Shown in pieces: positions 1 to 64,000 of a DNA stretch of 64,000 nucleotides (positions are counted from its first letter, which is position 1; every line of letters begins with the position of its first letter). The notes under the pieces were generated by a model. It worked only from the letters and a program-made list of their open reading frames with translations. It did no database searches and had not been told where the DNA came from. A program made the position numbers and the translations under genes. Source of the stretch: Rhodoplanes sp. Z2-YC6860 (GTDB lineage: Bacteria > Pseudomonadota > Alphaproteobacteria > Rhizobiales > Xanthobacteraceae); assembly GCF_001579845.1 (NCBI RefSeq), contig NZ_CP007440.1, positions 6,594,029-6,658,028 of the forward strand, in the 5' to 3' direction.

Positions 1-26
1 GGCGATTCGATGATGTTGATCCCGCT

Positions 27-1034
27 CTAGGCATTGCGCAGCGCGGGCATCACCTCCGCCGCGAACAGCTCGATGGAGCGCCTCGTCTCGGCCAGGGTCA
101 GATCGCCGAAGGCGAACTGACCGACAAAATAGTCGGCGCCCGACTCCGCCATCTGCTTTCTGACGATCTCGGTGACGGTGCGCGGCGAGCCGCAGAAGCC
201 GCGGCTGTCGGCCTGGATGGCCGAAAACTCCGATGGGCGCGGATGCCGCGGCATCCGGTCGTAGACCTTGAAAAGATGCAGGAAGCTCGCGTTCCACACC
301 GGGTAGGCGCGCTCGGCAAGCCGTTGCGCCTCCGCATCGCTATCGGCAACCACCAGCATGCGGCCGATCCCGAACTTCGGCATCGGCCCGGCGCGGCCGG
401 TCTCCTTCCAGTCGGCGCGATAGTGCTCGCTGAAACCGCGCGTCGCCTCAACATCGTCGAGGCTGATGACGTTGAGGCCCTGCTTCGCTGCGCGCACCGC
501 GCTGTCGTTGGCATGCACGCCATACCACAGCGGCGGATGCGGCTTCTGCAGTGGATGGATCTCCATCGGCACGCTGTCGTAGCTGAAGTGCTTACCCTTG
601 AAGCTAACGCTCTCGCCAGCCAATCCCTTCATCACCACCGCAAGCGACTCGTCGTAGATGTCGCGGGCGTCGTCCGGGTTGACGCCATAAAGCTCGAGCT
701 CGATCGGCGAGGCGCCGCGGCCGAAGCCGACATCGAGGCGGCCGCCGCTCATCTGATCGAGCATGCAGATTTCCTCGATCATGCGGATCGGATGGTAGAG
801 CGGCAGCGCGAAGATCATTGGCCCGAAGCGAAGCCGCTTGGTGCGCTGGGCGACCGCGGCGAGGAACACGCTCGGCGACGGCGCCATGCCGAGCGGCGTC
901 GCGTGGTGCTCGGCGAGGTGATAGCCATAGAAGCCCGCGCGATCGAACAGCTCGACGATCGCGAGCCGCTCCTCGTAATAGTCCGCAAGCGATGCCGGGC
1001 TGCGATCGAGGTGGTCGAAGATTCCGAATTCCAT
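27..1034 (-). CDS. LLM-class flavin-dependent oxidoreductase (luciferase-like monooxygenase)
   Basis: The 335-residue product begins MEFGIFDHLD and has the TIM-barrel pattern of bacterial luciferase-like monooxygenases: the LAEHH motif near residue 40, GPMIFALPLYHPIRMIEE near 70-85, and MSGGRLDVGFGRG near 95-107, which in this family lies around the flavin pocket. Members use reduced FMN or F420 to oxidise small organic substrates; the substrate cannot be told here. The frame continues about 30 residues upstream, but that part is compositionally poor and the family consensus begins at this ATG. It is the last of several minus-strand genes, 62 bases after the NUDIX gene. The family call is firm, the function open. 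Confidence 0.85.
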   Translation of the reverse strand: MEFGIFDHLDRSPASLADYYEERLAIVELFDRAGFYGYHLAEHHATPLGMAPSPSVFLAAVAQRTKRLRFGPMIFALPLYHPIRMIEEICMLDQMSGGRLDVGFGRGASPIELELYGVNPDDARDIYDESLAVVMKGLAGESVSFKGKHFSYDSVPMEIHPLQKPHPPLWYGVHANDSAVRAAKQGLNVISLDDVEATRGFSEHYRADWKETGRAGPMPKFGIGRMLVVADSDAEAQRLAERAYPVWNASFLHLFKVYDRMPRHPRPSEFSAIQADSRGFCGSPRTVTEIVRKQMAESGADYFVGQFAFGDLTLAETRRSIELFAAEVMPALRNA

Positions 1035-1096
1035 CGCGCGTGACGCTATACCAACGCGCCGCGAAGGCAACTTCAGCGGCGCGCCTGCATGGCTGT

Positions 1097-1813
1097 TCAG
1101 CGTTGCTGGCCAGTACCCGCCCATTGCTCGCGGAGAAATCCGGCCACAAAGGGCAGCATCATCGGCTCGAGATCGGCCGGGCCGCGCACGATGCGGATGT
1201 CGGCAAGCTCCGGCGGATTTTGCCGCGCCAGGAACGCCATGATGCGCTTGCGCAGCGGCACGGCGTCTTCCCGTGCCTGCATGATCTTCAGATGCGCGAT
1301 CTGCGGACCCGAGAACACCGAGTACCAGCCGGGCTCCGCCTCGACATCAGCCGCGGTGAGTCCGGTCTCCTCCTCGATCTCGCGCCAGACGCTTGCCGCG
1401 AGATCGACCTTGTCGCCTTTCACGTCGCTCAGATCGGGCGTGCCGGCCGGGAAATAGATTTTTCCGGCGTTCGCGGTGTGCGAGCCCATCACGCCCAAAA
1501 GATAGGCGCCGTCCGCCGAGCGCAACGCGCCCTGCGAGAAGGAGTCGCGCACGGTCGCATCGGGATGCCCCCAGTCCATCCAGGAGAGGAAGCTCGCGTA
1601 GTCGGTCTTCAGGTACGAACCGCGAAACACCGCACCGTCGACGGCATGTTCGTAAAGCACGAGGACCTGGCCGTTCCACAACGCGGGCCGCGCAGCCTTG
1701 CGGCGCGCGAAATGCGCATCGATCTCGGCGCGGCGCGTTTGCGCAAAGGGCCACGGACGCGGAGCGTATGCCAAATCGAGCCGCTCGATCCGTTCCACCC
1801 GCACATCGGTCAT
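1097..1813 (-). CDS. NUDIX hydrolase
   Basis: A 238-residue protein with the Nudix box in its middle: a glycine in PAGTPDLSD is followed by REIEEETGL, matching the GX5EX7REUXEEXGU pattern that binds Mg2+ and the diphosphate. Nudix enzymes cleave nucleoside diphosphates linked to another moiety. The long N-terminal half (about 115 residues), with the stretch FLSWMDWGHPD, is outside the Nudix core and may set substrate choice. It lies between phzF-like and monooxygenase genes on the same strand with short gaps, so co-transcription is possible. The substrate is unknown. Confidence 0.82.
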   Translation of the reverse strand: MTDVRVERIERLDLAYAPRPWPFAQTRRAEIDAHFARRKAARPALWNGQVLVLYEHAVDGAVFRGSYLKTDYASFLSWMDWGHPDATVRDSFSQGALRSADGAYLLGVMGSHTANAGKIYFPAGTPDLSDVKGDKVDLAASVWREIEEETGLTAADVEAEPGWYSVFSGPQIAHLKIMQAREDAVPLRKRIMAFLARQNPPELADIRIVRGPADLEPMMLPFVAGFLREQWAGTGQQR

Positions 1814-1846
1814 GAGGGGGACATGGACCGCACCACAGCGCGAGCG

Positions 1847-2737
1847 TCAAGCTTCGATTGTGCCCTCCGCGACCAGCACGGCGTCGCCGCCGACCGTAGC
1901 GCTGGTCAGCACCCCGCCGCGGATATTCAGCGCCAGATGGATCAGGCTCGGCCGCTGCATCTCATAACCCTGCTCGATGGTGAAGCCGTGCTTGCCGTCG
2001 CGATGGCCGGCCGCAAGCGGCCCGGCGAAGGCTGCGGCCGCCGAGCCGGTTGCCGGATCCTCGAACACACCGAGCCCCGGCGCGAACATGCGGGCGTGAA
2101 ATGAATGCTTCGGATCGGTCACTTCCTGGCAGAACACATAGGCGGCCTGCGGATCGTTCGGACCGAACACCTCGCTCCAGCGGCCCATGTCGGGCCTCGC
2201 GCGGGCAACGGCATCCATGCTCTTCACCGGGACAAAGGTCATGGCATTGCCGGCGGTCCAGCGCTCGGCACTGAAATCGCCGGTGCCGATATCCGCCGGT
2301 GCGAGACTCAAAGCGGCCGCGAGCTTGTCGAGATCCGGCACAGGACCGAGGCGCTCGGGCAATTTTGGGATGTCGAAGCTCGCGCGCCCGCCGCCATGGA
2401 CTGGGAGAACCGAGCAGATGACAAGACCGATCTGCTCTTCCAGCACGATCTCGCGCGTGGTCTCACCGCCGTCGAGATGAGCCAGAAGCACCGCGGTGCC
2501 GACCGTGGGGTGGCCGGCGAATGGGATTTCCCGCCCCGGCGTGAAGATGCGCAACCGGGCGCGGTGCCCGGGATCGGCCGGCGGAAAGACGAACACGGTC
2601 TCGGGCAGGTTGAACTCGCGGGCGATGGCCTGCATCGCCACCGTCTCAAGCCCGCCGGCTTCAAGCACCACCGCCAGCGGATTGCCGGCGAAACGGGTCG
2701 TCGTGAAGACATCGAGCGTGAAATAGCGGCGGCGCAT
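1847..2737 (-). CDS. PhzF family isomerase/epimerase
   Basis: The 296-residue product starts MRRRYFTLDVFTTTRFAGNPLAVV, the typical opening of PhzF-fold proteins, and continues with FNLPETVFVFPP (carrying the conserved glutamate) and FAGHPTVGTA, then EDPATGSAAAAFAG in the second repeat. The glutamate of the SETVF/PETVF motif is catalytic in PhzF. Length matches the family (about 280-300). An AGAGGAA ribosome binding site precedes the ATG. Phenazine genes are absent, so this is a general PhzF-like isomerase of unknown substrate. It follows the pyridoxal kinase gene by 24 bases, suggesting one transcript. Confidence 0.88.
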   Translation of the reverse strand: MRRRYFTLDVFTTTRFAGNPLAVVLEAGGLETVAMQAIAREFNLPETVFVFPPADPGHRARLRIFTPGREIPFAGHPTVGTAVLLAHLDGGETTREIVLEEQIGLVICSVLPVHGGGRASFDIPKLPERLGPVPDLDKLAAALSLAPADIGTGDFSAERWTAGNAMTFVPVKSMDAVARARPDMGRWSEVFGPNDPQAAYVFCQEVTDPKHSFHARMFAPGLGVFEDPATGSAAAAFAGPLAAGHRDGKHGFTIEQGYEMQRPSLIHLALNIRGGVLTSATVGGDAVLVAEGTIEA

Positions 2738-2761
2738 CGGTTCCTCTCAGAATGACGCTGC

Positions 2762-3610
2762 CTAGAACGACTCGGCACGAAACGTCGCACTGGGTTTCAC
2801 CAGTTCGTCCTGGGCCTCGATCAGAAGAATTTCGCGCGAACCCGCCTCTGCGGTGCGCTTGAGAATGCCGAACACCGACGACGCCGCGCATGACAGCGCT
2901 TCGGGCGCGGAGCCGGTGCGGATGAGATGAGCGAGGAACAGCGCCGAAATCACGTCGCCGGCGCCATTCGCGGCGATCGGCAGCTTTGGCGTGCGCAGCC
3001 GGTACGAGCCGGCGTCGTCGCAGGTCACGAGTTCAATCGCGCCGTCCGGGGTTTCGTCGCTCATCAGCGAGGTCACCATCACGATGCGCGGCCCCATATG
3101 GCGCAGCGCATGCGCCGCCTGCAGCACCTCGCCGGTGTTGCGCGTCGAGCGCCCAGTGAGATGGGCAAGCTCGAACAGGTTCGGCGTCGCCACATCCGCG
3201 GCCGGGATCGCCTGCTGGCGGATGAAGTCCGCAACGCCCGGCTGGACATAGACCCCGACGCCGACATCGCCGATCACCGGATCGCAGCAGTACTGCGCCT
3301 GCGGATTGGCCGCCTTGACGCGGGCCACGGCGTCGAGGATCGCAGGTCCGATCTCGGCCGAACCGACATAGCCCGACAGCACGCCGTCGCAGGCGCGCAG
3401 CATGCCGCGCTCCTCGATGCCCTGCACCATATCGTGGATGAGCCCACCGTCGAAGGCGCGGCCCCGCCATCCGCCATAGCCCGGATGGTTCGAGAATTGG
3501 ACCGTGTGCACCGGCCAGACCTCGACGCCGATGCGCTGAAGAGCGAACACCGCGGCGGAGTTGCCGACATGGCCGAAAGCGACGTGGGACTGGATCGAGA
3601 GGATGTTCAT
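2762..3610 (-). CDS. pdxY: pyridoxal kinase
   Basis: This 282-residue ribokinase-fold protein phosphorylates pyridoxal (vitamin B6 salvage) to pyridoxal 5'-phosphate. It opens [28 protein letters not shown], contains [15 protein letters not shown] and CDPVIGD, and carries the C-terminal ATP/anion-hole motif [17 protein letters not shown] with the catalytic aspartate of GAGD. Length and motifs match PdxY. It is the first gene of a minus-strand group with phzF and the NUDIX gene. Confidence 0.93.
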
Positions 3611-3726
3611 GGCGACGCCGGTGTCCGTTGAAGATCACCGCTAGCGTGCCACGCCCAGCGCGGCAAATGAATTGGATTGACGGGTCCAATCGAAGCCGTT
3701 GATTGGATGCTTCTTGAGACGTGGGC

Positions 3727-4035
3727 TCATTCAGCCGGCTGAGGGCCTGCGTAGCCCTCAACGATCGCCAGATCCATGACTGACTTGCCTTGCCTGAGCG
3801 CCATGGCTTTGGCGTACTCCGGCGACCGGTAGCAATCGAGCGCGGCCTGATACGTCGGAAATTCGATCACCACTGTGCGCGATCTCGGCTTACCCTCGGG
3901 TGTTTCGGATTGACCACCGCGCGTCAGGAAGCGTCCGCCGAATTTTCGAAATGCCTTGGCGTTCTCTGCGATGTAGAGCTTGTAGCCTTCGGGATCGTGC
4001 ACGTCCGCAAATGCCACCCAGTACCCTTTTGCCAT
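3727..4035 (-). CDS. DUF1330 family protein
   Basis: A 102-residue protein beginning MAKGYWVAFADVHDPEGYKLY, with FGGRFLTRGGQSE and RTVVIEFPTYQAALDCYRSPEY, the hallmark of the DUF1330 dimeric alpha/beta-barrel (ferredoxin-like) family. The ATG at 4035 has a GGAGGAG site six bases upstream, which decides against a GTG start five codons earlier that lies inside the same purine run. The biochemical role of the family is unknown. It stands alone between pdxY and a terminator hairpin. Confidence 0.85.
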   Translation of the reverse strand: MAKGYWVAFADVHDPEGYKLYIAENAKAFRKFGGRFLTRGGQSETPEGKPRSRTVVIEFPTYQAALDCYRSPEYAKAMALRQGKSVMDLAIVEGYAGPQPAE

Positions 4036-4115
4036 GGCAAGCTCCTCCACCTCTTTGCAGGCGGACCACGCTAGCAGAAGCGCGGCTGATGGGCGACCGC
4101 GCAGGGCAAAGGCAA

Positions 4116-4140
4116 AGGGCCGCAGAATTCCTGCGGCCCT
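4116..4140 (-). terminator. Rho-independent terminator of the small cupin-like gene
   Basis: A perfect 10-bp stem AGGGCCGCAG/CTGCGGCCCT with a five-base loop lies 26 bases past the stop of the 4166-4537 gene. Read on the minus strand it is followed by a T-rich run (TTTGCCTTTG). Confidence 0.7.
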
Positions 4141-4165
4141 GAGACCTGCTATCGTCCAATCAAGA

Positions 4166-4537
4166 CTATTTCTTCTCGACGAAGATTTGCTTGCAGTCCG
4201 TACCGCCCGTGTTCTCAGCCGAATGCGAGGCGATGACGGGCACCGCCGTCACCGTTCCGGCCTTGGACTCCCGCTCCGATGTCTTGCCATCGGCCGCATA
4301 CTGCTTGGTCTTGCAGTCCGTCACGTTGTAGACAATCGACGGCGCGGGGTGACCATGCACCTTGTCGTGAACCCCTTTTTTCCTGTTGGCTTCGATGACG
4401 CGAAAATTTGCGTCTTCGAAAATCACCTTATAGACGTCAGGATCTCCCTTGTAGGACGGTTCGGCCGTTTGAGCCGTTGCGTTTGTCAACGCACCGACCA
4501 TCACAACCGCGGCCCCGAATATCATCGAGATTTTCAT
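4166..4537 (-). CDS. small exported cupin-like protein
   Basis: The 123-residue product has a cleavable signal peptide (MKISMIFGAAVVMVGALTNA, cut near ATAQ-TA) and a mature part of about 100 residues. The stretch DVYKVIFEDANFRVIEANRKKG followed by VHGHPAPSIVYNVTDCKTK resembles a single cupin beta barrel: histidines in KVHGHP, and a later ASHSAENTGGTDCKQIFVEK with two cysteines that could form a disulfide. A GGAGAGCGAGA site precedes the ATG. It is probably periplasmic. The cupin assignment is an inference from pattern; no enzyme activity can be named. Confidence 0.65.
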   Translation of the reverse strand: MKISMIFGAAVVMVGALTNATAQTAEPSYKGDPDVYKVIFEDANFRVIEANRKKGVHDKVHGHPAPSIVYNVTDCKTKQYAADGKTSERESKAGTVTAVPVIASHSAENTGGTDCKQIFVEKK

Positions 4538-4636
4538 TCTCGCTCTCCATGCGAATTCTTCGACTTCGATACAAATTTCTTGATTGCGCCGACGAGGTTA
4601 AAGCCGGACCAGGGCGCAAGCAAATCGCCTCAAGGC

Positions 4637-4663
4637 AAAGGCCGCAGGAATCCTGCGGCCTTT
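4637..4663 (-). terminator. terminator after the ABC transporter operon
   Basis: A 13-bp stem AAAGGCCGCAGGA/TCCTGCGGCCTTT lies 33 bases past the stop of the substrate-binding gene that ends at 4696. A TTTT follows on the plus side and TTTGCC on the minus side. The hairpin is nearly the same sequence as the one at 4116-4140. Confidence 0.7.
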
Positions 4664-4695
4664 TGATCTTGTCGCGAGCCGGCTGTCCCGTGCAG

Positions 4696-5712
4696 CTATT
4701 TTTCGCCGGTCGTGCCCGCCGCCTCGACGAACTTGTTGGTGTAGGTCTTCGACAGGTCGATCTTGGCGTTCTTGACCTCGGGCGACGACTGGCTGAACAC
4801 GTCGAGCACGGCCTGGGCGCCCTTCGGGTCCATCTTGCCGGTGGTCGAATACATCGGGATCGTGTTCTTCAGCGCCGCCAGATAGAGCGCCTTGTCCGGG
4901 CCGACGAGGTTCTCCGGCATCTTCGCCATGATCTCCTCGGGCGTGTGCGAATGGATCCATTTCAGCGTCGCCAGGATGGCGTTGGTCAGCGCCTGGATCT
5001 CCTTCGGATGCGCCGCGATCCAGGCGCTCTTGGTGTAGAGCGCGCCGCCCGGATACTCGCCGCCGAACACCTCGAGCGTGTCGTGCTGGGTGCGGGTGTC
5101 ACTCAGAATCTTCAGGTCCTTGTTGCGGCCCTGCAGCTGCGTGATCGCGGGATCGAGCATCACGGCCGCATCGACCGAACCTTGCTCCATGGCGGCAACC
5201 GCGGTCGCGGCGAGGCCGATGCCGACCACGCCCACGGAGTTCGAGTCGACGCCGTGCTTGTTGAGCAAATACTTCAGAAAGAAATCTGTCGAGGAGCCTG
5301 GCGCGCTGACGCCGACCTTCTTGTCCTTGAGGTCCTCCACCGATTTGATCTTGCCGGTCTGCTTCGGCCCGACCACGAGCGCCAAGCCCGGATAGCGGTC
5401 GTAGACCACGAAGGCTTCCAGCGCCTGGTTCTTGGCGGCGAGATTGACGCAGTGGTCGAAGTAGCCCGAGACGACATCGGCACTGCCGCCGATCACGGCG
5501 GTGAGCGACTGCGAGCCGCCCTTGAAGTCGACCAGTTCGACGTCGACGCCGGCCTTTTTATATTCGCCGAGTTGCTCGGCCAGCATGGTCGGCAGGTAGC
5601 AGAGGCAACCCGCGCCGCCGACCGCAATGGTGACCTTGGCCGCGGCGGCCGCGCCCACCGTCAGCGCCAGCGCGCCGAGCGCCGCCAGCATGGTCCGGAT
5701 CGATTTGCCCAT
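4696..5712 (-). CDS. NitT/TauT-type ABC transporter substrate-binding protein
   Basis: A 338-residue periplasmic protein: signal peptide MGKSIRTMLAALGALALTVGAAAAA, then KVTIAVGGAGCLCYLPTMLAEQLG and VELVDFKGGSQSLTAVIGGSADVVSGYFDH, the SsuA/THI5-like fold used for nitrate, taurine, sulfonate and pyrimidine-type ligands. The ATG at 5712 is chosen because a GAGGGAGAG ribosome site lies ten bases upstream; the earlier ATG overlaps that site. It is the last gene of an operon with permease and ATPase genes. The ligand cannot be assigned from sequence. Confidence 0.9.
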   Translation of the reverse strand: MGKSIRTMLAALGALALTVGAAAAAKVTIAVGGAGCLCYLPTMLAEQLGEYKKAGVDVELVDFKGGSQSLTAVIGGSADVVSGYFDHCVNLAAKNQALEAFVVYDRYPGLALVVGPKQTGKIKSVEDLKDKKVGVSAPGSSTDFFLKYLLNKHGVDSNSVGVVGIGLAATAVAAMEQGSVDAAVMLDPAITQLQGRNKDLKILSDTRTQHDTLEVFGGEYPGGALYTKSAWIAAHPKEIQALTNAILATLKWIHSHTPEEIMAKMPENLVGPDKALYLAALKNTIPMYSTTGKMDPKGAQAVLDVFSQSSPEVKNAKIDLSKTYTNKFVEAAGTTGEK

Positions 5713-5790
5713 TGGATGTCTCTCCCTCAATCGAAATTTTGCCGCACCATAGGGCAGCGGGGAGAGCCTGCCTAGCGGACTAAAGGCTGA

Positions 5791-6579
5791 TCAGGTGCGG
5801 GTTTCGGCCACGGCCGGGCGCCAGATCAGGAGGCGGTTCTCGACCAGCGTCACGATCCAGTCGATTGCGACCACGAACACCGCGAGCACGAACATGCCGG
5901 CGAACACGCCGGCGACGTCGAACACGCCCTCGGCCTGCTGGATGATATAGCCCAGGCCGGCGGCCGAGCCGAGATACTCACCGACCACGGCACCGACCAC
6001 CGCGAAGCCCACCGAGGTGTGCAGCGAGGAGAACATCCACGACAGCGCCGACGGCCAATAGACATGGCGCATCAGCTGCCGGTCGTTCATGCCGAGCATG
6101 CGGGCGTTGGCGAGCACAGTCGGGCTTACCTCTTTCACGCCTTGATAGACGTTGAAAAACACGATGAAGAACACGAGCGTCACGCCGAGCGCGACCTTCG
6201 ACCAGATGCCGAGCCCGAACCACAGCGTGAAGATCGGCGCCAGCACCACACGCGGCAGCGCGTTGATCATCTTCACGTAGGGATCGAACACCGCGGCGGT
6301 GCGCGGCTGCTGCGCGAACCAGAATCCGATCAGCACGCCGCCGAGCGAACCGATAACGAAGGCCAGCATCGATTCCAGCAGCGTGATCCAGAGATGCTTC
6401 CAGATCGTGCCGTCGACGAACCACTTGACGATGCGCTGAACGACGTCGACCGGCGTCGAAAAGAAGAACGGCGGCAACAGCGTGACGCCGCCGATCGGGA
6501 ACGTGGTGAGCACGTACCAGGCCGCGACCGAGATCACGGCGATGAGAAGCTGCAACGAGAGGAGCGTGGCTCGCGACAC
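5791..6579 (-). CDS. ABC transporter permease (NitT/TauT, SsuC-like)
   Basis: A 262-residue inner-membrane permease with about six hydrophobic helices and the BPD loop ANARMLGMNDRQLMRHVYWPSALSW, the EAA motif that contacts the ATPase. It starts with GTG at 6579, preceded by a GGGGAGC site. It pairs with the binding protein downstream and the ATPase gene two genes upstream; the intervening gene is a YbhB homolog. Substrate is unknown. Confidence 0.9.
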   Translation of the reverse strand: MSRATLLSLQLLIAVISVAAWYVLTTFPIGGVTLLPPFFFSTPVDVVQRIVKWFVDGTIWKHLWITLLESMLAFVIGSLGGVLIGFWFAQQPRTAAVFDPYVKMINALPRVVLAPIFTLWFGLGIWSKVALGVTLVFFIVFFNVYQGVKEVSPTVLANARMLGMNDRQLMRHVYWPSALSWMFSSLHTSVGFAVVGAVVGEYLGSAAGLGYIIQQAEGVFDVAGVFAGMFVLAVFVVAIDWIVTLVENRLLIWRPAVAETRT

Positions 6580-6625
6580 GAACTAGGCTCCCCTCGTCAG
6601 CTTCATTTTTTTCCTCAACTGGCCG

Positions 6626-7198
6626 TTACGGTTTCGAGAACGTGCCGACGAGCCCCGCCGCAGTCTTGACGTGGCCGTCGAGGGCCTTGATCACCTCGTC
6701 GCGGGTCATGCCGGGCTGCAACGCGGTCGGCTCGAGGTCGGTCGCCATCAGCACGAACGTGTAGTGATGCGGCGAGCCGGGCGGCGTGCAGGGGCCGAAG
6801 TAGTGCGGCAGGCCCATCAGGCTCTTGCCGCCGACATACTTGTCCGTCTGCTTGCTCACCTCGCCTTCGGCGAAGCCGGTCACCGACACCGGGATGCCAT
6901 AGGCGACCCAATGGCTGACGCCGCCCGGCGGCCGGCCTTCGGGATCGAACATCAGCAGCGCGTAGCTCTTGGTGCCCGCGGGCGGATTGGCCCACGACAA
7001 CGCCGGCGAAACGTTCTCGCCGACACAATTCGGATTCTGCTTGTTGTTGCCCGCCATTTTGGTGGGCAGCCGCTCGCCGTCCTTGAAGCTCGACGACGTC
7101 AGCGTAAAGGCGGCCTGCGCGTTCGCGCCTCCGCTGCTCAACGTCAACGCGATCCCTGCAGCCAATACAAAACTACCGATCCGACTCGATGTGGACAT
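6626..7198 (-). CDS. YbhB/YbcL family (Raf-kinase-inhibitor-like) exported protein
   Basis: A 190-residue PEBP-fold protein with an N-terminal signal peptide (MSTSSRIGSFVLAAGIALTLSSGGANAQ). Family motifs are GENVSPALSWANPPAGTKSYALLMFDPEG, HWVAYGIP and YFGPCTPPGSPHHYTFVLMATD, which line the anion-binding pocket in YbhB. The ATG at 7198 has an AGAGGAAA site; a longer reading frame upstream lacks support. It sits between the ATPase and permease genes of an ABC importer, an unusual position. The family binds phosphate-like groups, but its bacterial role is mostly unknown. Confidence 0.87.
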   Translation of the reverse strand: MSTSSRIGSFVLAAGIALTLSSGGANAQAAFTLTSSSFKDGERLPTKMAGNNKQNPNCVGENVSPALSWANPPAGTKSYALLMFDPEGRPPGGVSHWVAYGIPVSVTGFAEGEVSKQTDKYVGGKSLMGLPHYFGPCTPPGSPHHYTFVLMATDLEPTALQPGMTRDEVIKALDGHVKTAAGLVGTFSKP

Positions 7199-7292
7199 GA
7201 GGTTTCCTCTTACTGGGTTCGACAATCGTTTTTTGTTTTTGTGCGCGGATTGTATCGGGGCGTGCATAACGGGCGCAACGGGGCTGATGGGA

Positions 7293-8135
7293 TCAGCCGC
7301 CTCCGGTCTGCGCATAGCCTTTCATGACCTCGTCCTTGAGCTTGTCCCAGATTTCGCGATGCAATTTGTGAAACGCGGGATCGAGCTTCACTTCGGAAAT
7401 GTCGCGTGGCCGCGCCAGCGGCACCTTCCAGTCGCCGATGATGCGCGCCGCGGGCCCGGCCGACATGATGACGACGCGATCCGACAGCGCGATGGCTTCC
7501 TCCAGATCGTGGGTGACGAACATCACCGCCTTGCGGTCGGCGCTCCACAGCTCCAGCAGCAGGTTGCCCATGATCTGCCGCGTCTGCGCGTCGAGCGGAC
7601 CGAACGGCTCGTCCATGAGCAGGATCTTCGGATCGCGGATCAGCACCTGCGCGAGACCGACGCGCTTTCGTTGCCCGCCCGACAGCATGTGCGGAAAGCG
7701 CGGACCAAAGCTGCCAAGGCCGACCCGACCGAGCCATTCCTGGGCGCGGCGGCGCGCCTCCTCGCGCGGCGTGCCGGCGGTCTCGAGCCCGATGGCGACG
7801 TTCTCGATTGCGGTTTTCCAGGGAAACAGCGCCTCGGACTGAAACAGGTAACCGGCCTGACGATTGAGGCCCGGCAGGCTCGAGCCGAAAATCTGCACGC
7901 GGCCCTGCGACGGCGGAAACAGCCCGGCCGTGGCGTTGAGCAGCGTTGATTTGCCGCAGCCGGTCGGGCCCACGATGGAGACGAATTCGCCGTCGGCGAC
8001 GTCCAACGACGCGTGCTGCACCGCCGTGTAGCTGCCGCCATCGGCAAGCTTGAAGCTGATGGTCACATCGGCAAGGGAAACGGCAGTGGAAGCCGCGGTG
8101 CTGCGCGCCTGCGCTGCCGTGGCGCCGTCGGTCAT
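7293..8135 (-). CDS. ABC transporter ATP-binding protein (NitT/TauT, SsuB-like)
   Basis: A 280-residue ATPase: Walker A GPTGCGKST, Q-loop LFQSEALFPW, signature LSGGQRKRVGLAQ, Walker B ILLMDEPFGPLD and the H-loop VTHDLEEA. It starts at the ATG at 8135, which has a GAGGGGAGAG site. It energises the importer formed with the permease at 5791-6579 and the binding protein at 4696-5712. It is the first gene of that operon and lies 37 bases after the sulfatase-like gene on the same strand, so read-through is possible. Confidence 0.92.
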   Translation of the reverse strand: MTDGATAAQARSTAASTAVSLADVTISFKLADGGSYTAVQHASLDVADGEFVSIVGPTGCGKSTLLNATAGLFPPSQGRVQIFGSSLPGLNRQAGYLFQSEALFPWKTAIENVAIGLETAGTPREEARRRAQEWLGRVGLGSFGPRFPHMLSGGQRKRVGLAQVLIRDPKILLMDEPFGPLDAQTRQIMGNLLLELWSADRKAVMFVTHDLEEAIALSDRVVIMSAGPAARIIGDWKVPLARPRDISEVKLDPAFHKLHREIWDKLKDEVMKGYAQTGGG

Positions 8136-8172
8136 GGTCTCTCCCCTCGCCGGCCGTCCGGCCGCGGGCAAA

Positions 8173-9888
8173 TTAACGGGACACCATTCCCTTGATCAAC
8201 CCGGCATCGATCAGGAGCCGGTTGAAGCGCCGGGCCTCGTTTCCGTTGGCGCATTCGAAGAACAGGCCGTTGCAGCGGAGCATGATCTTCTTCTGTTCGG
8301 CGAAGGTGGGATCGAGCGGCAGGCCGGCGGCCTCCTGCAGCACAATGGGCAGATAGACAGCCTCCAGGCGGCCCAGCGCCGACGTGAGGTTGGCCGGGCG
8401 GTAGTTGACCCCGTCGATGGCGTAGTAGGTCGTGAAGTAGCGCGGATCGTAGGTCAGCATCCGCTGCGTCATCACGGCGTCGCTGGCGCCCGGCTCCAGG
8501 ATTTTCGACGACAATCCCGGCTGGTGATCGCCGAACCGCAGCAGCAGGAAACGGTCGTTCGGGAAACGCGTCTGCAACTGAGTCTTGAAGTCGGCATAGT
8601 CCCGCGCGCTCAGCATCTGGCGGCGGAGATATTCGTCGACCTCCGGATGATTGCCGAGATCGCGCCAGTCCGGCGTGAGTTGTGGCTGCAGCCGGTTCCA
8701 CCAAGGGAAATGGTTGAACAGCGTGTAGACGAAAATGAACAAGGGCTGGTCGCCGCGGTCGTTCTCGATCATCCGCAGCGCCTGATTGTAATAGAAGCGA
8801 TCGGGCTCGACGCCGTCGCCGGCCTTCATCTCGGCGGAATCGACAAATTGCTCCACGCCGGTCGTCTTCTGGAAGCGGCGCGCGTTGAGAAACGCGCCAT
8901 AGGCCGGATAGAGCGTGATGGTCTTGTAGCCGCAGCGCCGCAGCGCCTGCGGCAGGCCGCGCTCGACATGGCCGGCTGCGATGCGGGTGACATAGTAGCT
9001 CAGCCGCCCGTAAGAGCGTGCCGACAGTCCGGTCAGCACGTTGTATTCGGTGTACCAGGTGGGACCGCCCGAGCCCTCGACCACCAGCGAGCGCGTCTTG
9101 CCGTCGAGCGACTGGAAGTGCGCTTTGTAGTTCGGCGGCACCTTGACGCCAGGGGCCACGGAAATGTCGAAGCTCGCCTCGTCCAGCACCATGACGATGT
9201 TCGGCGGCTTCCCGGCGGGATGGCACGCCGCGTTGACGGTCGAGCGAAGCTGGTCGGTCGTGGCGGTGTCGTAATCGATCCAGCCCTTGGTGCTGAGCTC
9301 GTGCAGCGTCGTCACCCCGGAGCGCACGAAGGTCGAGACGTGATTGACGCCTTGGAACTGCTCCCAGGGCTCCTCGGGGAACCTCAGCGACAGAACCGTG
9401 ACCGCGACGCTGCAGGCCACGACACCGCCGAGCGAGACGAGCCGCGGCACGCGGAACGCGTCGATGCGCCACAACACGATCAGCAGCGGGATCGTGACGG
9501 CGGCCACGATCAACAGGATGGTTTTCAGATCGGGAAAGATCGACAGCAGGAAGCTGACAGTGTCGGAATCGACGATCAGCACGTCGAAGAAATTGATCAC
9601 CATCCAGAGGATGGTGAACTTGAAGTGCGAGAGCGTGATCAGCAGCGTCACCAGCAGCAGCGACAGCGCCGCGGCGACGCCCGGCCGCGGCAGCAGCAGA
9701 AGGAAAGAGAAGTTCAGGCAGGCCCAGGCCAGCACGAACAACAGCGACGCCAGCCAGCCGTGCTCGGTCCACAGCATGACGCCAAGCGCGGCCGTGTGAG
9801 CGGCCGCAATGCCGCCGATGGCGATGAAACGCGCGCGGCCTGCCGCCGCGACGGTTCCTCCCCCCGGGAATGGGTTGTCGAACGACAT
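8173..9888 (-). CDS. membrane-bound sulfatase/phosphoglycerol-transferase-like enzyme (copy B)
   Basis: A 571-residue protein: four or five transmembrane helices in residues 20-170, then an alkaline-phosphatase-superfamily domain. Visible active-site elements are IVMVLDEASFD (metal-binding acidic pair 236-237), GGPTWYTEY (Thr277, matching the nucleophile threonine of LtaS/MdoB-type enzymes), NHFPW (392-396) and RFGDHQP (451-457). The topology resembles LtaS, MdoB/OpgB and EptA, which move phosphoglycerol or phosphoethanolamine groups on the outer face of the inner membrane. Its ATG follows the stop of the paralog upstream after two bases, so the two are translationally coupled. The substrate is unknown. 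Confidence 0.82.
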   Translation of the reverse strand: MSFDNPFPGGGTVAAAGRARFIAIGGIAAAHTAALGVMLWTEHGWLASLLFVLAWACLNFSFLLLLPRPGVAAALSLLLVTLLITLSHFKFTILWMVINFFDVLIVDSDTVSFLLSIFPDLKTILLIVAAVTIPLLIVLWRIDAFRVPRLVSLGGVVACSVAVTVLSLRFPEEPWEQFQGVNHVSTFVRSGVTTLHELSTKGWIDYDTATTDQLRSTVNAACHPAGKPPNIVMVLDEASFDISVAPGVKVPPNYKAHFQSLDGKTRSLVVEGSGGPTWYTEYNVLTGLSARSYGRLSYYVTRIAAGHVERGLPQALRRCGYKTITLYPAYGAFLNARRFQKTTGVEQFVDSAEMKAGDGVEPDRFYYNQALRMIENDRGDQPLFIFVYTLFNHFPWWNRLQPQLTPDWRDLGNHPEVDEYLRRQMLSARDYADFKTQLQTRFPNDRFLLLRFGDHQPGLSSKILEPGASDAVMTQRMLTYDPRYFTTYYAIDGVNYRPANLTSALGRLEAVYLPIVLQEAAGLPLDPTFAEQKKIMLRCNGLFFECANGNEARRFNRLLIDAGLIKGMVSR

Positions 9889-9890
9889 GG

Positions 9891-11609
9891 TCAGAGCTGC
9901 TTGATCAGGCCAGCGTCGATCAGCAGCCGGTTGAAGCGGCGTGCCTCGGCGCCGTTCGAGCACGAATAGAACCGGCCCTTGCAGCGGGCGAGGATGCGTT
10001 TCTGCTCGGCGAAGGTCGGATCGAGCGGGACGCCCGCCGCCTCCAGCACCATCAACGGCAAATACGCCGCATCGAGACCGCTCGTCGCAGCGCTGAGATC
10101 CGCCGGGCGGAAGTTCAGCGCGTCGATGGCGTAATAGGTGGTGAAGTAGCGCGGATCGCCCGCGTCGATCTGCCGGCCGATCGATACGTTGTCGAGGCCC
10201 GGCTCGATGATGCGCTTGGCGAACAGCGGCTGATGGTCGCCGAACCGCACGATCAGGAAGGGCTCATTCGGGAAGTCGCGCTTCAGCCGCTCGACGAAGC
10301 CCCGATAGGCCCGCGCGCTCATCTCCTGGCGGCGCAGATATTCGTCGATGTGATGGCCGTCGACGCTGACATTGCCGAGGTCGCGCCAGTCCGGCGCAAG
10401 CTCCGGCCGCCAGCGCTCATTCCAGGGAAAATGGTTGGCCATGAGATAGCTCAGCACGAACAGCGGAGCCTTGCCCTTCTCGCGCCCGATCAGATCGGCG
10501 GCGGCCTTGTAGTAGAAGTCGTCGGTCTCGACCGTCTTGCTGTGCAGGTCCTTGGCATCGAGGAAGTGATCGATGCCGAGCGTTTTCTGAAAGTAACGCG
10601 CGCTCAGGAAGGCGCCGAGCCAGGGATAGATGCTGTAGGTCTGATAGCCGCACTGGTGCAGCGCGTTCGGCAGGCTGCGGGTGACGCGGCCGGCGGCGAT
10701 GCGGGTGACGAACTCGGCGAAGTGGCCGAATGAGCGCGGTGAGAGCCCGCTCAGCACGTTGTATTCGGTGTACCAGGTAGGTCCCCCGGCGCCCTCGATC
10801 GTCAGCGCACGGTTCTTGCCGTCGAACGACGTGAAGTGACTCTGGTAGTTGGGCGGCACCTTCACGCCCGGCACGGTGCTGATGTCGAAGCTCGACTCGT
10901 CGAGCACCATCACGATATGCGGCAGCTTCTGCGCCACCGGACAGCTTGGCGGCAGCACCGCCGGCAGCCGGTCCTCGATCAGGCCATCGGAATCGAGAAG
11001 GCCCTTCGTCGTGAGGTCGACCATGGCGACCACGCCGGAGCGGGCGAACTGCGACACATAGTCGACCGACTGGAACGCCTTCTCGCGATCCATCGGGTTG
11101 ATGAAGGACAGCACCGTGAGCGCGCCCAGGCTTGCGGCTGCGCCAACGGCGGCCCAGCGCCGCCGCGTGCGCAGCGGATCGAGCCACCAGAACAGCGCGA
11201 TCAGCGGCAGCACCGCCGCCCCGGTGCCGGCCACCCACCATTTCAAGTTGGGATAGACCGTGAGCAGGAACGACACGGTGTCCGCGTCGATGATCAGGAG
11301 GTCGAGGAAGTTGGCGCTCATCGCCAGCACGTCCTGCTTGAACTGCGACAGCAGGATCAGAACGACGATCGTGACCAGCGAGATCGAGGCCGCCACCACC
11401 GGGCGGCGGATGAGCGCGAGCCAGCCGCAGTTCAGGAAAGCCCATGCCAGCACGAAGGCCATGCAGGGGACAAGGTCGTCCTCGGTCCGTAGCAGGATAC
11501 CGAGCGCCGCCAGATGCAGCAGGCCGAGCACGCCAAAGGCGAGCGGCCGCTGCTCCAAGGCGAGCATAGCGAGCCAACGGCGACGGAAATAAGCGAGAGC
11601 GGGCGGCAT
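9891..11609 (-). CDS. membrane-bound sulfatase/phosphoglycerol-transferase-like enzyme (copy A)
   Basis: A 572-residue paralog of the next gene with the same design: N-terminal helices, then IVMVLDESSFD, GGPTWYTEYNVLSGLS, ANHFPW and RFGDHQP, ending CSNGAEARRFNRLLIDAGLIK, a tail both copies share. The ATG at 11609 is chosen because it starts just before the first charged/hydrophobic segment; TTG at 11645 and GTG at 11639 are alternatives, and no start has a clear Shine-Dalgarno. The conserved catalytic residues suggest both copies are active, perhaps on different acceptors of an envelope glycan or lipid. Confidence 0.8.
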   Translation of the reverse strand: MPPALAYFRRRWLAMLALEQRPLAFGVLGLLHLAALGILLRTEDDLVPCMAFVLAWAFLNCGWLALIRRPVVAASISLVTIVVLILLSQFKQDVLAMSANFLDLLIIDADTVSFLLTVYPNLKWWVAGTGAAVLPLIALFWWLDPLRTRRRWAAVGAAASLGALTVLSFINPMDREKAFQSVDYVSQFARSGVVAMVDLTTKGLLDSDGLIEDRLPAVLPPSCPVAQKLPHIVMVLDESSFDISTVPGVKVPPNYQSHFTSFDGKNRALTIEGAGGPTWYTEYNVLSGLSPRSFGHFAEFVTRIAAGRVTRSLPNALHQCGYQTYSIYPWLGAFLSARYFQKTLGIDHFLDAKDLHSKTVETDDFYYKAAADLIGREKGKAPLFVLSYLMANHFPWNERWRPELAPDWRDLGNVSVDGHHIDEYLRRQEMSARAYRGFVERLKRDFPNEPFLIVRFGDHQPLFAKRIIEPGLDNVSIGRQIDAGDPRYFTTYYAIDALNFRPADLSAATSGLDAAYLPLMVLEAAGVPLDPTFAEQKRILARCKGRFYSCSNGAEARRFNRLLIDAGLIKQL

Positions 11610-11784
11610 GTTACGGGCGCCGCACCCCGGATTATGCACAGTCAACGGCCGGCAGCGGAACCTTTGTCATCATTCTGCAATAAAATCGTCAATGCAAGGT
11701 CAAACAAGCGTCCGAGCCTTTGAATTCGTTGGACTAAAGCGCGCGGGGGCTCGTGTTGCGCCGCAGCGCCCTGCCCCAAAACAA

Positions 11785-11810
11785 AACGGGCCCGCCGAAG
11801 CGGGCCCGTT
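11785..11810 (-). terminator. ilvC terminator
   Basis: An 11-bp perfect stem AACGGGCCCGC/GCGGGCCCGTT with loop CGAA lies 21 bases past the ilvC stop; on the minus strand it is followed by TTTTGTTTTG. Confidence 0.85.
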
Positions 11811-11831
11811 GGCACCCAAGACGCGCTTGAA

Positions 11832-12863
<1,032 letters not shown>

Positions 12864-12969
12864 CTAGGAGGCCACGGGCCCGGCCGCAGTTTTGCCCGTG
12901 GTGCTTCTAGGGCCACTGGCCCGCCGGGACAAGCCCGCCAGGCTCCTCGAAAAGCCGCCAAATCAGGGG

Positions 12970-14022
12970 TCAGGCGTCCCTCCGGCTCGAATAGAGCCGC
13001 CAGTTGGTGGGCTGAATCGCGATGCTGGCCTTGCGCGGGAAATCTGCATCGGCCGGCACGTCGATCTCGCAGCGGTGCTGACCGGCGACTTCGAGCTTGA
13101 GCCTGCGGGCATCGCCCAGGCGACGGGAGCCGGTCACTTGGCCGACGATGGAGCGGCCTTCCTCGCCCTCCCGGGACAACCGGATGTGGTTCGGCCGGAA
13201 GAACAGCGTCGCCGGACCGTTGGGCTGGCCTTGGGCGTCGATGGCGATGGTCCGGTTGTCGAAGCGGACGTGGCCATTGTCGATCACGACGGGCAACTGG
13301 CTCGAATCGCCGATGAAGTCGAACACGAACGGCGTCGCCGGACGATCATAGATGTCGTCGGCGCTGCCGACCTGCTCGATCACGCCCTTGCTCATCACCA
13401 CGACGCGGTCGGCAAGCTCCAGCGCCTCCTCCTGGTCATGCGTGACGAACACGGTGGTATGGCCGGTGCGATCGTGGATCTCGCGAAGCCACCGGCGCAG
13501 GTCTTTGCGCACTTTGGCATCGAGCGCGCCGAACGGCTCGTCGAGCAGGAGCACCCGTGGCTCGATGGCGAGCGCACGAGCGAAGGCGACGCGCTGGCGC
13601 TGGCCGCCGGAGAGCTGACCGGGAAACCGCTTATCGAGGCCTCCGAGCTGCACAAGCTCGAGAAGCTCCATGACGCGCTCACGGATCTGGCTTTCGCCCG
13701 GGCGCGTCGCGCGCGGCCGCACGCGCAGACCGAACGCGATGTTCTCGAACACCGTCATGTGCCGGAACAGCGCATAGCTCTGAAACACGAATCCGACATT
13801 GCGGTCCTGCACCGACTTCGCCGATGCATCTTCGTGACCGAACAGCACACGGCCCGAGGTCGGGAAATCGAGACCCGCGATCAATCGCAGCAGCGTGGTC
13901 TTGCCTGAGCCCGAGGGCCCGAGCAGCGCGATCAATTCGCCGCCTGCGATTTCAAGCGACACGCCGTGCAGCGCCGGCGTCTGGCCGAAGTCCTTGACGA
14001 GATTTTCGACCGTAACGCTCAT
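12970..14022 (-). CDS. cysA: sulfate/thiosulfate ABC transporter ATP-binding protein
   Basis: A 350-residue ATPase beginning [13 protein letters not shown]: Walker [11 protein letters not shown]-loop [12 protein letters not shown], signature [15 protein letters not shown], Walker [14 protein letters not shown]-loop [10 protein letters not shown], and a C-terminal TOBE-like regulatory domain. It powers sulfate uptake with CysT, CysW and the binding protein encoded immediately upstream. Family alignment favours 14022, but no Shine-Dalgarno is seen there. An in-frame ATG at 14121 has AGAGG nine bases upstream and would add 33 residues, so the true start is uncertain. Confidence 0.92.
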
Positions 14023-14200
14023 CGAACGTTCGCGATCTATGGTCCCGGCGAGTTCCGGGACGATGGAAGATCCGGCGCTGACATAGTCGGCGGCGCCAGG
14101 AATTTTCGCAAGCGCGGTCATTGGAACCTCTGTCGCAGGGCCTGTTACCTGAGGCATTGCTTTGCCAGTTGCTTGGACCGTCATTTGAATGAAACAGCCG

Positions 14201-15073
14201 TCATCGCGGTCCGTTGGCCAATTCGTGGCCAAACCGCCATTCGAGAGCGGTTTTGACCGCCAGCGTCACGAGTGCGAGAAGCGCCAGGAGCGACGCCACC
14301 GCAAAGGCCGCGACCCACTGATAGTCGTTGTAGAGAATCTCGATCTGCAGCGGCATGGTGTTGGTCTCGCCGCGCACGTGCCCCGACACCACCGAGACCG
14401 CACCGAACTCGCCCATCGCGCGCGCGTTGCAGAGCAGCACGCCATACATCAGGCCCCATTTGATGTTGGGCAGCGTGACGCGCAGGAACGTCTGCAGGCC
14501 GCTGGCGCCGAGCGACACCGCCGCCTCCTCGTCCTGCGCGCCCTGCTCCTGCATCAGCGGAATGAGCTCGCGCGCCACGAACGGGAACGTCACGAAGGTG
14601 GTGGCGAGCACGATGCCGGGGAACGCGAAGACGATCTGCAGGTCATGCGCCTTGAGCCACGGACCGAGATAGCCCTGGCTGCCGAACAGGATCACGTAGA
14701 TCAGGCCCGCGATCACCGGCGACACCGAGAACGGCAGGTCGATCAGCGTGATCAGCATGGTCTTGCCGCGAAATTCGTACTTCGCGACCGCCCAGGCGGC
14801 GCAGATGCCGAACACGAGATTGGCCGGCACCGAAATCGCCGCGACCAGGAGCGTCAGCTTAACGGCCGCGATGGTGTCGGGGTCGCTGAGCCCTTTGAGA
14901 AACGCCGGCAAGCCCGCGCGCAGCGCCTCGACGAACACCACCAGGAGCGGCACCAGCAGGAACACCGCGAGGAACAGCATCGCGGCCGCGATCAGCAGCA
15001 CTCTGACGGATCGCGATTCCGAAATCGGCGTGCGCCAGCCGAGCGGCCGGGTGTTAAGCGCGCGATCAGACAT
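14201..15073 (-). CDS. cysW: sulfate ABC transporter permease CysW
   Basis: A 290-residue permease with six hydrophobic helices and the EAA-type loop [28 protein letters not shown]. Pattern matches such as [29 protein letters not shown] are typical of CysW. It overlaps the cysT stop by eight bases, indicating translational coupling, and forms the membrane channel with CysT. Confidence 0.94.
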
Positions 15074-15926
15074 GACCGAACCTCCGCCGCGCCCAGGCCT
15101 GTATGATGTTGATGGTGAGGAACATCAGGAACGACAGCGCCAGCATCACGGTGGCGATGGCGGTCGCACCCGAATAATCGAATTCGGTCAGGCGGATGAC
15201 AATCAACAGCGGCGCGATCTCGGTCTTGTAGGGAATGTTGCCGGCGATAAACACCACCGAGCCGTACTCGCCCACGCCGCGCGCGAGCGCCAGCACGAAG
15301 CCGGTGAGCAGCGCGGGCAGCAGGCTTGGCAGGATGACCTTGATGATCGTCTGCCGCCGCGCGGCGCCGAGCGTGGCGGCCGCCTCCTCGATCTCGCGAT
15401 CGAGCTCGACGATGACGGGCTGCAGCGTGCGAACGACGAACGGCAAGCCGATGAAGGTGAGCGCAACCACGACACCGAGCCAAGTGTAGGCGACCTGGAT
15501 GCCGAAGACATCCAGCGGCTTCCCGATCCAGCCGTTCTTGTCGAAGATCGCGGTGAGCGCGATGCCGGCGACCGCGGTTGGCAGCGCGAACGGCAGATCG
15601 ACGATGGCGTCAACCGCGCGTTTGCCGGGAAAGTCGTAGCGCACCAGCACCCAGGCAACGATCAGACCGAACACAAGGTTTAGAAGCGCACCGATGGTGG
15701 CGGCGCCGAACGACAGCTTCAGCGCCGCGAGCACGCGGTCATTGGTGGCGATCGCCCAATAGTCCTGCCAGCCGAGCGCGGTCGTGCGCAGCACGAGCGT
15801 GCCGAGCGGGATCAACACGATCAGGCTGAGATATGTCAGCGTGAAGCCGAACGTGATGCCAAAGCCCGGGATCACGCTGGGCCTCCGCCAGGATGCTGTT
15901 CGAGCGGGCAGCGCGATTGCCGTCAC
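15066..15926 (-). CDS. cysT: sulfate ABC transporter permease CysT
   Basis: A 286-residue permease (also called CysU) opening with a short cytoplasmic stretch followed by [21 protein letters not shown]. It carries [16 protein letters not shown] and the loop [27 protein letters not shown], with [23 protein letters not shown] near the end, as in known CysT proteins. It starts eight bases after the binding-protein stop and overlaps cysW. Confidence 0.94.
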
Positions 15927-15934
15927 GTGCGCCG

Positions 15935-16933
15935 TCAGCGTTTGTAGATCTGATCGAACACGCCGTCGGAGGCAAAGTGCTTGGGCGTCACCTTGGCCCA
16001 GCCGCCGAACACCGGATCGTCGATCGAGATCAGCTTGATGTCCGGGAAGCGCTTGAGGCTTTCCGGATCGGCCAGTTCCGGCTTCGCCGGCCGATAGTAG
16101 TTCCTGGCGATGATCTTCTGGCCCGCCGCGCTATAGAGATATTCCAGATAGGCCTGGGCGGTCTTGAGCGTGCCCTTGTCCTTGGCGTTGCCTTCGACCA
16201 GCGCCACCGACGGCTCGGCCTTGATCGAGAATGGCGGCACGACAACGTCAAACTTGTCGGGGCCGAGTTCGTTGATCGCGAGGAAGGCTTCGTTCTCCCA
16301 GGACAGCAGGACGTCGCCCAGACCGCGCTGCGCGAAGGTGGTGGTCGAGCCGCGCGCGCCGGAGTCGAGGACCGGAACGTTCTTGTAGAGTGCGCCGACG
16401 AACTCCTTCACCTTGGCTTCGTCACCGCCAAATTTCTCATGGGCATAGCCCCAAGCCGCGAGATAGGCCCACTGCGCGCCGCCGGAGGTCTTCGGATTGG
16501 GAACGATGACCTGGATGCCCGGCTTCACGAGATCGTCCCAGCTCTTCAGAGCCTTTGGGTTGCCCTTGCGGACCAGGAACACGATCGTCGACGTATAGGG
16601 CGTCGAGTTGTTCGGCAGCCGGGTGCGCCAGTCCGCGGGAATCTTGCCGGTCTTCTCGGCGATGGCGTTGATGTCGCCTTCGAGCGCCAGCGTGACGACG
16701 TCGGCCTTCAACCCATCGATCACGGCGCGCGCTTGCGCGCCGGAGCCGCCGTGCGACTGCTGGACCGAGACGGTCTCGCCGGTCTTCTCCTTCCAGTGCT
16801 TGATGAACTCGGCGTTGTAGGCGCGGTAGAGCTCGCGCGTCGGATCGTAGGAGACGTTGAGCAGGCTGCTTTGCGCATGCGCGCCGGTGAGAGCCAGCGT
16901 CGACAGAAGCAATCCGGCGATCAATCTCTGCAT
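15935..16933 (-). CDS. sulfate ABC transporter substrate-binding protein
   Basis: A 332-residue periplasmic sulfate/thiosulfate-binding protein (Sbp/CysP family). It has a signal peptide ([21 protein letters not shown]), then [40 protein letters not shown] and [19 protein letters not shown], the segments around the sulfate site in the family. The ATG at 16933 has GGAG six bases upstream, preferred over an ATG four codons earlier that overlaps the site. It is the first gene of the sbp-cysT-cysW-cysA operon. Confidence 0.93.
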
Positions 16934-17047
16934 GGTCAGCTCCATCCGCGGTGCGATCCGCGGATGGAAACTGCCGACTAAACCGGATTCAGTCGATCAT
17001 CATATTCGGCGGAAAACGTGATATTATTTTGCGGTAGACCCGCCTTA

Positions 17048-17062
17048 AGAATGCAAAATTCT
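17048..17062 (-). promoter_or_regulatory. candidate regulator site before the sulfate operon
   Basis: An inverted repeat AGAAT-GCAAA-ATTCT lies in the A+T-rich 249-base gap between the ilvH stop and the sulfate-binding gene, 115 bases from that gene's start. Position and form would fit a LysR-type activator such as CysB, but no protein can be assigned from the sequence. Confidence 0.3.
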
Positions 17063-17182
17063 ACCGACCATAAACTGGCCGCCCTTGATGGAAAATTATT
17101 CCCCAACGGCGCGTCTGGAGCAAACATCCACCCGTGGCGTTTTGAACGCACCTCGCCCGTGGATTGGGCTCCGAGACTGTCC

Positions 17183-17722
17183 TTACATACCCTCCGGCCC
17201 GCGCGCGATGGCAACCACGCCGGTGCGCGACACCTCGACCAGACCGAGCGGCAGCATCAGCGCGATGAACTGCTCGATCTTCTCGGTCGCGCCGGTGATC
17301 TCGAAGATGAAGCTCTCGGGACCGGCATCGATGACGCGGGCACGGAACGCGTCGGCAAGACGCAGCGCCTCGACGCGCGGCTCGCCCTTGCCGCGCACCT
17401 TGACCATCGCCAGCTCGCGCTGGATCGAAGGACCGGCAACGGTCACGTCGACCACGCGATGGATCGGCACCAGGCGTTCGAGCTGGTTCTTGATCTGCTC
17501 GATCACCATCGGCGTGCCGCGCGTCACGATGGTGATGCGCGACAGATGCTTCTCGTGCTCGGTCTCGGACACGGTCAGCGAGTCGATGTTGTAGCCGCGG
17601 CCCGAGAACAGGCCGATGACGCGCGCCAGCACGCCGGGCTCGTTGTCGACGATCACCGACAGCGTGTGGCTTTCGACGCGCTCGTGATGGATCGCGGCGG
17701 GATAGTGGGAGGTTGAGCTCAT
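17183..17722 (-). CDS. ilvH: acetolactate synthase small (regulatory) subunit
   Basis: The 179-residue product has an N-terminal ACT domain (HTLSVIVDNEPGVLARVIGLFSGRGYNIDSLTV) that binds valine for feedback inhibition, and a C-terminal ALS_ss domain (ESFIFEITGATEKIEQFIALM, ending VEVSRTGVVAIARGPEG). It activates and confers feedback control on the large subunit encoded upstream. The 147-base gap after ilvI holds a cloverleaf-shaped repeat, so the two genes are not directly coupled. Confidence 0.96.
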   Translation of the reverse strand: MSSTSHYPAAIHHERVESHTLSVIVDNEPGVLARVIGLFSGRGYNIDSLTVSETEHEKHLSRITIVTRGTPMVIEQIKNQLERLVPIHRVVDVTVAGPSIQRELAMVKVRGKGEPRVEALRLADAFRARVIDAGPESFIFEITGATEKIEQFIALMLPLGLVEVSRTGVVAIARGPEGM

Positions 17723-17760
17723 TGTTCGTCCTTACTCGCAAGCGCAGGACCTCTACCGGC

Positions 17761-17855
17761 CTCATCCTGAGGAGCATCGCGAAGCGATGCGTCTCGAAGG
17801 ATGGGGCCGCCCTCGATCCTTCGAGACGCGCCCTTCGGGCGCTCCTCAGGATGAG
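17761..17855. repeat. cloverleaf palindromic repeat between ilvI and ilvH
   Basis: The 95 bases form four perfectly nested stems with no unpaired junction bases. The outer stem is CTCATCCTGAGGA (17761-17773) with 17843-17855. The left hairpin is GCATCGC/GCGATGC with loop GAA (17774-17790). The central stem is GTCTCGAAGGAT (17791-17802) with 17816-17827. The right hairpin is GCGCCC/GGGCGC with loop TTC (17828-17842). From memory, similar CTCATCCTGAGGAGC...GCTCCTCAGGATGAG elements are common between genes in Bradyrhizobium relatives; only one copy was noticed here. Confidence 0.85.
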
Positions 17856-17869
17856 GGCGGTGAGAGGCC

Positions 17870-19672
17870 CTACACCAGCATCTTGCCTTCTTCGGTAACG
17901 GCATCCTCGATGCTCTCGGCGGCGTCGCCGAGCAGCATCTCGTTGTGGGCGCGGCCCGACGGGATCATCGGGAAGCAGTTCTCGGCCTGATCGACCACGC
18001 AGTCGAACAGCACCGGCTTGTTGACGTTGATCATCTCCTTGATCGCGCCGTCGAGGTCGCCCGGCTTGTCGCAACGGATGCCGACCGCCTGATAGGCTTC
18101 GGCGAGTTTGACGAAGTCCGGGAGCGAATGGGTGTAGCTCTCGGCATAGCGGCCGCCGTGCAGCAGTTCCTGCCACTGGCGCACCATGCCCATGTACTGG
18201 TTGTTGAGGATGAACACCTTGATCGGCAGCCGGTGCTGCACCGCTGTCGACATCTCCTGCATGTTCATCAGCACCGAGGCTTCACCGGCGATGTCGATCA
18301 CCAGCGACTGCGGATGCGCGAGCTGCGTGCCGACCGCGGCCGGCAGACCGTAGCCCATGGTGCCGAGCCCACCCGACGTCATCCAGCGGTTCGGCTCCTG
18401 GAAGCCGTAGAACTGCGCCGCCCACATCTGGTGCTGGCCGACCTCGGTCGTGATGTAGGTGTCACGGTCCTTGGTCAGTTCGTAGAGCCGCTGGATCGCG
18501 TATTGCGGCTTGATGATCGCATCCGACCGCTTGTAGGCGAGCGATTTGCGCGCCCGCCACTTGTCGATCTGCTGCCACCATTCACCCAGCGCCTTCTTGT
18601 CCGGCTGCGCCTTGTTCTGTCGCCAGAGCGCGATCATGTCTTCGAGCACGTGGGCGCAGTCGCCGATGATCGGCACGTCGACCTTGACGTTCTTGTTGAT
18701 CGACGACGGATCGATATCGACGTGGATCTTGGTCGAGCCAGGCGAGAACGCGTCGACCCGGCCAGTGATGCGATCGTCGAAGCGCGCGCCGATGCAGATC
18801 ATCAGATCGCAATCGTGCATCGCCCAGTTGGCCTCCCAGGTGCCGTGCATGCCGAGCATGCCGAGCCATTGCGGATCGGCGGCCTGGACGGCGCCGAGCC
18901 CCATGAGGGTCGAGGTGATCGGGAAGCCGGTCAGCTTGACCAGTTCGCGCAGCAGAGCGCTGGCGCGCGGACCGGAGTTGATGATGCCGCCGCCGGTGTA
19001 GAACACCGGACGCTTGGCGCGCGCCATCAGCTCGACCGCATGCCCGATCCGGTTCGGATCGCCCTTCAGGCGGGGCTTGTAGCCCTTGTGCTGGAACTCG
19101 CTCGGCTTGGAATAGGTGCCCTTGGCGAACTGGATGTCCTTGGGGATGTCGATGACCACCGGTCCCGGCCGGCCGCTCGAGGCGATATGAAACGCCTCGT
19201 GCAACACCCGCGGCAGGTCGTCGACGTTCTTCACGAGGTAGTTGTGCTTGGTGCACGGCCGCGTGATGCCGACCGTGTCGCATTCCTGGAAGGCGTCGTT
19301 GCCAATCAGATGCGTCGGCACCTGGCCGGTGATGACGACGAGCGGAATGGAATCGCAGAGCGCATCTGTGAGACCGGTGACCGCATTGGTGGCGCCGGGC
19401 CCCGACGTCACCAGCACACAGCCGACCTTGCCGGTCGAGCGTGCATAGCCTTCGGCAGCGTGCACCGCACCCTGCTCATGACGGACCAGGATGTGCTGCA
19501 CCTGCTGCTGCTGGAAGATCGCATCATAGATCGGCAGCACCGCACCGCCCGGATAGCCGAAGACGTGCTGCACGCCCTGGTCGGCGAGCGCCTCGATCAC
19601 CATTTCGGCGCCGGTCATTTCCCGGCCTGGCGCCGTGGCGCCGTTGGTCTCGCCGTTGGTCTTTTGGGTCAT
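17870..19672 (-). CDS. ilvI: acetolactate synthase large (catalytic) subunit
   Basis: A 600-residue thiamine-diphosphate enzyme that makes acetolactate or acetohydroxybutyrate from pyruvate. Visible: GAEMVIEALADQGVQHVFGYPGGAVLPIYDA (with the nearby catalytic glutamate in LVRHEQGAVHAAEGYAR), the FAD/TPP middle domain, and the TPP motif beginning GEASVLMNMQE and ending NNQYMGMVRQWQ. The ATG at 19672 follows GGAGCGGACA. An upstream leader with a leader peptide and terminator indicates attenuation by branched-chain amino acids. ilvB would be an equally valid name. Confidence 0.96.
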   Translation of the reverse strand: MTQKTNGETNGATAPGREMTGAEMVIEALADQGVQHVFGYPGGAVLPIYDAIFQQQQVQHILVRHEQGAVHAAEGYARSTGKVGCVLVTSGPGATNAVTGLTDALCDSIPLVVITGQVPTHLIGNDAFQECDTVGITRPCTKHNYLVKNVDDLPRVLHEAFHIASSGRPGPVVIDIPKDIQFAKGTYSKPSEFQHKGYKPRLKGDPNRIGHAVELMARAKRPVFYTGGGIINSGPRASALLRELVKLTGFPITSTLMGLGAVQAADPQWLGMLGMHGTWEANWAMHDCDLMICIGARFDDRITGRVDAFSPGSTKIHVDIDPSSINKNVKVDVPIIGDCAHVLEDMIALWRQNKAQPDKKALGEWWQQIDKWRARKSLAYKRSDAIIKPQYAIQRLYELTKDRDTYITTEVGQHQMWAAQFYGFQEPNRWMTSGGLGTMGYGLPAAVGTQLAHPQSLVIDIAGEASVLMNMQEMSTAVQHRLPIKVFILNNQYMGMVRQWQELLHGGRYAESYTHSLPDFVKLAEAYQAVGIRCDKPGDLDGAIKEMINVNKPVLFDCVVDQAENCFPMIPSGRAHNEMLLGDAAESIEDAVTEEGKMLV

Positions 19673-19721
19673 TGTCCGCTCCACTCACTCCGGAATTTCA
19701 TCGCAACCGGCTTTTGGAATT

Positions 19722-19743
19722 AAAAAAGGGGCCGCAAAGCCCC
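19722..19743 (-). terminator. attenuator terminator of the ilvI leader
   Basis: On the minus strand GGGGCTTTGCGGCCCC folds into a short G+C hairpin directly followed by TTTTTTA, about 50 bases before the ilvI start. Because it lies between promoter and gene, it can act as a regulated terminator. Nine to ten bases upstream in the RNA lies a stronger hairpin. Confidence 0.85.
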
Positions 19744-19751
19744 TGTTTTCC

Positions 19752-19796
19752 GCGCACCGCCGAACCTTGGGAGGTCAGCCTCCCATGGCGGTGCGC
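19752..19796 (-). promoter_or_regulatory. leader hairpin upstream of the ilvI attenuator
   Basis: A 10-bp outer stem GCGCACCGCC/GGCGGTGCGC encloses a second stem GGGAGG/CCTCCC. It lies between the leader peptide stop and the terminator hairpin, where a pause or protector hairpin would be expected. The alternative antiterminator pairing could not be established by eye. Confidence 0.6.
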
Positions 19797-19800
19797 CTTC

Positions 19801-19842
19801 TTACGAGTACCAGCCTCTGAGCAATAAAATTGCGCATTCCAT
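19801..19842 (-). CDS. ilvI operon leader peptide
   Basis: A 13-codon frame reads MECAILLLRGWYS and stop. The run Ile-Leu-Leu-Leu in such a short peptide is the classic sensor of a branched-chain amino acid attenuator: ribosome stalling there would change folding of the RNA downstream. It starts about 25 bases after the likely transcription start and is followed by the leader hairpin and a terminator with a T run. The role is inferred from this arrangement; peptide length and position are seen directly. Confidence 0.82.
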   Translation of the reverse strand: MECAILLLRGWYS

Positions 19843-19872
19843 CGTCCGCTAGGTATTTCCTTGCGCGCGGGA

Positions 19873-19900
19873 TATATACGGGCCTTCAGCCGTTCGTCAA
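19873..19900 (-). promoter_or_regulatory. sigma-70 type promoter of the ilvI-ilvH leader
   Basis: On the minus strand TTGACG (19900-19895) and TATATA (19878-19873) are spaced by 16 bases, close to consensus. Transcription would begin near 19865, just ahead of the leader peptide. Confidence 0.75.
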
Positions 19901-20044
19901 GCCGAAATGGATGGGAGCGTCGTTCCGCAGGCTCGAACCCCGACCATTAAGACGTGAACCGTATTGTCAGCATTTCATCTGCCGGAAATGTCCCGGAAAG
20001 GCGTCAGCACTCATTTATAGTGTGCCGGCACCGGAGGCGACATC

Positions 20045-21226
20045 TTGACGCAACATGACTTGAAGACTGGACGACCCTGGAGCCGCGGCACTTCAGCCCT
20101 ACTGGCGGTTGTGCTGGTGCTGGGCGCCGGAACAGCCGGCTATTTCACCTGGCGCGCCATGCAGCCGGCCGCCGTGGCACGCAGCGGTCCCCCCAAAGTG
20201 CCGGTCAGCGTCACAAACGCCGTCCGCAAGGATGTCCCGATCTATCTCACCGGCCTCGGCACGGTGCAGGCCACCTTCACGGTCGGCATCCATTCCCAGG
20301 TCGACGGCAAACTGGAGAGTGTGTTCTTCAAGGAAGGCCAGCACGTCAAGAAAGACGAAGTGCTCGCCAAGATCGATCCGCGGCTGTTCCAGGCGGCGCT
20401 CGATCAGGCCAAGGCCAAAAAGGCACAGGACGCCGCGTCGCTTATCTCCCTTCAGAAGGATCTCGAGCGGTTCCGCACCCTCGGCTCGAAGGGCTTCGAG
20501 ACGCAGCAGAACCTCGACCAGCAGCAGGCCAAAGTCGACAGCATGAAGGCCACGATCCAGGCCGACGAGGCTCAGATCGAAACCGCGCAAACCCAGCTCG
20601 ACTACACCGACATCAAGGCGCCGAGCGATGGCCGCATGGGCATGCGCATGGTCGATCCCGGCAACATCGTTCGCGCCTCCGACGCCGGCATGATGGCAAC
20701 GCTGGTGCAGGCGCAGCCGGCGCTCGGCACCTTCACTCTGCCGGCACAAACCCTCGATCAGGTTCGCGAGGCGATGAAGCGCGGGGCCGTTGAAGCGGTG
20801 GCCTACGACCGCGACAACCGCAATGTCCTGAGCGTCGGCACGCTGCAGAACATCGACAACCAGATCGACCAGGCGACGGCGAGCTACAAGCTGAAAGCGA
20901 GCTTCCCGAACACCGACGAAAAGCTCTGGCCGGGCGAGTTCATCAATGTCCGCATCCAGATCGAGACGCGGCCGCAAGCTGTCGTGGTCCCGAACACGGC
21001 CGTTCAGCGCGGACCCAAGGGCCAGTTCGTCTGGGCCCTGACCGACAAGAACACCGCGGTGTCGAAGCCGATCCAGACGGGCCCAACGACCGGCGACATC
21101 ACCATCGTCGAGAGCGGCGTCAGTGCCGGCGACCGTGTGATCACCGGCGGCCAATACAAGCTCCGGGCCAATTCTCCCGTGAGCATTTCGGATAAGGCGC
21201 AAACGGCGGACAACAGCGAATCATGA
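20045..21226 (+). CDS. RND efflux periplasmic adaptor (membrane fusion protein)
   Basis: A 393-residue HlyD/MdtA-type adaptor: an N-terminal membrane anchor (TSALLAVVLVLGAGTAGYFTW), a lipoyl half-motif (TVGIHSQVDGKLESVFFKEGQHVKKDEVLAKIDPR), a coiled-coil hairpin of about residues 115-190, and DIKAPSDGRMGMRMVDPGNIV. It joins the inner-membrane pump to an outer-membrane channel. The start is TTG with GGAGG seven bases upstream. It overlaps the pump gene by four bases. No TolC-like gene is present in the window. Confidence 0.93.
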   Translation: MTQHDLKTGRPWSRGTSALLAVVLVLGAGTAGYFTWRAMQPAAVARSGPPKVPVSVTNAVRKDVPIYLTGLGTVQATFTVGIHSQVDGKLESVFFKEGQHVKKDEVLAKIDPRLFQAALDQAKAKKAQDAASLISLQKDLERFRTLGSKGFETQQNLDQQQAKVDSMKATIQADEAQIETAQTQLDYTDIKAPSDGRMGMRMVDPGNIVRASDAGMMATLVQAQPALGTFTLPAQTLDQVREAMKRGAVEAVAYDRDNRNVLSVGTLQNIDNQIDQATASYKLKASFPNTDEKLWPGEFINVRIQIETRPQAVVVPNTAVQRGPKGQFVWALTDKNTAVSKPIQTGPTTGDITIVESGVSAGDRVITGGQYKLRANSPVSISDKAQTADNSES

Positions 21227-24200
21227 ACCTTTCCGAACCGTTCATCCGCCGCCCAGTCGCCACCACGCTGCTGATGGCGGCGTTGGCGTTTGTCGGTATC
21301 GCATCCTATCCGTTTCTGCCGGTCGCTCCGCTCCCGCAGGTGGACTTCCCGACACTGCAAGTCACCGCCCAATGGGCCGGTGCGAGCGCCGAGACCATGG
21401 CGACGTCGGTCGCGGCGCCTCTGGAGCGCCAGTTCGCCCAGGTGCCCGGCATCGCACAGATGACCTCGACGAGCGCGCTTGGCGCAACCACGATCGTCAT
21501 TCAGTTCAAACTCGACCGTGCCATCGACTCGGCGGCGCAGGACGTGCAGTCGGCCATCACCGCGGCGAGCAAGCAGCTGCCGCAGACCATGACGGCACCG
21601 CCCTACTTCAAGAAGGTCAACCCGGCGGATTCCCCGATCCTGCTGCTGGCGTTGAGTTCGGACACCGTTCCGTTGACCACGGTCGACGACTATGCCGACT
21701 TGTTCCTGGCGCAGCAGATCTCGCAGGTCTCGGGCGTGGCGCAGGTCACGATCTTCGGCGACCGCCCGCCCTCGATCCGCGTCCAGGTCGATCCGGCCAA
21801 GCTCGCCAACAGCAACCTGACGCTGGAGGAAGTGCGCCAGGCATTGGTGAGCCAGACCGTCAATGTCGCCAAGGGCACGATCAACACCTCGAAAACCAGC
21901 TTCACGATCGCCACCAACGACCAGATCCTCACCGCCGATCCGTTCAACGACGTGGTCGTCGCCTACCGGAACGGCGCACCGATCCGCGTCAGGGACATCG
22001 GGCAGGCGATCTCCGATCCTCAAGATCGCAACGTTGCGGCCTATCAGAACAACAAGGACGGCATCATTCTTGCCGTGTTCAAGCAGCCCGGCGCCAACGT
22101 GGTCGACACCGTCGACCAGATCAAGGCGCAGCTGCCGCACCTCACCGCGCGCATCCCGCCGGCCATCGAAGTGAAGACGCTGCTTGATAAGACCACCACG
22201 ATCCGCGCCTCGGTGGCCGACGTACAGTTCACGCTTGGCCTCACCATCGCCCTCGTCGTGATGGTGATCATGCTGTTCCTGCGGAACTTCTGGGCGACCC
22301 TCATTCCGAGCGTCACCGTGCCGCTGGCGCTGATGGGCTCAGCCGGCGCGATGTATCTGTTGAATTTCAGCCTCGACAACCTGTCGCTGATGGCGCTCAC
22401 CATCGCGGTCGGTTTCGTGGTCGACGACGCCATCGTCGTGGTCGAAAACATCTATCGGCACATCGAAGAGGGCAAGTCCCCCATGGAGGCCGCGCTCATC
22501 GGTTCGAGCGAGATCGGCTTCACCGTGCTGTCGATCTCGTGCTCGCTGGTCGCCGTGTTCATTCCGCTGCTCCTGATGGGCGGCATCATCGGCCGGCTGT
22601 TCCGTGAATTCGCCCTGACCGTGACCTCTTCGATCGCGGTGTCGGCGCTGGTTTCGCTGACGCTCGCTCCGATGATGTGCTCGCGCTTCATGCGCCATGA
22701 TTCAGGCGAGCACGGGCGGGTGTACAAGTTCATCGAAGCGGGCTTTGAGGGCATCGCGTCGTTCTACCAGCGCACGCTCGACGTCGCGCTGCGTCACCAG
22801 CGCATCACGATTGGCGTGTTCTTCGGCACCATGGTGCTGACCGTGGCGATGGCCATCGAAATCCCCAAGGGCTTCTTTCCGATCCAAGACACCGGGATGA
22901 TCTCGGTCTTCATGGAAGGCGCACAGGACACCTCGCCCGAGGAAATGATGAGGCTGATCCAGAAGCTCGGCGCCGTCGTGATGAAGGATCCGGACGTCGC
23001 GGGCCTTGGCACTTTTACCGGAAGTTCGGGCGGCGCGCAGACCGCCAACACCGGCCGCGGCTTCATCGTGCTCAAACCGCGCGACGAGCGCGAGCTGAAC
23101 GCCACGCAGATCATCGACCGGTTGCGCCCGCAACTCGCCAAGATCGAAGGCGCCAACATGTTCATGCAGGCGAGCCAGGACATCACGGTCGGCGGCCGCA
23201 TCGCCCGCGCCAGCTTCCAATACACCTTGCAGGACCCGAATCTGGACGAGTTGAACGAGTGGAGCGACAAGCTGCTCGACAAGATGAAGACCTTGCCGGA
23301 GATCACCGATGTCGGCAGCGACCTCTTGTCCAACGCGCCGCAGCTCAAGATCACCATCAACCGCGATCAGGCCTCGCGCTTCGGCATCTCGCCACAGCTC
23401 ATCGACGACACGCTGAACGACGCCTTCGGCCAGCGCCAGATCACGCAGTACTTCACCCAGCTCAAGACCTACTTCCTGGTCCTGGAGATCCTGCCCGAGT
23501 TGCAGAAGGACATCAGCACGCTCAACCGGCTCTATCTGAAGTCGCCGATCACCGGCGGCGCGGTGCCGCTGTCCAATCTGGTCGACGTCGACTCCAGCAA
23601 GGTCGGCCCGCTGTCGGTGTCGCACCAGGGCCAGTTCCCAGCCGCAACGCTGACCTTCAACTTGCGTCAGGGCGTGGCTCTCGGCCAGGCGGTCGAGGCG
23701 ATCACCAACGCGTCCCGTGAGATCAACATGCCGTCAGGTGTGATCGGGACCTTCCAGGGCAACGCGCAAGCATTCCAGGATTCGCTGTCGAGCACGCCGA
23801 TCCTGGTTCTCGCCGCGCTGATCGTGGTCTACCTCATTCTCGGCATGCTCTATGAGAGCTTCATCCTGCCGCTGACCATTCTGTCGACGCTGCCGTCCGC
23901 CGGCGTCGGCGCGCTGCTCGCGCTCCGCCTCGGCGGCATGGACCTCTCGGTGATCGGCATCATCGGCATCATTCTGCTGATCGGCATCGTCAAGAAGAAC
24001 GGCATCATGCTGGTCGACTTTGCGATCACGGCCGAGCGTGAGCGTCACGCGGAGCCCTTCGACGCGATCCGCGAAGCCTGCCTGCTGCGGTTCCGGCCGA
24101 TCCTGATGACCACCGCGGCGGCGATGCTGGCCGGCATCCCGCTGGCGCTGGGCCACGGCACCGGCTCCGAGCTGCGGCAGCCGCTCGGCTACGCCATGGT

Positions 24201-24348
24201 CGGCGGTCTCGCCTTCAGCCAAGTGCTGACGCTGTACACCACGCCGGTGGTCTATCTCTATCTCGACCGCTTCCAGCAATGGCTCGACCGCGGCAAGACC
24301 CAATCGGAGATCGCCGACGAAGAGACACACCGCGTGGCGGCGGAGTGA
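21223..24348 (+). CDS. RND multidrug efflux permease (MdtB/MdtC-like)
   Basis: A 1041-residue proton-driven exporter of the AcrB/MdtBC family with two repeats of six helices and two large periplasmic domains. Start FIRRPVATTLLMAALAFVGIASYPFLPVAPLPQVDFPT is canonical; the TM4 relay motif GFVVDDAIVVVENIYRHIEEG carries the two aspartates, and the TM10 region has IVKKNGIMLVDFA with the lysine. It is coupled to the adaptor by ATGA overlap. The substrate range is unknown. Its stop is three bases from the convergent miaA stop. Confidence 0.95.
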   Translation: MNLSEPFIRRPVATTLLMAALAFVGIASYPFLPVAPLPQVDFPTLQVTAQWAGASAETMATSVAAPLERQFAQVPGIAQMTSTSALGATTIVIQFKLDRAIDSAAQDVQSAITAASKQLPQTMTAPPYFKKVNPADSPILLLALSSDTVPLTTVDDYADLFLAQQISQVSGVAQVTIFGDRPPSIRVQVDPAKLANSNLTLEEVRQALVSQTVNVAKGTINTSKTSFTIATNDQILTADPFNDVVVAYRNGAPIRVRDIGQAISDPQDRNVAAYQNNKDGIILAVFKQPGANVVDTVDQIKAQLPHLTARIPPAIEVKTLLDKTTTIRASVADVQFTLGLTIALVVMVIMLFLRNFWATLIPSVTVPLALMGSAGAMYLLNFSLDNLSLMALTIAVGFVVDDAIVVVENIYRHIEEGKSPMEAALIGSSEIGFTVLSISCSLVAVFIPLLLMGGIIGRLFREFALTVTSSIAVSALVSLTLAPMMCSRFMRHDSGEHGRVYKFIEAGFEGIASFYQRTLDVALRHQRITIGVFFGTMVLTVAMAIEIPKGFFPIQDTGMISVFMEGAQDTSPEEMMRLIQKLGAVVMKDPDVAGLGTFTGSSGGAQTANTGRGFIVLKPRDERELNATQIIDRLRPQLAKIEGANMFMQASQDITVGGRIARASFQYTLQDPNLDELNEWSDKLLDKMKTLPEITDVGSDLLSNAPQLKITINRDQASRFGISPQLIDDTLNDAFGQRQITQYFTQLKTYFLVLEILPELQKDISTLNRLYLKSPITGGAVPLSNLVDVDSSKVGPLSVSHQGQFPAATLTFNLRQGVALGQAVEAITNASREINMPSGVIGTFQGNAQAFQDSLSSTPILVLAALIVVYLILGMLYESFILPLTILSTLPSAGVGALLALRLGGMDLSVIGIIGIILLIGIVKKNGIMLVDFAITAERERHAEPFDAIREACLLRFRPILMTTAAAMLAGIPLALGHGTGSELRQPLGYAMVGGLAFSQVLTLYTTPVVYLYLDRFQQWLDRGKTQSEIADEETHRVAAE

Positions 24349-24351
24349 CCG

Positions 24352-25317
24352 TCAGCCGGCGACTTCGCGCGTCGCAACTTCGAGCACGGCTTCAGGTTCA
24401 AGCCATGTCCAGCCGGGCATCTGGTGGCGAAACCACGTCACCTGCCGCTTGGTGTAGCGGCGGGTGTCGGCCTTGCCGCCCTCCGCGGCTTCGGTGAGCG
24501 TGATCTCGCCGGTGAGATAGCGCCGCAGCCACGGCACGCCGTGGGCTTTCATCGCGGGCAGCATCGGGTCGAGATGGCGCTCGGCGAGCGCGCGAACCTC
24601 ATCGAGCGCGCCGGTTTCCAGCATGGCGTCGAAGCGCACGTCGATCCGCCGGGCCAGTTCGGCACGGTCGACCACCAGAAAGAAGCCCGTGGCCGCACCC
24701 GCATCGAGCATCGCCGGCATGCCGTCGCGCTGCCAGTCGGCGAGCGATCGCCCGGTCGCTTCCAGAACCTCGAGTGCGCGGGCGACCCGCATCCGGTCGC
24801 CCGGCTTGAGCCTTTCGGCCATGACCGGGTCGCGGCGGGCGAGTTCGGCGTGCAGGGCTTCGGCGCCTTCGGCATCGCATCGCGCGCGCACCGCCGCGCG
24901 GGTTTCCTCCGGCGTCGGCGGCACCGCCGACAGCCCTTGAGTCAACGCTTTGAAATAGAGCCCGGTGCCGCCCACCAGGATCGGCAGGCGCCCCTCCCGC
25001 CACACCGCGTCGAGCGCAGCCTTGGCATCGGCGCACCACCGCCCGACCGAATAGTTCTCGGCCGCATCGACAAAGCCGTAGAGCCGGTGCGGCACGCGGG
25101 CCTCGTCTTCCTTGCTGGGCCGTGCCGTGATGACGCGCAGATCGCGGTAGACCTGCATGGAATCCGCGTTGAGGATGGTGCCGTGGTGCCGCTCGGCCAG
25201 CCGCAGCGCCAGCGCCGACTTGCCGCTGGAGGTTGGGCCTGCAATAAGCACCGCCCGGCGACCGGAAGCTTGCCTCCCAGAATCCTGCCCTCCAGAATCT
25301 TGCCGCTCATGACTCAT
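24352..25317 (-). CDS. miaA: tRNA dimethylallyltransferase
   Basis: A 321-residue enzyme that transfers dimethylallyl to A37 of tRNAs reading UNN codons. Visible: P-loop [14 protein letters not shown], the substrate loop [30 protein letters not shown], and [15 protein letters not shown], with a C-terminal [12 protein letters not shown] tRNA-binding motif. The first 21 residues are a low-complexity Gln/Gly/Ser tail. Its ATG (25317) overlaps the divergent serB ATG (25309-25311) within one near-palindromic nonamer, an unusual arrangement. Confidence 0.95.
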
Positions 25318-26211
25318 GTCGCGACCCTGATCTGCAACCCCTCTCAGCCTGCGCTCGACGCCGCAGCGCTGGAGCGCGCACGGGCCGCCCTACCGCATGG
25401 CGGTGCGCCGAGCTGGCTCGACCCCGCTGTTGCGGCCGACATTCCCTTTACCCCGGACGCAGGCAGCGACCAACGTTTGCTCGCGAACCAGGTGCAGGCG
25501 TCATTGGCCGGCCGGCCCATCGACGTGGTGGTGCAGCCGCTCGCCGGCCGCCGCAAGCGACTGTTCCTGGCCGACATGGACTCCACCATGATCGGGCAGG
25601 AGTGCATCGACGAGCTCGCCGACTATGCGGGCTTCAAGGACCATGTCGCTGCGATCACCGAACGCGCCATGCGCGGCGAGATCGCGTTCGAGCCGGCGCT
25701 GCGCGAGCGGGTGGCACTGCTCAAGGGCCTGCCGCAGACCGTGGTCCGCGAGGTCATCGAGCAGCGCATCAAGCTGACGCCAGGAGGCCGCGCGCTGGTC
25801 GGCACCATGAGGGCGCATGGCGCCTACACGTGTCTTGTGTCGGGCGGCTTCACGACGTTCACCCATACCATCGGCAAGATGATCGGCTTCGATGAAGACC
25901 GCGCAAACATTTTGTTGGTGGACGACGGCGGCCGGCTGTCGGGCCTTGTGAAGGAGCCGATCTTGGGCCGCGAGGCCAAGCTCGACACGCTGAACGAGCT
26001 GCGCCGACGGCTCAATCTCGCGCCCGAGGACACGCTGGTCACCGGCGACGGCGCCAACGACATCCCGATGATCGAAGCCGCGGGTCTCGGCGTCGCCTAT
26101 CACGGCAAGCCCGCGGTGGCGCAGGCTGCTGCAGCACAAATCGACCACGGCGACCTCACGGCGCTGCTTTACGCCCAGGGCTACGCCCGCACGGCCTTCG
26201 TCGGCGGATAG
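25309..26211 (+). CDS. serB: phosphoserine phosphatase
   Basis: A 300-residue HAD-family enzyme that performs the last step of serine synthesis. Visible: [21 protein letters not shown] (nucleophile Asp and the second Asp), GLVSGG-type motif II in [11 protein letters not shown], and [25 protein letters not shown] (motif III/IV). The start is the ATG at 25309 ([10 protein letters not shown]); the reading frame is open much further upstream but that part runs antisense to miaA and is not coding. An N-terminal domain of about 70 residues precedes the catalytic core. Confidence 0.94.
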
Positions 26212-26215
26212 AACA

Positions 26216-26614
26216 ATGACTGTTTCTATTTCTGATGGGTTCAGCCGTTTGGAATTGGCTCGAACCGGTGATCCGGACGAACACTACACTGCCTCCAGTT
26301 ATCTTACTAACGTTGCAGTTGTCTCCGACCCATTTTCAGTGATCGTCGAAGCTCACGCTCGGACCTTTGCCAGTTTTTTGCAGGCGCTTTCCCAACTTCA
26401 CCAATCCATGGCCGGCGAAGCCAAACTGGACTTCTGGAATGAGGAGCACTCAATCATCCTAAAGGGCGACGGCAGAGGTGGCTTGCAAATTGACGCAACG
26501 ATCACGGACGGCCGTACGCCGTGTAGCGCGTACCTCAGAGTTGGGATTGTTCTCGATCAATCCTATCTTCCGGGCATCATCTCCGAACTGAGGGAAGAGT
26601 TCCCTATCGAGTAG
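26216..26614 (+). CDS. hypothetical protein, WapI/DUF6228 immunity-like fold
   Basis: A 132-residue protein starting four bases after the serB stop. Its plan (SRLELARTGDPDEHYTASSYL, a helix FASFLQALSQLHQSMAG, then LDFWNEEHSIILKGD and strands ending in LPGIISELREEFP) resembles the small WapI-type/DUF6228 proteins often found as contact-toxin immunity genes. The codon use is clearly less G+C-rich than neighbours, suggesting later acquisition. No toxin gene is nearby. The family call is a pattern impression. Confidence 0.55.
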   Translation: MTVSISDGFSRLELARTGDPDEHYTASSYLTNVAVVSDPFSVIVEAHARTFASFLQALSQLHQSMAGEAKLDFWNEEHSIILKGDGRGGLQIDATITDGRTPCSAYLRVGIVLDQSYLPGIISELREEFPIE

Positions 26615-26645
26615 CTGGGTTTGTCGAGCAAGGCATCGTGAAAAA

Positions 26646-26675
26646 CGAAAGGGCGGCCGGTAGGCCGCCCTTTCG
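26646..26675 (-). terminator. bidirectional terminator between the serB operon and degP
   Basis: A perfect 13-bp stem CGAAAGGGCGGCC/GGCCGCCCTTTCG with loop GGTA; on the minus strand, after the degP stop at 26696, it is followed by TTTTTCACG. Confidence 0.85.
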
Positions 26676-26695
26676 CATTGCGTCGATCGGCGCGG

Positions 26696-28198
26696 TTATT
26701 CGATCGGCAGCGCCACGAACAGCATGTCGCCTTCGGCGGTCGCGACCAGCAGCAGCGCGGTCTTCTTCCCCGCCTTCTTCAGCGAGTCGACCTTGCGCTG
26801 CACGTCGGCAGGCTGCCCGACCTGCTCCTGCTCGATCGCGACGATGGTGCTGCCGGCGGCAAGCCGCTTGTCGGACGCGGCCGAGGAGGCATCGACGCCG
26901 GTGATGACCACGCCCTTCACCGAGTCCTTGATCTTGTACTTCTTTCGCAGGTCGTCGTTCATGCCCGAGAGCTGAAGCCCGAGCGACTTCTGCACCACCG
27001 ACTTGTCGGCGGGCTCTTCCGGCTTGGCAGCGGCTTTGACCGGCTTCTCGATGTCGTCGAGGCGGCCCAGCTTGACGGTCTTCTTCTCTTCCTTGCCCTT
27101 GCGGACGACCACCACCTCGACATCCTTGCCGACCGGGGTGTCGGCGACGATGCGTGGCAGGTCGCGCATCTCCTTGATGTCCTTGCCGTCGAACTTGACG
27201 ACCACGTCGCCGGCTTCGATGCCGGCGGGCTTGGCCGGGCCCTTGTCATCGACGCCGGCCACGAGCGCGCCGCGCGCCGGCTTGAGGTTCAGGCTTTCGG
27301 CGATTTCGTCGGTGACCTGTTGGATTTTCACACCGAGCCAGCCGCGGTGAATCTCGCCGAACTGCTGAAGCTGGCTGACCACCGCCTGCACGGTCTTCGA
27401 GGGCACCGCAAAGCCGATGCCGATCGAGCCGCCGGACGGCGAGATGATCGCGGTGTTCACGCCGATCACTTCGCCTTCGAGATTGAACAGCGGGCCGCCC
27501 GAGTTGCCGCGATTGATGGCCGCGTCGGTCTGGATGTAGTTGTCGTAGGGGCCCGAATTGATGTCGCGGTTGCGCGCCGAGACGATGCCGGCGGTGACGG
27601 TGCCGCCGAGGCTGAACGGGTTGCCGATCGCGATCACCCATTCGCCGAGACGCAGCGCGTCGGAGTCGCCGAACTTGACGGCCTTGAGCGGCTTGGTCGG
27701 CTTCACACGCAGCACGGCGAGATCGGTCTTCTGGTCCTTGCCGATCAACTCGGCCTTGAGCCGCGTGCCGTCGGTCAGGATCACGTTGATCTCGTCGGCC
27801 TCGTTGATGACGTGGTTGTTGGTGACGACGATGCCGGACGGATCGATGATGAAGCCCGAGCCGAGCGAGCTGACACGGCGCGGCGCGCGGTTGGGGCCCT
27901 GGTCGTCACCACCGCCCTGGCCGCGGCGGTTCTTGAAGAACTCCTCGAAGAACTCTTCGAACGGGGAACCCGGCGGCAGGTTCGGCATCTGTTGCGCGCC
28001 AGGCTTGCCCTCGACCTTCTGCGAGGTCGCGATGTTGACCACCGCGTCGATCACTTTTTCGGCAACGTCGGCGATATTCTCCGGTCCGCGGGCAAAACTC
28101 GGGGTCGAAAGCATCGGCAGCGCAATGGCCGCCGCGACGATCGTAGTCAAAGCCGGACGTCGGAGGGCATGCGTAAAGGCGGTCAGCAAGCGGGCCAT
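26696..28198 (-). CDS. degP: periplasmic serine protease/chaperone DegP (Do family)
   Basis: A 500-residue HtrA protease with signal peptide MARLLTAFTHALRRPALTTIVAAA... cut near SFA-RG. The catalytic triad is visible: His129 (VTNNHVINE), Asp159 (KTDLAVLRV) and Ser233 (GNSGGPLFN). Two PDZ domains follow; the second ends in VATAEGDMLFVALPIE. A TTG nine bases upstream is less likely as start. It degrades or refolds damaged envelope proteins. It is the last gene of the hflK-hflC-DUF2065 group, as in other Hyphomicrobiales. Confidence 0.95.
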   Translation of the reverse strand: MARLLTAFTHALRRPALTTIVAAAIALPMLSTPSFARGPENIADVAEKVIDAVVNIATSQKVEGKPGAQQMPNLPPGSPFEEFFEEFFKNRRGQGGGDDQGPNRAPRRVSSLGSGFIIDPSGIVVTNNHVINEADEINVILTDGTRLKAELIGKDQKTDLAVLRVKPTKPLKAVKFGDSDALRLGEWVIAIGNPFSLGGTVTAGIVSARNRDINSGPYDNYIQTDAAINRGNSGGPLFNLEGEVIGVNTAIISPSGGSIGIGFAVPSKTVQAVVSQLQQFGEIHRGWLGVKIQQVTDEIAESLNLKPARGALVAGVDDKGPAKPAGIEAGDVVVKFDGKDIKEMRDLPRIVADTPVGKDVEVVVVRKGKEEKKTVKLGRLDDIEKPVKAAAKPEEPADKSVVQKSLGLQLSGMNDDLRKKYKIKDSVKGVVITGVDASSAASDKRLAAGSTIVAIEQEQVGQPADVQRKVDSLKKAGKKTALLLVATAEGDMLFVALPIE

Positions 28199-28344
28199 GG
28201 CCGTCAAATCTCCGGAAAAAGGGTAATTTCGCGCGACACTGCCCCCTTAACGCCGCAGACGCAAGGGACGTTTCACGCGGAGTGGAACCACGCCGTCAAG
28301 AATGACCGTTCGAATTGGGCGGAATAGCGGCCCCGGTTTTCAGC

Positions 28345-28530
28345 TCAGCCGCGGATAAACCAGACCAGAATGACGCCGACCACCGCGGACACGATCCCGA
28401 TGATGCGGAGCGTGCCGTCCGGCGTGTCTGTGACGTGAGTCATGGCTTGCTTGACCGGACCGGGAAACGCCGCGAACAGAATCCCTTCCAGCGCGAAAAC
28501 GAGACCGATCGCGACCAGGAAATCAGACAT
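28345..28530 (-). CDS. DUF2065 (YjeT-like) small membrane protein
   Basis: A 61-residue protein with two membrane helices (FLVAIGLVFALEGILFAAF and GIVSAVVGVILVWFI) separated by a short polar loop with FPGPVKQAM. This is the DUF2065/YjeT family, which sits beside hflC in many proteobacteria, as here. The function is unknown; an accessory role in the HflKC membrane complex is only suggested by position. Confidence 0.85.
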   Translation of the reverse strand: MSDFLVAIGLVFALEGILFAAFPGPVKQAMTHVTDTPDGTLRIIGIVSAVVGVILVWFIRG

Positions 28531-28560
28531 CCCCCCTCACCGCGCAGCTTTTTAATCTTG

Positions 28561-28588
28561 CCGCACCGGCGCTAACGCGCCGGTGCGG
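28561..28588. repeat. inverted repeat across the hflC stop codon
   Basis: A perfect 12-bp stem CCGCACCGGCGC/GCGCCGGTGCGG with loop TAAC overlaps the last codons and TAG stop of hflC (28572-28574). No T run follows, so it looks like an RNA stability or retro-regulatory hairpin rather than a terminator. Confidence 0.6.
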
Positions 28589-29492
28589 GTTGCGCCTTGG
28601 GCGCCTGTCCATTGACGTCGCGCTTGCCGGACGGATCGACGAAATAGCGGAAGAACTCCGAGTCGGGCTGGAGCACCATCCGCGTGTCGTTCTGCTTCAG
28701 GCCGGCTTCGTAAGCCTGCATCGAACGGTAGAACGCGAAGAAATCCGGATCCTGGCCGAACGCCTCGGCGAAGATGCGATTGCGTTCCCCGTCACCCTCG
28801 CCGCGGGCCTGTTCAGCCTTCGAGGTCGCCTCGGCGAGGAGAACGGTGACGTCGCGATCGGCCTTGGAGCGGATCTCCTGCGACTTCTGGCTGCCCTGGG
28901 CGCGGAACTCGGCGGCTTCGCGCTGACGCTCTGTCTGCATGCGCTGGTACACCGCTTGGCTGTTCTGCTCCGGCAGATCGGCGCGGCGAATCCGAACGTC
29001 AACGACCGAGATGCCGTAGTTGCGCGCCTCCCGGTCGAGCTGTTCGCGCACCCGCGCCATCAGCGCCGCGCGATCGTCACGCACCACATGCGTCAGCGTC
29101 GCTTCGCCGAGCACGCGCCGCAGCGCGGCGTTGAGCAGGATCGAGAGCTGCGAGTTGGCGCCCGCGACCGAATTGACGGTCTGATAGAAACGGAGTGGGT
29201 TCTGGATGCGGTAACGCGCGAAGGCATCCACCACGAGCCGCTTCTGATCGGAGGCGATCACCTCCTGCGCCGGGTTTTCGAGGTCGAGGATCCGCTTGTC
29301 GATGTTGATGACCGTGTCGAACAACGGGATCTTGTAGTTGAGGCCCGGCTCGGTCACGACCCGAACCGGCTCGCCCAGCCGAACCACGATCGCTTGCTGG
29401 GTCTGGTAGACGGTGAACAGCGACGAATAGCCGAGCACCGCCGCGACGAGCAGGAGAACGAGGATAACGCCTCCGGTTACACCAAGTCTCAT
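28572..29492 (-). CDS. hflC: HflC, modulator of FtsH protease
   Basis: A 306-residue SPFH/Band 7 protein with one N-terminal membrane helix (GGVILVLLLVAAVLGYSSLFTVYQTQQAIVVRLG). It contains GLNYKIPLFDTVINIDKRILDLE and the alanine/arginine-rich segment RQREAAEFRAQGSQKSQEIRSKAD, typical of HflC. It forms the HflKC complex around the AAA protease FtsH. It overlaps hflK by four bases. Confidence 0.95.
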   Translation of the reverse strand: MRLGVTGGVILVLLLVAAVLGYSSLFTVYQTQQAIVVRLGEPVRVVTEPGLNYKIPLFDTVINIDKRILDLENPAQEVIASDQKRLVVDAFARYRIQNPLRFYQTVNSVAGANSQLSILLNAALRRVLGEATLTHVVRDDRAALMARVREQLDREARNYGISVVDVRIRRADLPEQNSQAVYQRMQTERQREAAEFRAQGSQKSQEIRSKADRDVTVLLAEATSKAEQARGEGDGERNRIFAEAFGQDPDFFAFYRSMQAYEAGLKQNDTRMVLQPDSEFFRYFVDPSGKRDVNGQAPKAQPAPAR

Positions 29493-30619
29493 CGCGCGCC
29501 CCCACTCTGCGGCTGGCCCTGCGGCCGGCGCAATTCGTTCAACGGCAGATAGGGCACGACACCGGATCCGGACTGACCATTGGTATCAAGAATGATTTTG
29601 TCAGCCCCGCCGAGCACGCGCTCCATGGTCTCGAGATACATGCGCTTGCGCGTCACGTCGGGCGCCTTCTTGTATTCCTCGTAGATCTTGTCGAAGCGGG
29701 CGGTCTGACCGGTCGCTTCGGCAACCGTCTGCGACTTGTAGGCGTCCGCATCCTGGAGAATCTTCGAGGCGCGGCCGCGCGCCTCGGGCACGACCTTGTT
29801 GGCATAGGTCTGAGCCTCGTTCTGCGCGCGCTCGAGGTCGGCGCGGGCGGCCTGCACGTCGCGGAACGAGTCGATCACCTGAAGCGGCGGATCGATCTTC
29901 TGCATCTGCACCTGCTGAACCTGAACGCCGGCACTGTATTGATCGAGTGTCTTCTGCATCAATTCCTGCACGGCGGTTTCCGTCGCCTGCCGCGCGCCGG
30001 TCAGCACCGGCTGGATTTCAGAGCGGCCGATGACTTCGCGCATCGCGCTTTCGGCCACGGCTTTCACGGTGCCTTCGGGGTTCTGGATGTTGAACAGATA
30101 ATCGCCAACCGCCTTCGGCTTGATCTGCCACAGCACCGAGAAGTCGACGTCGACGATGTTCTCGTCGCCGGTGAGCATCAGGCTCTCCTCCGGCACGTCG
30201 CGCACCGTGGTGCCACGCCGCAGGTCGTCGACGATCCGCATGCCGATGTCGATCTTGCGGACCTGAAGCGCCTTGGGCGTCAGCACTGCCTCGATCGGAT
30301 AGGGCAGATGATAGTTGGGACCGGGCTGTGCCTCGCGCACCACCTTGCCGAAGCGCAGCACCACGCCGATCTCGTCCGGCTGAACGAAGAACACACCGGA
30401 TGCAAACCAGAGCGCGACCGCGACCAGCGTGATGACGATGAAGCCGCGGCCGCCGAGGTTGCCGCCCGGCAGGACGTTTTTCAGCTTGTCCTGACTGCGG
30501 CGCAGCAGTTCCTCAAGGTCGGGCGGGGTCGGCCCGGACGATTGCGGCCCAGAGCCCCAAGGGCCCCTCGAACCGCCTCCTGATCCCCAGGGCCCGCCGC
30601 CCTGATTGCTCCACGGCAT
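29489..30619 (-). CDS. hflK: HflK, modulator of FtsH protease
   Basis: A 376-residue partner of HflC. It has a glycine-rich cytosolic N-terminus (MPWSNQGGGPWGSGGGSRGPWG), PDLEELLRRSQDKLKNVLPGG, one membrane helix (FIVITLVAVALWFASGVFFVQP) and the Band 7 domain with the DVQAARADLERAQNEAQTYANKVVPEARG coiled region. The stop overlaps the hflC start, so the two are coupled. The 141-base gap to folA upstream holds no gene. Confidence 0.95.
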   Translation of the reverse strand: MPWSNQGGGPWGSGGGSRGPWGSGPQSSGPTPPDLEELLRRSQDKLKNVLPGGNLGGRGFIVITLVAVALWFASGVFFVQPDEIGVVLRFGKVVREAQPGPNYHLPYPIEAVLTPKALQVRKIDIGMRIVDDLRRGTTVRDVPEESLMLTGDENIVDVDFSVLWQIKPKAVGDYLFNIQNPEGTVKAVAESAMREVIGRSEIQPVLTGARQATETAVQELMQKTLDQYSAGVQVQQVQMQKIDPPLQVIDSFRDVQAARADLERAQNEAQTYANKVVPEARGRASKILQDADAYKSQTVAEATGQTARFDKIYEEYKKAPDVTRKRMYLETMERVLGGADKIILDTNGQSGSGVVPYLPLNELRRPQGQPQSGGAR

Positions 30620-30760
30620 GAAATCTCTCCTCGGAAGCCGGCACTGGTGCCGGTCCTTTTGGCTGGTGGGAGTTTATATGGGAGCCCTCAACGGCTTACA
30701 ACGCGCGCTGCCGGCGGATTGCCGGACAAGGTAAGCCGATCGTGGGATTTGGCTGCAAAT

Positions 30761-31288
30761 TCAAGCTCGCACATAGGTCACGCAGGTGGCAGGTGCCTCG
30801 TCCCGCGGCCCGGCTGGAAGCTCGCTTTTCGCCGCAGCGCGCCACTGTGACGCATCGATGGGCGGAAAGAACGTGTCGCCCTCCGGGCGGGCGTGCACGT
30901 GGGTGATCTCCAGCCGTTCGGCAAGGGGCATCAGCCGCGTGAAAATGTCCGCGCCGCCCACCACGGCGATTTCGTTAACGCCGCGCCGGAGCGCGTCCCC
31001 GCGGGCCGCCGCCATCGCGAAGTCGAGATCAGCCGCCTCGATGATGCCGGCAGCCGCAAAGCCCGGATCGCGGCTGACCACGATGTTGGTACGGCCCGGC
31101 AACGGCTTGCCGATCGACACGAAGGTCTTGCGGCCCATCAGCAGCGGGCGCCCCATGGTGAGCGCCTTGAAGCGCTTGAGGTCCGAGCTTTGCCGGAACG
31201 GCAACGCGTTGTCGCGGCCGATCACGCCGTTGTCGGCGACGGCTGCGACCAGGACGATGGCGATCGCGGGCGGCGGAGCCGCACTCAC
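30761..31288 (-). CDS. folA: dihydrofolate reductase
   Basis: A 175-residue enzyme that regenerates tetrahydrofolate after thymidylate synthase. Visible: [44 protein letters not shown], then [10 protein letters not shown] and [25 protein letters not shown]. The start is GTG at 31288, whose last bases overlap the thyA stop (GTGA), so translation is coupled. The open frame extends far upstream, antiparallel sense within thyA, and is not coding there. Confidence 0.94.
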
Positions 31289-32079
31289 ACCGCCACCTCG
31301 GCCTTGATGTGCGGATGCGGCTCGTAGCCCTCGAGGGTGAAGTCCTCGTAGCGGAAGCCGAAGATGTCCTTGATGGCTGGATTGAGCCGCATCAAAGGGA
31401 GCGCGCGCGGTGCGCGCGACAGCTGCAGGCGGGCCTGCTCGATGTGATTGAGATAGAGATGCGCATCGCCGAACGTGTGAACGAAATCGCCCGGCTGCAA
31501 TCCGGTGACCTGCGCCATCATCATGGTGAGCAGCGCGTAGGACGCGATGTTGAACGGCACGCCGAGGAAGATATCGGCGGAGCGCTGATAGAGCTGGCAC
31601 GACAGCCGGCCCTTCGCGACATAGAACTGGAACAGGCAATGGCAGGGCGGCAGCGCCATCTTGTCGACATCCGCGGGATTCCACGCGGTGACGATCAGGC
31701 GCCGCGAATCCGGACTGCGCCGGATCATGTCGACGACATTGCTGATCTGATCGATCGTGCGACCGTCCTGCGCCGGCCATGAGCGCCACTGATGACCGTA
31801 GACTGGGCCGAGGTCGCCGCGCTCGTCGGCCCACTCGTCCCAGATGCGGACGCCGTTGTCGTTCAGATATTTGATGTTGGTGTCGCCGGCCAGAAACCAC
31901 AGCAGCTCGTGAACGATCGACTTCACGTGCAGCTTCTTGGTGGTGACGAGCGGAAAGCCCTGGCTGAGATCGAAGCGCATCTGATGGCCGAACACCGAGA
32001 CGGTGCCGGTGCCGGTGCGGTCGCGCTTCTCGACCCCATCGGCCAGGGTGTGTTCCATCAGCTCGAGGTATTGCCGCAT
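31285..32079 (-). CDS. thyA: thymidylate synthase
   Basis: A 264-residue enzyme, the standard length, converting dUMP to dTMP. Visible: [18 protein letters not shown], the folate-binding [22 protein letters not shown], the catalytic cysteine in [35 protein letters not shown] and the C-terminal PHPxIKAEVAV. The start [12 protein letters not shown] at 32079 is preceded by AAGGCGGATCG; 41 extra upstream codons lack family support. It is coupled to folA. Confidence 0.96.
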
Positions 32080-32205
32080 CGATCCGCCTTGAGTTCCGCG
32101 TAGGGGCGACTCAGCGCCGTCTGGCGACAGGGTAACGCCGGAGCCCGGCCCGGCGAAGCCGTCCTCCGCGCCTGCCATGCCTTCTATATAGGCGCGCGAC
32201 AACGA

Positions 32206-32227
32206 AAGGGCGGCCGAAGCCGCCCTT
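32206..32227 (-). terminator. terminator after the TctC-type gene
   Basis: A 9-bp stem AAGGGCGGC/GCCGCCCTT with tetraloop CGAA lies 41 bases past the stop of the binding-protein gene; on the minus strand it is followed by TTCGTTG. Confidence 0.65.
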
Positions 32228-32267
32228 AAACACTGCTTTGACGGTGCTTGTGCCCGGTCTCAACAGG

Positions 32268-33254
32268 TCAGTTGATGGCGCCCGCCGCCTTGATGACCGG
32301 GGTCCATTTGGCGATCTCGGTCGTCACCAGCGTGTTGAGAGCCACGCTGCCGCGCCGCTCCTTGCCCGGGATGTCGCTGCCGAGTTCCAGAAGCCGCTTT
32401 CGGGTGACGTCATCATCGAGCGCCTTGTCGAGCGCCGCCGAGAGGCTCGCGACGATCTCCTTCGGCGTGTCCTTGGGCGCGAACAGCGCGTTCCAGGCCG
32501 ACGCCTGATATTCGGGCAGCCCGGCCTCCCTGGTGCTCGGCACGTTCGGCAGCGACGGATCGCGCTTGTCGGTGGCGATCGCGTAGGCCTTGATGGTGCC
32601 GCCCTGAACCTGCGGCACCGCATTGACGATCTGGTCGCACATGTAGTCGACCTGTCCGCCCACCAGCGCGTTCATCGAAGGCCCCGTGCCCTGGTACGGG
32701 ATCGAGGTCGGCTTCACCTTGAGGATGTGGTTGAGCAGGAGGCAGGTGGTGAAGGACACAGAGCCCACGCCGGCATGCGCCATGTTGAGCTTGGCGTCGT
32801 TGGCCTTCACGTGTGCGACAAACTCCTTGAGGTCCTTCGCCGGGAAGTCCTTTTTGGCGAGGATCAGGATCGGCGTGCCGGCCGCAAGACCGACCGGCTC
32901 GAAGTCCGCGACCGGGTCATAGGCGAGGTTCGGATACAGCGCCGGCGCCGCCGCATGCGTGCCGAGATGGCCCATGGCGATGGTGTAGCCGTCGTTCTTG
33001 GCGCGCTTGGCGCGGGTGATGCCGGTGGTGCCGCCGGCACCGACCACGTTCTCGATGACGAAGGATTGGCCGAGCGACTTCGCCATATGGTCGGTGACGA
33101 TGCGGGCGATCACGTCGGTCGGACCGCCGGCCGCAAACGGCACGATCACGGTCACCGGACGGTTTGGATAGCTCTGCGCAGCGGCAGGCAGGCTTGCCGC
33201 CGCGAGCGCGACGGCGCCGGCCAGAAGGCCGGCGGAGAAACGAAACGAATTCAT
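32268..33254 (-). CDS. tctC: tripartite tricarboxylate transporter substrate-binding protein (TctC/Bug family)
   Basis: A 328-residue periplasmic protein: signal peptide ending LPAAAQS, then YPNRPVTVIVPFAAGGPTDVIARIVTDHMAKSLGQSFVIENVVGAGG, the conserved Bug core that grips a carboxylate through two water molecules. It follows tctB and tctA on the same strand but is separated from tctA by a terminator, so its level may be set apart. It delivers a di- or tricarboxylate to TctAB; the exact ligand is unknown. Confidence 0.92.
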   Translation of the reverse strand: MNSFRFSAGLLAGAVALAAASLPAAAQSYPNRPVTVIVPFAAGGPTDVIARIVTDHMAKSLGQSFVIENVVGAGGTTGITRAKRAKNDGYTIAMGHLGTHAAAPALYPNLAYDPVADFEPVGLAAGTPILILAKKDFPAKDLKEFVAHVKANDAKLNMAHAGVGSVSFTTCLLLNHILKVKPTSIPYQGTGPSMNALVGGQVDYMCDQIVNAVPQVQGGTIKAYAIATDKRDPSLPNVPSTREAGLPEYQASAWNALFAPKDTPKEIVASLSAALDKALDDDVTRKRLLELGSDIPGKERRGSVALNTLVTTEIAKWTPVIKAAGAIN

Positions 33255-33321
33255 GGACGCCCCTCGAAGCGGTATCGACGATGCTTGACCGGCATCTATT
33301 CACCGCACCCAGAAAGAGAAA

Positions 33322-33345
33322 ACCCCCGAGGTCGCCCTCGGGGGT
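33322..33345 (-). terminator. terminator between tctA and tctC
   Basis: A 10-bp stem ACCCCCGAGG/CCTCGGGGGT with loop TCGC lies 45 bases past the tctA stop; the minus strand continues TTTTCTCTTTCTGG. Confidence 0.85.
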
Positions 33346-33389
33346 GGTCTTTTCGTCGCACGCCCTTAGTAGGGTTGTGCCGTGACGGA

Positions 33390-34892
33390 TTACTCGGTGA
33401 AGACCTCGTCGCGCTTGCCGCGGATCGCCGGCAGCACCGCCAGGATCAGCATGAAAGCCGAGATCGCGAGCAGCGTGGCCGAGATCGGCCGCGTCAGGAA
33501 CACCGTCGCGTCACCGCGGGCGATCAGCATGGCGCGCCGGAGGTTCTCCTCCATCAGCGGGCCGAGCACGAAGCCCAGGATCATCGGCGCCGGCTCGAAG
33601 TCATGCTTCACCAGCCAGTAGCCGACGACACCGAAGATCGCGGTCATCGTCACGTCGAACGGCGCATTGTTGAGCGAGTACACGCCGATACAGCAGAAGA
33701 TGACGATCATCGGGAACAGGTGGCGATACGGCACGCGCAGCAGGCGCACCCACACGCCGACCAGCGGCAGGTTGATGACGACCAGCATCAGGTTGCCGAG
33801 CCACATCGAGGAGATCATGCCCCAGAACAGCTCTGGCTGCTTGGTCATGACCTGCGGGCCCGGGACGATGCCGTGGATCGTCATGGCGCCGACCATCAGC
33901 GCCATCACGGGGTTCGGCGGGATGCCGAGCGTGAGCAGCGGGATGAACGACGTCTGGGCGGCGGCGTTGTTGGCGCTTTCCGGCGCCGCCACGCCTTCGA
34001 TCGCACCGCGACCGAACCGCTCAGGGTTCTTGGAGACCTTCTTCTCCAGGGTGTAGGCGGCAAACGACGCGATGATCGCGCCGCCGCCCGGCAGAATGCC
34101 CAGCAGCGAACCGATGACCGTGCCGCGACCGATGGCGCCCGCAGCCGCCTTGAGGTCCGGCAGCGTCGGCATCAGGCCCGTCACCTTGCTCTGAATGATA
34201 TCGCGGCTGCCCGGGTTCTCCAGGTTGCGCAGGATCTCACCAAAGCCGAACATGCCCATGCCGACCACGACGAAGCCGATGCCGTCGGACAGTTCCGGGA
34301 TGCCCCATGTCATACGCTCGGCGCCGGTCTCGAGGTCCGAGCCGATCATCGACAACAGCAGGCCCATCAGGATCATGGCCAGGGCCTTCAGCACCGAGCC
34401 CTTGGCGAGCACGACGGCGAAGATCAGGCCGAGAACCATCAGCGAGAAGTATTCGGCGGGACCGAACAGCAGCGCGATGCTGGTCAACGGTGCGCCGAGC
34501 GCAGCCACCAGAACCGTCGCGACGCAACCGGCGAAGAACGAGCCGATCGCAGCGATGGCGAGCGCCGGTCCGGCACGGCCGGCCTTGGCCATCTCGTGGC
34601 CGTCGAGACAGGTCACGACCGATGATGACTCACCGGGAATGTTGACCAGGATCGAGGTGGTCGAGCCACCGTACTGCGCGCCGTAATAGATGCCGGCGAG
34701 CATGATGAGCGCGCCGACCGGCGGCAGGCCAAAAGTGATCGGCAGAAGCATCGCAATGGTGGCGAGCGAGCCGATGCCGGGAAGCACGCCGATGAGGGTG
34801 CCGACGAGCGCGCCGATCAAACACAGGAAGATGTTGGTCGGCGTCGCGGCTACGGTCATACCGAGCCAGAGATTGCCAATAAGGTCATGCAT
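33390..34892 (-). CDS. tctA: tripartite tricarboxylate transporter large membrane subunit
   Basis: A 500-residue protein with about twelve hydrophobic helices. It carries the TctA signature GALVGTLIGVLPGIGSLATIAMLLPITFGLPP and the repeat-like LLGILPGGGAIIASFAAYTLEK, plus GVAAPESANNAAAQTSFIPLLTLGIP. It is the channel of a secondary, ion-driven carboxylate importer. It follows tctB by 15 bases. Confidence 0.95.
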   Translation of the reverse strand: MHDLIGNLWLGMTVAATPTNIFLCLIGALVGTLIGVLPGIGSLATIAMLLPITFGLPPVGALIMLAGIYYGAQYGGSTTSILVNIPGESSSVVTCLDGHEMAKAGRAGPALAIAAIGSFFAGCVATVLVAALGAPLTSIALLFGPAEYFSLMVLGLIFAVVLAKGSVLKALAMILMGLLLSMIGSDLETGAERMTWGIPELSDGIGFVVVGMGMFGFGEILRNLENPGSRDIIQSKVTGLMPTLPDLKAAAGAIGRGTVIGSLLGILPGGGAIIASFAAYTLEKKVSKNPERFGRGAIEGVAAPESANNAAAQTSFIPLLTLGIPPNPVMALMVGAMTIHGIVPGPQVMTKQPELFWGMISSMWLGNLMLVVINLPLVGVWVRLLRVPYRHLFPMIVIFCCIGVYSLNNAPFDVTMTAIFGVVGYWLVKHDFEPAPMILGFVLGPLMEENLRRAMLIARGDATVFLTRPISATLLAISAFMLILAVLPAIRGKRDEVFTE

Positions 34893-34907
34893 TGTGGCTG
34901 TCTCCGA

Positions 34908-35561
34908 TCACCAGAACCGAGGCCAAAGCTGGAACGGGAGGTTCAAGCCGTAAGGGAACAGCACCGCGCAGAACGCAGTGACGACCACCGCGACCGCAAT
35001 CGATTCACGCCACTTCACATCTTCCGCGGCTGCGGCGCAGACGATCATGGTGGCGAAGCTTGCAACCACGAGCCCCAGCGGCCGGATGGTCGCCGCGAAT
35101 GTGAGGATCGAACCGATGATGAAGATCACACCGCGGAAGGCGTACTTCGATACATCGGGTCCAGACGTCAGCAAGCCACCGGCCACCACGAAAGCCGAAA
35201 GCAAAGCGAGAGCGAAAGCGAACAGCCGCGGCGCAGTGCCGGGACCGAACGCAAAGCCCCGCATGCCGGGCAGTTCATTGGAGGCGACGAACGCCACGAG
35301 CGCCAAGAAGACCAGCGCCATTCCGCCATAGACGTCCTGAGGATTCTGAACCTTCAGCAGCCCGGCGGAGATCGCGATGCCGACTGCAATGAAGACGATG
35401 ATGCCCGCGCGCACTGCCAGCGGAACCGGACTATGCAGCAAGAACGAAGAGCCCAGGAGGCCCAATCCAGCGACCGTCAGGATAGCTCCGCCGATCAAAT
35501 TGTAACGGCGTCGAGCTTCCTCCACACGTAACCCACTTCCTGATGACGCTGCATCAGACAT
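34908..35561 (-). CDS. tctB: tripartite tricarboxylate transporter small membrane subunit
   Basis: A 217-residue membrane protein with four to five helices (for example LIGGAILTVAGLGLLGSSFLL and AFALALLSAFVVAGGLL) and FGPGTAPRLFAFALALL, typical of TctB. The family is poorly conserved, but length and position before tctA support the call. It is the first gene of the tctB-tctA unit. Confidence 0.88.
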   Translation of the reverse strand: MSDAASSGSGLRVEEARRRYNLIGGAILTVAGLGLLGSSFLLHSPVPLAVRAGIIVFIAVGIAISAGLLKVQNPQDVYGGMALVFLALVAFVASNELPGMRGFAFGPGTAPRLFAFALALLSAFVVAGGLLTSGPDVSKYAFRGVIFIIGSILTFAATIRPLGLVVASFATMIVCAAAAEDVKWRESIAVAVVVTAFCAVLFPYGLNLPFQLWPRFW

Positions 35562-35665
35562 TCACCCCACTCCCCTCAACTACTGAGTTTCTGCATTTCC
35601 CCCGAAGTACCAGACAGGTTTCCGGAAGAAAAAGCAACCTCAAGATATTGCGCTCAAGAAACGCC

Positions 35666-36202
35666 TCATCCGACCCAGCCCGTCAAGCCAGCCAAGCCAG
35701 CTATCCCGATAAGCCAGAGCGGATTCAGACGCGTCCAATACGCGACGGCGGCTGTTATGACCGTTATCGCCGCGGCAATCCAGCTGTGAACTGACGCTCG
35801 TGTCAAGACAATCGCGCTGGCGCCCACAAGACCGACCGAAATAGGCACGAGTCCGGCCTGAACAACGATGCGCCAAGGCCTGTCTTTGAAGCGATCCCAG
35901 GCATTGCTCAGAAAGTGAGCGAGCATCGGGGTCGGTCCGCACATGGCAACTGTTGCAACCAGTGATCCGGCGACACCTGCAACATGATAGCCGATCAGTG
36001 CAACCAGCATCACGTTCGGGCCCGGCGCCGCTTGTGCGATAGCGAACAAGTCGGCGAACTCGCGTTCGCTCATCCACATCCGCTGTTCGACGGCCAGACG
36101 GTGCATTTCCGGCACGACCGCATTAGCGCCGCCGACAGCCAGCAACGCCATGATGGCGAATTGGATGCCGAGGGTGACCAGTACGCCGCCATCCGCCTTC
36201 AT
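35666..36202 (-). CDS. chromate transporter, second half protein (short-chain ChrA)
   Basis: A 178-residue membrane protein, one CHR domain: LGIQFAIMALLAVGGANAVVPEMHRLAVEQRMWMSEREFADLFAIAQAAPGPNVMLVALIGY, then hydrophobic helices. The AQAAPGPN motif matches the CHR signature. It starts at an ATG that overlaps the stop of the other half by four bases, so the two short CHR proteins are coupled and act as a heterodimer, as in other short-chain ChrA pairs. The transported ion may be chromate or another oxyanion. Confidence 0.88.
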   Translation of the reverse strand: MKADGGVLVTLGIQFAIMALLAVGGANAVVPEMHRLAVEQRMWMSEREFADLFAIAQAAPGPNVMLVALIGYHVAGVAGSLVATVAMCGPTPMLAHFLSNAWDRFKDRPWRIVVQAGLVPISVGLVGASAIVLTRASVHSWIAAAITVITAAVAYWTRLNPLWLIGIAGLAGLTGWVG

Positions 36203-36768
36203 CGCCGCCCCCACATCCAGGTCAAACCGATGCCGACTGGCGTCATGACCAACATCACCCACGGCAGGGGCCAGCGCATGATGCCAATGGCAAAGGCGAT
36301 TGCGGCAAACACCAAGGGCGCAGGCCCCAGGGTTCGGAACAGCGGAAGCGCCATCTTCGCGAGCGTCGCGAGCAGCATGCCGGCGGCGGCGGGCGCAATG
36401 CCGACCAGGAAACGGCGCACCGCCTCCACGTCACTGTATTGCTCGTAGGCGATACCGGCGGCCAGCATCACGCAGAATGGCACCAGCAGGAAACCCGCCC
36501 AACATGCGAGCGCACCGGAGAACCCGTGAATCCGGGAACCGAACACCGCGCTCATGTTGACGATATTCGGACCGGGCAGGAACTGGCACAGCGCATAGAG
36601 CTCGTTGAACTCGGCTGCAGTCAGCCAGCGCTTTTCCTCGACAAACATCCGCCGGGTCCACGGCAAAGCGCCACCGAAGCCGGATAGCGTGATCTGGACG
36701 AAGGCGAGGAACAGTTCCGTGCGGGTGGGAATGGGCGCCGCTGGCGCCACTTTGGCAGTCTCGGACAT
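36199..36768 (-). CDS. chromate transporter, first half protein (short-chain ChrA)
   Basis: A 189-residue single-CHR-domain protein: ELFLAFVQITLSGFGGALPWTRRMFVEEKRWLTAAEFNELYALCQFLPGPNIVNMSAVFG, with the FLPGPN signature. It is translated first, then its partner by ATGA coupling. Full-length ChrA joins the same two domains in one chain, so this is a natural two-gene version, not a broken gene. Confidence 0.88.
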   Translation of the reverse strand: MSETAKVAPAAPIPTRTELFLAFVQITLSGFGGALPWTRRMFVEEKRWLTAAEFNELYALCQFLPGPNIVNMSAVFGSRIHGFSGALACWAGFLLVPFCVMLAAGIAYEQYSDVEAVRRFLVGIAPAAAGMLLATLAKMALPLFRTLGPAPLVFAAIAFAIGIMRWPLPWVMLVMTPVGIGLTWMWGRR

Positions 36769-36866
36769 GACCGCCGCATCTAGCCCCAGCGTCGTGCGCC
36801 GACCAATCGGTTTCTGGCGCTACCCTCCGCTCTTTTTTCCTCAACCTTCTGGGCTTATATTCAGTG

Positions 36867-37183
36867 CGCCGGCGCAAGCCGGATATGGCGATAAACGGCC
36901 GTTGCAATAAACCTTTCGGACCCGGGGGCAGTACCCGGCGGCTCCACCCAAACCCGGCGGGAACGGGTTTCGGCGGGGCCGAACTAGGATCGACGAGGGT
37001 GTAAAGAGCGCGCTTTTGCCCGTTATGGTTCCGTCGTTATCGGGCCATTCCATAGTTGCCAACGACAACTATGCTCCGGTTGCTCAAGCCGCGTAATGCG
37101 GTTTGAAACACCGAACTTAAAGTCCTAACGGGTTAAGCTCCGTTAGGCGGGGTCCGGAGGCACCTGGCAACAGAAGCCTCCAC
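36867..37183 (+). ncRNA. ssrA: two-piece (circularly permuted) tmRNA
   Basis: tmRNA rescues stalled ribosomes and tags the nascent chain for proteolysis. The acceptor piece comes first and ends in the T arm CCGGG-GGCAGTA-CCCGG and the acceptor strand CGGCTCC (36939-36945) plus ACC. An intervening loop, probably removed during processing, holds a hairpin. The coding piece begins GGGGCCGAACTAGGATCGACG at 36975. The strands pair over seven bases including the G3-U identity pair. The tag frame is GCC AAC GAC AAC ... GCG TAA at 37058-37096 and reads ANDNYAPVAQAA. A hairpin CCTAACGG/CCGTTAGG and a terminal stem GGAGGC/GCCTCC followed by T runs end it. The 5' end is approximate; a TATATT box is at 36856-36861. 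Confidence 0.93.
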
Positions 37184-37332
37184 TTTCTTTTCCTTTTGCC
37201 CCTTCTGGACCCCATTCTGCCCACAGGTCCGCCTCTCCCCAACCCGCGACTCTGCCTATATTGATGGGTGTCGTCTGACGGCCGGGGGCAGAACGTTCGC
37301 TCCCGCGTTGCACCGGAGAGATTGTTCGCCTC

Positions 37333-37884
37333 ATGTCTGTCGATCACATTCGCTACGACATCCTCGTTCAAGACGCGCTTCGTGGCATGGTCCGCAATGT
37401 GCTGACCGATGCTGCCAAGAACGGCCTGGTCGGCGACCACCATTTCTTCATCACCTTCGACACCACCGCCGAAGGCGTGCAGCTGTCGGATCGCCTGCGC
37501 CAGCAGTATCCCGAGGAAATGCGCGTCGTGCTTCAGCACCAGTTCTGGGGCATGAAGGTCACAGACGATGCATTCGAGGTCGGGCTGTCGTTCAGCGGCA
37601 TTGCCGAAAAGCTGGTCGTTCCGTTCGAAGCGATCAAAATCTTCGATGACCCTTCTGTGCAGTTCAAACTGCAATTCGAGACGCTCGCGGAAACCGAGGA
37701 AGACGACGCAGCGCCGGGCGAATCGCTCAGGACGGTGACGCCGCAATCGACCGGCGCGCCGGAGCCGCCCCGCAACGACGCCTCGGGTTCGACGCCCGAC
37801 GCGTCCGCCGAGAGTGGCTCGGACGCACCGTCCGAACATTCGGGTGCCGAAGTGGTCCGGCTCGACCGCTTCCGCAAGAAATAG
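37333..37884 (+). CDS. sspB: SspB-family ClpXP adaptor
   Basis: A 183-residue adaptor that binds ssrA-tagged proteins and delivers them to ClpXP. The alphaproteobacterial SspB fold is clear: IRYDILVQDALRGMVRNVLTDAAKNGL, HHFFITFDTTAEGVQLSDRLRQQYPEEMRVVLQHQFWGMKV, FEVGLSFSGIAEKLVVPFEAIKIFDDPSVQFKLQFE. A disordered acidic tail follows and ends VVRLDRFRKK, which resembles a ClpX-binding XB motif. ssrA lies about 150 bases upstream on the same strand. fumC follows after 12 bases. Confidence 0.94.
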   Translation: MSVDHIRYDILVQDALRGMVRNVLTDAAKNGLVGDHHFFITFDTTAEGVQLSDRLRQQYPEEMRVVLQHQFWGMKVTDDAFEVGLSFSGIAEKLVVPFEAIKIFDDPSVQFKLQFETLAETEEDDAAPGESLRTVTPQSTGAPEPPRNDASGSTPDASAESGSDAPSEHSGAEVVRLDRFRKK

Positions 37885-37896
37885 CGGCCATGGACA

Positions 37897-39333
37897 ATGG
37901 CCAAGCTGCGGACCACGGTGCGTCAGCAGGCTCGGACGCGGCAGAATCGGACCCGGACCGAGAGCGATACCTTCGGACCGATCGAAGTCGCGGCTGACCG
38001 CTACTGGGGCGCGCAGACTCAGCGCTCGCTCGAGAATTTCAAGATCGGCACCGAGCATATGCCGCGGCCGCTGATCCGCGCGCTCGCCGTCATCAAGCGT
38101 GCCGCGGCCGAGGTGAACCGCTCGCTCAAGCTTCTGGAACCGCGGCTCGCCGACGCCATCGTCGCCGCCGCACAGGAGGTGATCGACGGCAAGTTCGACG
38201 ATCACTTCCCTCTCGTCATCTGGCAGACCGGCTCCGGCACCCAGACCAACATGAATGTCAACGAGGTGATCGCCAACCGAGCCAATGAAATGCTCGGCGG
38301 CAAGCTCGGCGCGAAGTCGCCGGTGCATCCCAACGATCACGTCAACATGAGTCAGTCGTCGAACGACTCGTTCCCGACCGCGATGCACATTGCTGCGGCG
38401 GAAGAGATCGCGCGCACGCTCGATCCGGCGCTGGCGCATCTGCAGGACGCGCTGCAGCGCAAGAGCAAGGAGTTCGCGCGTATCGTCAAGATCGGCCGTA
38501 CTCATACGCAGGACGCAACGCCTTTGACGCTGGGCCAGGAGTTCTCCGGCTACGCGTCGCAAGTCCACAGCGGCATCATCCGCAACCGGCTGGCGCTGAA
38601 ACAACTCTATCCATTGGCGCAGGGCGGCACCGCGGTCGGCACCGGTCTCAATGCGCATCCCCGATTTGCCAAGCTGTTCGCGCAGAAGGTCGCAGCCATC
38701 ACCAGGCTACCGTTCGTCACGTCACGCAACAAGTTCGAGGCGCTGGCCTCGCACGGCGCTTATGCCTTCGCGCACGGATCGCTGAGTGCACTCGCCACCG
38801 ACCTTTTCAAGATCGCCAACGACATCCGCCTGCTCGGCTCGGGCCCGCGCTCGGGCATCGGCGAATTGATCCTGCCGGAGAACGAGCCGGGCTCCTCGAT
38901 CATGCCCGGCAAGGTGAATCCGACTCAGGCCGAGGCGCTCACCATGGTGTGCTGCCAGGTGTTCGGCAATCAGACCACGATCACGGCGGGGGCAAGCCAG
39001 GGCCACTTCGAGTTGAATGTCTACAAGCCGGTGCTTGCGCACTGCATGCTGCAATCCATCCTCCTTTTGGCGGATGCCGCGCGATCGTTCACGGACAACT
39101 GCGTCATCGGCATCAGAGCCAACGAGGCGCGCATTCGCGAATTGATGGAGCGCTCGCTGATGCTCGTCACCGCGCTGGCACCGAAGATCGGTTACGAGAA
39201 TGCAGCCAAGATCGCCAAGACGGCGCATGCCAACGGCACGACGCTGCGCGAGGAGGCGGTGCGACTGGGCTTTGTCACTGACGCAGAATTCGACAGTCTG
39301 GTCCGACCCGAGCGCATGACTCATTCCGGCTGA
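37897..39333 (+). CDS. fumC: class II fumarate hydratase
   Basis: A 478-residue homotetrameric TCA-cycle enzyme interconverting fumarate and malate. Visible: [82 protein letters not shown] and the signature [13 protein letters not shown]. The first 20 residues ([14 protein letters not shown]) are extra relative to the family and the start could be later. It is 12 bases from sspB, so co-transcription is likely. Confidence 0.95.
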
Positions 39334-39693
39334 CCGGCTTCATGAGCCGTGCCGTCGCTTCCGATTCGGAAACGACGTGCCGCGCCCGCTTGTTTACGGC
39401 TGATCTTCGGTTTCTTGCGCGAGGCGCCTCTTCCAACAATGAAATTTCAAATTGTGGCAAAGGCCGAAGGTGCGCTTTACCGCGCACCAGCGATGTTTGC
39501 AGCGGCTGGCACAAATCGCTTCGGAAAAAAAGAAAACAACGCTCATGATGGTTCCGGAGTGTGTGATTTCGCACATTGTTCCGGCCCGGGCGGTAATCCT
39601 TGCCACCTTATCGGCGCAATTGATCTGGATTCTGCACTGCAGCGGGGATCTCCAAAGGACACTACGTGCGGAACGCAACCGTTGAGCTTTGGC
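39334..39693. other. 360-base gap without a supported gene
   Basis: Between fumC and the DUF4169 gene. One frame is open here, but it is unlike any recognised family and lacks a ribosome site. A small hairpin GGTGCG/CGCACC (about 39467-39488) and an A-rich run (AAAAAAAGAAAA near 39525) are the only structures noticed; the gap probably holds the fumC 3' end and the next promoter. Confidence 0.5.
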
Positions 39694-39882
39694 ATGGCTG
39701 AAATCGTCAATCTGCGGCTGGCACGCAAGCGCGCCAACCGCGGCAAAGCCGAACAGCATGCCGCCGAGCAGCGCGTTGCACACGGCGCATCCAAGTCGGA
39801 GCGCAGCCAAGCGGCGGCGGACCGTGACTCGGCCCGTCACACACTTGATCAGCATCGCATTGAACAAGGAGACCATCGATGA
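39694..39882 (+). CDS. DUF4169 family small protein
   Basis: A 62-residue basic protein, MAEIVNLRLARKRANRGKAEQHAAEQR, rich in Arg and Ala, with repeated helical heptads and ending HRIEQGDHR. The MAEIVNLRLARK opening is the DUF4169 hallmark. It overlaps the next gene by ATGA, so the two are coupled. The same pair follows fumC in relatives, to my recollection. Function is unknown. Confidence 0.85.
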   Translation: MAEIVNLRLARKRANRGKAEQHAAEQRVAHGASKSERSQAAADRDSARHTLDQHRIEQGDHR

Positions 39883-40175
39883 AGTCGCCAGTAATCAAGC
39901 GCTCCATCGTGATCGCAGGCCACAAGACGAGCGTCAGTCTGGAGGACGCCTTCTGGCAGGGCCTGAAGGAAATTGCCGACGAACGCAGCATGACATTGTC
40001 CGATCTGGTGTCGTCGATCGACACCGATCGTCGGCATGGAAATTTGTCATCCGCTATTCGGCTGTTTGTACTCGATCACTATCGCAATGGCGGCGCAGGG
40101 GCCGAAGAGCCGGCCGTTGCCCACGAACCGCTGATCGCGATTCAAACGCCGGCGTCAGTTCTGCGCGCCGAGTGA
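39879..40175 (+). CDS. ribbon-helix-helix domain protein
   Basis: A 98-residue protein beginning MKSPVIKRSIVIAGHKTSVSLEDAFWQGLKEIADERSMTLSDLVSSID. The short strand, helix, turn, helix order fits the RHH_4 family of DNA-binding proteins (arc/metJ fold). A C-terminal tail of about 30 residues is likely disordered. It is coupled to DUF4169 and its 3' end overlaps the convergent AsmA gene by 21 bases. Targets are unknown. Confidence 0.82.
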   Translation: MKSPVIKRSIVIAGHKTSVSLEDAFWQGLKEIADERSMTLSDLVSSIDTDRRHGNLSSAIRLFVLDHYRNGGAGAEEPAVAHEPLIAIQTPASVLRAE

Positions 40176-43100
40176 CCGCGGCGGCGCCGCGTTGCCATCG
40201 GCACGCGGCGCAACCGGCGGCTTGGCAGCCGGGATTTCGATCGGGGGCGGCAAAGCAGGAGCCTGTGCACCAGACGGATTGCCCGACGTGTTGGGCGTGA
40301 TCCCCGGTGCGTTCTGAGCAGGCACCGAAGCCGGACGGTCCTGAATCGCCGCTCCTGGTGGACTTCCCTGCATCGCCGCGTCACGCGCGGCGCGCTCCAT
40401 CGCATCGAGTTGCCGCGACTGCTGTTCGACGGCGCGCAGCGTGAGCCAGCTGGTCAGCAGGCTGACGTCGATCGTGCGCTGGGGTGACGGCAGTGCGCCC
40501 TTCAAAGCAATCAGCACCGCCGGGCGTTGCGCGCCCGGCGAGGCAGCGGCGCCGTTGAGCGTCAGCCGCGCATCGACCGCAGCATCGGCGAAGTCGTAGC
40601 TGGCGCTGGCCTGAACATCGGCGCCGGTGGCCTGGATGTTGATGTCGCTCAGCCGGGCCTGGCCGGCACTGATGTTGACCGACGCAGACGCGCGCGCGAC
40701 CTGCAGCGGCGCGCTGTCGAGCAGCCCGGTGACGAACTCGCGGGTGCGATTGCCCTGAAGCGGAACGCCGAGCTCGATCGCGCGCGTGACACCGCCGAAC
40801 ACCCCCGGATTGAGTCCACCGAGCTGCGCCTTCTCCAGGATCAGATTGCCGAAGCCGGTCAGCGAGCCCATGAACGCCGCAGGGCTCCGGCCGGAGCCTT
40901 CGAGCTCGGTCTGCGCCATGAGCTTGCCCGAGAGCGCCGAGCCCGATGGCGCCGCGCCGGAGAGCGCCGAACCTGATGCCTTCGAAAACAACACGCCCGG
41001 ATCGGCGTCGGTCAGCGCAACGCGCACGCGCGCCGAAAGACCTTCGCTGCCGTTAGTCATGGCGAGCCGGCCTTCCAGCCGGCCGTTGCCCATCTCGCCG
41101 CCGATATCTTCGAACACGATCTCGGCCGGACTGAAGCGCGCCACGCCGCGAAGCTGCTGCGCGACCGCGCCCGGCACGAGCGTCGCGCGTTGCGACTTGA
41201 ATTCGATGCGGCCAGCAAGCCCGAATGCGTTCCAGACGAATGGCTCGGTCGACCAGCCTTGCGCACTCGAGTTCTTGCCCGCCGACATGCCGACAGCGGC
41301 CGCGACCACGGCCGGCGTCTCGATCGTGTCGGCCTCGACCGTGCCGTCGAGACGGGCGTCCTCGCCGGTGCGCAACGCCAGACGGCCCTGCACCTTGCTG
41401 CTGCCGACCGTGCCGGAGAACTGATCGAGCGTGATCGCGGTCGGCTGGTTGGCGGCGCGGCGGATGACGCCGATGCCGCCGACGTCGATGGGACCGGCTT
41501 CGAGCTTGCTCTCGAGCCGCAGATCGCGCCCGAGCGGTCCGCTCGCCGCGACCGTCAGGCGCGCCGGCCGCGGCTCTGCAGCGATCACGCGGTCAAGCCC
41601 GAGCATCGCCAGCAACGCGCCGGACTCGTCGCTCTCGAGCCGGCTGTCGATCCGCACATCGGTGCCGTTGAGCGCGCCGAGATCGGCCACCGAAAACGCC
41701 TCAGGCTTGCCCGATGCGACCGCCGAAACAGTGGCGCGCACGGCGCCCAATTGACCCGTCACCTCCACCTTGCCGGTGGTCGCATTCGACGCGCTCGCCA
41801 AGCTGAGTTCGGCGCGCAAGGTCGCGGTCTTCTGCCGCAACGCCAACCGCCGCAGCGGCTCGGCGAACACCGGCGCATATTTGTCCGCTAGCGCGATCAG
41901 GCCGTTGAGTTCGCGCGCATCGAGATAGACCGTGATGCTGCCGCCCGGCGAAGCCTGCGTCTGCAGCCGGCCGGTGGCAACCACGCTCATATCGCCGAAG
42001 TCGCCGACAGAGACGCGATCGATCGCAAGGCCGCCGCCGTCCAGCGTAAACCGTGCCGAGAGATTCTTGGCATCGACACCGGCAAACCTGGCGCGCTCGG
42101 CTTCGACCGCGAACTTGGCCTGACCCGGACGCTCCAATCCCAGTCCGGACAGCGCCGTGCCGCCGACACCCAGCAGCGCGTCGAGATCGAGCTCGGTGAT
42201 GCGCAGATCGGCGTCGAGGCGGGCCGGCTTGTCATCCACCGGCCACGTGTAGGAGACGTCGCCTTGGACAGTGCCGCGGTCGACCTGGGTCTGCAGCCGC
42301 TCGATGGCGATGCGGCTCGGGTTCAGCGTGACATCACCGATAGCGTGCCAAGGCTTGATCGATGCCTGCGTGGCGGCGCTGCCGGTGAGCCAGGTCAGCA
42401 GATTGCGGGGATCCTGCGAGTCGATCGCCGCGCCACCGACGAAGCCCAGGCCCTTGCCCAGCGCGAACAGGCGGCCGTCGACCTTGATGTGGGTGAAGCC
42501 CGGCGCGCGGAATTCAAGCTTGTCGACCGTCCAGATGTTGCCGTCGGAGCGCAGCTCGGTGCCGACGCTCTGCACGGTGCCGCCGCCGACCGTCATGGCG
42601 TCGACCTTGACGGCAAGCTGCACCGGCCAGGACGGCCGCAGCGCACCGCCGAGCATCTCGCCGAAGGCCCGCGCCGCCGCAAGCGGCAGCTGTCTTGAGC
42701 CACCGGTCTTCGATGCATCGGCTCTTGACGCATCGGTCCTTGCGAGCAGCCGGTCGAGATCGACTTGGCGGGCCGCGAGCGTGCCCTTCATCTGCGGATA
42801 CTGGCCGAACGTGAAGTCCGCCGCGCCCGCGAGCGTCACGGCGCGCTCGTCCGGCCCGTATTGAAAGGACACCTCTTCGAGTTTGGCCGACGCGGTCGAG
42901 GCCTTCACCTTGCTGGAAAGCCGCCAGGGCTCGTTCGCCAGCGCCTTGCCGTCGGCCATGACCGCGGCGGCAGGCCGCAACAGCGTCAACGTGCCGTCGA
43001 AGCGCGGCGAGCCGCCGTCGAAAGCCAGCGTGCCGTCGGCGTCGACATTCAGCGGCCGCTCGTCGGTCTTCAGGCTGACGTGCACCCGCGTGCCCTCGGG

Positions 43101-43688
43101 GGCGCTTTTTCCGGCCGAGAGCTCATAGCCATAGAGCGAGCCGTTGGAGACGAAGTCGCCGCTGCCGCGGAACGGACCGGTCAGCGAACGCACCTCGCCG
43201 GAGAACCGCACCTGATCGAGCGTCAGCCGCGTGCCGCTGATCGCATCGATCAGACCGATCTTGCCGTTCTCGACGGTCAGGCGGTCGATCGACAGCGTCT
43301 CGGTCGAGAGCGCGAGCGGCGGCCAGTCGATCTGGCCTTGCGCATCGAGACCGACGCTGAACTGCGGCGCGACGAGATTCATGTCGGTGGCGCGCAGCTC
43401 GCCGCGCATCAGGGGGCCGAGCGCCAGCTCGATCCGCAGCGATCCCGCCTGCATTCGGCTCGTTTCGCCCGCCGGCCCGATGGTGATGCCGCTGAGCGTC
43501 ACGGCCGGAAACGGCAAGAGCTTGGCGTCGACGTCGCCGCTGACCCTGACCTTCAGCCCGACCAGCCGGCTCGCCTCGGCCTCGAAGAAGGCGCGGTGGT
43601 CGTTCCAATTGATGACATGCGGGCCGATCAGCGCGGCAAGCAGCGCCAGGATCAAGGCGATCGCAATGCTCAACAGCGTCGTCTGCAC
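40155..43688 (-). CDS. AsmA family protein
   Basis: A 1177-residue envelope protein: one N-terminal membrane helix (LLSIAIALILALLAALIGPHVI), the AsmA start motif FFEAEASRLVGLKVRVSGDVDAKLLPFPAVTLSGITIG, a long series of beta-rich repeats, and the C-terminal AsmA domain with GFGNLILEKAQLGGLNPGVFGG and a proline-rich tail. AsmA-like proteins bridge the periplasm and are thought to help lipid traffic to the outer membrane. The GTG at 43688 (GGGAG six bases upstream) is preferred over a TTG 24 codons earlier. Confidence 0.88.
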   Translation of the reverse strand: MQTTLLSIAIALILALLAALIGPHVINWNDHRAFFEAEASRLVGLKVRVSGDVDAKLLPFPAVTLSGITIGPAGETSRMQAGSLRIELALGPLMRGELRATDMNLVAPQFSVGLDAQGQIDWPPLALSTETLSIDRLTVENGKIGLIDAISGTRLTLDQVRFSGEVRSLTGPFRGSGDFVSNGSLYGYELSAGKSAPEGTRVHVSLKTDERPLNVDADGTLAFDGGSPRFDGTLTLLRPAAAVMADGKALANEPWRLSSKVKASTASAKLEEVSFQYGPDERAVTLAGAADFTFGQYPQMKGTLAARQVDLDRLLARTDASRADASKTGGSRQLPLAAARAFGEMLGGALRPSWPVQLAVKVDAMTVGGGTVQSVGTELRSDGNIWTVDKLEFRAPGFTHIKVDGRLFALGKGLGFVGGAAIDSQDPRNLLTWLTGSAATQASIKPWHAIGDVTLNPSRIAIERLQTQVDRGTVQGDVSYTWPVDDKPARLDADLRITELDLDALLGVGGTALSGLGLERPGQAKFAVEAERARFAGVDAKNLSARFTLDGGGLAIDRVSVGDFGDMSVVATGRLQTQASPGGSITVYLDARELNGLIALADKYAPVFAEPLRRLALRQKTATLRAELSLASASNATTGKVEVTGQLGAVRATVSAVASGKPEAFSVADLGALNGTDVRIDSRLESDESGALLAMLGLDRVIAAEPRPARLTVAASGPLGRDLRLESKLEAGPIDVGGIGVIRRAANQPTAITLDQFSGTVGSSKVQGRLALRTGEDARLDGTVEADTIETPAVVAAAVGMSAGKNSSAQGWSTEPFVWNAFGLAGRIEFKSQRATLVPGAVAQQLRGVARFSPAEIVFEDIGGEMGNGRLEGRLAMTNGSEGLSARVRVALTDADPGVLFSKASGSALSGAAPSGSALSGKLMAQTELEGSGRSPAAFMGSLTGFGNLILEKAQLGGLNPGVFGGVTRAIELGVPLQGNRTREFVTGLLDSAPLQVARASASVNISAGQARLSDINIQATGADVQASASYDFADAAVDARLTLNGAAASPGAQRPAVLIALKGALPSPQRTIDVSLLTSWLTLRAVEQQSRQLDAMERAARDAAMQGSPPGAAIQDRPASVPAQNAPGITPNTSGNPSGAQAPALPPPIEIPAAKPPVAPRADGNAAPPRSLGAQN

Positions 43689-43858
43689 GAATGCTCCCGC
43701 GCCATTCCGCGCGCCGCCTCCGGAGGCCGGCCCGGTCAGCCTGCCACCAGCCTCACCCAAGTAGGAAATGTGGCAGTCGGGCGGGACCCCTCCCCCAGCC
43801 GATCTGCACAGATTTCCCTGGCTTTGTTTGGCGGCGAATCTGTGTCGCCGCGATGACT

Positions 43859-45274
43859 TTAGCTCAACGCGACGATCTTGCCGGGATTCATGATGTCCTG
43901 CGGGTCCAGCGCCCGCTTGATCGACCGCATCGCCTCCAGCGCCGGCGCGCCGTGCTCGTGGAGCAGGTACTTCATCTTGCCCTGGCCGACGCCATGCTCG
44001 CCGGTGCAGGTGCCGTCCATCGCCAGCGCCCGCTCGACCAGACGCTCGCCGAAGGCCTCGGCATTGGCGACCTCAGCGGGGCTGCTGCGGTCCACCAGGA
44101 TGGTCAGGTGGAAATTGCCGTCGCCGATATGCCCCACGATGGGTGCGATCAGCTTGCTCGCCTCGATATCGCGCTGGGTCTCCGTGACGCAGTCGGCGAG
44201 CCGCGACAGCGGGACGCAGACGTCGGTCGCGATCAGGCTCGCCCCCGGCCGCAGCGTGACGGTCGCAAACGCGGCGTTGTGGCGGGCCTCCCAGAGCCTG
44301 GTCCGTTCCTCCGGCCGGGTGGTCCATTCGAACGGCCCGCCGCCGAGTTCCTGAGCGATCTCGCCGAAGCGCTCGGACTGCTCGGCGACACCCGCTTCCG
44401 TGCCGTGAAACTCCAGGAACAGCATCGGGGTCTCGCGCAGGCTGAGCTTGGAGTAGAGATTCACCGCCCGCACCTGCATGGGGTCCAGCAATTCAATGCG
44501 TGCAATGGGAATGCCCGACTGAATGGTCAGGATCGCGGCGTTGCAGCAGGCCTCGACCGACGGAAACGGACAGATGCCCCCGGAAATAGCTTCGGGAATG
44601 CCGGCAAGTTTCAACGTCAGCTCCGTGATCACGCCGAGCGTGCCCTCGGAGCCGACGAACAGCCGGGTCAGGTCGTAGCCGGCCGACGACTTCTTGGCAC
44701 GCCGCGCCGTGGTCATCAGTTCGCCGCTCGCGGTCACGACTTTGAGCGACAGCACGTTGTCCTTCATGGTGCCGTAACGCACCGCGTTGGTGCCGGAGCA
44801 GCGCGTCGCCGCCATGCCGCCAAGCGAGGCGTCGGCGCCGGGATCGATCGGAAAGAACACGCCCTGGTCGCGCAGATATTCGTTGAGCGCCTTGCGCGTG
44901 ATGCCGGGCTCAATCACGCAGTCGAGGTCCTCGGCGTGCACCGCCAGCACCTTGTTCATGTCGCGCACGTCGATCGACACGCCGCCCAGCGGCGCATTGA
45001 CGTGACCTTCGAGCGAGGTGCCGGTGCCGAACGGGATCACAGGCACGCGGTGCTCGGCGCAGATCCGCACGATGTCCTGAATTTCCTCCGCCGATTGCGG
45101 AAACACCACCGCGTCGGGCGGCTGGTTCTTGATCCAGGTGACGGTGTTGCCGTGCTGCTCGCGCACCGCCATCGAGGTGACGACGCGGTTGCCGAATTTC
45201 GCGGTCAGCGCACGGATGGCCGCATCGATGGATTTCGGATCGCGCCGCACGGGCGCTGAGGATTCTACCGGCAT
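43859..45274 (-). CDS. FAD-binding oxidase, D-lactate dehydrogenase (cytochrome)-like
   Basis: A 471-residue flavoprotein of the FAD_binding_4/FAD-oxidase_C type. PDAVVFPQSAEEIQDIVRICAEHRVPVIPFGTGTSLEGHVNAPLGGVSIDVRDMNKVLAVHAEDLDCVIEPG is the FAD site, and HIGDGNFHLTILVD and GTCTGEHGVGQGKMKYL form the catalytic C-terminal core. It most resembles D-lactate dehydrogenases of the LDHD type; glycolate oxidase GlcD is a close alternative. Electrons would pass to cytochrome c or quinone. Confidence 0.85.
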   Translation of the reverse strand: MPVESSAPVRRDPKSIDAAIRALTAKFGNRVVTSMAVREQHGNTVTWIKNQPPDAVVFPQSAEEIQDIVRICAEHRVPVIPFGTGTSLEGHVNAPLGGVSIDVRDMNKVLAVHAEDLDCVIEPGITRKALNEYLRDQGVFFPIDPGADASLGGMAATRCSGTNAVRYGTMKDNVLSLKVVTASGELMTTARRAKKSSAGYDLTRLFVGSEGTLGVITELTLKLAGIPEAISGGICPFPSVEACCNAAILTIQSGIPIARIELLDPMQVRAVNLYSKLSLRETPMLFLEFHGTEAGVAEQSERFGEIAQELGGGPFEWTTRPEERTRLWEARHNAAFATVTLRPGASLIATDVCVPLSRLADCVTETQRDIEASKLIAPIVGHIGDGNFHLTILVDRSSPAEVANAEAFGERLVERALAMDGTCTGEHGVGQGKMKYLLHEHGAPALEAMRSIKRALDPQDIMNPGKIVALS

Positions 45275-45346
45275 GACGCCACGGTAGCAGAATGCAGACG
45301 GCGGCGGCAAAGCGCCGCCGCCGCGGGATTTTCCGAAAGAAGACCG

Positions 45347-46153
45347 TCAGGCTGCCTCGTGACCGGTCGTGGCTGCGGTTTTGGCCGCGGTCATGCCGGC
45401 TTGCGCCCCCGGGAGCGTCTTCCGCCAGGGAATCAGCATCGACACGCGTGTCCTGTAGCTGCGGTACTCTTCGCCGAACATCTCGATCAGGTCCCGCTCT
45501 TCAAGCGCGATACCGATGAAGATGTAGGCCGTGGTCACGGCGGCAAACAGCAGGTGGCCCGCCGTCATCGTGGGTGCGACCCAGAACGCGATGATGAACC
45601 CGAGATAGATCGGGTGCCGCACCACCTTGTAGAGCATCGGCGTCTTGAACCGCGCCGGCGGCATCGACCGGCCGGTCAGGTTGTTGGCGACCTGATGCAG
45701 CCCGAACAGCTCGAAATGATTGATCAGGAACGTGCTCAGAAACACCAGGACCCAGCCGATCATCGACACGCCGGTGATCGCGAGCGCGAGCCGCGGATCG
45801 TTGATCTGCCAGAGCACGGCCGGGATCGGCCGCCATTGCCAGAACAGCAGGATCAGCGCCAGACTCGAAAACAGCACATACGTGCTGCGCTCCACCGATC
45901 GGGGGACGTATTGCGTCCACCATTCCTTAAACTGCCTGCGCGCCATCACGCTGTGCTGCACGGCGAACAGCGCCATCAGCAGCAGGTTGACGACCAGCGC
46001 TTCGGCCAGCGGCGCCGCGTTTCCTGTGTCGATCGTTTTAGGTACGAACAGCCCGGTGACGAATCCGATGGCGTAAAGAATCGTTCCGAAGAACGCGAGA
46101 TAGGCAACGAGCCCGTAAAGAAAGCCGATCAAACGTGCCAATGAACGTCCCAT
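45347..46153 (-). CDS. methanethiol S-methyltransferase-like integral membrane protein
   Basis: A 268-residue protein with five to six helices: LIGFLYGLVAYLAFFGTILYAIGFVTGLFVPKTID, FAVQHSVMARRQFKEWW and the C-terminal SAM-binding part LYKVVRHPIYLGFIIAFW...LEERDLIEMFGEEYRSY of the isoprenylcysteine methyltransferase/NnrU fold. The pattern matches MddA, which methylates methanethiol to dimethyl sulfide. The ATG at 46153 has GGGAG six bases upstream. Function is inferred by homology. Confidence 0.8.
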   Translation of the reverse strand: MGRSLARLIGFLYGLVAYLAFFGTILYAIGFVTGLFVPKTIDTGNAAPLAEALVVNLLLMALFAVQHSVMARRQFKEWWTQYVPRSVERSTYVLFSSLALILLFWQWRPIPAVLWQINDPRLALAITGVSMIGWVLVFLSTFLINHFELFGLHQVANNLTGRSMPPARFKTPMLYKVVRHPIYLGFIIAFWVAPTMTAGHLLFAAVTTAYIFIGIALEERDLIEMFGEEYRSYRTRVSMLIPWRKTLPGAQAGMTAAKTAATTGHEAA

Positions 46154-46214
46154 GATATTCTCCCGTCCGAAATGCGCGCTCACGCGCGGAATGAAATCTC
46201 GATCGATTGCGGAA

Positions 46215-46490
46215 TCAGAAGAGCCTCGGAATCGCAAACGCATTCTGCGATGCGGTGACACGACCGGCTTTGGTGCAGGTCTGGCACGACGCGTCAGGGC
46301 TCTCCGAGGGCGGGGCCAGTGCGATCGCGACCAGCATCACGGCGATCGCAGCAGCGACCTTCATGGCAGCGCCGAGCTTGGACGCGTCTTGCATCGCTTG
46401 ATGGCGCGCCGCGTGGATGTCAGCCCGATACCGGTCGAAATCAATCGATCCGTCGAAACGCCGACGGATCGGGTCGAGAGGTGTTGTCAT
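46215..46490 (-). CDS. small single-pass membrane protein, unknown
   Basis: A 91-residue protein: charged N-terminus MTTPLDPIRRRFDGSIDFDRYRADIHAARHQAM, one helix MKVAAAIAVMLVAIALA and a tail with a CQTC pair. The ATG at 46490 has GGAG six bases upstream, which decides against two earlier starts. No family is recognised. The CQTC pair in the probable periplasmic tail could be a redox or metal site. Confidence 0.55.
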   Translation of the reverse strand: MTTPLDPIRRRFDGSIDFDRYRADIHAARHQAMQDASKLGAAMKVAAAIAVMLVAIALAPPSESPDASCQTCTKAGRVTASQNAFAIPRLF

Positions 46491-46775
46491 CTTGGTCTCC
46501 ATCTCCTGTTTCCAGGCCAACCGGGTGCGACCGCGGTCGCGGCCTTCGCGGCGGATCGTGCGCGACATGGCCGCACATGGCTTTGAGGGGACCTTGATTT
46601 GTTCTTGAGATTGTCTTGATTATCCGGCCTTTCCGGCGCCTCCCGATACCGGAGGCACGATTTTCTTTTGCGGACAAAGACTTGGCGAAAGTCGCCAAAA
46701 CGACGTGGGATCAAGGACGCGCGGAGCCGCCGGCCGATCGTCGGCACGGAGCAGGCCAAACCGCAGGAGCGCATA

Positions 46776-48341
46776 TTGCTTTTTAGTTTTGAGAATTGCT
46801 CGCTCGACACCGACCGGCGCGAATTGCACCGCGCGGGCGAAAGCGTCGCGGTCGAACCGCAGGTGTTCGATCTGTTGACCTATCTGGTCGAGCATCGCGA
46901 TCGGGTCGTCACCAAGGACGACATGATCGCCGCGGTCTGGGGTGGACGGATCGTTTCGGAATCGACGCTGACCAGCCGCATCAATGCGGCGCGCAAGGCG
47001 GTCGGCGACAACGGCGACCAGCAGCGGCTGATCCGCACCATCGCCCGCAAAGGCTTCCGGTTCGTCGGTGACGTGCATGTCGATGCCAAGCCCGCGACCA
47101 AGCCCACGGCGGGCGCCGCTGACAGCGAGTCGCGCCGCGCCGCCCTGCCCGCGCTCGATCGACCCGCCATCGCGGTGCTGCCTTTCAGCAACATGAGCGG
47201 CGAGCCGGAGCAGGAATATTTCTCCGACGGCATCAGCGAGGACATCATCACGGCGTTGTCGAAGCTCCGCTGGTTCCTGGTGATCGCGCGCAACTCGTCG
47301 TTCATCTACAAGGGCAAGGCCGTGCATATGAAGCAGGTCGCCGACGAGCTCGGCGTGCGCTACGTGCTCGAAGGCAGCGTCCGCAAGGATGGCGACCGGG
47401 TGCGCATCACGGCCCAGCTCAACGACGTGATGACCGGCAGCCACATCTGGGCCGAGCGTTACGACCGCGAGCTCGCCGGCGTGTTCGCCGTGCAGGACGA
47501 GATCACCGAGGCGATCGTCGCGGCGATCGAGCCGCAGCTCTACGCGGCGGAAAATTTCCGCGCCCAGCGCAAGCCGCCCGACAGCATGGACGCTTGGGAC
47601 CTGGTAATGCGCGCGCTGTCGCATTATTGGCGCATCACGCGGCAGGACAGCGTCGTAGCCGAGGCGCTGCTTGAAAAGGCCATCGCCATCGATCCGCACT
47701 ACGGCCAGGCGCTTGGTGTGCTGGCCACGAGCTACATGTTCTCGGCGCATATGGGCTGGGTCGAGATGGCGAAGGCCATCGAGGTCGCGAAGCGCTCCGC
47801 TCATGCGGCGTTGCAGGCGGACAGCGAGGACCCCTGGGCGCACAACGCGCTCGCCCACGTCTATCTCTTCACCAGCCGCTACGACGACTCGATCGCCGAA
47901 TTCGAGCTGGCGCTGCGGCTCAATCCGAATTTCGCGATGGCGCAGGCCTATTACGGCCTGTCGCTGTCCTACAGCGGCCGCTGGCAGGAGGCCGACGAAG
48001 CAGCGCGCCGCGCGCTGCGCCTGAGCCCGCGCGATCCGTTCTCGGCGGTCTACATGGGGATCGCGTCTTACGCGCAGTTCCTCGGCCGAAACTACGTGGA
48101 GGCGATGCGGCTGGCCCGCGAAGCCATTCGCCTGCGGAGCGATTTTGTCGGCGCGCACCGTGTGCTGACCGCGGCGGCCGGCATGGCCGGACAACGCGAC
48201 GTCGCCGGCGACGCGCTCAAGGACCTGCGGCGCACCCAGCCCAACATTTCGCTCGCCTGGATCGCCAGCAATATGCCGATCCGGCACGACGCCGACCGCG
48301 ACCACTATCTGGAGGGCTTCCGGCGCGCCGGGCTGGAGTAG
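46776..48341 (+). CDS. winged-helix regulator with TolB-like and TPR domains
   Basis: A 521-residue protein with three parts: an OmpR/CadC-like winged helix (VAVEPQVFDLLTYLVEHRDRVVTKDDMIAAVWGGRIVSESTLTSRINAARKAVGD, then RKGFRFVG); a TolB-like/adenylate-cyclase-associated region (IAVLPFSNMSGEPEQEYFSDGISEDIITALSKLRWFLVIARNSSF); and C-terminal TPR repeats (PWAHNALAHVYLFTSRYDDSIAEFELALRLNP). It is probably a one-component regulator with unknown signal. The TTG at 46776 follows GGAGCGCATA; TTG at 46668 is the longer alternative. Confidence 0.85.
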   Translation: MLFSFENCSLDTDRRELHRAGESVAVEPQVFDLLTYLVEHRDRVVTKDDMIAAVWGGRIVSESTLTSRINAARKAVGDNGDQQRLIRTIARKGFRFVGDVHVDAKPATKPTAGAADSESRRAALPALDRPAIAVLPFSNMSGEPEQEYFSDGISEDIITALSKLRWFLVIARNSSFIYKGKAVHMKQVADELGVRYVLEGSVRKDGDRVRITAQLNDVMTGSHIWAERYDRELAGVFAVQDEITEAIVAAIEPQLYAAENFRAQRKPPDSMDAWDLVMRALSHYWRITRQDSVVAEALLEKAIAIDPHYGQALGVLATSYMFSAHMGWVEMAKAIEVAKRSAHAALQADSEDPWAHNALAHVYLFTSRYDDSIAEFELALRLNPNFAMAQAYYGLSLSYSGRWQEADEAARRALRLSPRDPFSAVYMGIASYAQFLGRNYVEAMRLAREAIRLRSDFVGAHRVLTAAAGMAGQRDVAGDALKDLRRTQPNISLAWIASNMPIRHDADRDHYLEGFRRAGLE

Positions 48342-48404
48342 ATGCCGTCAGACAATCCATTTGGCCGGGTATCACTCGCGCTTTCGTGCCCGACCAAAGA
48401 GTCG

Positions 48405-49748
48405 TTACATCGCAATGCGAAGGTTCGATAGCGCTGTCCCGATCTGGTTGAACGTCGTAACGATCTGGTTTGCCGTCGTCAGCAGGAAGAACTTGGAAGA
48501 GTCACTCGCGCAATTCTTTAAAAGCGTGGATGTCGGATCACCTCCCGTGTTGACCTGCACGGTGTAGAGCGTGATGCCGGCGGCCTTTGCATTTGCGCAG
48601 GTGAGTGCTTGGCGATTGTCAATCGAGGTCTGGCTCGTATACCAACGGTCTTGAGTGTTCAAACCGTCAGTCAGCAAAATGATGACCTGACTGTACTTGT
48701 AATTCGGGTCCATCGCCGGGGGACTCGGGAATGGACCTCCGCCGACCAACGATTGCCAACCGAGCTGGAGGCCAATGGCCTGGTTGGTATTTCCGTTTGG
48801 CGACATACGGTTGACCAGCGAGGTCATTGACGACCAGTCGTAGTTCAAAGCCATGATCGCTGCGGCGGGGCAAGACGCGTACTGCTCGGCAGGATAGAGT
48901 GTTGGAACATTGTTTATGCTTGGCGTCGTCACGTTGGTGTCGTAGGCACCGGCGGCAGGGCCGTTAGAATTGCCTCGGTCGGTAACACATCCGTTCCAAG
49001 TGCTGTGGTCGGCAGGCGTCCAGGTCTTGCCGTGGGCCTCACAATCGCTCTGGCTGTCGCTGTATTTCGATCTGCTGCACGAACCATTGTTGGCATCCCA
49101 GTCCGTCCAGTCGATCCAAGCGGCCTCGTAGTTGCTGGGGCCAACGTTGACGTCCTTCACGAATGGAATGACGGATACGTAGACGTCGCCGGTGTTGGTC
49201 GCGGCAGCTTGCAATTGCGACAGCAAACTCTTCGTGGCCGTGATCAACGCCGGCATCTTGCCGTCATCGGCCATCGAACCAGTGTTGTCGAGCACGAGGG
49301 CGACGCGAAGTTTGGTGTTCCCCCATTTGACCTCCGAGGTCGCGCCGGTGGTCATGGTGCCGACGCCGAACACGCTCATGAAATTGGCTTTCACGCTGGC
49401 TCGCGCGCTAAGCAAAACTTGAGAGCCGCCGCTGGTGCTGTATGTCGCAGTCACAGTCAGGCTGCTCGCTTCGGGTCGATTGAATAGCGCCTTTACGTAG
49501 TTGTCGGCTTGGGTCTGAAGTTGAGAACTGGTCATGCTCGCTGCTGTTTTGGAGAGCATAAGCGCAGTCGAGTCGGTGGCGACCTGAAGCGCCGTCTTGA
49601 CCGAGTTGGCATTGCTATAGTCAACCGCGGCACCAACGAAACTGACAAGTGGGAGCGATGCCAGCGCAAAGGTAACGGTGACGTTGGCGCGGTTTGCCGC
49701 GCGCAACTCGCGCAGAACCTGGAAAAAGCGCAGCAATAAAGCATTCAT
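48405..49748 (-). CDS. TadE/TadG-like pilus-assembly protein with von Willebrand A domain
   Basis: A 447-residue envelope protein. The N-terminus RAANRANVTVTFALASLPLVSFVGAAVDYSNANSVKTALQVATDSTALML is the TadG/Flp-pilus motif with a single membrane helix. A vWA domain follows with the MIDAS motif LVLDNTGSMADDGKMPALI and VIILLTDGLNTQDRW. The insert between them is Asn/Ser/Asp-rich with several cysteines. The DNA is less G+C-rich than its neighbours. No other tad genes lie nearby, so it may be an orphan vWA protein. Confidence 0.85.
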   Translation of the reverse strand: MNALLLRFFQVLRELRAANRANVTVTFALASLPLVSFVGAAVDYSNANSVKTALQVATDSTALMLSKTAASMTSSQLQTQADNYVKALFNRPEASSLTVTATYSTSGGSQVLLSARASVKANFMSVFGVGTMTTGATSEVKWGNTKLRVALVLDNTGSMADDGKMPALITATKSLLSQLQAAATNTGDVYVSVIPFVKDVNVGPSNYEAAWIDWTDWDANNGSCSRSKYSDSQSDCEAHGKTWTPADHSTWNGCVTDRGNSNGPAAGAYDTNVTTPSINNVPTLYPAEQYASCPAAAIMALNYDWSSMTSLVNRMSPNGNTNQAIGLQLGWQSLVGGGPFPSPPAMDPNYKYSQVIILLTDGLNTQDRWYTSQTSIDNRQALTCANAKAAGITLYTVQVNTGGDPTSTLLKNCASDSSKFFLLTTANQIVTTFNQIGTALSNLRIAM

Positions 49749-50092
49749 GGCAGCCGCCTGAATCTGGTTTCAAGCGAGACCAATAAACGCTAGACGATGC
49801 GGCTTCTATTAATAGGATCGCAAAAATTCGCCGAAACTGACAGAACGCGCCATCGCCAATGACTTTGGTCAAAAAAACCTCGAATGGATTTTTTGAAAGC
49901 GATCGGATTCGTTATCGGTTTGGTCACTCTACCCTCGCCTCTACACCCTGTGAGAGAAGCGCTACGGTTATCGGCGGATTCATGCTGCTGCCGCGCCGGA
50001 AACAGACTCTCATGTCGGCTACGCTCCCGATAACGACATGAAAGCGGTCATCGATTGATTCGGCGAAGCGCCGGAAGACGACATCCGCCAAA
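49749..50092. other. 344-base gap without a supported gene
   Basis: Lies between the TadG-like gene start and the decayed gene at 50093-50264. It is less G+C-rich, with short A/T runs (AAAAAAA near 49871); it probably holds the TadG promoter and no coding frame that can be supported. Confidence 0.5.
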
Positions 50093-50264
50093 CTATTCGA
50101 TCACTTCGTCGGCGCGGGCGATCCGGCCGGGCTCTCGCCCTTGAGAATGCGGTCGAGGTGATCGCCGCGCCTCGCCACTGATCACGTTGGTCCGGGCCGT
50201 ACGAGATCAGCCCGTCGTCATTTGCAAAATAACGATTTTGGCTGCGCGTCAGCGAGTCCACGTC
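50093..50264 (-). pseudogene. 3' remnant of an ABC transporter substrate-binding gene (TrpX-like)
   Basis: Broken coding signal read on the minus strand in three frames: first FANDDGLISYGPDQRDQWRG, then DHLDRILKGESPAGSPAPTK in another frame, then RIARADEVIE with stop TAG at 50093. These match, in order, the C-terminal part of uncharacterised ABC substrate-binding proteins (GGLISYG...DQWRRAA, VDRILKGEKPADLP...PTK, ARADEVIE). At least one frameshift and one deletion separate the pieces. The 5' part is gone. The remnant abuts the L,D-transpeptidase gene. Confidence 0.75.
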
Positions 50265-51455
50265 CTAGTCGGCGCGTGACGCCGCAGGTACAGCTATGTC
50301 GAGATTCGGCATGTGAGCCGCACGCGGGACCGCACCGGCAGTCCGACTGAGCGCCTGCATCCGTTCGTACTCTGCCATCAGCAGCTCGACCGGGTGCTGA
50401 GCGAGATCGAGGCCGATCTTTTTTGAAAATCCTACCCGGTCCGGAAACTGCGCGCGGAAGACCTCATTCATTCCGCCGTCCATTTCGCTGTAAACAGGCG
50501 CGGATCGCACATTGTCTTCGAGCAGTCGCGCGTATTCGATCTCGTCCGCGCGTTGCTTCTCCAGCGCCGGGCCTGCGATTTTCGGATCCACGACAAAGCT
50601 CGGGCACGGACCGGTGGATTTGAACACGAGCGGCTTCGGTGAATTCGGGGGACGTTGCGCGTCGAAGACATACTGGCGATTGCACACGTCCACCTTCGGT
50701 TCGAGATGGGTCGCCTCGAAGTGATCGTTGCCGATCTTGAGCATCTTCCAAAAGGCCAGGTTCCGATTGTTCCGATGCCGCGCCAAATTCGCCGGCGTCA
50801 TGCGGAACGGATAGGCCTGGACCTGGAATGACGGCCGGCCGCCCAGAAACGACTCGCGCGCCAGCGAATAGATTTCGCTGATCTGTCCGTCGGTCATGGC
50901 AAAGCAACCGACCGACAGGCAGTCGCCGTGGATCATCAGCAGGCTGCCTTCACGGCGGTTGGCCTTGTCGAAGCTGTTGGGAAACCCGGTGTTGATGGCA
51001 AGATAGTAGTTGGAGTTGGGGTTCATCAGATTGGGCGTAATTCGATAGAACCCCTCCGGAGCCTGACGGTCGCCCTCGCGCAACTTCGGCCCGAGATCGC
51101 CCGACCACCGGCAGATCGGATAGGTCTTGAGGATCGCAAAACGGCCGGTGACGTCCTGTTTCCAGACTTCAAGCTCCGCCTCTTCCTTGAAGACGCGCAC
51201 AAGGATCGGCGAATGGATCGGCATCTGCTTTTGCCGGAGCAGCGAGAGCAGTTCGGGCGGCAGCGGCTTCGTCGCCTTGGCGGGCAACTTGGGAACCGGC
51301 TTGGCAGGCAGATTTGCCGGTGGCGTGCCAGGCAGCTCGGCAGGCAATGACTTGCTGTTCTGGTCGGGGCTTTGACCAAGGCACGTGACCGGCGCCAACG
51401 CGGCGGCAGAAACCGCCGTCAGTACAAGCGCACGGAGCACCGTCGCGCGGATCAT
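50265..51455 (-). CDS. L,D-transpeptidase family murein enzyme
   Basis: A 396-residue exported protein with signal peptide (MIRATVLRALVLTAVSAAALA) and a proline-rich linker of about 45 residues. The YkuD-type catalytic motif is LLMIHGDCLSVGCFAM, with His176 and Cys184. Upstream it has FAILKTYPICRWSGDLGPKLREGDRQAPEGFYRI. It likely cross-links peptidoglycan or anchors proteins to it. The ATG at 51455 follows GGGAGAGGCA. Confidence 0.88.
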   Translation of the reverse strand: MIRATVLRALVLTAVSAAALAPVTCLGQSPDQNSKSLPAELPGTPPANLPAKPVPKLPAKATKPLPPELLSLLRQKQMPIHSPILVRVFKEEAELEVWKQDVTGRFAILKTYPICRWSGDLGPKLREGDRQAPEGFYRITPNLMNPNSNYYLAINTGFPNSFDKANRREGSLLMIHGDCLSVGCFAMTDGQISEIYSLARESFLGGRPSFQVQAYPFRMTPANLARHRNNRNLAFWKMLKIGNDHFEATHLEPKVDVCNRQYVFDAQRPPNSPKPLVFKSTGPCPSFVVDPKIAGPALEKQRADEIEYARLLEDNVRSAPVYSEMDGGMNEVFRAQFPDRVGFSKKIGLDLAQHPVELLMAEYERMQALSRTAGAVPRAAHMPNLDIAVPAASRAD

Positions 51456-51686
51456 TGCCTCTCCCTTCAATCTCTTATCATTCATAACACTTTTGATTGC
51501 CGCGCGAGACGCCCTGTCAGGAAAATCCCGTCAGCACGCCGGGCATTACGATGCATTTCATCGGAAGTAACGAGTTGCTTGCCATGTCCACGTCAAATTC
51601 GCGCCGACGTGTCGGATGTTATGCCGTGCTTTTTCGTCTGCAGATTATCGTCGCATTGAAACATCACGTTCTCAGAGGCAAGCGAC

Positions 51687-53549
51687 ATGCGTCCGAAGTG
51701 GTGGATGGATTGGACCGCGGATCAAGGCGGCTTCGACTTCAACAACAATGATGCATTTGATTTCGTTTTCGACCAGTCGTCGATCAAGACTCATATTACG
51801 CCGGAGCACCACGGCCTTGGCACCGCGGCCTCGGACAATCTGGCCGGGCTGCTGCTTGTTGATGGCGACGGCGAGGTCGTTTCGGCATTCAGCCACGCGA
51901 CGGGCGGAGGAAGCACCTCCGGCACCGGCAGCGGCGCGAGCGGAACAACGACCACCGCGGGCGCAGCCTCGACATCGCCCTTCGTGATCAATGTCACCTA
52001 TGACGCAAGCGTCGCGAACGCGCCCGCTGCCTTCAAGACAGTGGTCTCCAACGTGGTCCAGTATCTGGAGAGCCACTTCACCGATCACGTCACGATCAAT
52101 ATCGCGGTGGGCTATGGCGAGGTCGGCGGCTACAGCCTGGGCTCCGGGGCGCTGGGCGAAAGCCTCACCTACCTGTCGAGCTACAGCTACGCGTCCATCA
52201 AAAATGCGCTGGTTGCCGATGCCAAGACGGCCGACGATGCGTCCGCGGTGGCGACTCTTCCGGCGACGAGCCCGGTGAGCGGCACGTTCTGGACGTCGAC
52301 TGCGGAAGCCAAGGCTCTCGGGCTCATGGGCACCAGCAGCAGCCTCGACGGCTATGTCGGCTTCGCGGCCGGCAATCTGTTCGACTACGACAACAGCAAC
52401 GGCGTCAGCGCCGGACTCTATGACTTCTATGGCACGGTCGCCCACGAGATCACCGAGGTGATGGGCCGCGCTCTTCTGGTCGGCGGCACCATCGGCAGCA
52501 CGTCACACAGCTATTACCCGCTCGACCTCTTCCATTATTCGGCCAGTGGCGTTCGTGATTTTTCGGGAACAACGCCGGGTTATTTCTCGATCAACGGCGG
52601 CGCCACGAATCTCGACAGCTTCAACACCAACCCGGGTGGCGACTTCGGGGATTGGGCCGCGAGCGCCGGCAACGACTCGTTCCTTGCTTACAGCCCATCG
52701 GGAGTGGTGAACGGCATCTCGCAGACTGACCTCAGGGAGCTCGACGTTCTCGGATGGGACGCAGGTTCGAGCGGTTCGCCCACCGGTCCGACACCCGCCC
52801 TGCCGGATCTCACGGTGACCGGCTTCTCGTTTACCGGATCGCATTTCAGCTATCACATCAGCAACGTCGGAGCCGGCGCGGCGGCAAGTTCGACCGCGGG
52901 CATTTACGTCTCGTCGAGTCCGACCGGTTCGCAAAGCCTGATCGGCACCTTCAGCACTGCGGCGCTGGGAGCCGGCACCTCGGATACGGAAACGGGGTCG
53001 ATCACCTGGGGAGCGAACACGACACCGGGCACTTATTACATCAGTGTGACCGCCGATTACGGAAACGCCGTCGCCGAGAGCAACGAAAGCAACAACCAGT
53101 CTCCGAAGATCGCAGTCGTTCTCGGCAATAGCAGCGCAAACACGCTGACCGGGACAACCGGAAACGACGTGCTGATCGGATTGGGAGGCAAGGACACTCT
53201 GACAGGCGGCGCCGGCGCCGATCAGTTCGTGTTCAACACCGCAGTCACGAAAACATCTCCCGTCGCAACCATCACAGACTTCAGCCACACCCAAGGCGAC
53301 CGGATCGATCTCGATCACACGATCTTCAGCGCGTTGACGCAGGTCGGCGTCGGTTCGCCTCTCGCGGCAGCGGATTTCTACGCGAGCAGCAACGGCACCG
53401 CGCATCTTGCGACCGATCGCGTCCTCTACAACGTTACCACGGGCGCGTTGTACTATGATGCCGATGGAACCGGCACGAAGGCGCCGGTCCAGATCGCGGT
53501 GCTGGCCCAGCACCCGACGTTGACAGCCAGTGACTTTCTCGTGGTGTAG
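51687..53549 (+). CDS. secreted metalloprotease-like protein with CARDB and RTX domains
   Basis: A 620-residue protein without a signal peptide. Residues 100-365 resemble the NF038122-type metalloprotease domain, with [11 protein letters not shown] at 251-261: HEITE is a zincin-like HExxE/H variant. A CARDB domain at about 368-470 ([10 protein letters not shown] ... ESNNQSP) is an adhesion-type fold, and an RTX calcium-binding repeat follows ([28 protein letters not shown]). The chain ends DFLVV, the hydrophobic tail of type I secretion substrates. No type I exporter gene is nearby. An AGAGGC site precedes the ATG. Confidence 0.8.
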
Positions 53550-53668
53550 ACCGGCGGTGGGTCTGCATCGTTTGGAACTTGAGACCGGAGAGCCTTTACG
53601 CGCTCGTTGCGTGCGCACCGGCCGCATCTATACTGCCAAAACCGAAACGCATTATCCGGCCAACCGCA

Positions 53669-54202
53669 TTGCTCAAACGATTAGCCATTGTGGTCACATT
53701 TCTCGTCGCCGCACTCGATTCGATTCGAGCAGCAGAAACGACCGCCGCGGGCCTTTGGGAAAAAACCGAGGACGGGCAGCCGGTGGTCTGGGTGCTGATC
53801 GTCGAGCGGCCGAACAATCTCTTTGAGGGCGCCTTCGCGAAGATGTTCGAGGCCCGGGAGGTCAATCATCCGGATTTCTGCACAAAGTGCACCGGCGACC
53901 GGAAGAACCAGCCCGTGCTCGGCCTGTCATTCATCCGTGACATGAAGCGCAACGGGCTCGGCTACGAGAACGGCAATGTCCTCGATCCGCGCGACGGTAG
54001 CGTCTACCACGCGAAGATGACGCTCAGTCGCGACGGTCAGCAACTCACGCTGCGGGGCTATCTGGGTATTCCGATGTTCGGCATGGACGAGGTTTGGCAT
54101 CGGCTGCCCGACACCATGATCGCCCAGATCGATCCAGCTGTCGTCGCGAAGTGGCTGCCCAATCAGACGCAGAGCACGCCGCCGCGCGCTCCGCGACGTT
54201 GA
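53669..54202 (+). CDS. DUF2147 exported protein
   Basis: A 177-residue protein with a signal peptide ([22 protein letters not shown]) and the DUF2147 core: [27 protein letters not shown], a CTKC pair, [13 protein letters not shown]...[48 protein letters not shown]. The start is uncertain: TTG at 53669 puts the signal peptide at the N-terminus, while an earlier TTG at 53579 lacks a ribosome site. It is probably periplasmic with unknown activity. Confidence 0.8.
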
Positions 54203-54317
54203 TGGCCCGTTTCGACGGCGCGCCAGTCCTCGGTTATCCACCGGACCGCTCCCTGCCGCGGTGCTGCCATGTTGTTGCCTCCCCATGGGCGCGGGGTGAA
54301 TCGTTGGGGGGCGAACG

Positions 54318-54551
54318 ATGTCGGTGGGATGGCGATTGCTTGTGCAGCGGGGAAAGCGCGTCGAGCACTTCGTGGCTCAGGCGACCAGCGAAATGGCGGC
54401 CATCGCTGCGGTGCGCAAGCGACGCGGGATGGAGAAGGCCGTCATTGTCGCAAGCGGGATTGCGTCCGACGACGATCTGGTGGGGCTCGGGCTCAAGGAT
54501 GGTGAGGCTCAGCGGACGGCGGTGCCGAGGCAGTCGAATCCAGAGCCGTAG
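54318..54551 (+). CDS. hypothetical small protein
   Basis: A 77-residue product, VQRGKRVEHFVAQATSEMAAIAAVRKRRGMEKAVIVASGIASDDDLVGLGLKDGEAQR, with alternating strand and helix signal. The GGGGGGCGAACG tract just upstream of the ATG is a good ribosome site. No family is recognised; it looks like a small conserved alpha/beta protein of the Bradyrhizobium group. Confidence 0.5.
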   Translation: MSVGWRLLVQRGKRVEHFVAQATSEMAAIAAVRKRRGMEKAVIVASGIASDDDLVGLGLKDGEAQRTAVPRQSNPEP

Positions 54552-54605
54552 TTACCAGGCGGATTGATGGTGCCAGTGCCGGCGTAGCTCTGAGGCGTGC
54601 GGCGC

Positions 54606-55619
54606 TTAAATGCCGCGCGCCTCGCGAAACGACACCAGGCGCCGGCGTGCCTCATCCCACAGCACCAGCCGCACACAGCGCAGGCTCTGCACCAAGGTGA
54701 CGCGGTTCATGCTGGACAGCTCCGGATGATCGCGCAGCACGCGCGGCAGGCGGTAGTAGGGAATGCCGCTACACAGGTGATGCACATGATGCGCGCCGAT
54801 GTTGGCGGTGACCCAGCGCAGCACGCCGGGCAGCACGTAATGTGAACTGCCACGCAACGCGGCATCGTGCCGGCTCCACTCTTCGTCGCGCGCCCAGAAC
54901 GCATCCTCGAACTGGTGCTGCACATAGAACAGCCAGACGCCGACGGATGCGGCGAGCAACGTCATCGGTACATGCACCAGCAGAAACGTACCGAGGCCCA
55001 GAAACCAGATCAGCACGCCCGCGACCGCGGCGATCGCCAGGTTGGTCGCCATCGCGCTGATCCAGCTGACCCGGCAGTGAAACCGCAGCCTCGAGGGGAC
55101 GCGGTTCTGGAAGAGAAAGAGGTAAGCCGGTCCGATGACGAACATCACCAGCGGGTGGCGATACGCGCGGTAGCCCAACCGCCCCCAAATTGACAGCGCG
55201 TTGAACTCCCGCACCGTCAGCGTGTCGATGTCGCCGATCCCGCGCCGGTCGAGATTGCCCGACGTGGCGTGGTGATTGGCGTGCGCCAGACGCCAGGCAT
55301 CGTAGGGGGTCAGCGTCAGCACGCCGATCAGGCGGCCAACGCCATCATTGACGTGGCGATTGCGGAAGAACGAGCCGTGACCGCAGTCGTGCTGGATCAT
55401 GAACAGCCGCACCAGAAACCCGGTGCCCGGAATGGCGAGCAGCAGCGACAGTTGCCAGTAGCCGAAGTGCACCGCAGTCCAGCTCAACACCCAAATGCCC
55501 GCGAAGGGCAGCAGCGTCGCGGCGATTTCGAGGACGCTCCGCACGTGACTTGGAGCGCGATAACCGGCCAGCAGCCGCGTCCAGGCGCGAGCGGGCTCAG
55601 GATGTGTGACCGATTGCAA
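54606..55619 (-). CDS. fatty acid desaturase
   Basis: A 337-residue membrane desaturase with the three histidine clusters HDCGHGSFF, HANHHATSGN and ANIGAHHVHHLCSG that hold the di-iron centre, and four hydrophobic helices. It inserts a cis double bond in acyl chains (exact position unknown). The start is TTG at 55619 (AAAGG ten bases upstream); a GTG 25 codons later is an alternative. Confidence 0.88.
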   Translation of the reverse strand: MQSVTHPEPARAWTRLLAGYRAPSHVRSVLEIAATLLPFAGIWVLSWTAVHFGYWQLSLLLAIPGTGFLVRLFMIQHDCGHGSFFRNRHVNDGVGRLIGVLTLTPYDAWRLAHANHHATSGNLDRRGIGDIDTLTVREFNALSIWGRLGYRAYRHPLVMFVIGPAYLFLFQNRVPSRLRFHCRVSWISAMATNLAIAAVAGVLIWFLGLGTFLLVHVPMTLLAASVGVWLFYVQHQFEDAFWARDEEWSRHDAALRGSSHYVLPGVLRWVTANIGAHHVHHLCSGIPYYRLPRVLRDHPELSSMNRVTLVQSLRCVRLVLWDEARRRLVSFREARGI

Positions 55620-55870
55620 CGGTGCGATGCCTTTTGTTCAGTCCTTGGAAGCGAGCGGGCCGGCACCCAAATCGCCAGCGCAAGCCGAGACCGCGCCGCA
55701 CGCGGATTGGAGGATGAAAGGGCGCACTCGATCTCGGTTTGTTGAAAGCCACCTCCGTGAAGGCGGCCCGCGATTGTCGAACGACATAGCGGCGGTGGGC
55801 GTCAAATACAAGGCAGACTCGCCCGACCCCTCGAATGGCACTTCGCGCCGTTGCGAGAACCGCCGCATTT

Positions 55871-56560
55871 TCATGACGATCGCGACCTTGCTCGGGTCGC
55901 GATCCAGATGACGTGCCGGGCGCCGCCACCGGATCCGTTGGCCCGGACCCTGACCTCGTCGACCTCAAAGCCGACCGTGCGAAGGCGAGCGCTGAATTTC
56001 TGGTTCGGTCCGGATGACCAGACGGCGAGGACACCGCCGGGATGCAGCGCCGCGTGCGCCGCATTCAAACCTTTGATCCCATATAACGCTTCGTTGGATT
56101 CTCGGGTCAGCCCCTCTGGACCGTTGTCGACGTCGAGCAGGATCGCATCGAACATCGCGCGCCCGGATTTGATGAGCTGGCCCACATCGGCCTGACGCAG
56201 GCTGACACGCGGATCCGTCAGGCTGTCGCCGAAGATTTCCGCCATCGGGCCCCGCGCCCATGCCAAGACGGCCGGGACAAGTTCAGCGACGGTGATCCTG
56301 GCTTCGGGTCCAAGCGAGGCCAGCGCGGCACGAAGCGTAAAGCCCATGCCCAGTCCGCCGATCAACATCGCCGGCGCCCTGCGGCTTCGGATTCTCTCGC
56401 AAGCGATCGTCGCGAGCGACTGCTCGGAGCCGCTCAGGCGGCTGTTCATCAACTCGTTCTGCCCCAATTTGATCGAAAATTCGCTGCCGCGCCGCATCAG
56501 GCGAAGTTCGCCACTTCCGCCGGGCACTGGTGCCGTATCAATCAGGGACCACGGGATCAC
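55871..56560 (-). CDS. spermidine-synthase-like methyltransferase-fold protein
   Basis: A 229-residue Rossmann protein: MLIGGLGMGFTLRAALASLGPEARITVAELVPAVLAWAR is the SAM/dcSAM-binding motif, with DAILLDVDNGPEGLTRESNEALYGIKG and an HPGGVLAVWSSGPNQKFSARLR segment typical of the short spermidine synthase-like family. The polyamine-aminopropyltransferase N-domain is lacking, so a methyltransferase role is possible. The start is GTG with GAAGAG upstream. It follows a 251-base gap after the desaturase, which shows no clear gene. Confidence 0.78.
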   Translation of the reverse strand: MIPWSLIDTAPVPGGSGELRLMRRGSEFSIKLGQNELMNSRLSGSEQSLATIACERIRSRRAPAMLIGGLGMGFTLRAALASLGPEARITVAELVPAVLAWARGPMAEIFGDSLTDPRVSLRQADVGQLIKSGRAMFDAILLDVDNGPEGLTRESNEALYGIKGLNAAHAALHPGGVLAVWSSGPNQKFSARLRTVGFEVDEVRVRANGSGGGARHVIWIATRARSRSS

Positions 56561-56775
56561 GGATCACTCTTCAATCGGAAAGTGGGCAGGCGCGTGACAT
56601 CGATCGACAGGGTGATGGCCGGAAGGCCATCCCGACGCATTTCGCTCCGTCTTGCGGCGCCCCGCTTGGGGCTCGCTTGGGGTCAGAGAGCATGTGAGCG
56701 GTCTGGTCCCATGCTGCTTTCCGTGGCAATAGCGGCCCGTACCAACGTTTTGCAAGGCCACCGAAAGGCCCCGCG

Positions 56776-57219
56776 ATGCCAGCACCGATGCCACAAAAAA
56801 ACCAGGAATGGCTCGAAGCCAGGGCATTGGAAATCGCACGCGACGAGAGGGGCTGCCGCGAGCTGAAGGCTGTCCGGATCGAAAGAATTGCCGCCGAAGG
56901 AGGCGGCCCCAACTGGAAAGTGACGGCATTCGAGCCCCCGCTCGCTCCAGCGGCCGAAGTGCTGGCCATGGAGGTCATTGCGATCCTTCGGGGGACCTAC
57001 GCGCTCACGCCCGGGGAAGCCGACGACCAGGAGGCTCTCAAACAGGAATATAAACGGCTTCTCGGGAAGCGAGCCGCCTTTCGGGACATTGTCCTTCGCG
57101 AACAGTCTGCCTGGGATGGCCGGGAGCCGAAGCCCGAAGCCATGGCTGAAGCGGAACGGCAGCGTGACGACGTGGATATCGAGCTGGCCAGAATTGCCGA
57201 TCGGATCAGGCCCCGCTGA
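56776..57219 (+). CDS. hypothetical protein
   Basis: A 147-residue hydrophilic protein with a helical C-terminal half (EALKQEYKRLLGKRAAFRDIVLREQSAWDGREP), compatible with a coiled coil. The middle NWKVTAFEPPLAPAAEVLAMEVIAILRGTYALTP resembles a small alpha/beta fold. No family is recognised. An AAAGG lies about eight bases before the ATG. Confidence 0.6.
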   Translation: MPAPMPQKNQEWLEARALEIARDERGCRELKAVRIERIAAEGGGPNWKVTAFEPPLAPAAEVLAMEVIAILRGTYALTPGEADDQEALKQEYKRLLGKRAAFRDIVLREQSAWDGREPKPEAMAEAERQRDDVDIELARIADRIRPR

Positions 57220-57332
57220 ATCGCGGATTGGCCGGCATCGGCCTCGTCCCGTTGCCGAACTTTTCGCACACCAAAGCGCCGGATTACGCCCATTTCATTT
57301 GCGGCGCTTCGCGAATATGTCACACTCGAATC

Positions 57333-57851
57333 ATGCTCGACCGCGTCGATTTTGAGCCGATTTTCTTCGCTCCTTTCGTCTCCTCGGTGATGAAGGTCGA
57401 GCCGGCCTGGATCGATTACAACGGCCATCTCAACATGGCCTACTACAACGTCCTGTTCGATCGTGCGGTCGACGAGGTGTTCGAATTGCTCGGCTGCGGC
57501 GCCGATTACGTCAGGAAGGGCTTCTCGACCTTCACGGCCGAGGTGCATGTGCGCTACCTCCGCGAGCTGCACGAGGGCGACCCGGTGCGGGTCACCTTCC
57601 AGCTGCTCGAATACGACAACAAGCGCATCCACTATTTCGAGCAGCTGTTCCACGCCCGGGAAGGCTGGGTCTCGGCGACGTCGGAGAACATGTCGCTGCA
57701 TGTCGACATGGCGGCCAAGAAGGTCGCGCCATTCCGGCCGGAGGTCACGCGGCGGCTCCTGCAGATGAAAGCCTCGCACGGGCAATTGCCGCGCCCGGAG
57801 GCCGCCGGCCGCAGCGTACGGATGCCGGAATCAGGAATCGGCAGCACGTAG
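57333..57851 (+). CDS. acyl-CoA thioesterase, hotdog fold
   Basis: A 172-residue protein with VEPAWIDYNGHLNMAYYNVLFDRAVDEVFELLG and AEVHVRYLRELHEGDPVRVTFQLLEYDNKRIHYFEQLFH, the hotdog-fold core of 4-hydroxybenzoyl-CoA thioesterase-type enzymes; the Asp in DYNGH is the catalytic position in that group. It hydrolyses an acyl-CoA of unknown identity. The ATG at 57333 is the earliest start that keeps the hotdog core intact; another Met lies 18 codons later. Confidence 0.83.
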   Translation: MLDRVDFEPIFFAPFVSSVMKVEPAWIDYNGHLNMAYYNVLFDRAVDEVFELLGCGADYVRKGFSTFTAEVHVRYLRELHEGDPVRVTFQLLEYDNKRIHYFEQLFHAREGWVSATSENMSLHVDMAAKKVAPFRPEVTRRLLQMKASHGQLPRPEAAGRSVRMPESGIGST

Positions 57852-57915
57852 CTTCATCGACGACCGTCCCGACGACTTCGTCTTGGGCGCGGAGACTTAC
57901 CTGCTCAAGTCGAAT

Positions 57916-60249
57916 TCATGCGTTGAGCGGTTTGGCCGATCCTCGACGAACAATCTCGACGATCTCGGCCGGCCCGACCGGGGCGATGCTGATGCGGGCT
58001 CCGAGATCGCTCAGCGCGTCCTCGATGGCTCCGACGATGGCGGCGGCTGCCGGCAGAACGCCGGATTCTCCCACACCCTTCACGCCCAGCGGATTGAGCG
58101 GCGACGGCGTGCTCCGATGGACCAGACGCACGCTGGGAACATCCGTGGACGTCGGCAGCAGGTATTCGGCGAGAGTGGTGGTGAGCGGCTGCCCTGAGGC
58201 GTCGAAGTGCATCCGTTCGAGCAGGGCGTTGCCTATGCCGTGAACCGTTCCGCCCACGACCTGACCATCGACGATCATCGGATTGATCACCCGTCCGCAG
58301 TCGTGCGCCAGGACATAATCCCGGATGGTGACGCCGCCGGTCTCGACGTCGACCTCCACCACCGCGACCGCCGTGCCGTTCGAATAGGCCATCTCGTTGA
58401 CGACGAAGGCCTCCGAGAACTCCATGCCAGGCGGAAGCCCTGCAGGAAGATACGCGCCGGCCACCCCCAACGAAGCCTTCGCCACCTCGGCAAGACCGAT
58501 CTTCAATCCGGCTGCGCCTTTCAGATGAACATCGCCGCCGCTGATCTCCAGGTCGGTCGGCGCAACCTCGAGCAGATGTCCCGCCACCGCCAGAACCTTT
58601 TCGCGGACCTTCAGCGCCGCGATATGCGCCGAGGATCCCGCCGTGACCGTCTGCCGGCTGCCGAACCCGCCGAAGCCGATCGTCGATGTCGCCGAGTCAC
58701 CGGTCGTGACGATGACATTGGACATGTCGTTGCCAAGCTGCGCTGCCGCGATCTGCGCCAGCATGGTCTTGGTGCTTTGCCCCATGGCCGCGGCGCTGGA
58801 CAGGACGTGGATCTTGCCGGACGACGTAATTTTCACCGTCGCGGGTTCAAATGGGCCCCGCCCGGTCAGTTCGACGAAGTTCGCGAGCCCGATGCCGAGA
58901 TGGCGCCCCTTCGCTCTCGCTTCCCGCTTGCGGCTCGGAAAATTCGTCCATCCGGCGACGCTCAGCGCCTCGTCCTGACAGGCATGAAGGTCGCCGGAGT
59001 CGATCACGACGGGCACGCCGGACCGCGTCTTGAAAGGCTTGGGGCATGGCATCTGCTCGCGCCGGACCAGGTTGCGCCGGCGGACGTCAGCCCGATCGAA
59101 CTTCAACTCCATCGCGACCCGATCCAGCAGCCGCTCCATCGCAAACACGCCGAGCGGCTGCCCCGCTCCTCGAACCGGAGTCACCGGCACCTTGTTGGTC
59201 AGCGCGAGCTTCACCTGCAGGGAACACGCCGGCACGTTGTAAGGCATCGTCATGGCCTGCATCGCTTCGAACGCGACGTTGACGCCCCGCGCCGTATAGG
59301 CCCCGTGATCGTGGATCATCGAGCCGCGGATGCCGAGAATTCTCGCTTCATCGTCGACCGCGATCTGAAGATCCCAGACCTGATCCCGCTCCTGCGTCGT
59401 CGAAATGAAGTGCTCGCGGCGGTCCTCGATCCACTTCACGGGGCGCCGGAGCAGAAGCGCCGCCAGCGCAACGACAAGCTCCTCGCTGTAAAACACCAGC
59501 TTGGGGCCGAAGCCTCCACCGACGTCCGGCGCGACGACTCGCACGCTCTTTTCCTCGCGTCCGAGCATATGCGCGAGCATGCGCATGGCGGCGTGCGGCG
59601 TCTGGGTCGAACTCCAGACCGTCAGCAGGTCCTGGTTGGCATCGTACGAAGCGACGACCCCGCGCCCCTCGATCGAATGGCTGCCACCGCGCGACGGCAA
59701 GAGCCTCTCGGAATAGACATGCGCCGCGCCACCGAAAGCCTCGCCGGCATTTCCAAACGTCAGATCCAGCTCGGCCACGATGTTGTGCGGCGCGCCCCGA
59801 TGGACGGTGGCCGTTCCCGGCACAACGGCGGCGACGCAGTCGACGACGGCCTCGAGGGGTTCGTATTCCACCTCGATGCAGGTCAGCGCGTCTTCTGCCT
59901 GATGACGGCTGCCGGCGATGACCACGGCCACCGGCTCGCCGACATAGACGACCTCGTCGATGGCCAGCACCGGCCGGTCCACCTGCTGACGGAATGCCTT
60001 GCTTGGCAGCGCCACAACGAGGCGCTCCTCGGTGAGGAACGGTTTGATGTCGGCAAAACTGTAGACCGCGACGACGCCGTCCATCGAGCGGGCGACGGCT
60101 GTGTCGATCCGGCGGACGAGCGCATGGCCGTGAGCGCTGCGCAGGAAACAGGCGTGCAGACTGCCTGGAAGCGCGATGTCATCGACGAAACGCCCCGCTC
60201 CGACAAGCAGAGGAGCATCTTCAAGACGCGGAATGGATTCTTCGATCAT
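57916..60249 (-). CDS. molybdopterin-dependent hydroxylase large subunit (xanthine dehydrogenase family)
   Basis: A 777-residue CoxL/XdhB-type subunit carrying the molybdenum cofactor. Visible are PRLEDAPLLVGAGRFVDDI, DEVVYVGEPVAVVIAGSRHQAEDAL, DVGGGFGPK, VRGAGQP and the C-terminal GVKGVGESGVLPAAAAIVGAIEDAL with the active-site glutamate. Enzymes of this family hydroxylate aldehydes or N-heterocycles using water. The usual FAD and 2Fe-2S subunits are not in the window, which is unusual. It follows the Bug-type gene by 49 bases on the same strand. Confidence 0.88.
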   Translation of the reverse strand: MIEESIPRLEDAPLLVGAGRFVDDIALPGSLHACFLRSAHGHALVRRIDTAVARSMDGVVAVYSFADIKPFLTEERLVVALPSKAFRQQVDRPVLAIDEVVYVGEPVAVVIAGSRHQAEDALTCIEVEYEPLEAVVDCVAAVVPGTATVHRGAPHNIVAELDLTFGNAGEAFGGAAHVYSERLLPSRGGSHSIEGRGVVASYDANQDLLTVWSSTQTPHAAMRMLAHMLGREEKSVRVVAPDVGGGFGPKLVFYSEELVVALAALLLRRPVKWIEDRREHFISTTQERDQVWDLQIAVDDEARILGIRGSMIHDHGAYTARGVNVAFEAMQAMTMPYNVPACSLQVKLALTNKVPVTPVRGAGQPLGVFAMERLLDRVAMELKFDRADVRRRNLVRREQMPCPKPFKTRSGVPVVIDSGDLHACQDEALSVAGWTNFPSRKREARAKGRHLGIGLANFVELTGRGPFEPATVKITSSGKIHVLSSAAAMGQSTKTMLAQIAAAQLGNDMSNVIVTTGDSATSTIGFGGFGSRQTVTAGSSAHIAALKVREKVLAVAGHLLEVAPTDLEISGGDVHLKGAAGLKIGLAEVAKASLGVAGAYLPAGLPPGMEFSEAFVVNEMAYSNGTAVAVVEVDVETGGVTIRDYVLAHDCGRVINPMIVDGQVVGGTVHGIGNALLERMHFDASGQPLTTTLAEYLLPTSTDVPSVRLVHRSTPSPLNPLGVKGVGESGVLPAAAAIVGAIEDALSDLGARISIAPVGPAEIVEIVRRGSAKPLNA

Positions 60250-60298
60250 TCAAGGACGACAAGCAGTGAGCCTCTGACTTCAGACCAGGGTGTGCGTC

Positions 60299-61261
60299 TT
60301 ATTTGCCGGATAGGCCTGCGGCATCCACCGCTGCTTTGGCCAATGGCAGGTCCGCTTGGATTGCGGCCGCGAGTTCGCCAGGGCTGCTACCGATACATTC
60401 CGCACCCATTCCTGTGATCAAGTCGATGACCTCCTGCTCACGGCACACATCCGACACGGCTTTCGACAATTTGTCGATGATGCCCGCGGGCGTTCCGGTC
60501 GGAGTGAAATACCCCACCCAGCTTGTGAAGGTGAAGTCCCTCTGCTCTTCAACGAAGGTCGGGGTATCGGGAAACAAGGCGAGCCGCTTGCTGGAGGATA
60601 CGGCGAGCAATCTGACCTTCTTCGATCGCACCTGCTCGACCAGATCGACCATGTTTCCGAAGTACATCTGCACTTCGCCAGTCATCACGCCCAACATCGA
60701 CGCCGGGACCGTCGGATACGGCACCATCACGAGATCCAGCTTCTCCCTCGACGCCCATAAGGCCGCGGCCAGATGCGTGCTTTGGCCCGTTCCTGAGATG
60801 CCATAGTTGATCTTGCCGGGCCGCGCCTTCGCATAGGCGACGAACTCGGACAGGTTCTTTACCGGCAAGGTGGGCGGCACGACCAGTCCCAGACCGTTCA
60901 TGACGAACATGCTGATCGGAGCCAGGCCCGTGACAGGGTCATAAGGCAGCTTCTTGATCAGAGGCGCGCTCGTGAACTGAGCGCCGCCTCCAAACCATAA
61001 CGTGTATCCGTCGGGAGCCGATCGGGTGACGTACTCGGTGCCGATGAGACCACCCGCGCCGGCGCGGTTCTCCACGACGAAAGGCTTGCCGAACATACGC
61101 GCCAGCCGGTCGGTCGTGACGCGCGCCATGACGTCGGTGTATCCGCCCGGTCCCACCGGGGCGACAACCTTGACGGCTCGGTTCGGCCAGTCGCCCGCAC
61201 TCGATTCGCCAGCCAAGAAGAGCGACAAGCAGACGACAGCAACGTGCAGCTTCAACCCCAT
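60299..61261 (-). CDS. Bug/TctC-type substrate-binding protein
   Basis: A 320-residue periplasmic protein with signal peptide (MGLKLHVAVVCLSLFLAGESSA) and DWPNRAVKVVAPVGPGGYTDVMARVTTDRLARMFGKPFVVENRAGAGGLIG, the Bug family core. LPYDPVTGLAPISMFVMN and KINYGISGTGQSTHLAAALW follow. The ATG at 61261 has GAGG eight bases upstream; the frame further up is not coding. No TctA/TctB partner is here. It likely binds a carboxylate handled by the neighbouring enzymes. Confidence 0.9.
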   Translation of the reverse strand: MGLKLHVAVVCLSLFLAGESSAGDWPNRAVKVVAPVGPGGYTDVMARVTTDRLARMFGKPFVVENRAGAGGLIGTEYVTRSAPDGYTLWFGGGAQFTSAPLIKKLPYDPVTGLAPISMFVMNGLGLVVPPTLPVKNLSEFVAYAKARPGKINYGISGTGQSTHLAAALWASREKLDLVMVPYPTVPASMLGVMTGEVQMYFGNMVDLVEQVRSKKVRLLAVSSSKRLALFPDTPTFVEEQRDFTFTSWVGYFTPTGTPAGIIDKLSKAVSDVCREQEVIDLITGMGAECIGSSPGELAAAIQADLPLAKAAVDAAGLSGK

Positions 61262-61379
61262 CGCGTGCACCTCATCAGGATTTCCTCTCCTGGGCAGCGT
61301 CTTGGGCAGCGTCTTGCGATCGGAGATTTCCCCTGCCGGATTCGGGCAAAACCTCGAAGCGATGCCAAACGCTGTCAAT

Positions 61380-61389
61380 GAAACGTTTC
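61380..61389. promoter_or_regulatory. palindrome between the divergent genes
   Basis: GAAACGTTTC is a perfect 10-bp palindrome 119 bases upstream of the Bug-type gene and before the GntR gene. It resembles half-sites of LacI-type operators, but no such regulator is present. Chance cannot be excluded. Confidence 0.3.
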
Positions 61390-61450
61390 CAGGACACAGA
61401 CTCAAGCCGGCACGAAATTCTATTTTTGCCGCCCATGCCAAGTCAACAGG

Positions 61451-61462
61451 TCGATATAACAA
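61451..61462. promoter_or_regulatory. candidate GntR operator (site 1)
   Basis: TCGATATAACAA matches the palindrome TTGATATATCAA found before ubiD at 10 of 12 positions and lies in the divergent promoter region 66 bases before the GntR start, as expected for an autoregulated operator. Confidence 0.45.
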
Positions 61463-61527
61463 GTTGCGGCTTGTGTTTCCCGGCCGGAGGCTTCATCAGA
61501 ATGCCGTTTGCAGGGAACGAAGCGACG

Positions 61528-62313
61528 ATGAAGAAAAGGCAGGCACCCGGAAAAACGTCTGCTGCGGCGGCGCAATCGCGACTGACCGACATGTCGGTGG
61601 ACGCGACCTCACCCACTCCGCTGTACCATCAAATCTTCGAGCAGTTGCGGAACGCCGTTTTGGCCGGCGACTTCGCGGACCAGGGCTACCTGCCCAGCGA
61701 ACAGGAAATTTCCCAACGGTTCGGAGTTTCGAGGATCACGGCCAAACGGTCGCTCGACGAAATGGCCACCGCGGGTTTGGCGGTTCGCGAGCAAGGCCGC
61801 GGCACACGCGTCAACAGCGCCCCCGGCCGAACGATGGTGAGAGGCGGCATCTCCAGCCTAGTGCAGAGTCTGCACGCTAACGCACGGCATTCCGTGAAGC
61901 TGATCGATTTCGGATATGTCCATCCGTCTGCCGAGATTGCGGATATTCTGGGAATCGACCGGAAGGCCGAAGTTCAGCGCGCCATCAGGGTTTGGAACGG
62001 ACCGAACGGGCCGTTCTCGCATCTGACGACCTTTGTCCCCGCCGAGATCGGCCGGAGATGGACGAAGAGCGACCTGCAATCGAAGCCCTTGATTTCGCTG
62101 TTGGAGAGCGGCGGCGTTCGAGTCGGCAGAGCCCAGGAGCAGATTACGGCCACCCTTGCCGACCGCGACACCTCGGAGCGCCTCCTGGTCAAGCGGGGCG
62201 AGCCGCTTCTGATGATCGTGCGCACGGTGTTCGATCTGGAAGGCACGGCCGTGGAGCACATCATCGCGCTCTATCCTCCGTCCCGGTACCAATATCTCGT
62301 AAGCCTCGAATAA
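61528..62313 (+). CDS. GntR-family transcriptional regulator (UTRA effector domain)
   Basis: A 261-residue regulator: wHTH TPLYHQIFEQLRNAVLAGDFADQGYLPSEQEISQRFGVSRITAKRSLDEMATAGLAVREQGRGTRV, then the UTRA ligand-binding domain (VQRAIRVWNGPNGPFSHLTTFVPAEIGRRW, LISLLESGGVRVGRAQEQITATLADRDTSERLL) ending YPPSRYQYLVSLE. It is the HutC subfamily, which usually represses catabolic genes until the substrate binds. It lies between divergent catabolic genes. The start at 61528 is likely; others are upstream. Confidence 0.9.
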   Translation: MKKRQAPGKTSAAAAQSRLTDMSVDATSPTPLYHQIFEQLRNAVLAGDFADQGYLPSEQEISQRFGVSRITAKRSLDEMATAGLAVREQGRGTRVNSAPGRTMVRGGISSLVQSLHANARHSVKLIDFGYVHPSAEIADILGIDRKAEVQRAIRVWNGPNGPFSHLTTFVPAEIGRRWTKSDLQSKPLISLLESGGVRVGRAQEQITATLADRDTSERLLVKRGEPLLMIVRTVFDLEGTAVEHIIALYPPSRYQYLVSLE

Positions 62314-62364
62314 CGGTCCTCGCCCCCTGGCGGGAGCATCGAGGCGATTGCCTGCTGCGCCTAG

Positions 62365-62376
62365 TTGATATATCAA
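62365..62376. promoter_or_regulatory. candidate GntR operator (site 2) before ubiD
   Basis: A perfect 12-bp palindrome TTGATATATCAA 52 bases before the ubiD-like start. It is A+T-rich in a G+C-rich region, and a 10/12 match occurs before the GntR gene, so a shared operator is plausible. Confidence 0.55.
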
Positions 62377-62428
62377 CATATCAGATCGCCCCCCGGCGGG
62401 GCCGCACAGACAATCAGGGAGAAATCGA

Positions 62429-63955
62429 ATGGCTGCCAGGATCAAGGTCGAGGATGCGATGTCCGCCGGGAAAGCGTCCGTGTCAGAGCCGGCGAAGCCA
62501 GCCGCTGAAGCGGCGCCCAAGCTCCCGTACACCGATCTCCGCGAATGGATGGATGAAGCCAGGAAGCTCGGCGAATTGAAGGAGGTCGAAGGGCTTTCCT
62601 GGGAGCGGGAAATCGGGCTCTGCGCCGAGGTCGTGCAGAAGGAGGAGAAGTCTCCCTGCGTCGTCTTCACGAAGATCCCCGGATCGCTTCCCGGCAGCAG
62701 GGTGCTGACGAACTTCTTTGCCGGCCGCCGGATGAACATGACGCTCGGTCTTCCGCTCCACCTTTCCAAGCTGGAGCTCACCGAGGGCATGCGCCGTCAT
62801 TACATGACGGACCTCAAGCGGATTCCGGTCGAATACGTCGAGGACGGCCCCGTGTTCGAAAACACGATGCAAGGCGACGACATCGACGTCACGAAATTCC
62901 CGTCGCCGATCTGGCACAAGCACGACGGCGGCCGTTACATCGGAACGGGCGCCTACCTGGTCACCCGCGATCCCGACGAAGGCTGGGTGAACTGCGGCGT
63001 CTATCGGGTGATGGTCCAGGACAAGAAGTCGGTCGGCTTCTACATCTCTCCCGGCAAGCACGGCCATATCCAGATGATGAAGTACGAGGCCCGCAAGGAG
63101 CCCATGCCGGTTGTCATCGTGGTCGGCGGCGACCCGATGTCCTACATGATGGCGGGAATCGAGGTGCCTTACGGAACGTCCGAGTTCGAAGTGATCGGCG
63201 GCATCCGCGGCAAGGCCTATCAGATGGTGAAGGGTCCGATGACGGGACTGCCCTTCCCCGCCAATGCCGAGATCGTCATCGAAGGATTTCTCCAGCCGGG
63301 CAACCGCAAGCTCGAAGGGCCGTTCGCGGAGTGGACGGGCTACTACAGCACGCACGACAGCGAAGAGCCGCTGCTCGACATCAAAGCCATCCACTATCGG
63401 AACGACCCGATCATCCTGGGTTGCCCGCACCAGATGCCGCCCGACGAGAGCATGCGCTATCTCTCGGTCGTCCGTTCATCTCTGCTGCGCGAGAACATCA
63501 CCAAGGCCGGCGTGCCGGACGTCACAGGCGCCTGGATGCATGAAGTCGGAGGCGGACGCTTCCTCGTCGGTGTCTCGATCAAGCAACGCTATGGCGGACA
63601 TGCGAGGCAAGCGGGGCACGTCGCGTGCCAATGCCACCTCGCGGCCTACTCAGGGCGCTACGTCATCGTCACCGACGACGACATCGACGTTTCCAATCTC
63701 GAGGAACTCATCTGGGCGATGTGCACCCGGTCCGATCCGGCGACATCCATCGACATCATCACCAACGCGTGGAGCACACCGCTCGACCCGCGGATCGACC
63801 CGCAGCGCAGGGCCCTCAAGGATTTCACCAACAGCCGCGCCATCATCGATGCCTGCCGTCCGTGGCATTGGCGGGATTCGTATCCGAAAATGATCACCGG
63901 CACGGTCGAGGAACGTCGCGAAAACCGCAAACGCTTCGAGTACCTGCTCAAATAG
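62429..63955 (+). CDS. UbiD-family decarboxylase
   Basis: A 508-residue prenylated-FMN decarboxylase homolog. Visible: LREWMDEARKLGELKEVEGLSWEREIGLCAEVV, RIPVEYVEDGPVFENTMQGDDIDVTKFPSPIWHKHDGGRYIGTGAYLVTRDPDEGWVNCGVYRVMVQDKK and the core KLEGPFAEWTGYYS with the catalytic glutamates of UbiD enzymes. Such enzymes reversibly (de)carboxylate aromatic or alpha,beta-unsaturated acids. The cofactor maker UbiX is not in the window. A GGGAGAAATCGA site precedes the ATG. The stop at 63955 leaves 45 bases to the window end. Confidence 0.92.
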   Translation: MAARIKVEDAMSAGKASVSEPAKPAAEAAPKLPYTDLREWMDEARKLGELKEVEGLSWEREIGLCAEVVQKEEKSPCVVFTKIPGSLPGSRVLTNFFAGRRMNMTLGLPLHLSKLELTEGMRRHYMTDLKRIPVEYVEDGPVFENTMQGDDIDVTKFPSPIWHKHDGGRYIGTGAYLVTRDPDEGWVNCGVYRVMVQDKKSVGFYISPGKHGHIQMMKYEARKEPMPVVIVVGGDPMSYMMAGIEVPYGTSEFEVIGGIRGKAYQMVKGPMTGLPFPANAEIVIEGFLQPGNRKLEGPFAEWTGYYSTHDSEEPLLDIKAIHYRNDPIILGCPHQMPPDESMRYLSVVRSSLLRENITKAGVPDVTGAWMHEVGGGRFLVGVSIKQRYGGHARQAGHVACQCHLAAYSGRYVIVTDDDIDVSNLEELIWAMCTRSDPATSIDIITNAWSTPLDPRIDPQRRALKDFTNSRAIIDACRPWHWRDSYPKMITGTVEERRENRKRFEYLLK

Positions 63956-64000
63956 AGAAACGTTCGAAAAGCAGCGACGCGCCGGCGGCATCCCGTAGCG

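Follow-up and report, generated by a model that had tools for sequence, protein, structure and literature searches.

Xanthine-oxidase-family molybdenum (Mo) hydroxylases are treated as heterotrimers encoded by one operon. Furan catabolism uses such an enzyme, the 2-furoyl-CoA dehydrogenase HmfABC, together with the UbiD-family protein HmfF; the genes for its three hydroxylase subunits lie together, and the pathway has a known substrate. The locus analysed here, from the soil bacterium Rhodoplanes sp. Z2-YC6860, likewise pairs a xanthine-oxidase-family enzyme with a UbiD decarboxylase, as the furan route does in one ring-acid pathway. In contrast to HmfABC, only the large subunit is encoded locally, and no CoA ligase was seen adjoining.

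The nearest solved structures to this large subunit, P0001, by full-length sequence are quinoline 2-oxidoreductase (1t3q_B, the top PDB sequence match) and 6-hydroxypseudooxynicotine dehydrogenase (7dqx_A). The likeness is at the family level only, and P0001 differs in having no adjacent small subunits. The best PDB sequence match of the UbiD-family protein, P0004, is 7pda_A; this protein, the PA0254 aromatic acid decarboxylase (4ip2) and the UbiD-like 7abn are near-full-length matches. The similarity of P0004 to known UbiD-family structures is modest (338 and 183 bits), and the substrate is not transferable.

Loci with coxL only, where no coxM-coxS accompanies the large subunit, are also described in a marine survey of CO dehydrogenases, whose account ascribes them to incomplete genome recovery (PMC13240472). 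In contrast, the genome analysed here is one contig. The same survey defines Form I aerobic CO dehydrogenase by the active-site motif (A/S)YRCS(F/L)R. P0001 is not a Form I enzyme; it has RGAGQ instead and falls below the cut-offs of the NCBIfam CO dehydrogenase models. Another parallel is in this genome itself. In Rhodoplanes sp. Z2-YC6860, the orphan Bug/TctC binding proteins of TTT transporters are specificity proteins described as outnumbering their membrane partners (PMC5994714), a surplus resembling that of lone Mo subunits over detached small subunits. They belong to a different protein family, and a term search of the main text of that article returned neither "UbiD", "molybd" nor "xanthine". 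Among open-licence articles, nothing on point was found for such an arrangement of Mo hydroxylase subunits.

Gene content and candidate operators

The earlier note on the window, which is the whole stretch of 64,000 nucleotides analysed, had described a Bug protein and a Mo subunit running leftward and a GntR/UTRA regulator and UbiD running rightward. All four genes are present, intact and above Pfam cut-offs (Table 1). Their division into two divergent units was borne out, and each control gap holds a candidate for a shared operator. P0001 and P0002 are separated by 49 bp. Beyond the window end (64000) are a gene for a DctP-type binding protein and then a tctC gene, both convergent to ubiD. 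Genes were called by codon usage; one coxM (in locus L235) was missed by the caller and located by a separate search.

Table 1. Genes and candidate operators of the locus, in window positions.
Feature	Position	Strand	Description
Mo large subunit P0001	57916-60249	-	777 aa; Pfam Ald_Xan_dh_C, MoCoBD_1 and MoCoBD_2 above cut-offs
TctC/Bug periplasmic binding protein P0002	60299..61261 (alternative GTG start 61270)	-	320-323 aa; Pfam TctC, E 1.1e-58
Candidate operator 1, GTCGATATAACAAG	61450..61463	.	divergent gap; differs at 3 positions from the perfect palindrome at 62364
GntR/UTRA (HutC-like) regulator P0003	61591..62313 (alternative start 61528)	+	Pfam GntR and UTRA above cut-off
Candidate operator 2, GTTGATATATCAAC	62364..62377	.	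perfect 14-bp palindrome between gntR and ubiD
UbiD-family (de)carboxylase P0004	62429-63955	+	508 aa; Pfam UbiD_N, UbiD and UbiD_C above cut-offs

The three Pfam domains of P0001 are full-length and place it as the large subunit of a xanthine-oxidase-family Mo hydroxylase. It contains GVGES with the putative catalytic Glu728, GGGFG, and RGAGQ at residue 360. We take Glu728, in the GxGE region, to be the active-site Glu and assign the three motifs their usual roles. Against 37 large subunits with coxS nearby (L060 was left out because of its shortened gene call), P0001 keeps 98 of 99 near-invariant columns. In P0004, an E-R-E set is found at Arg193 (in NCGVYR) and at Glu296 and Glu301 (both in EGPFAE), which presumably correspond to the catalytic residues of Fdc1.

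P0003 combines a GntR winged helix-turn-helix with a UTRA domain. The HutC-type operator is GTMTAKAC; no such site is present in either gap, and a different palindrome is found instead. Within the 64 kb, only two sites have three or fewer mismatches to this palindrome, one in each control gap. Shuffled sequences contained 0.54 such sites on average, with two or more in 9 of 100 shuffles, and roughly 0.6 Mb of this genome beyond the window contained six. Perfect 14-bp palindromes occur nine times in the window, and GTTGATATATCAAC is the only AT-rich one. Only one sigma-70-like promoter match (61446-61417 on the minus strand; 10/12) was found in the region, versus 1.2 in shuffles, and candidate operator 1 is just upstream of it. 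A whole-genome scan with a pattern covering both sites returned one further place with one mismatch, while places with two mismatches were at the control level. The palindrome before ubiD and its three-mismatch copy in the divergent gap suggest, as sequences, one regulon, and the gene set is probably self-regulated.

Detached candidate partners of the Mo subunit

The description of the molybdopterin subunit as "lone" holds across the complete genome. Genes for the FAD subunit (CoxM) and the 2[2Fe-2S] subunit (CoxS) are not beside P0001, and the nearest Fer2_2 (CoxS) gene in the closed, single-contig genome of 8.19 Mb is 210 kb away. They are not hidden past the window edge either, as none appeared on reading on to 6,670,900. 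P0001 is not a single case. Among 39 full-length XdhA-type Mo subunits in the genome, 20 have no Fer2_2 gene within 8 kb, measured from gene midpoints, and 15 of these 20 have none within 20 kb. Five large subunits without coxS within 8 kb are P0001-like (47-100% identity; the next is at 39%).

Two detached coxM-coxS pairs of the matching clade are present in this genome, at 7.535 Mb (about 0.9 Mb from P0001) and at 3.17 Mb (about 3.5 Mb). Both CoxM genes are detached from any P0001-like large subunit, the nearest being about 10 kb away. The second refutation proposed in the earlier note, that the Mo subunit belongs to a separate complete operon, applies only in an unexpected form: this genome yielded no operon in which coxM-coxS accompany a P0001-like large subunit, but small-subunit genes of the matching clade do exist, detached. 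No site directly preceding either pair appears in the pattern scan, and control of the pairs by the same regulator was dropped.

The large-subunit tree included 58 of 142 collected sequences, namely those with at least 700 bits to P0001 and chosen outgroups. Subunits were labelled as having coxS nearby at less than 6.5 kb, and as lone only with 4 kb of flank known on both sides; P0001, whose fetched locus begins 944 bp away, was labelled lone by hand. The sister of P0001 (66-67% identity, support 100) shares an operon with coxM-coxS. Of the other 13 members of the 14-row clade of P0001, eight adjoin coxS, and five have coxS 1.2-6.3 kb away, beside another large subunit. Lone large subunits recur in clades of other genomes. 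The gene cluster of the sister also has a counterpart in this genome, with coxS, coxM and six further genes (56-89% identity), but its large subunit is replaced by a distant, convergent one (37%).

CoxM and CoxS trees were built from 43 chosen loci with genes of at least 240 aa and at least 140 aa, respectively, and below 420 aa, identical proteins being used once. In the CoxM tree (42 genes), the two copies from this genome are inside an 18-row clade (support 96) and, within it, a 9-row subset (support 95) of P0001's own relatives. All 16 other rows of the 18-row clade adjoin a P0001-like large subunit, in a tree whose loci were mostly fetched for likeness to P0001 or from this genome and which leaves out coxM relatives, found later, that have no adjacent large subunit. 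The closest relatives of CoxM and CoxS of this genome come from L047, L048, L050 and L051 rather than from L154, the locus of the sister of P0001. Of 11 genomes in the genus, 10 carry close coxM relatives. A strict need of P0001-like subunits for this CoxM clade was rejected: four family genomes (G207, G215, G146 and G020) carry P0001-like subunits and no coxM of the matching clade at E 1e-80. The P0001-like subunit nearest to the 7.535 Mb pair is at 7.523 Mb, about 10 kb off, and may be the real partner of that pair.

Neighbourhoods of UbiD and TctC

UbiD genes number 24 in this genome. Seven have an XdhA-type large subunit no more than 8 kb away, versus 1.7 expected, and two of 5000 random placements, which treat catabolic genes as if unclustered, gave as many. 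The proximity exceeds chance at 5, 8 and 12 kb, whereas at 3 kb it is weak (2/24 vs 0.66; 689/5000). Family genomes were searched with the best three candidates per genome scored for UbiD and the best two for the large subunit. The exact four-gene set is absent from the flanks seen (mostly about 1.5 kb per side) in 14 other family genomes having UbiD of 60-66% identity, and also from the fetched flanks of P0001-related large subunits. Elsewhere, UbiD relatives adjoin an AMP-binding enzyme, a UbiX-like protein, DUF5996 or TctC rather than a Mo subunit. The neighbourhood comparison called for in the earlier note thus went against the exact set in the flanks examined; a paralogous cluster of UbiD, TctC and a lone Mo subunit is conserved in three genomes (L022, L070 and L190; UbiD 87-92% and Mo subunit 76-91% to L022).

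With the roughly 434 TctC proteins that PMC5994714 counts in Rhodoplanes sp. Z2-YC6860, the presence of one at the locus says little. Neither tctA nor tctB is directly beside tctC, which is flanked by the genes for the Mo subunit and GntR (wider neighbours were read by eye). TctC adjoins Mo subunits in 6 of 36 cases, versus 39 of 473 for other genes, from the loci fetched, and this mild enrichment was dropped as strong evidence. Among 20 loci of P0001-like subunits, four of them with coxS within 6 kb, TctC is the commonest direct neighbour (6), followed by a crotonase-like family (3; by eye) and by three families at 2 each, including a second large subunit. No recurrent redox partner was found there in a domain search of a minority of the neighbours.

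Reading of the locus and its alternatives

The main reading, with a rough probability of 0.48, is a compact module under local GntR control that handles a single (hetero)aromatic carboxylic acid and whose Mo subunit works with borrowed CoxM-CoxS. Capture of the acid would fall to TctC, or else to one of the many other binding proteins, and UbiD would remove its carboxyl group with prenylated FMN. A 195-aa Flavoprotein-family protein adjoining another UbiD (L029:9157-9744) is a putative UbiX and would be a candidate source of this cofactor. The Mo subunit would hydroxylate a ring carbon, or oxidize a related C-H, before or after decarboxylation. P0001 would not act alone but borrow its FAD and 2[2Fe-2S] subunits from the detached pairs at 7.535 Mb and 3.17 Mb, which perhaps serve several large subunits. 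The GntR-UTRA protein would act on both units by way of the two related sites, probably by repression that an intermediate relieves. The locus is best read as one for ring-acid catabolism. For the earlier proposal of uptake, ring hydroxylation and decarboxylation, the intact enzymes and the linkage of UbiD with Mo hydroxylases speak in favour; the absence of the exact set from the other flanks seen and the weak TctC evidence speak against. Naming the substrate was dropped. Relatives are found in a CoA-type cluster (L154, L196), among amidase- or pyrimidine-type genes (around L048, by eye), or with an AMP-binding enzyme beside UbiD (L034), and no substrate transfers from them because these contexts differ.

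It is unlikely, though with an appreciable chance, that the four genes are neighbours by accident, the tctC-Mo and gntR-ubiD pairs having separate functions. The genome is crowded with such genes, and both the lack of the exact set in the flanks seen and the other companions of UbiD relatives fit an accident. The related sites in both control gaps, the UbiD-Mo proximity at 5, 8 and 12 kb and the paralogous cluster kept in three genomes argue against it. A different doubt concerns the Mo subunit alone. It is improbable that P0001 is active without CoxM-CoxS and passes electrons to another protein. The many lone subunits here and their recurrence in other genomes would fit such working. However, P0001 retains the columns that are near-invariant where a large subunit has coxS close by, all other members of its 14-row clade have coxS in the locus, and no redox partner recurs among the direct neighbours in 20 loci of P0001-like subunits, a minority of these neighbours having been domain-searched. 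Slightly less probable still is a stranded, non-functional leftover after partner loss. It would account for the absent adjacent partners and for the genus, where no match to P0001 exceeds 52% identity at E 1e-245 or better, but the open frame, the putative catalytic Glu728, the conserved columns and the matching-clade small subunits still in the genome argue against it.

One enzyme subunit of the set is thus far from the partners that it should need, hinting that the genus mixes and matches such subunits. We infer that electron-transfer subunits are common to exchangeable catalytic subunits. A wider, tentative possibility is a modular Mo-hydroxylase system in the genus: one conserved detached coxM-coxS pair, duplicated here, would serve several interchangeable large subunits scattered over the chromosome, each belonging to a regulon for its own substrate alongside binding proteins or UbiD. 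Specificity subunits would expand and the shared machinery would not, in parallel with the proposal for orphan TctC proteins of the same genome (PMC5994714). A single-contig genome with 20 lone cases among 39, and with detached small subunits of the matching clade having relatives across the genus, contrasts with the explanation by incomplete genomes given in the CO dehydrogenase survey (PMC13240472). If large subunits are swappable on a common redox module, annotation, attempts at heterologous expression and the prediction of ring-acid pathways would all change.

The four-gene locus and its lone large subunit

All four genes described in the earlier note are intact and encode the expected domains. 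In the left unit, tctC is followed after 49 bp by the Mo large-subunit gene on the same strand; in the right unit, gntR is followed by ubiD. Past the window end lie genes for a DctP-type protein and a TctC protein, both convergent to ubiD.

Features of the window, related loci (L) and the window's genome (G000)
Feature	Position	Strand	Remark
P0001, Mo large subunit	window 57916-60249	-	
P0002, TctC/Bug	window 60299-61261	-	
P0003, GntR/UTRA	window 61591-62313	+	
P0004, UbiD	window 62429-63955	+	
tmRNA gene	window 36854-37187		ARAGORN
UbiD, TctC genes, lone Mo subunit	L022:1835-12858 (G000 1.150-1.161 Mb)		beside Rieske/VanA-type oxygenase and glyoxalase-fold protein
DUF5996 protein	L034:3017-3967		directly after UbiD 64% like P0004
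Detached coxM-coxS, UbiD, second Mo hydroxylase	L195, L230-L240 (G000 7.523-7.550 Mb)		genus-conserved

The genome is one contig of 8,193,889 bp. It has 39 full-length XdhA-type large subunits, 24 UbiD genes and 37 Fer2_2 (CoxS) genes, and a search with a CoxS protein again gave 37 matches. Among the stretches fetched, which total 614 kb and are biased towards catabolism, 45 TctC genes were called; 434 are reported for Rhodoplanes sp. Z2-YC6860, with a genome of 8.193 Mb (PMC5994714).

The Mo subunit had been called lone, and the whole genome bears this out: the Fer2_2 gene nearest to P0001 is 210 kb off. Of the 39 large subunits, 20 lack a Fer2_2 gene within 8 kb, and 15 of these also lack one within 20 kb. 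Five P0001-like large subunits (6.65, 7.52, 1.16, 1.08 and 7.95 Mb) are without coxS within 8 kb. P0001 retains 98 of 99 near-invariant columns, Glu728 included, as defined by 37 large subunits with coxS nearby, which score 0.83-1.0 when each is left out in turn. This speaks against P0001 being a wreck.

A tree built from 58 large subunits gives P0001 a sister in L154 (support 100), a coxM-coxS-coxL operon from a different genus of the same family. Both sit in a 14-row clade (support 100). coxS directly adjoins eight of the 13 other members (L154, L047, L048, L050, L051, L155, L156 and L157); in the remaining five (L158, L159, L160, L162 and L194) it is 1.2-6.3 kb away, outside their own operon. 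The coxMSL operon of L047, whose large subunit is 61% identical to P0001, is from a record labelled Bordetella parapertussis MAG, a label that may be wrong. In L030, L159, L180 and L193, the P0001-like large subunit has a further one next to it or nearby that is distant in sequence (35-38% to P0001 where this was computed), and an enzyme of mixed large subunits is conceivable at such loci.

Detached coxM-coxS pairs

Of greater interest is that the large and small subunits of Mo hydroxylases are encoded apart, both in this single-contig genome and genus-wide. In a 42-gene CoxM tree, two CoxM of the genome, at 7.535 and 3.17 Mb, belong to the matching clade (18 rows, support 96). They are 99.0% identical, and their DNA is 89.8% identical over 1,408 bp. 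In this tree, whose loci were mostly picked for likeness to P0001 and which leaves out coxM relatives found later, each of the 16 rows from other genomes has a P0001-like large subunit next to it (743-1153 bits to P0001), unlike the two copies of the window's genome. Outside the clade, CoxM of L156 and L157 also have a P0001-like subunit no more than 1.5 kb away. The closest relatives of the own pair are in L047, L048, L050 and L051 (CoxM 61-68%, CoxS 77-84%) and not in L154, the sister locus of P0001 (58% and 64%). The CoxS tree agrees on these nearest relatives, with weaker support.

No large subunit directly adjoins the 7.535 Mb pair; a P0001-like one (49%) is at 7.523 Mb, ~10 kb away. Next to the 3.17 Mb pair is a convergent large subunit only distantly related (37%) to P0001. 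The 3.17 Mb cluster is the counterpart of L154: CoxS is 65% and CoxM 60% identical, and six further genes (zinc-type dehydrogenase, LacI, HpcH/HpaI, MaoC-like, CoA-transferase III and AMP-binding) match at 56-89% identity, although a locus end truncates two of them. Thus, this genome has the cluster of the sister, but without a large subunit of that kind in it; the one most similar to the L154 subunit, P0001, lies at a distance of 3.5 Mb, next to tctC, gntR and ubiD. L154 and L196 show a CoA-type cluster common to two genera, with different large subunits beside coxM-coxS.

Nine of the ten other genomes of the genus carry a coxM that shares 76-87% identity with the 7.535 Mb copy; the sole miss is a 79% complete genome (G003). 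In another genus, G018 and G086 have coxM of 72% identity. In none of 12 contexts (nine genus genomes, G018, G086 and G150) is the gene after coxM-coxS a large subunit. UbiD is on the same stretch in ten of the 12, and in nine it is an ortholog of the 7.54 Mb UbiD (73-94% identity). Three loci (L233, L235 and L236) have a P0001-like large subunit 1-7 kb from coxM-coxS but outside its operon, 81-83% identical to the 7.523 Mb one. The second Mo hydroxylase of the 7.523-7.550 Mb locus has its coxS and coxM apart. This locus appears to belong to the catabolic core of the genus.

Given the detachment across the genus and the five P0001-like subunits without coxS, the simplest reading is a single redox module, coxM-coxS, that would serve several catalytic large subunits. 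A strict cognate rule is opposed by four genomes (G207, G215, G146 and G020) that carry P0001-like large subunits, where coxM of the matching clade was not found at E 1e-80 and coxS of another type is in the same locus.

Linkage of UbiD, Mo subunits and TctC

In favour of the four genes forming one system, UbiD genes are close to XdhA-type large subunits more often than expected. Within 8 kb, 7 of 24 are linked vs 1.7 expected (2 of 5000 random placements as high). The figures are 5 vs 1.1 within 5 kb (26 placements), 8 vs 2.5 within 12 kb (11) and 2 vs 0.66 within 3 kb (689). L022, L070 and L190 share a conserved paralogous set, made up of UbiD (55%), TctC and a lone Mo subunit (48%); L070 and L190 are 87-92% (UbiD) and 76-91% (Mo subunit) identical to L022. 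In L048, L155, L157 and L159, a P0001-like large subunit (56-59%) is near UbiD of 40-43% identity. In four loci of Paraburkholderia and Caballeronia (L064, L067, L068 and L071), two UbiD homologues only distantly related to P0004 (94-115 bits) come after coxM-coxS-coxL. Of 36 large subunits, 6 have a same-strand TctC gene no more than 300 bp away, vs 39 of 473 other genes, a weak link.

When the best three UbiD and best two large-subunit candidates per genome were scored, 15 of 391 family genomes had UbiD at E 1e-200 or better and 26 had the large subunit at E 1e-240 or better, own genome included. Against a single system, the neighbourhood search proposed in the earlier note did not find the four-gene set in any flanks fetched among relatives, ~1.5 kb per side for most UbiD loci. 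UbiD relatives at 60-66% adjoin an AMP-binding enzyme, a UbiX-like flavoprotein, DUF5996 or TctC instead. A DUF5996-similar protein is also in L036, and genes of similar size are in L035 and L040. It is possible that the DUF5996 protein is a functional partner of UbiD.

Two related sites speak for a single system: the gap between gntR and ubiD holds a perfect 14-bp palindrome, and the divergent gap holds a relative of it with 3 mismatches. They are the only sites with up to 3 mismatches in the 64 kb (mean 0.54 in shuffles, 9 of 100 with at least two). Six such sites occur in ~0.6 Mb of the genome outside the window, so the chance of one in the 0.27-kb divergent gap is ~0.003 by hand arithmetic, an underestimate should gaps be more AT-rich than genes. 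Directly next to the divergent-gap site is the region's sole promoter-like match, which is weak evidence as 1.2 were expected. A genome-wide scan with a pattern covering both sites gave one further place at 1 mismatch, 2-mismatch places at the control level, and no match with up to 2 mismatches just upstream of coxM-coxS.

Predicted function

The E-R-E positions of UbiD P0004 hold Arg193, Glu296 and Glu301, and the genome also encodes a UbiX-like protein. Among solved structures, the large subunits of quinoline 2-oxidoreductase and 6-hydroxypseudooxynicotine dehydrogenase come closest to P0001; this hints at an N-heterocycle substrate, but the likeness is at the family level only. Two Bordetella Bug proteins are reported to bind quinolinate with sub-micromolar affinity (PMC11452294), so a pyridine acid can be a ligand of a TctC protein. 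Together, these points favour a pathway in which a (hetero)aromatic acid is taken up, ring-hydroxylated and decarboxylated. The observation in the earlier note was right, and the catabolic role it proposed is only plausible. The separation of large and small subunits is a variant arrangement of an enzyme family already known rather than a system of a new kind.

In L048 and L155, P0001-like coxMSL with UbiD is near amidase-, CoxG- and dihydroorotate-dehydrogenase-like genes, as named by eye from sequence; a pyrimidine-type substrate is possible for these clusters.
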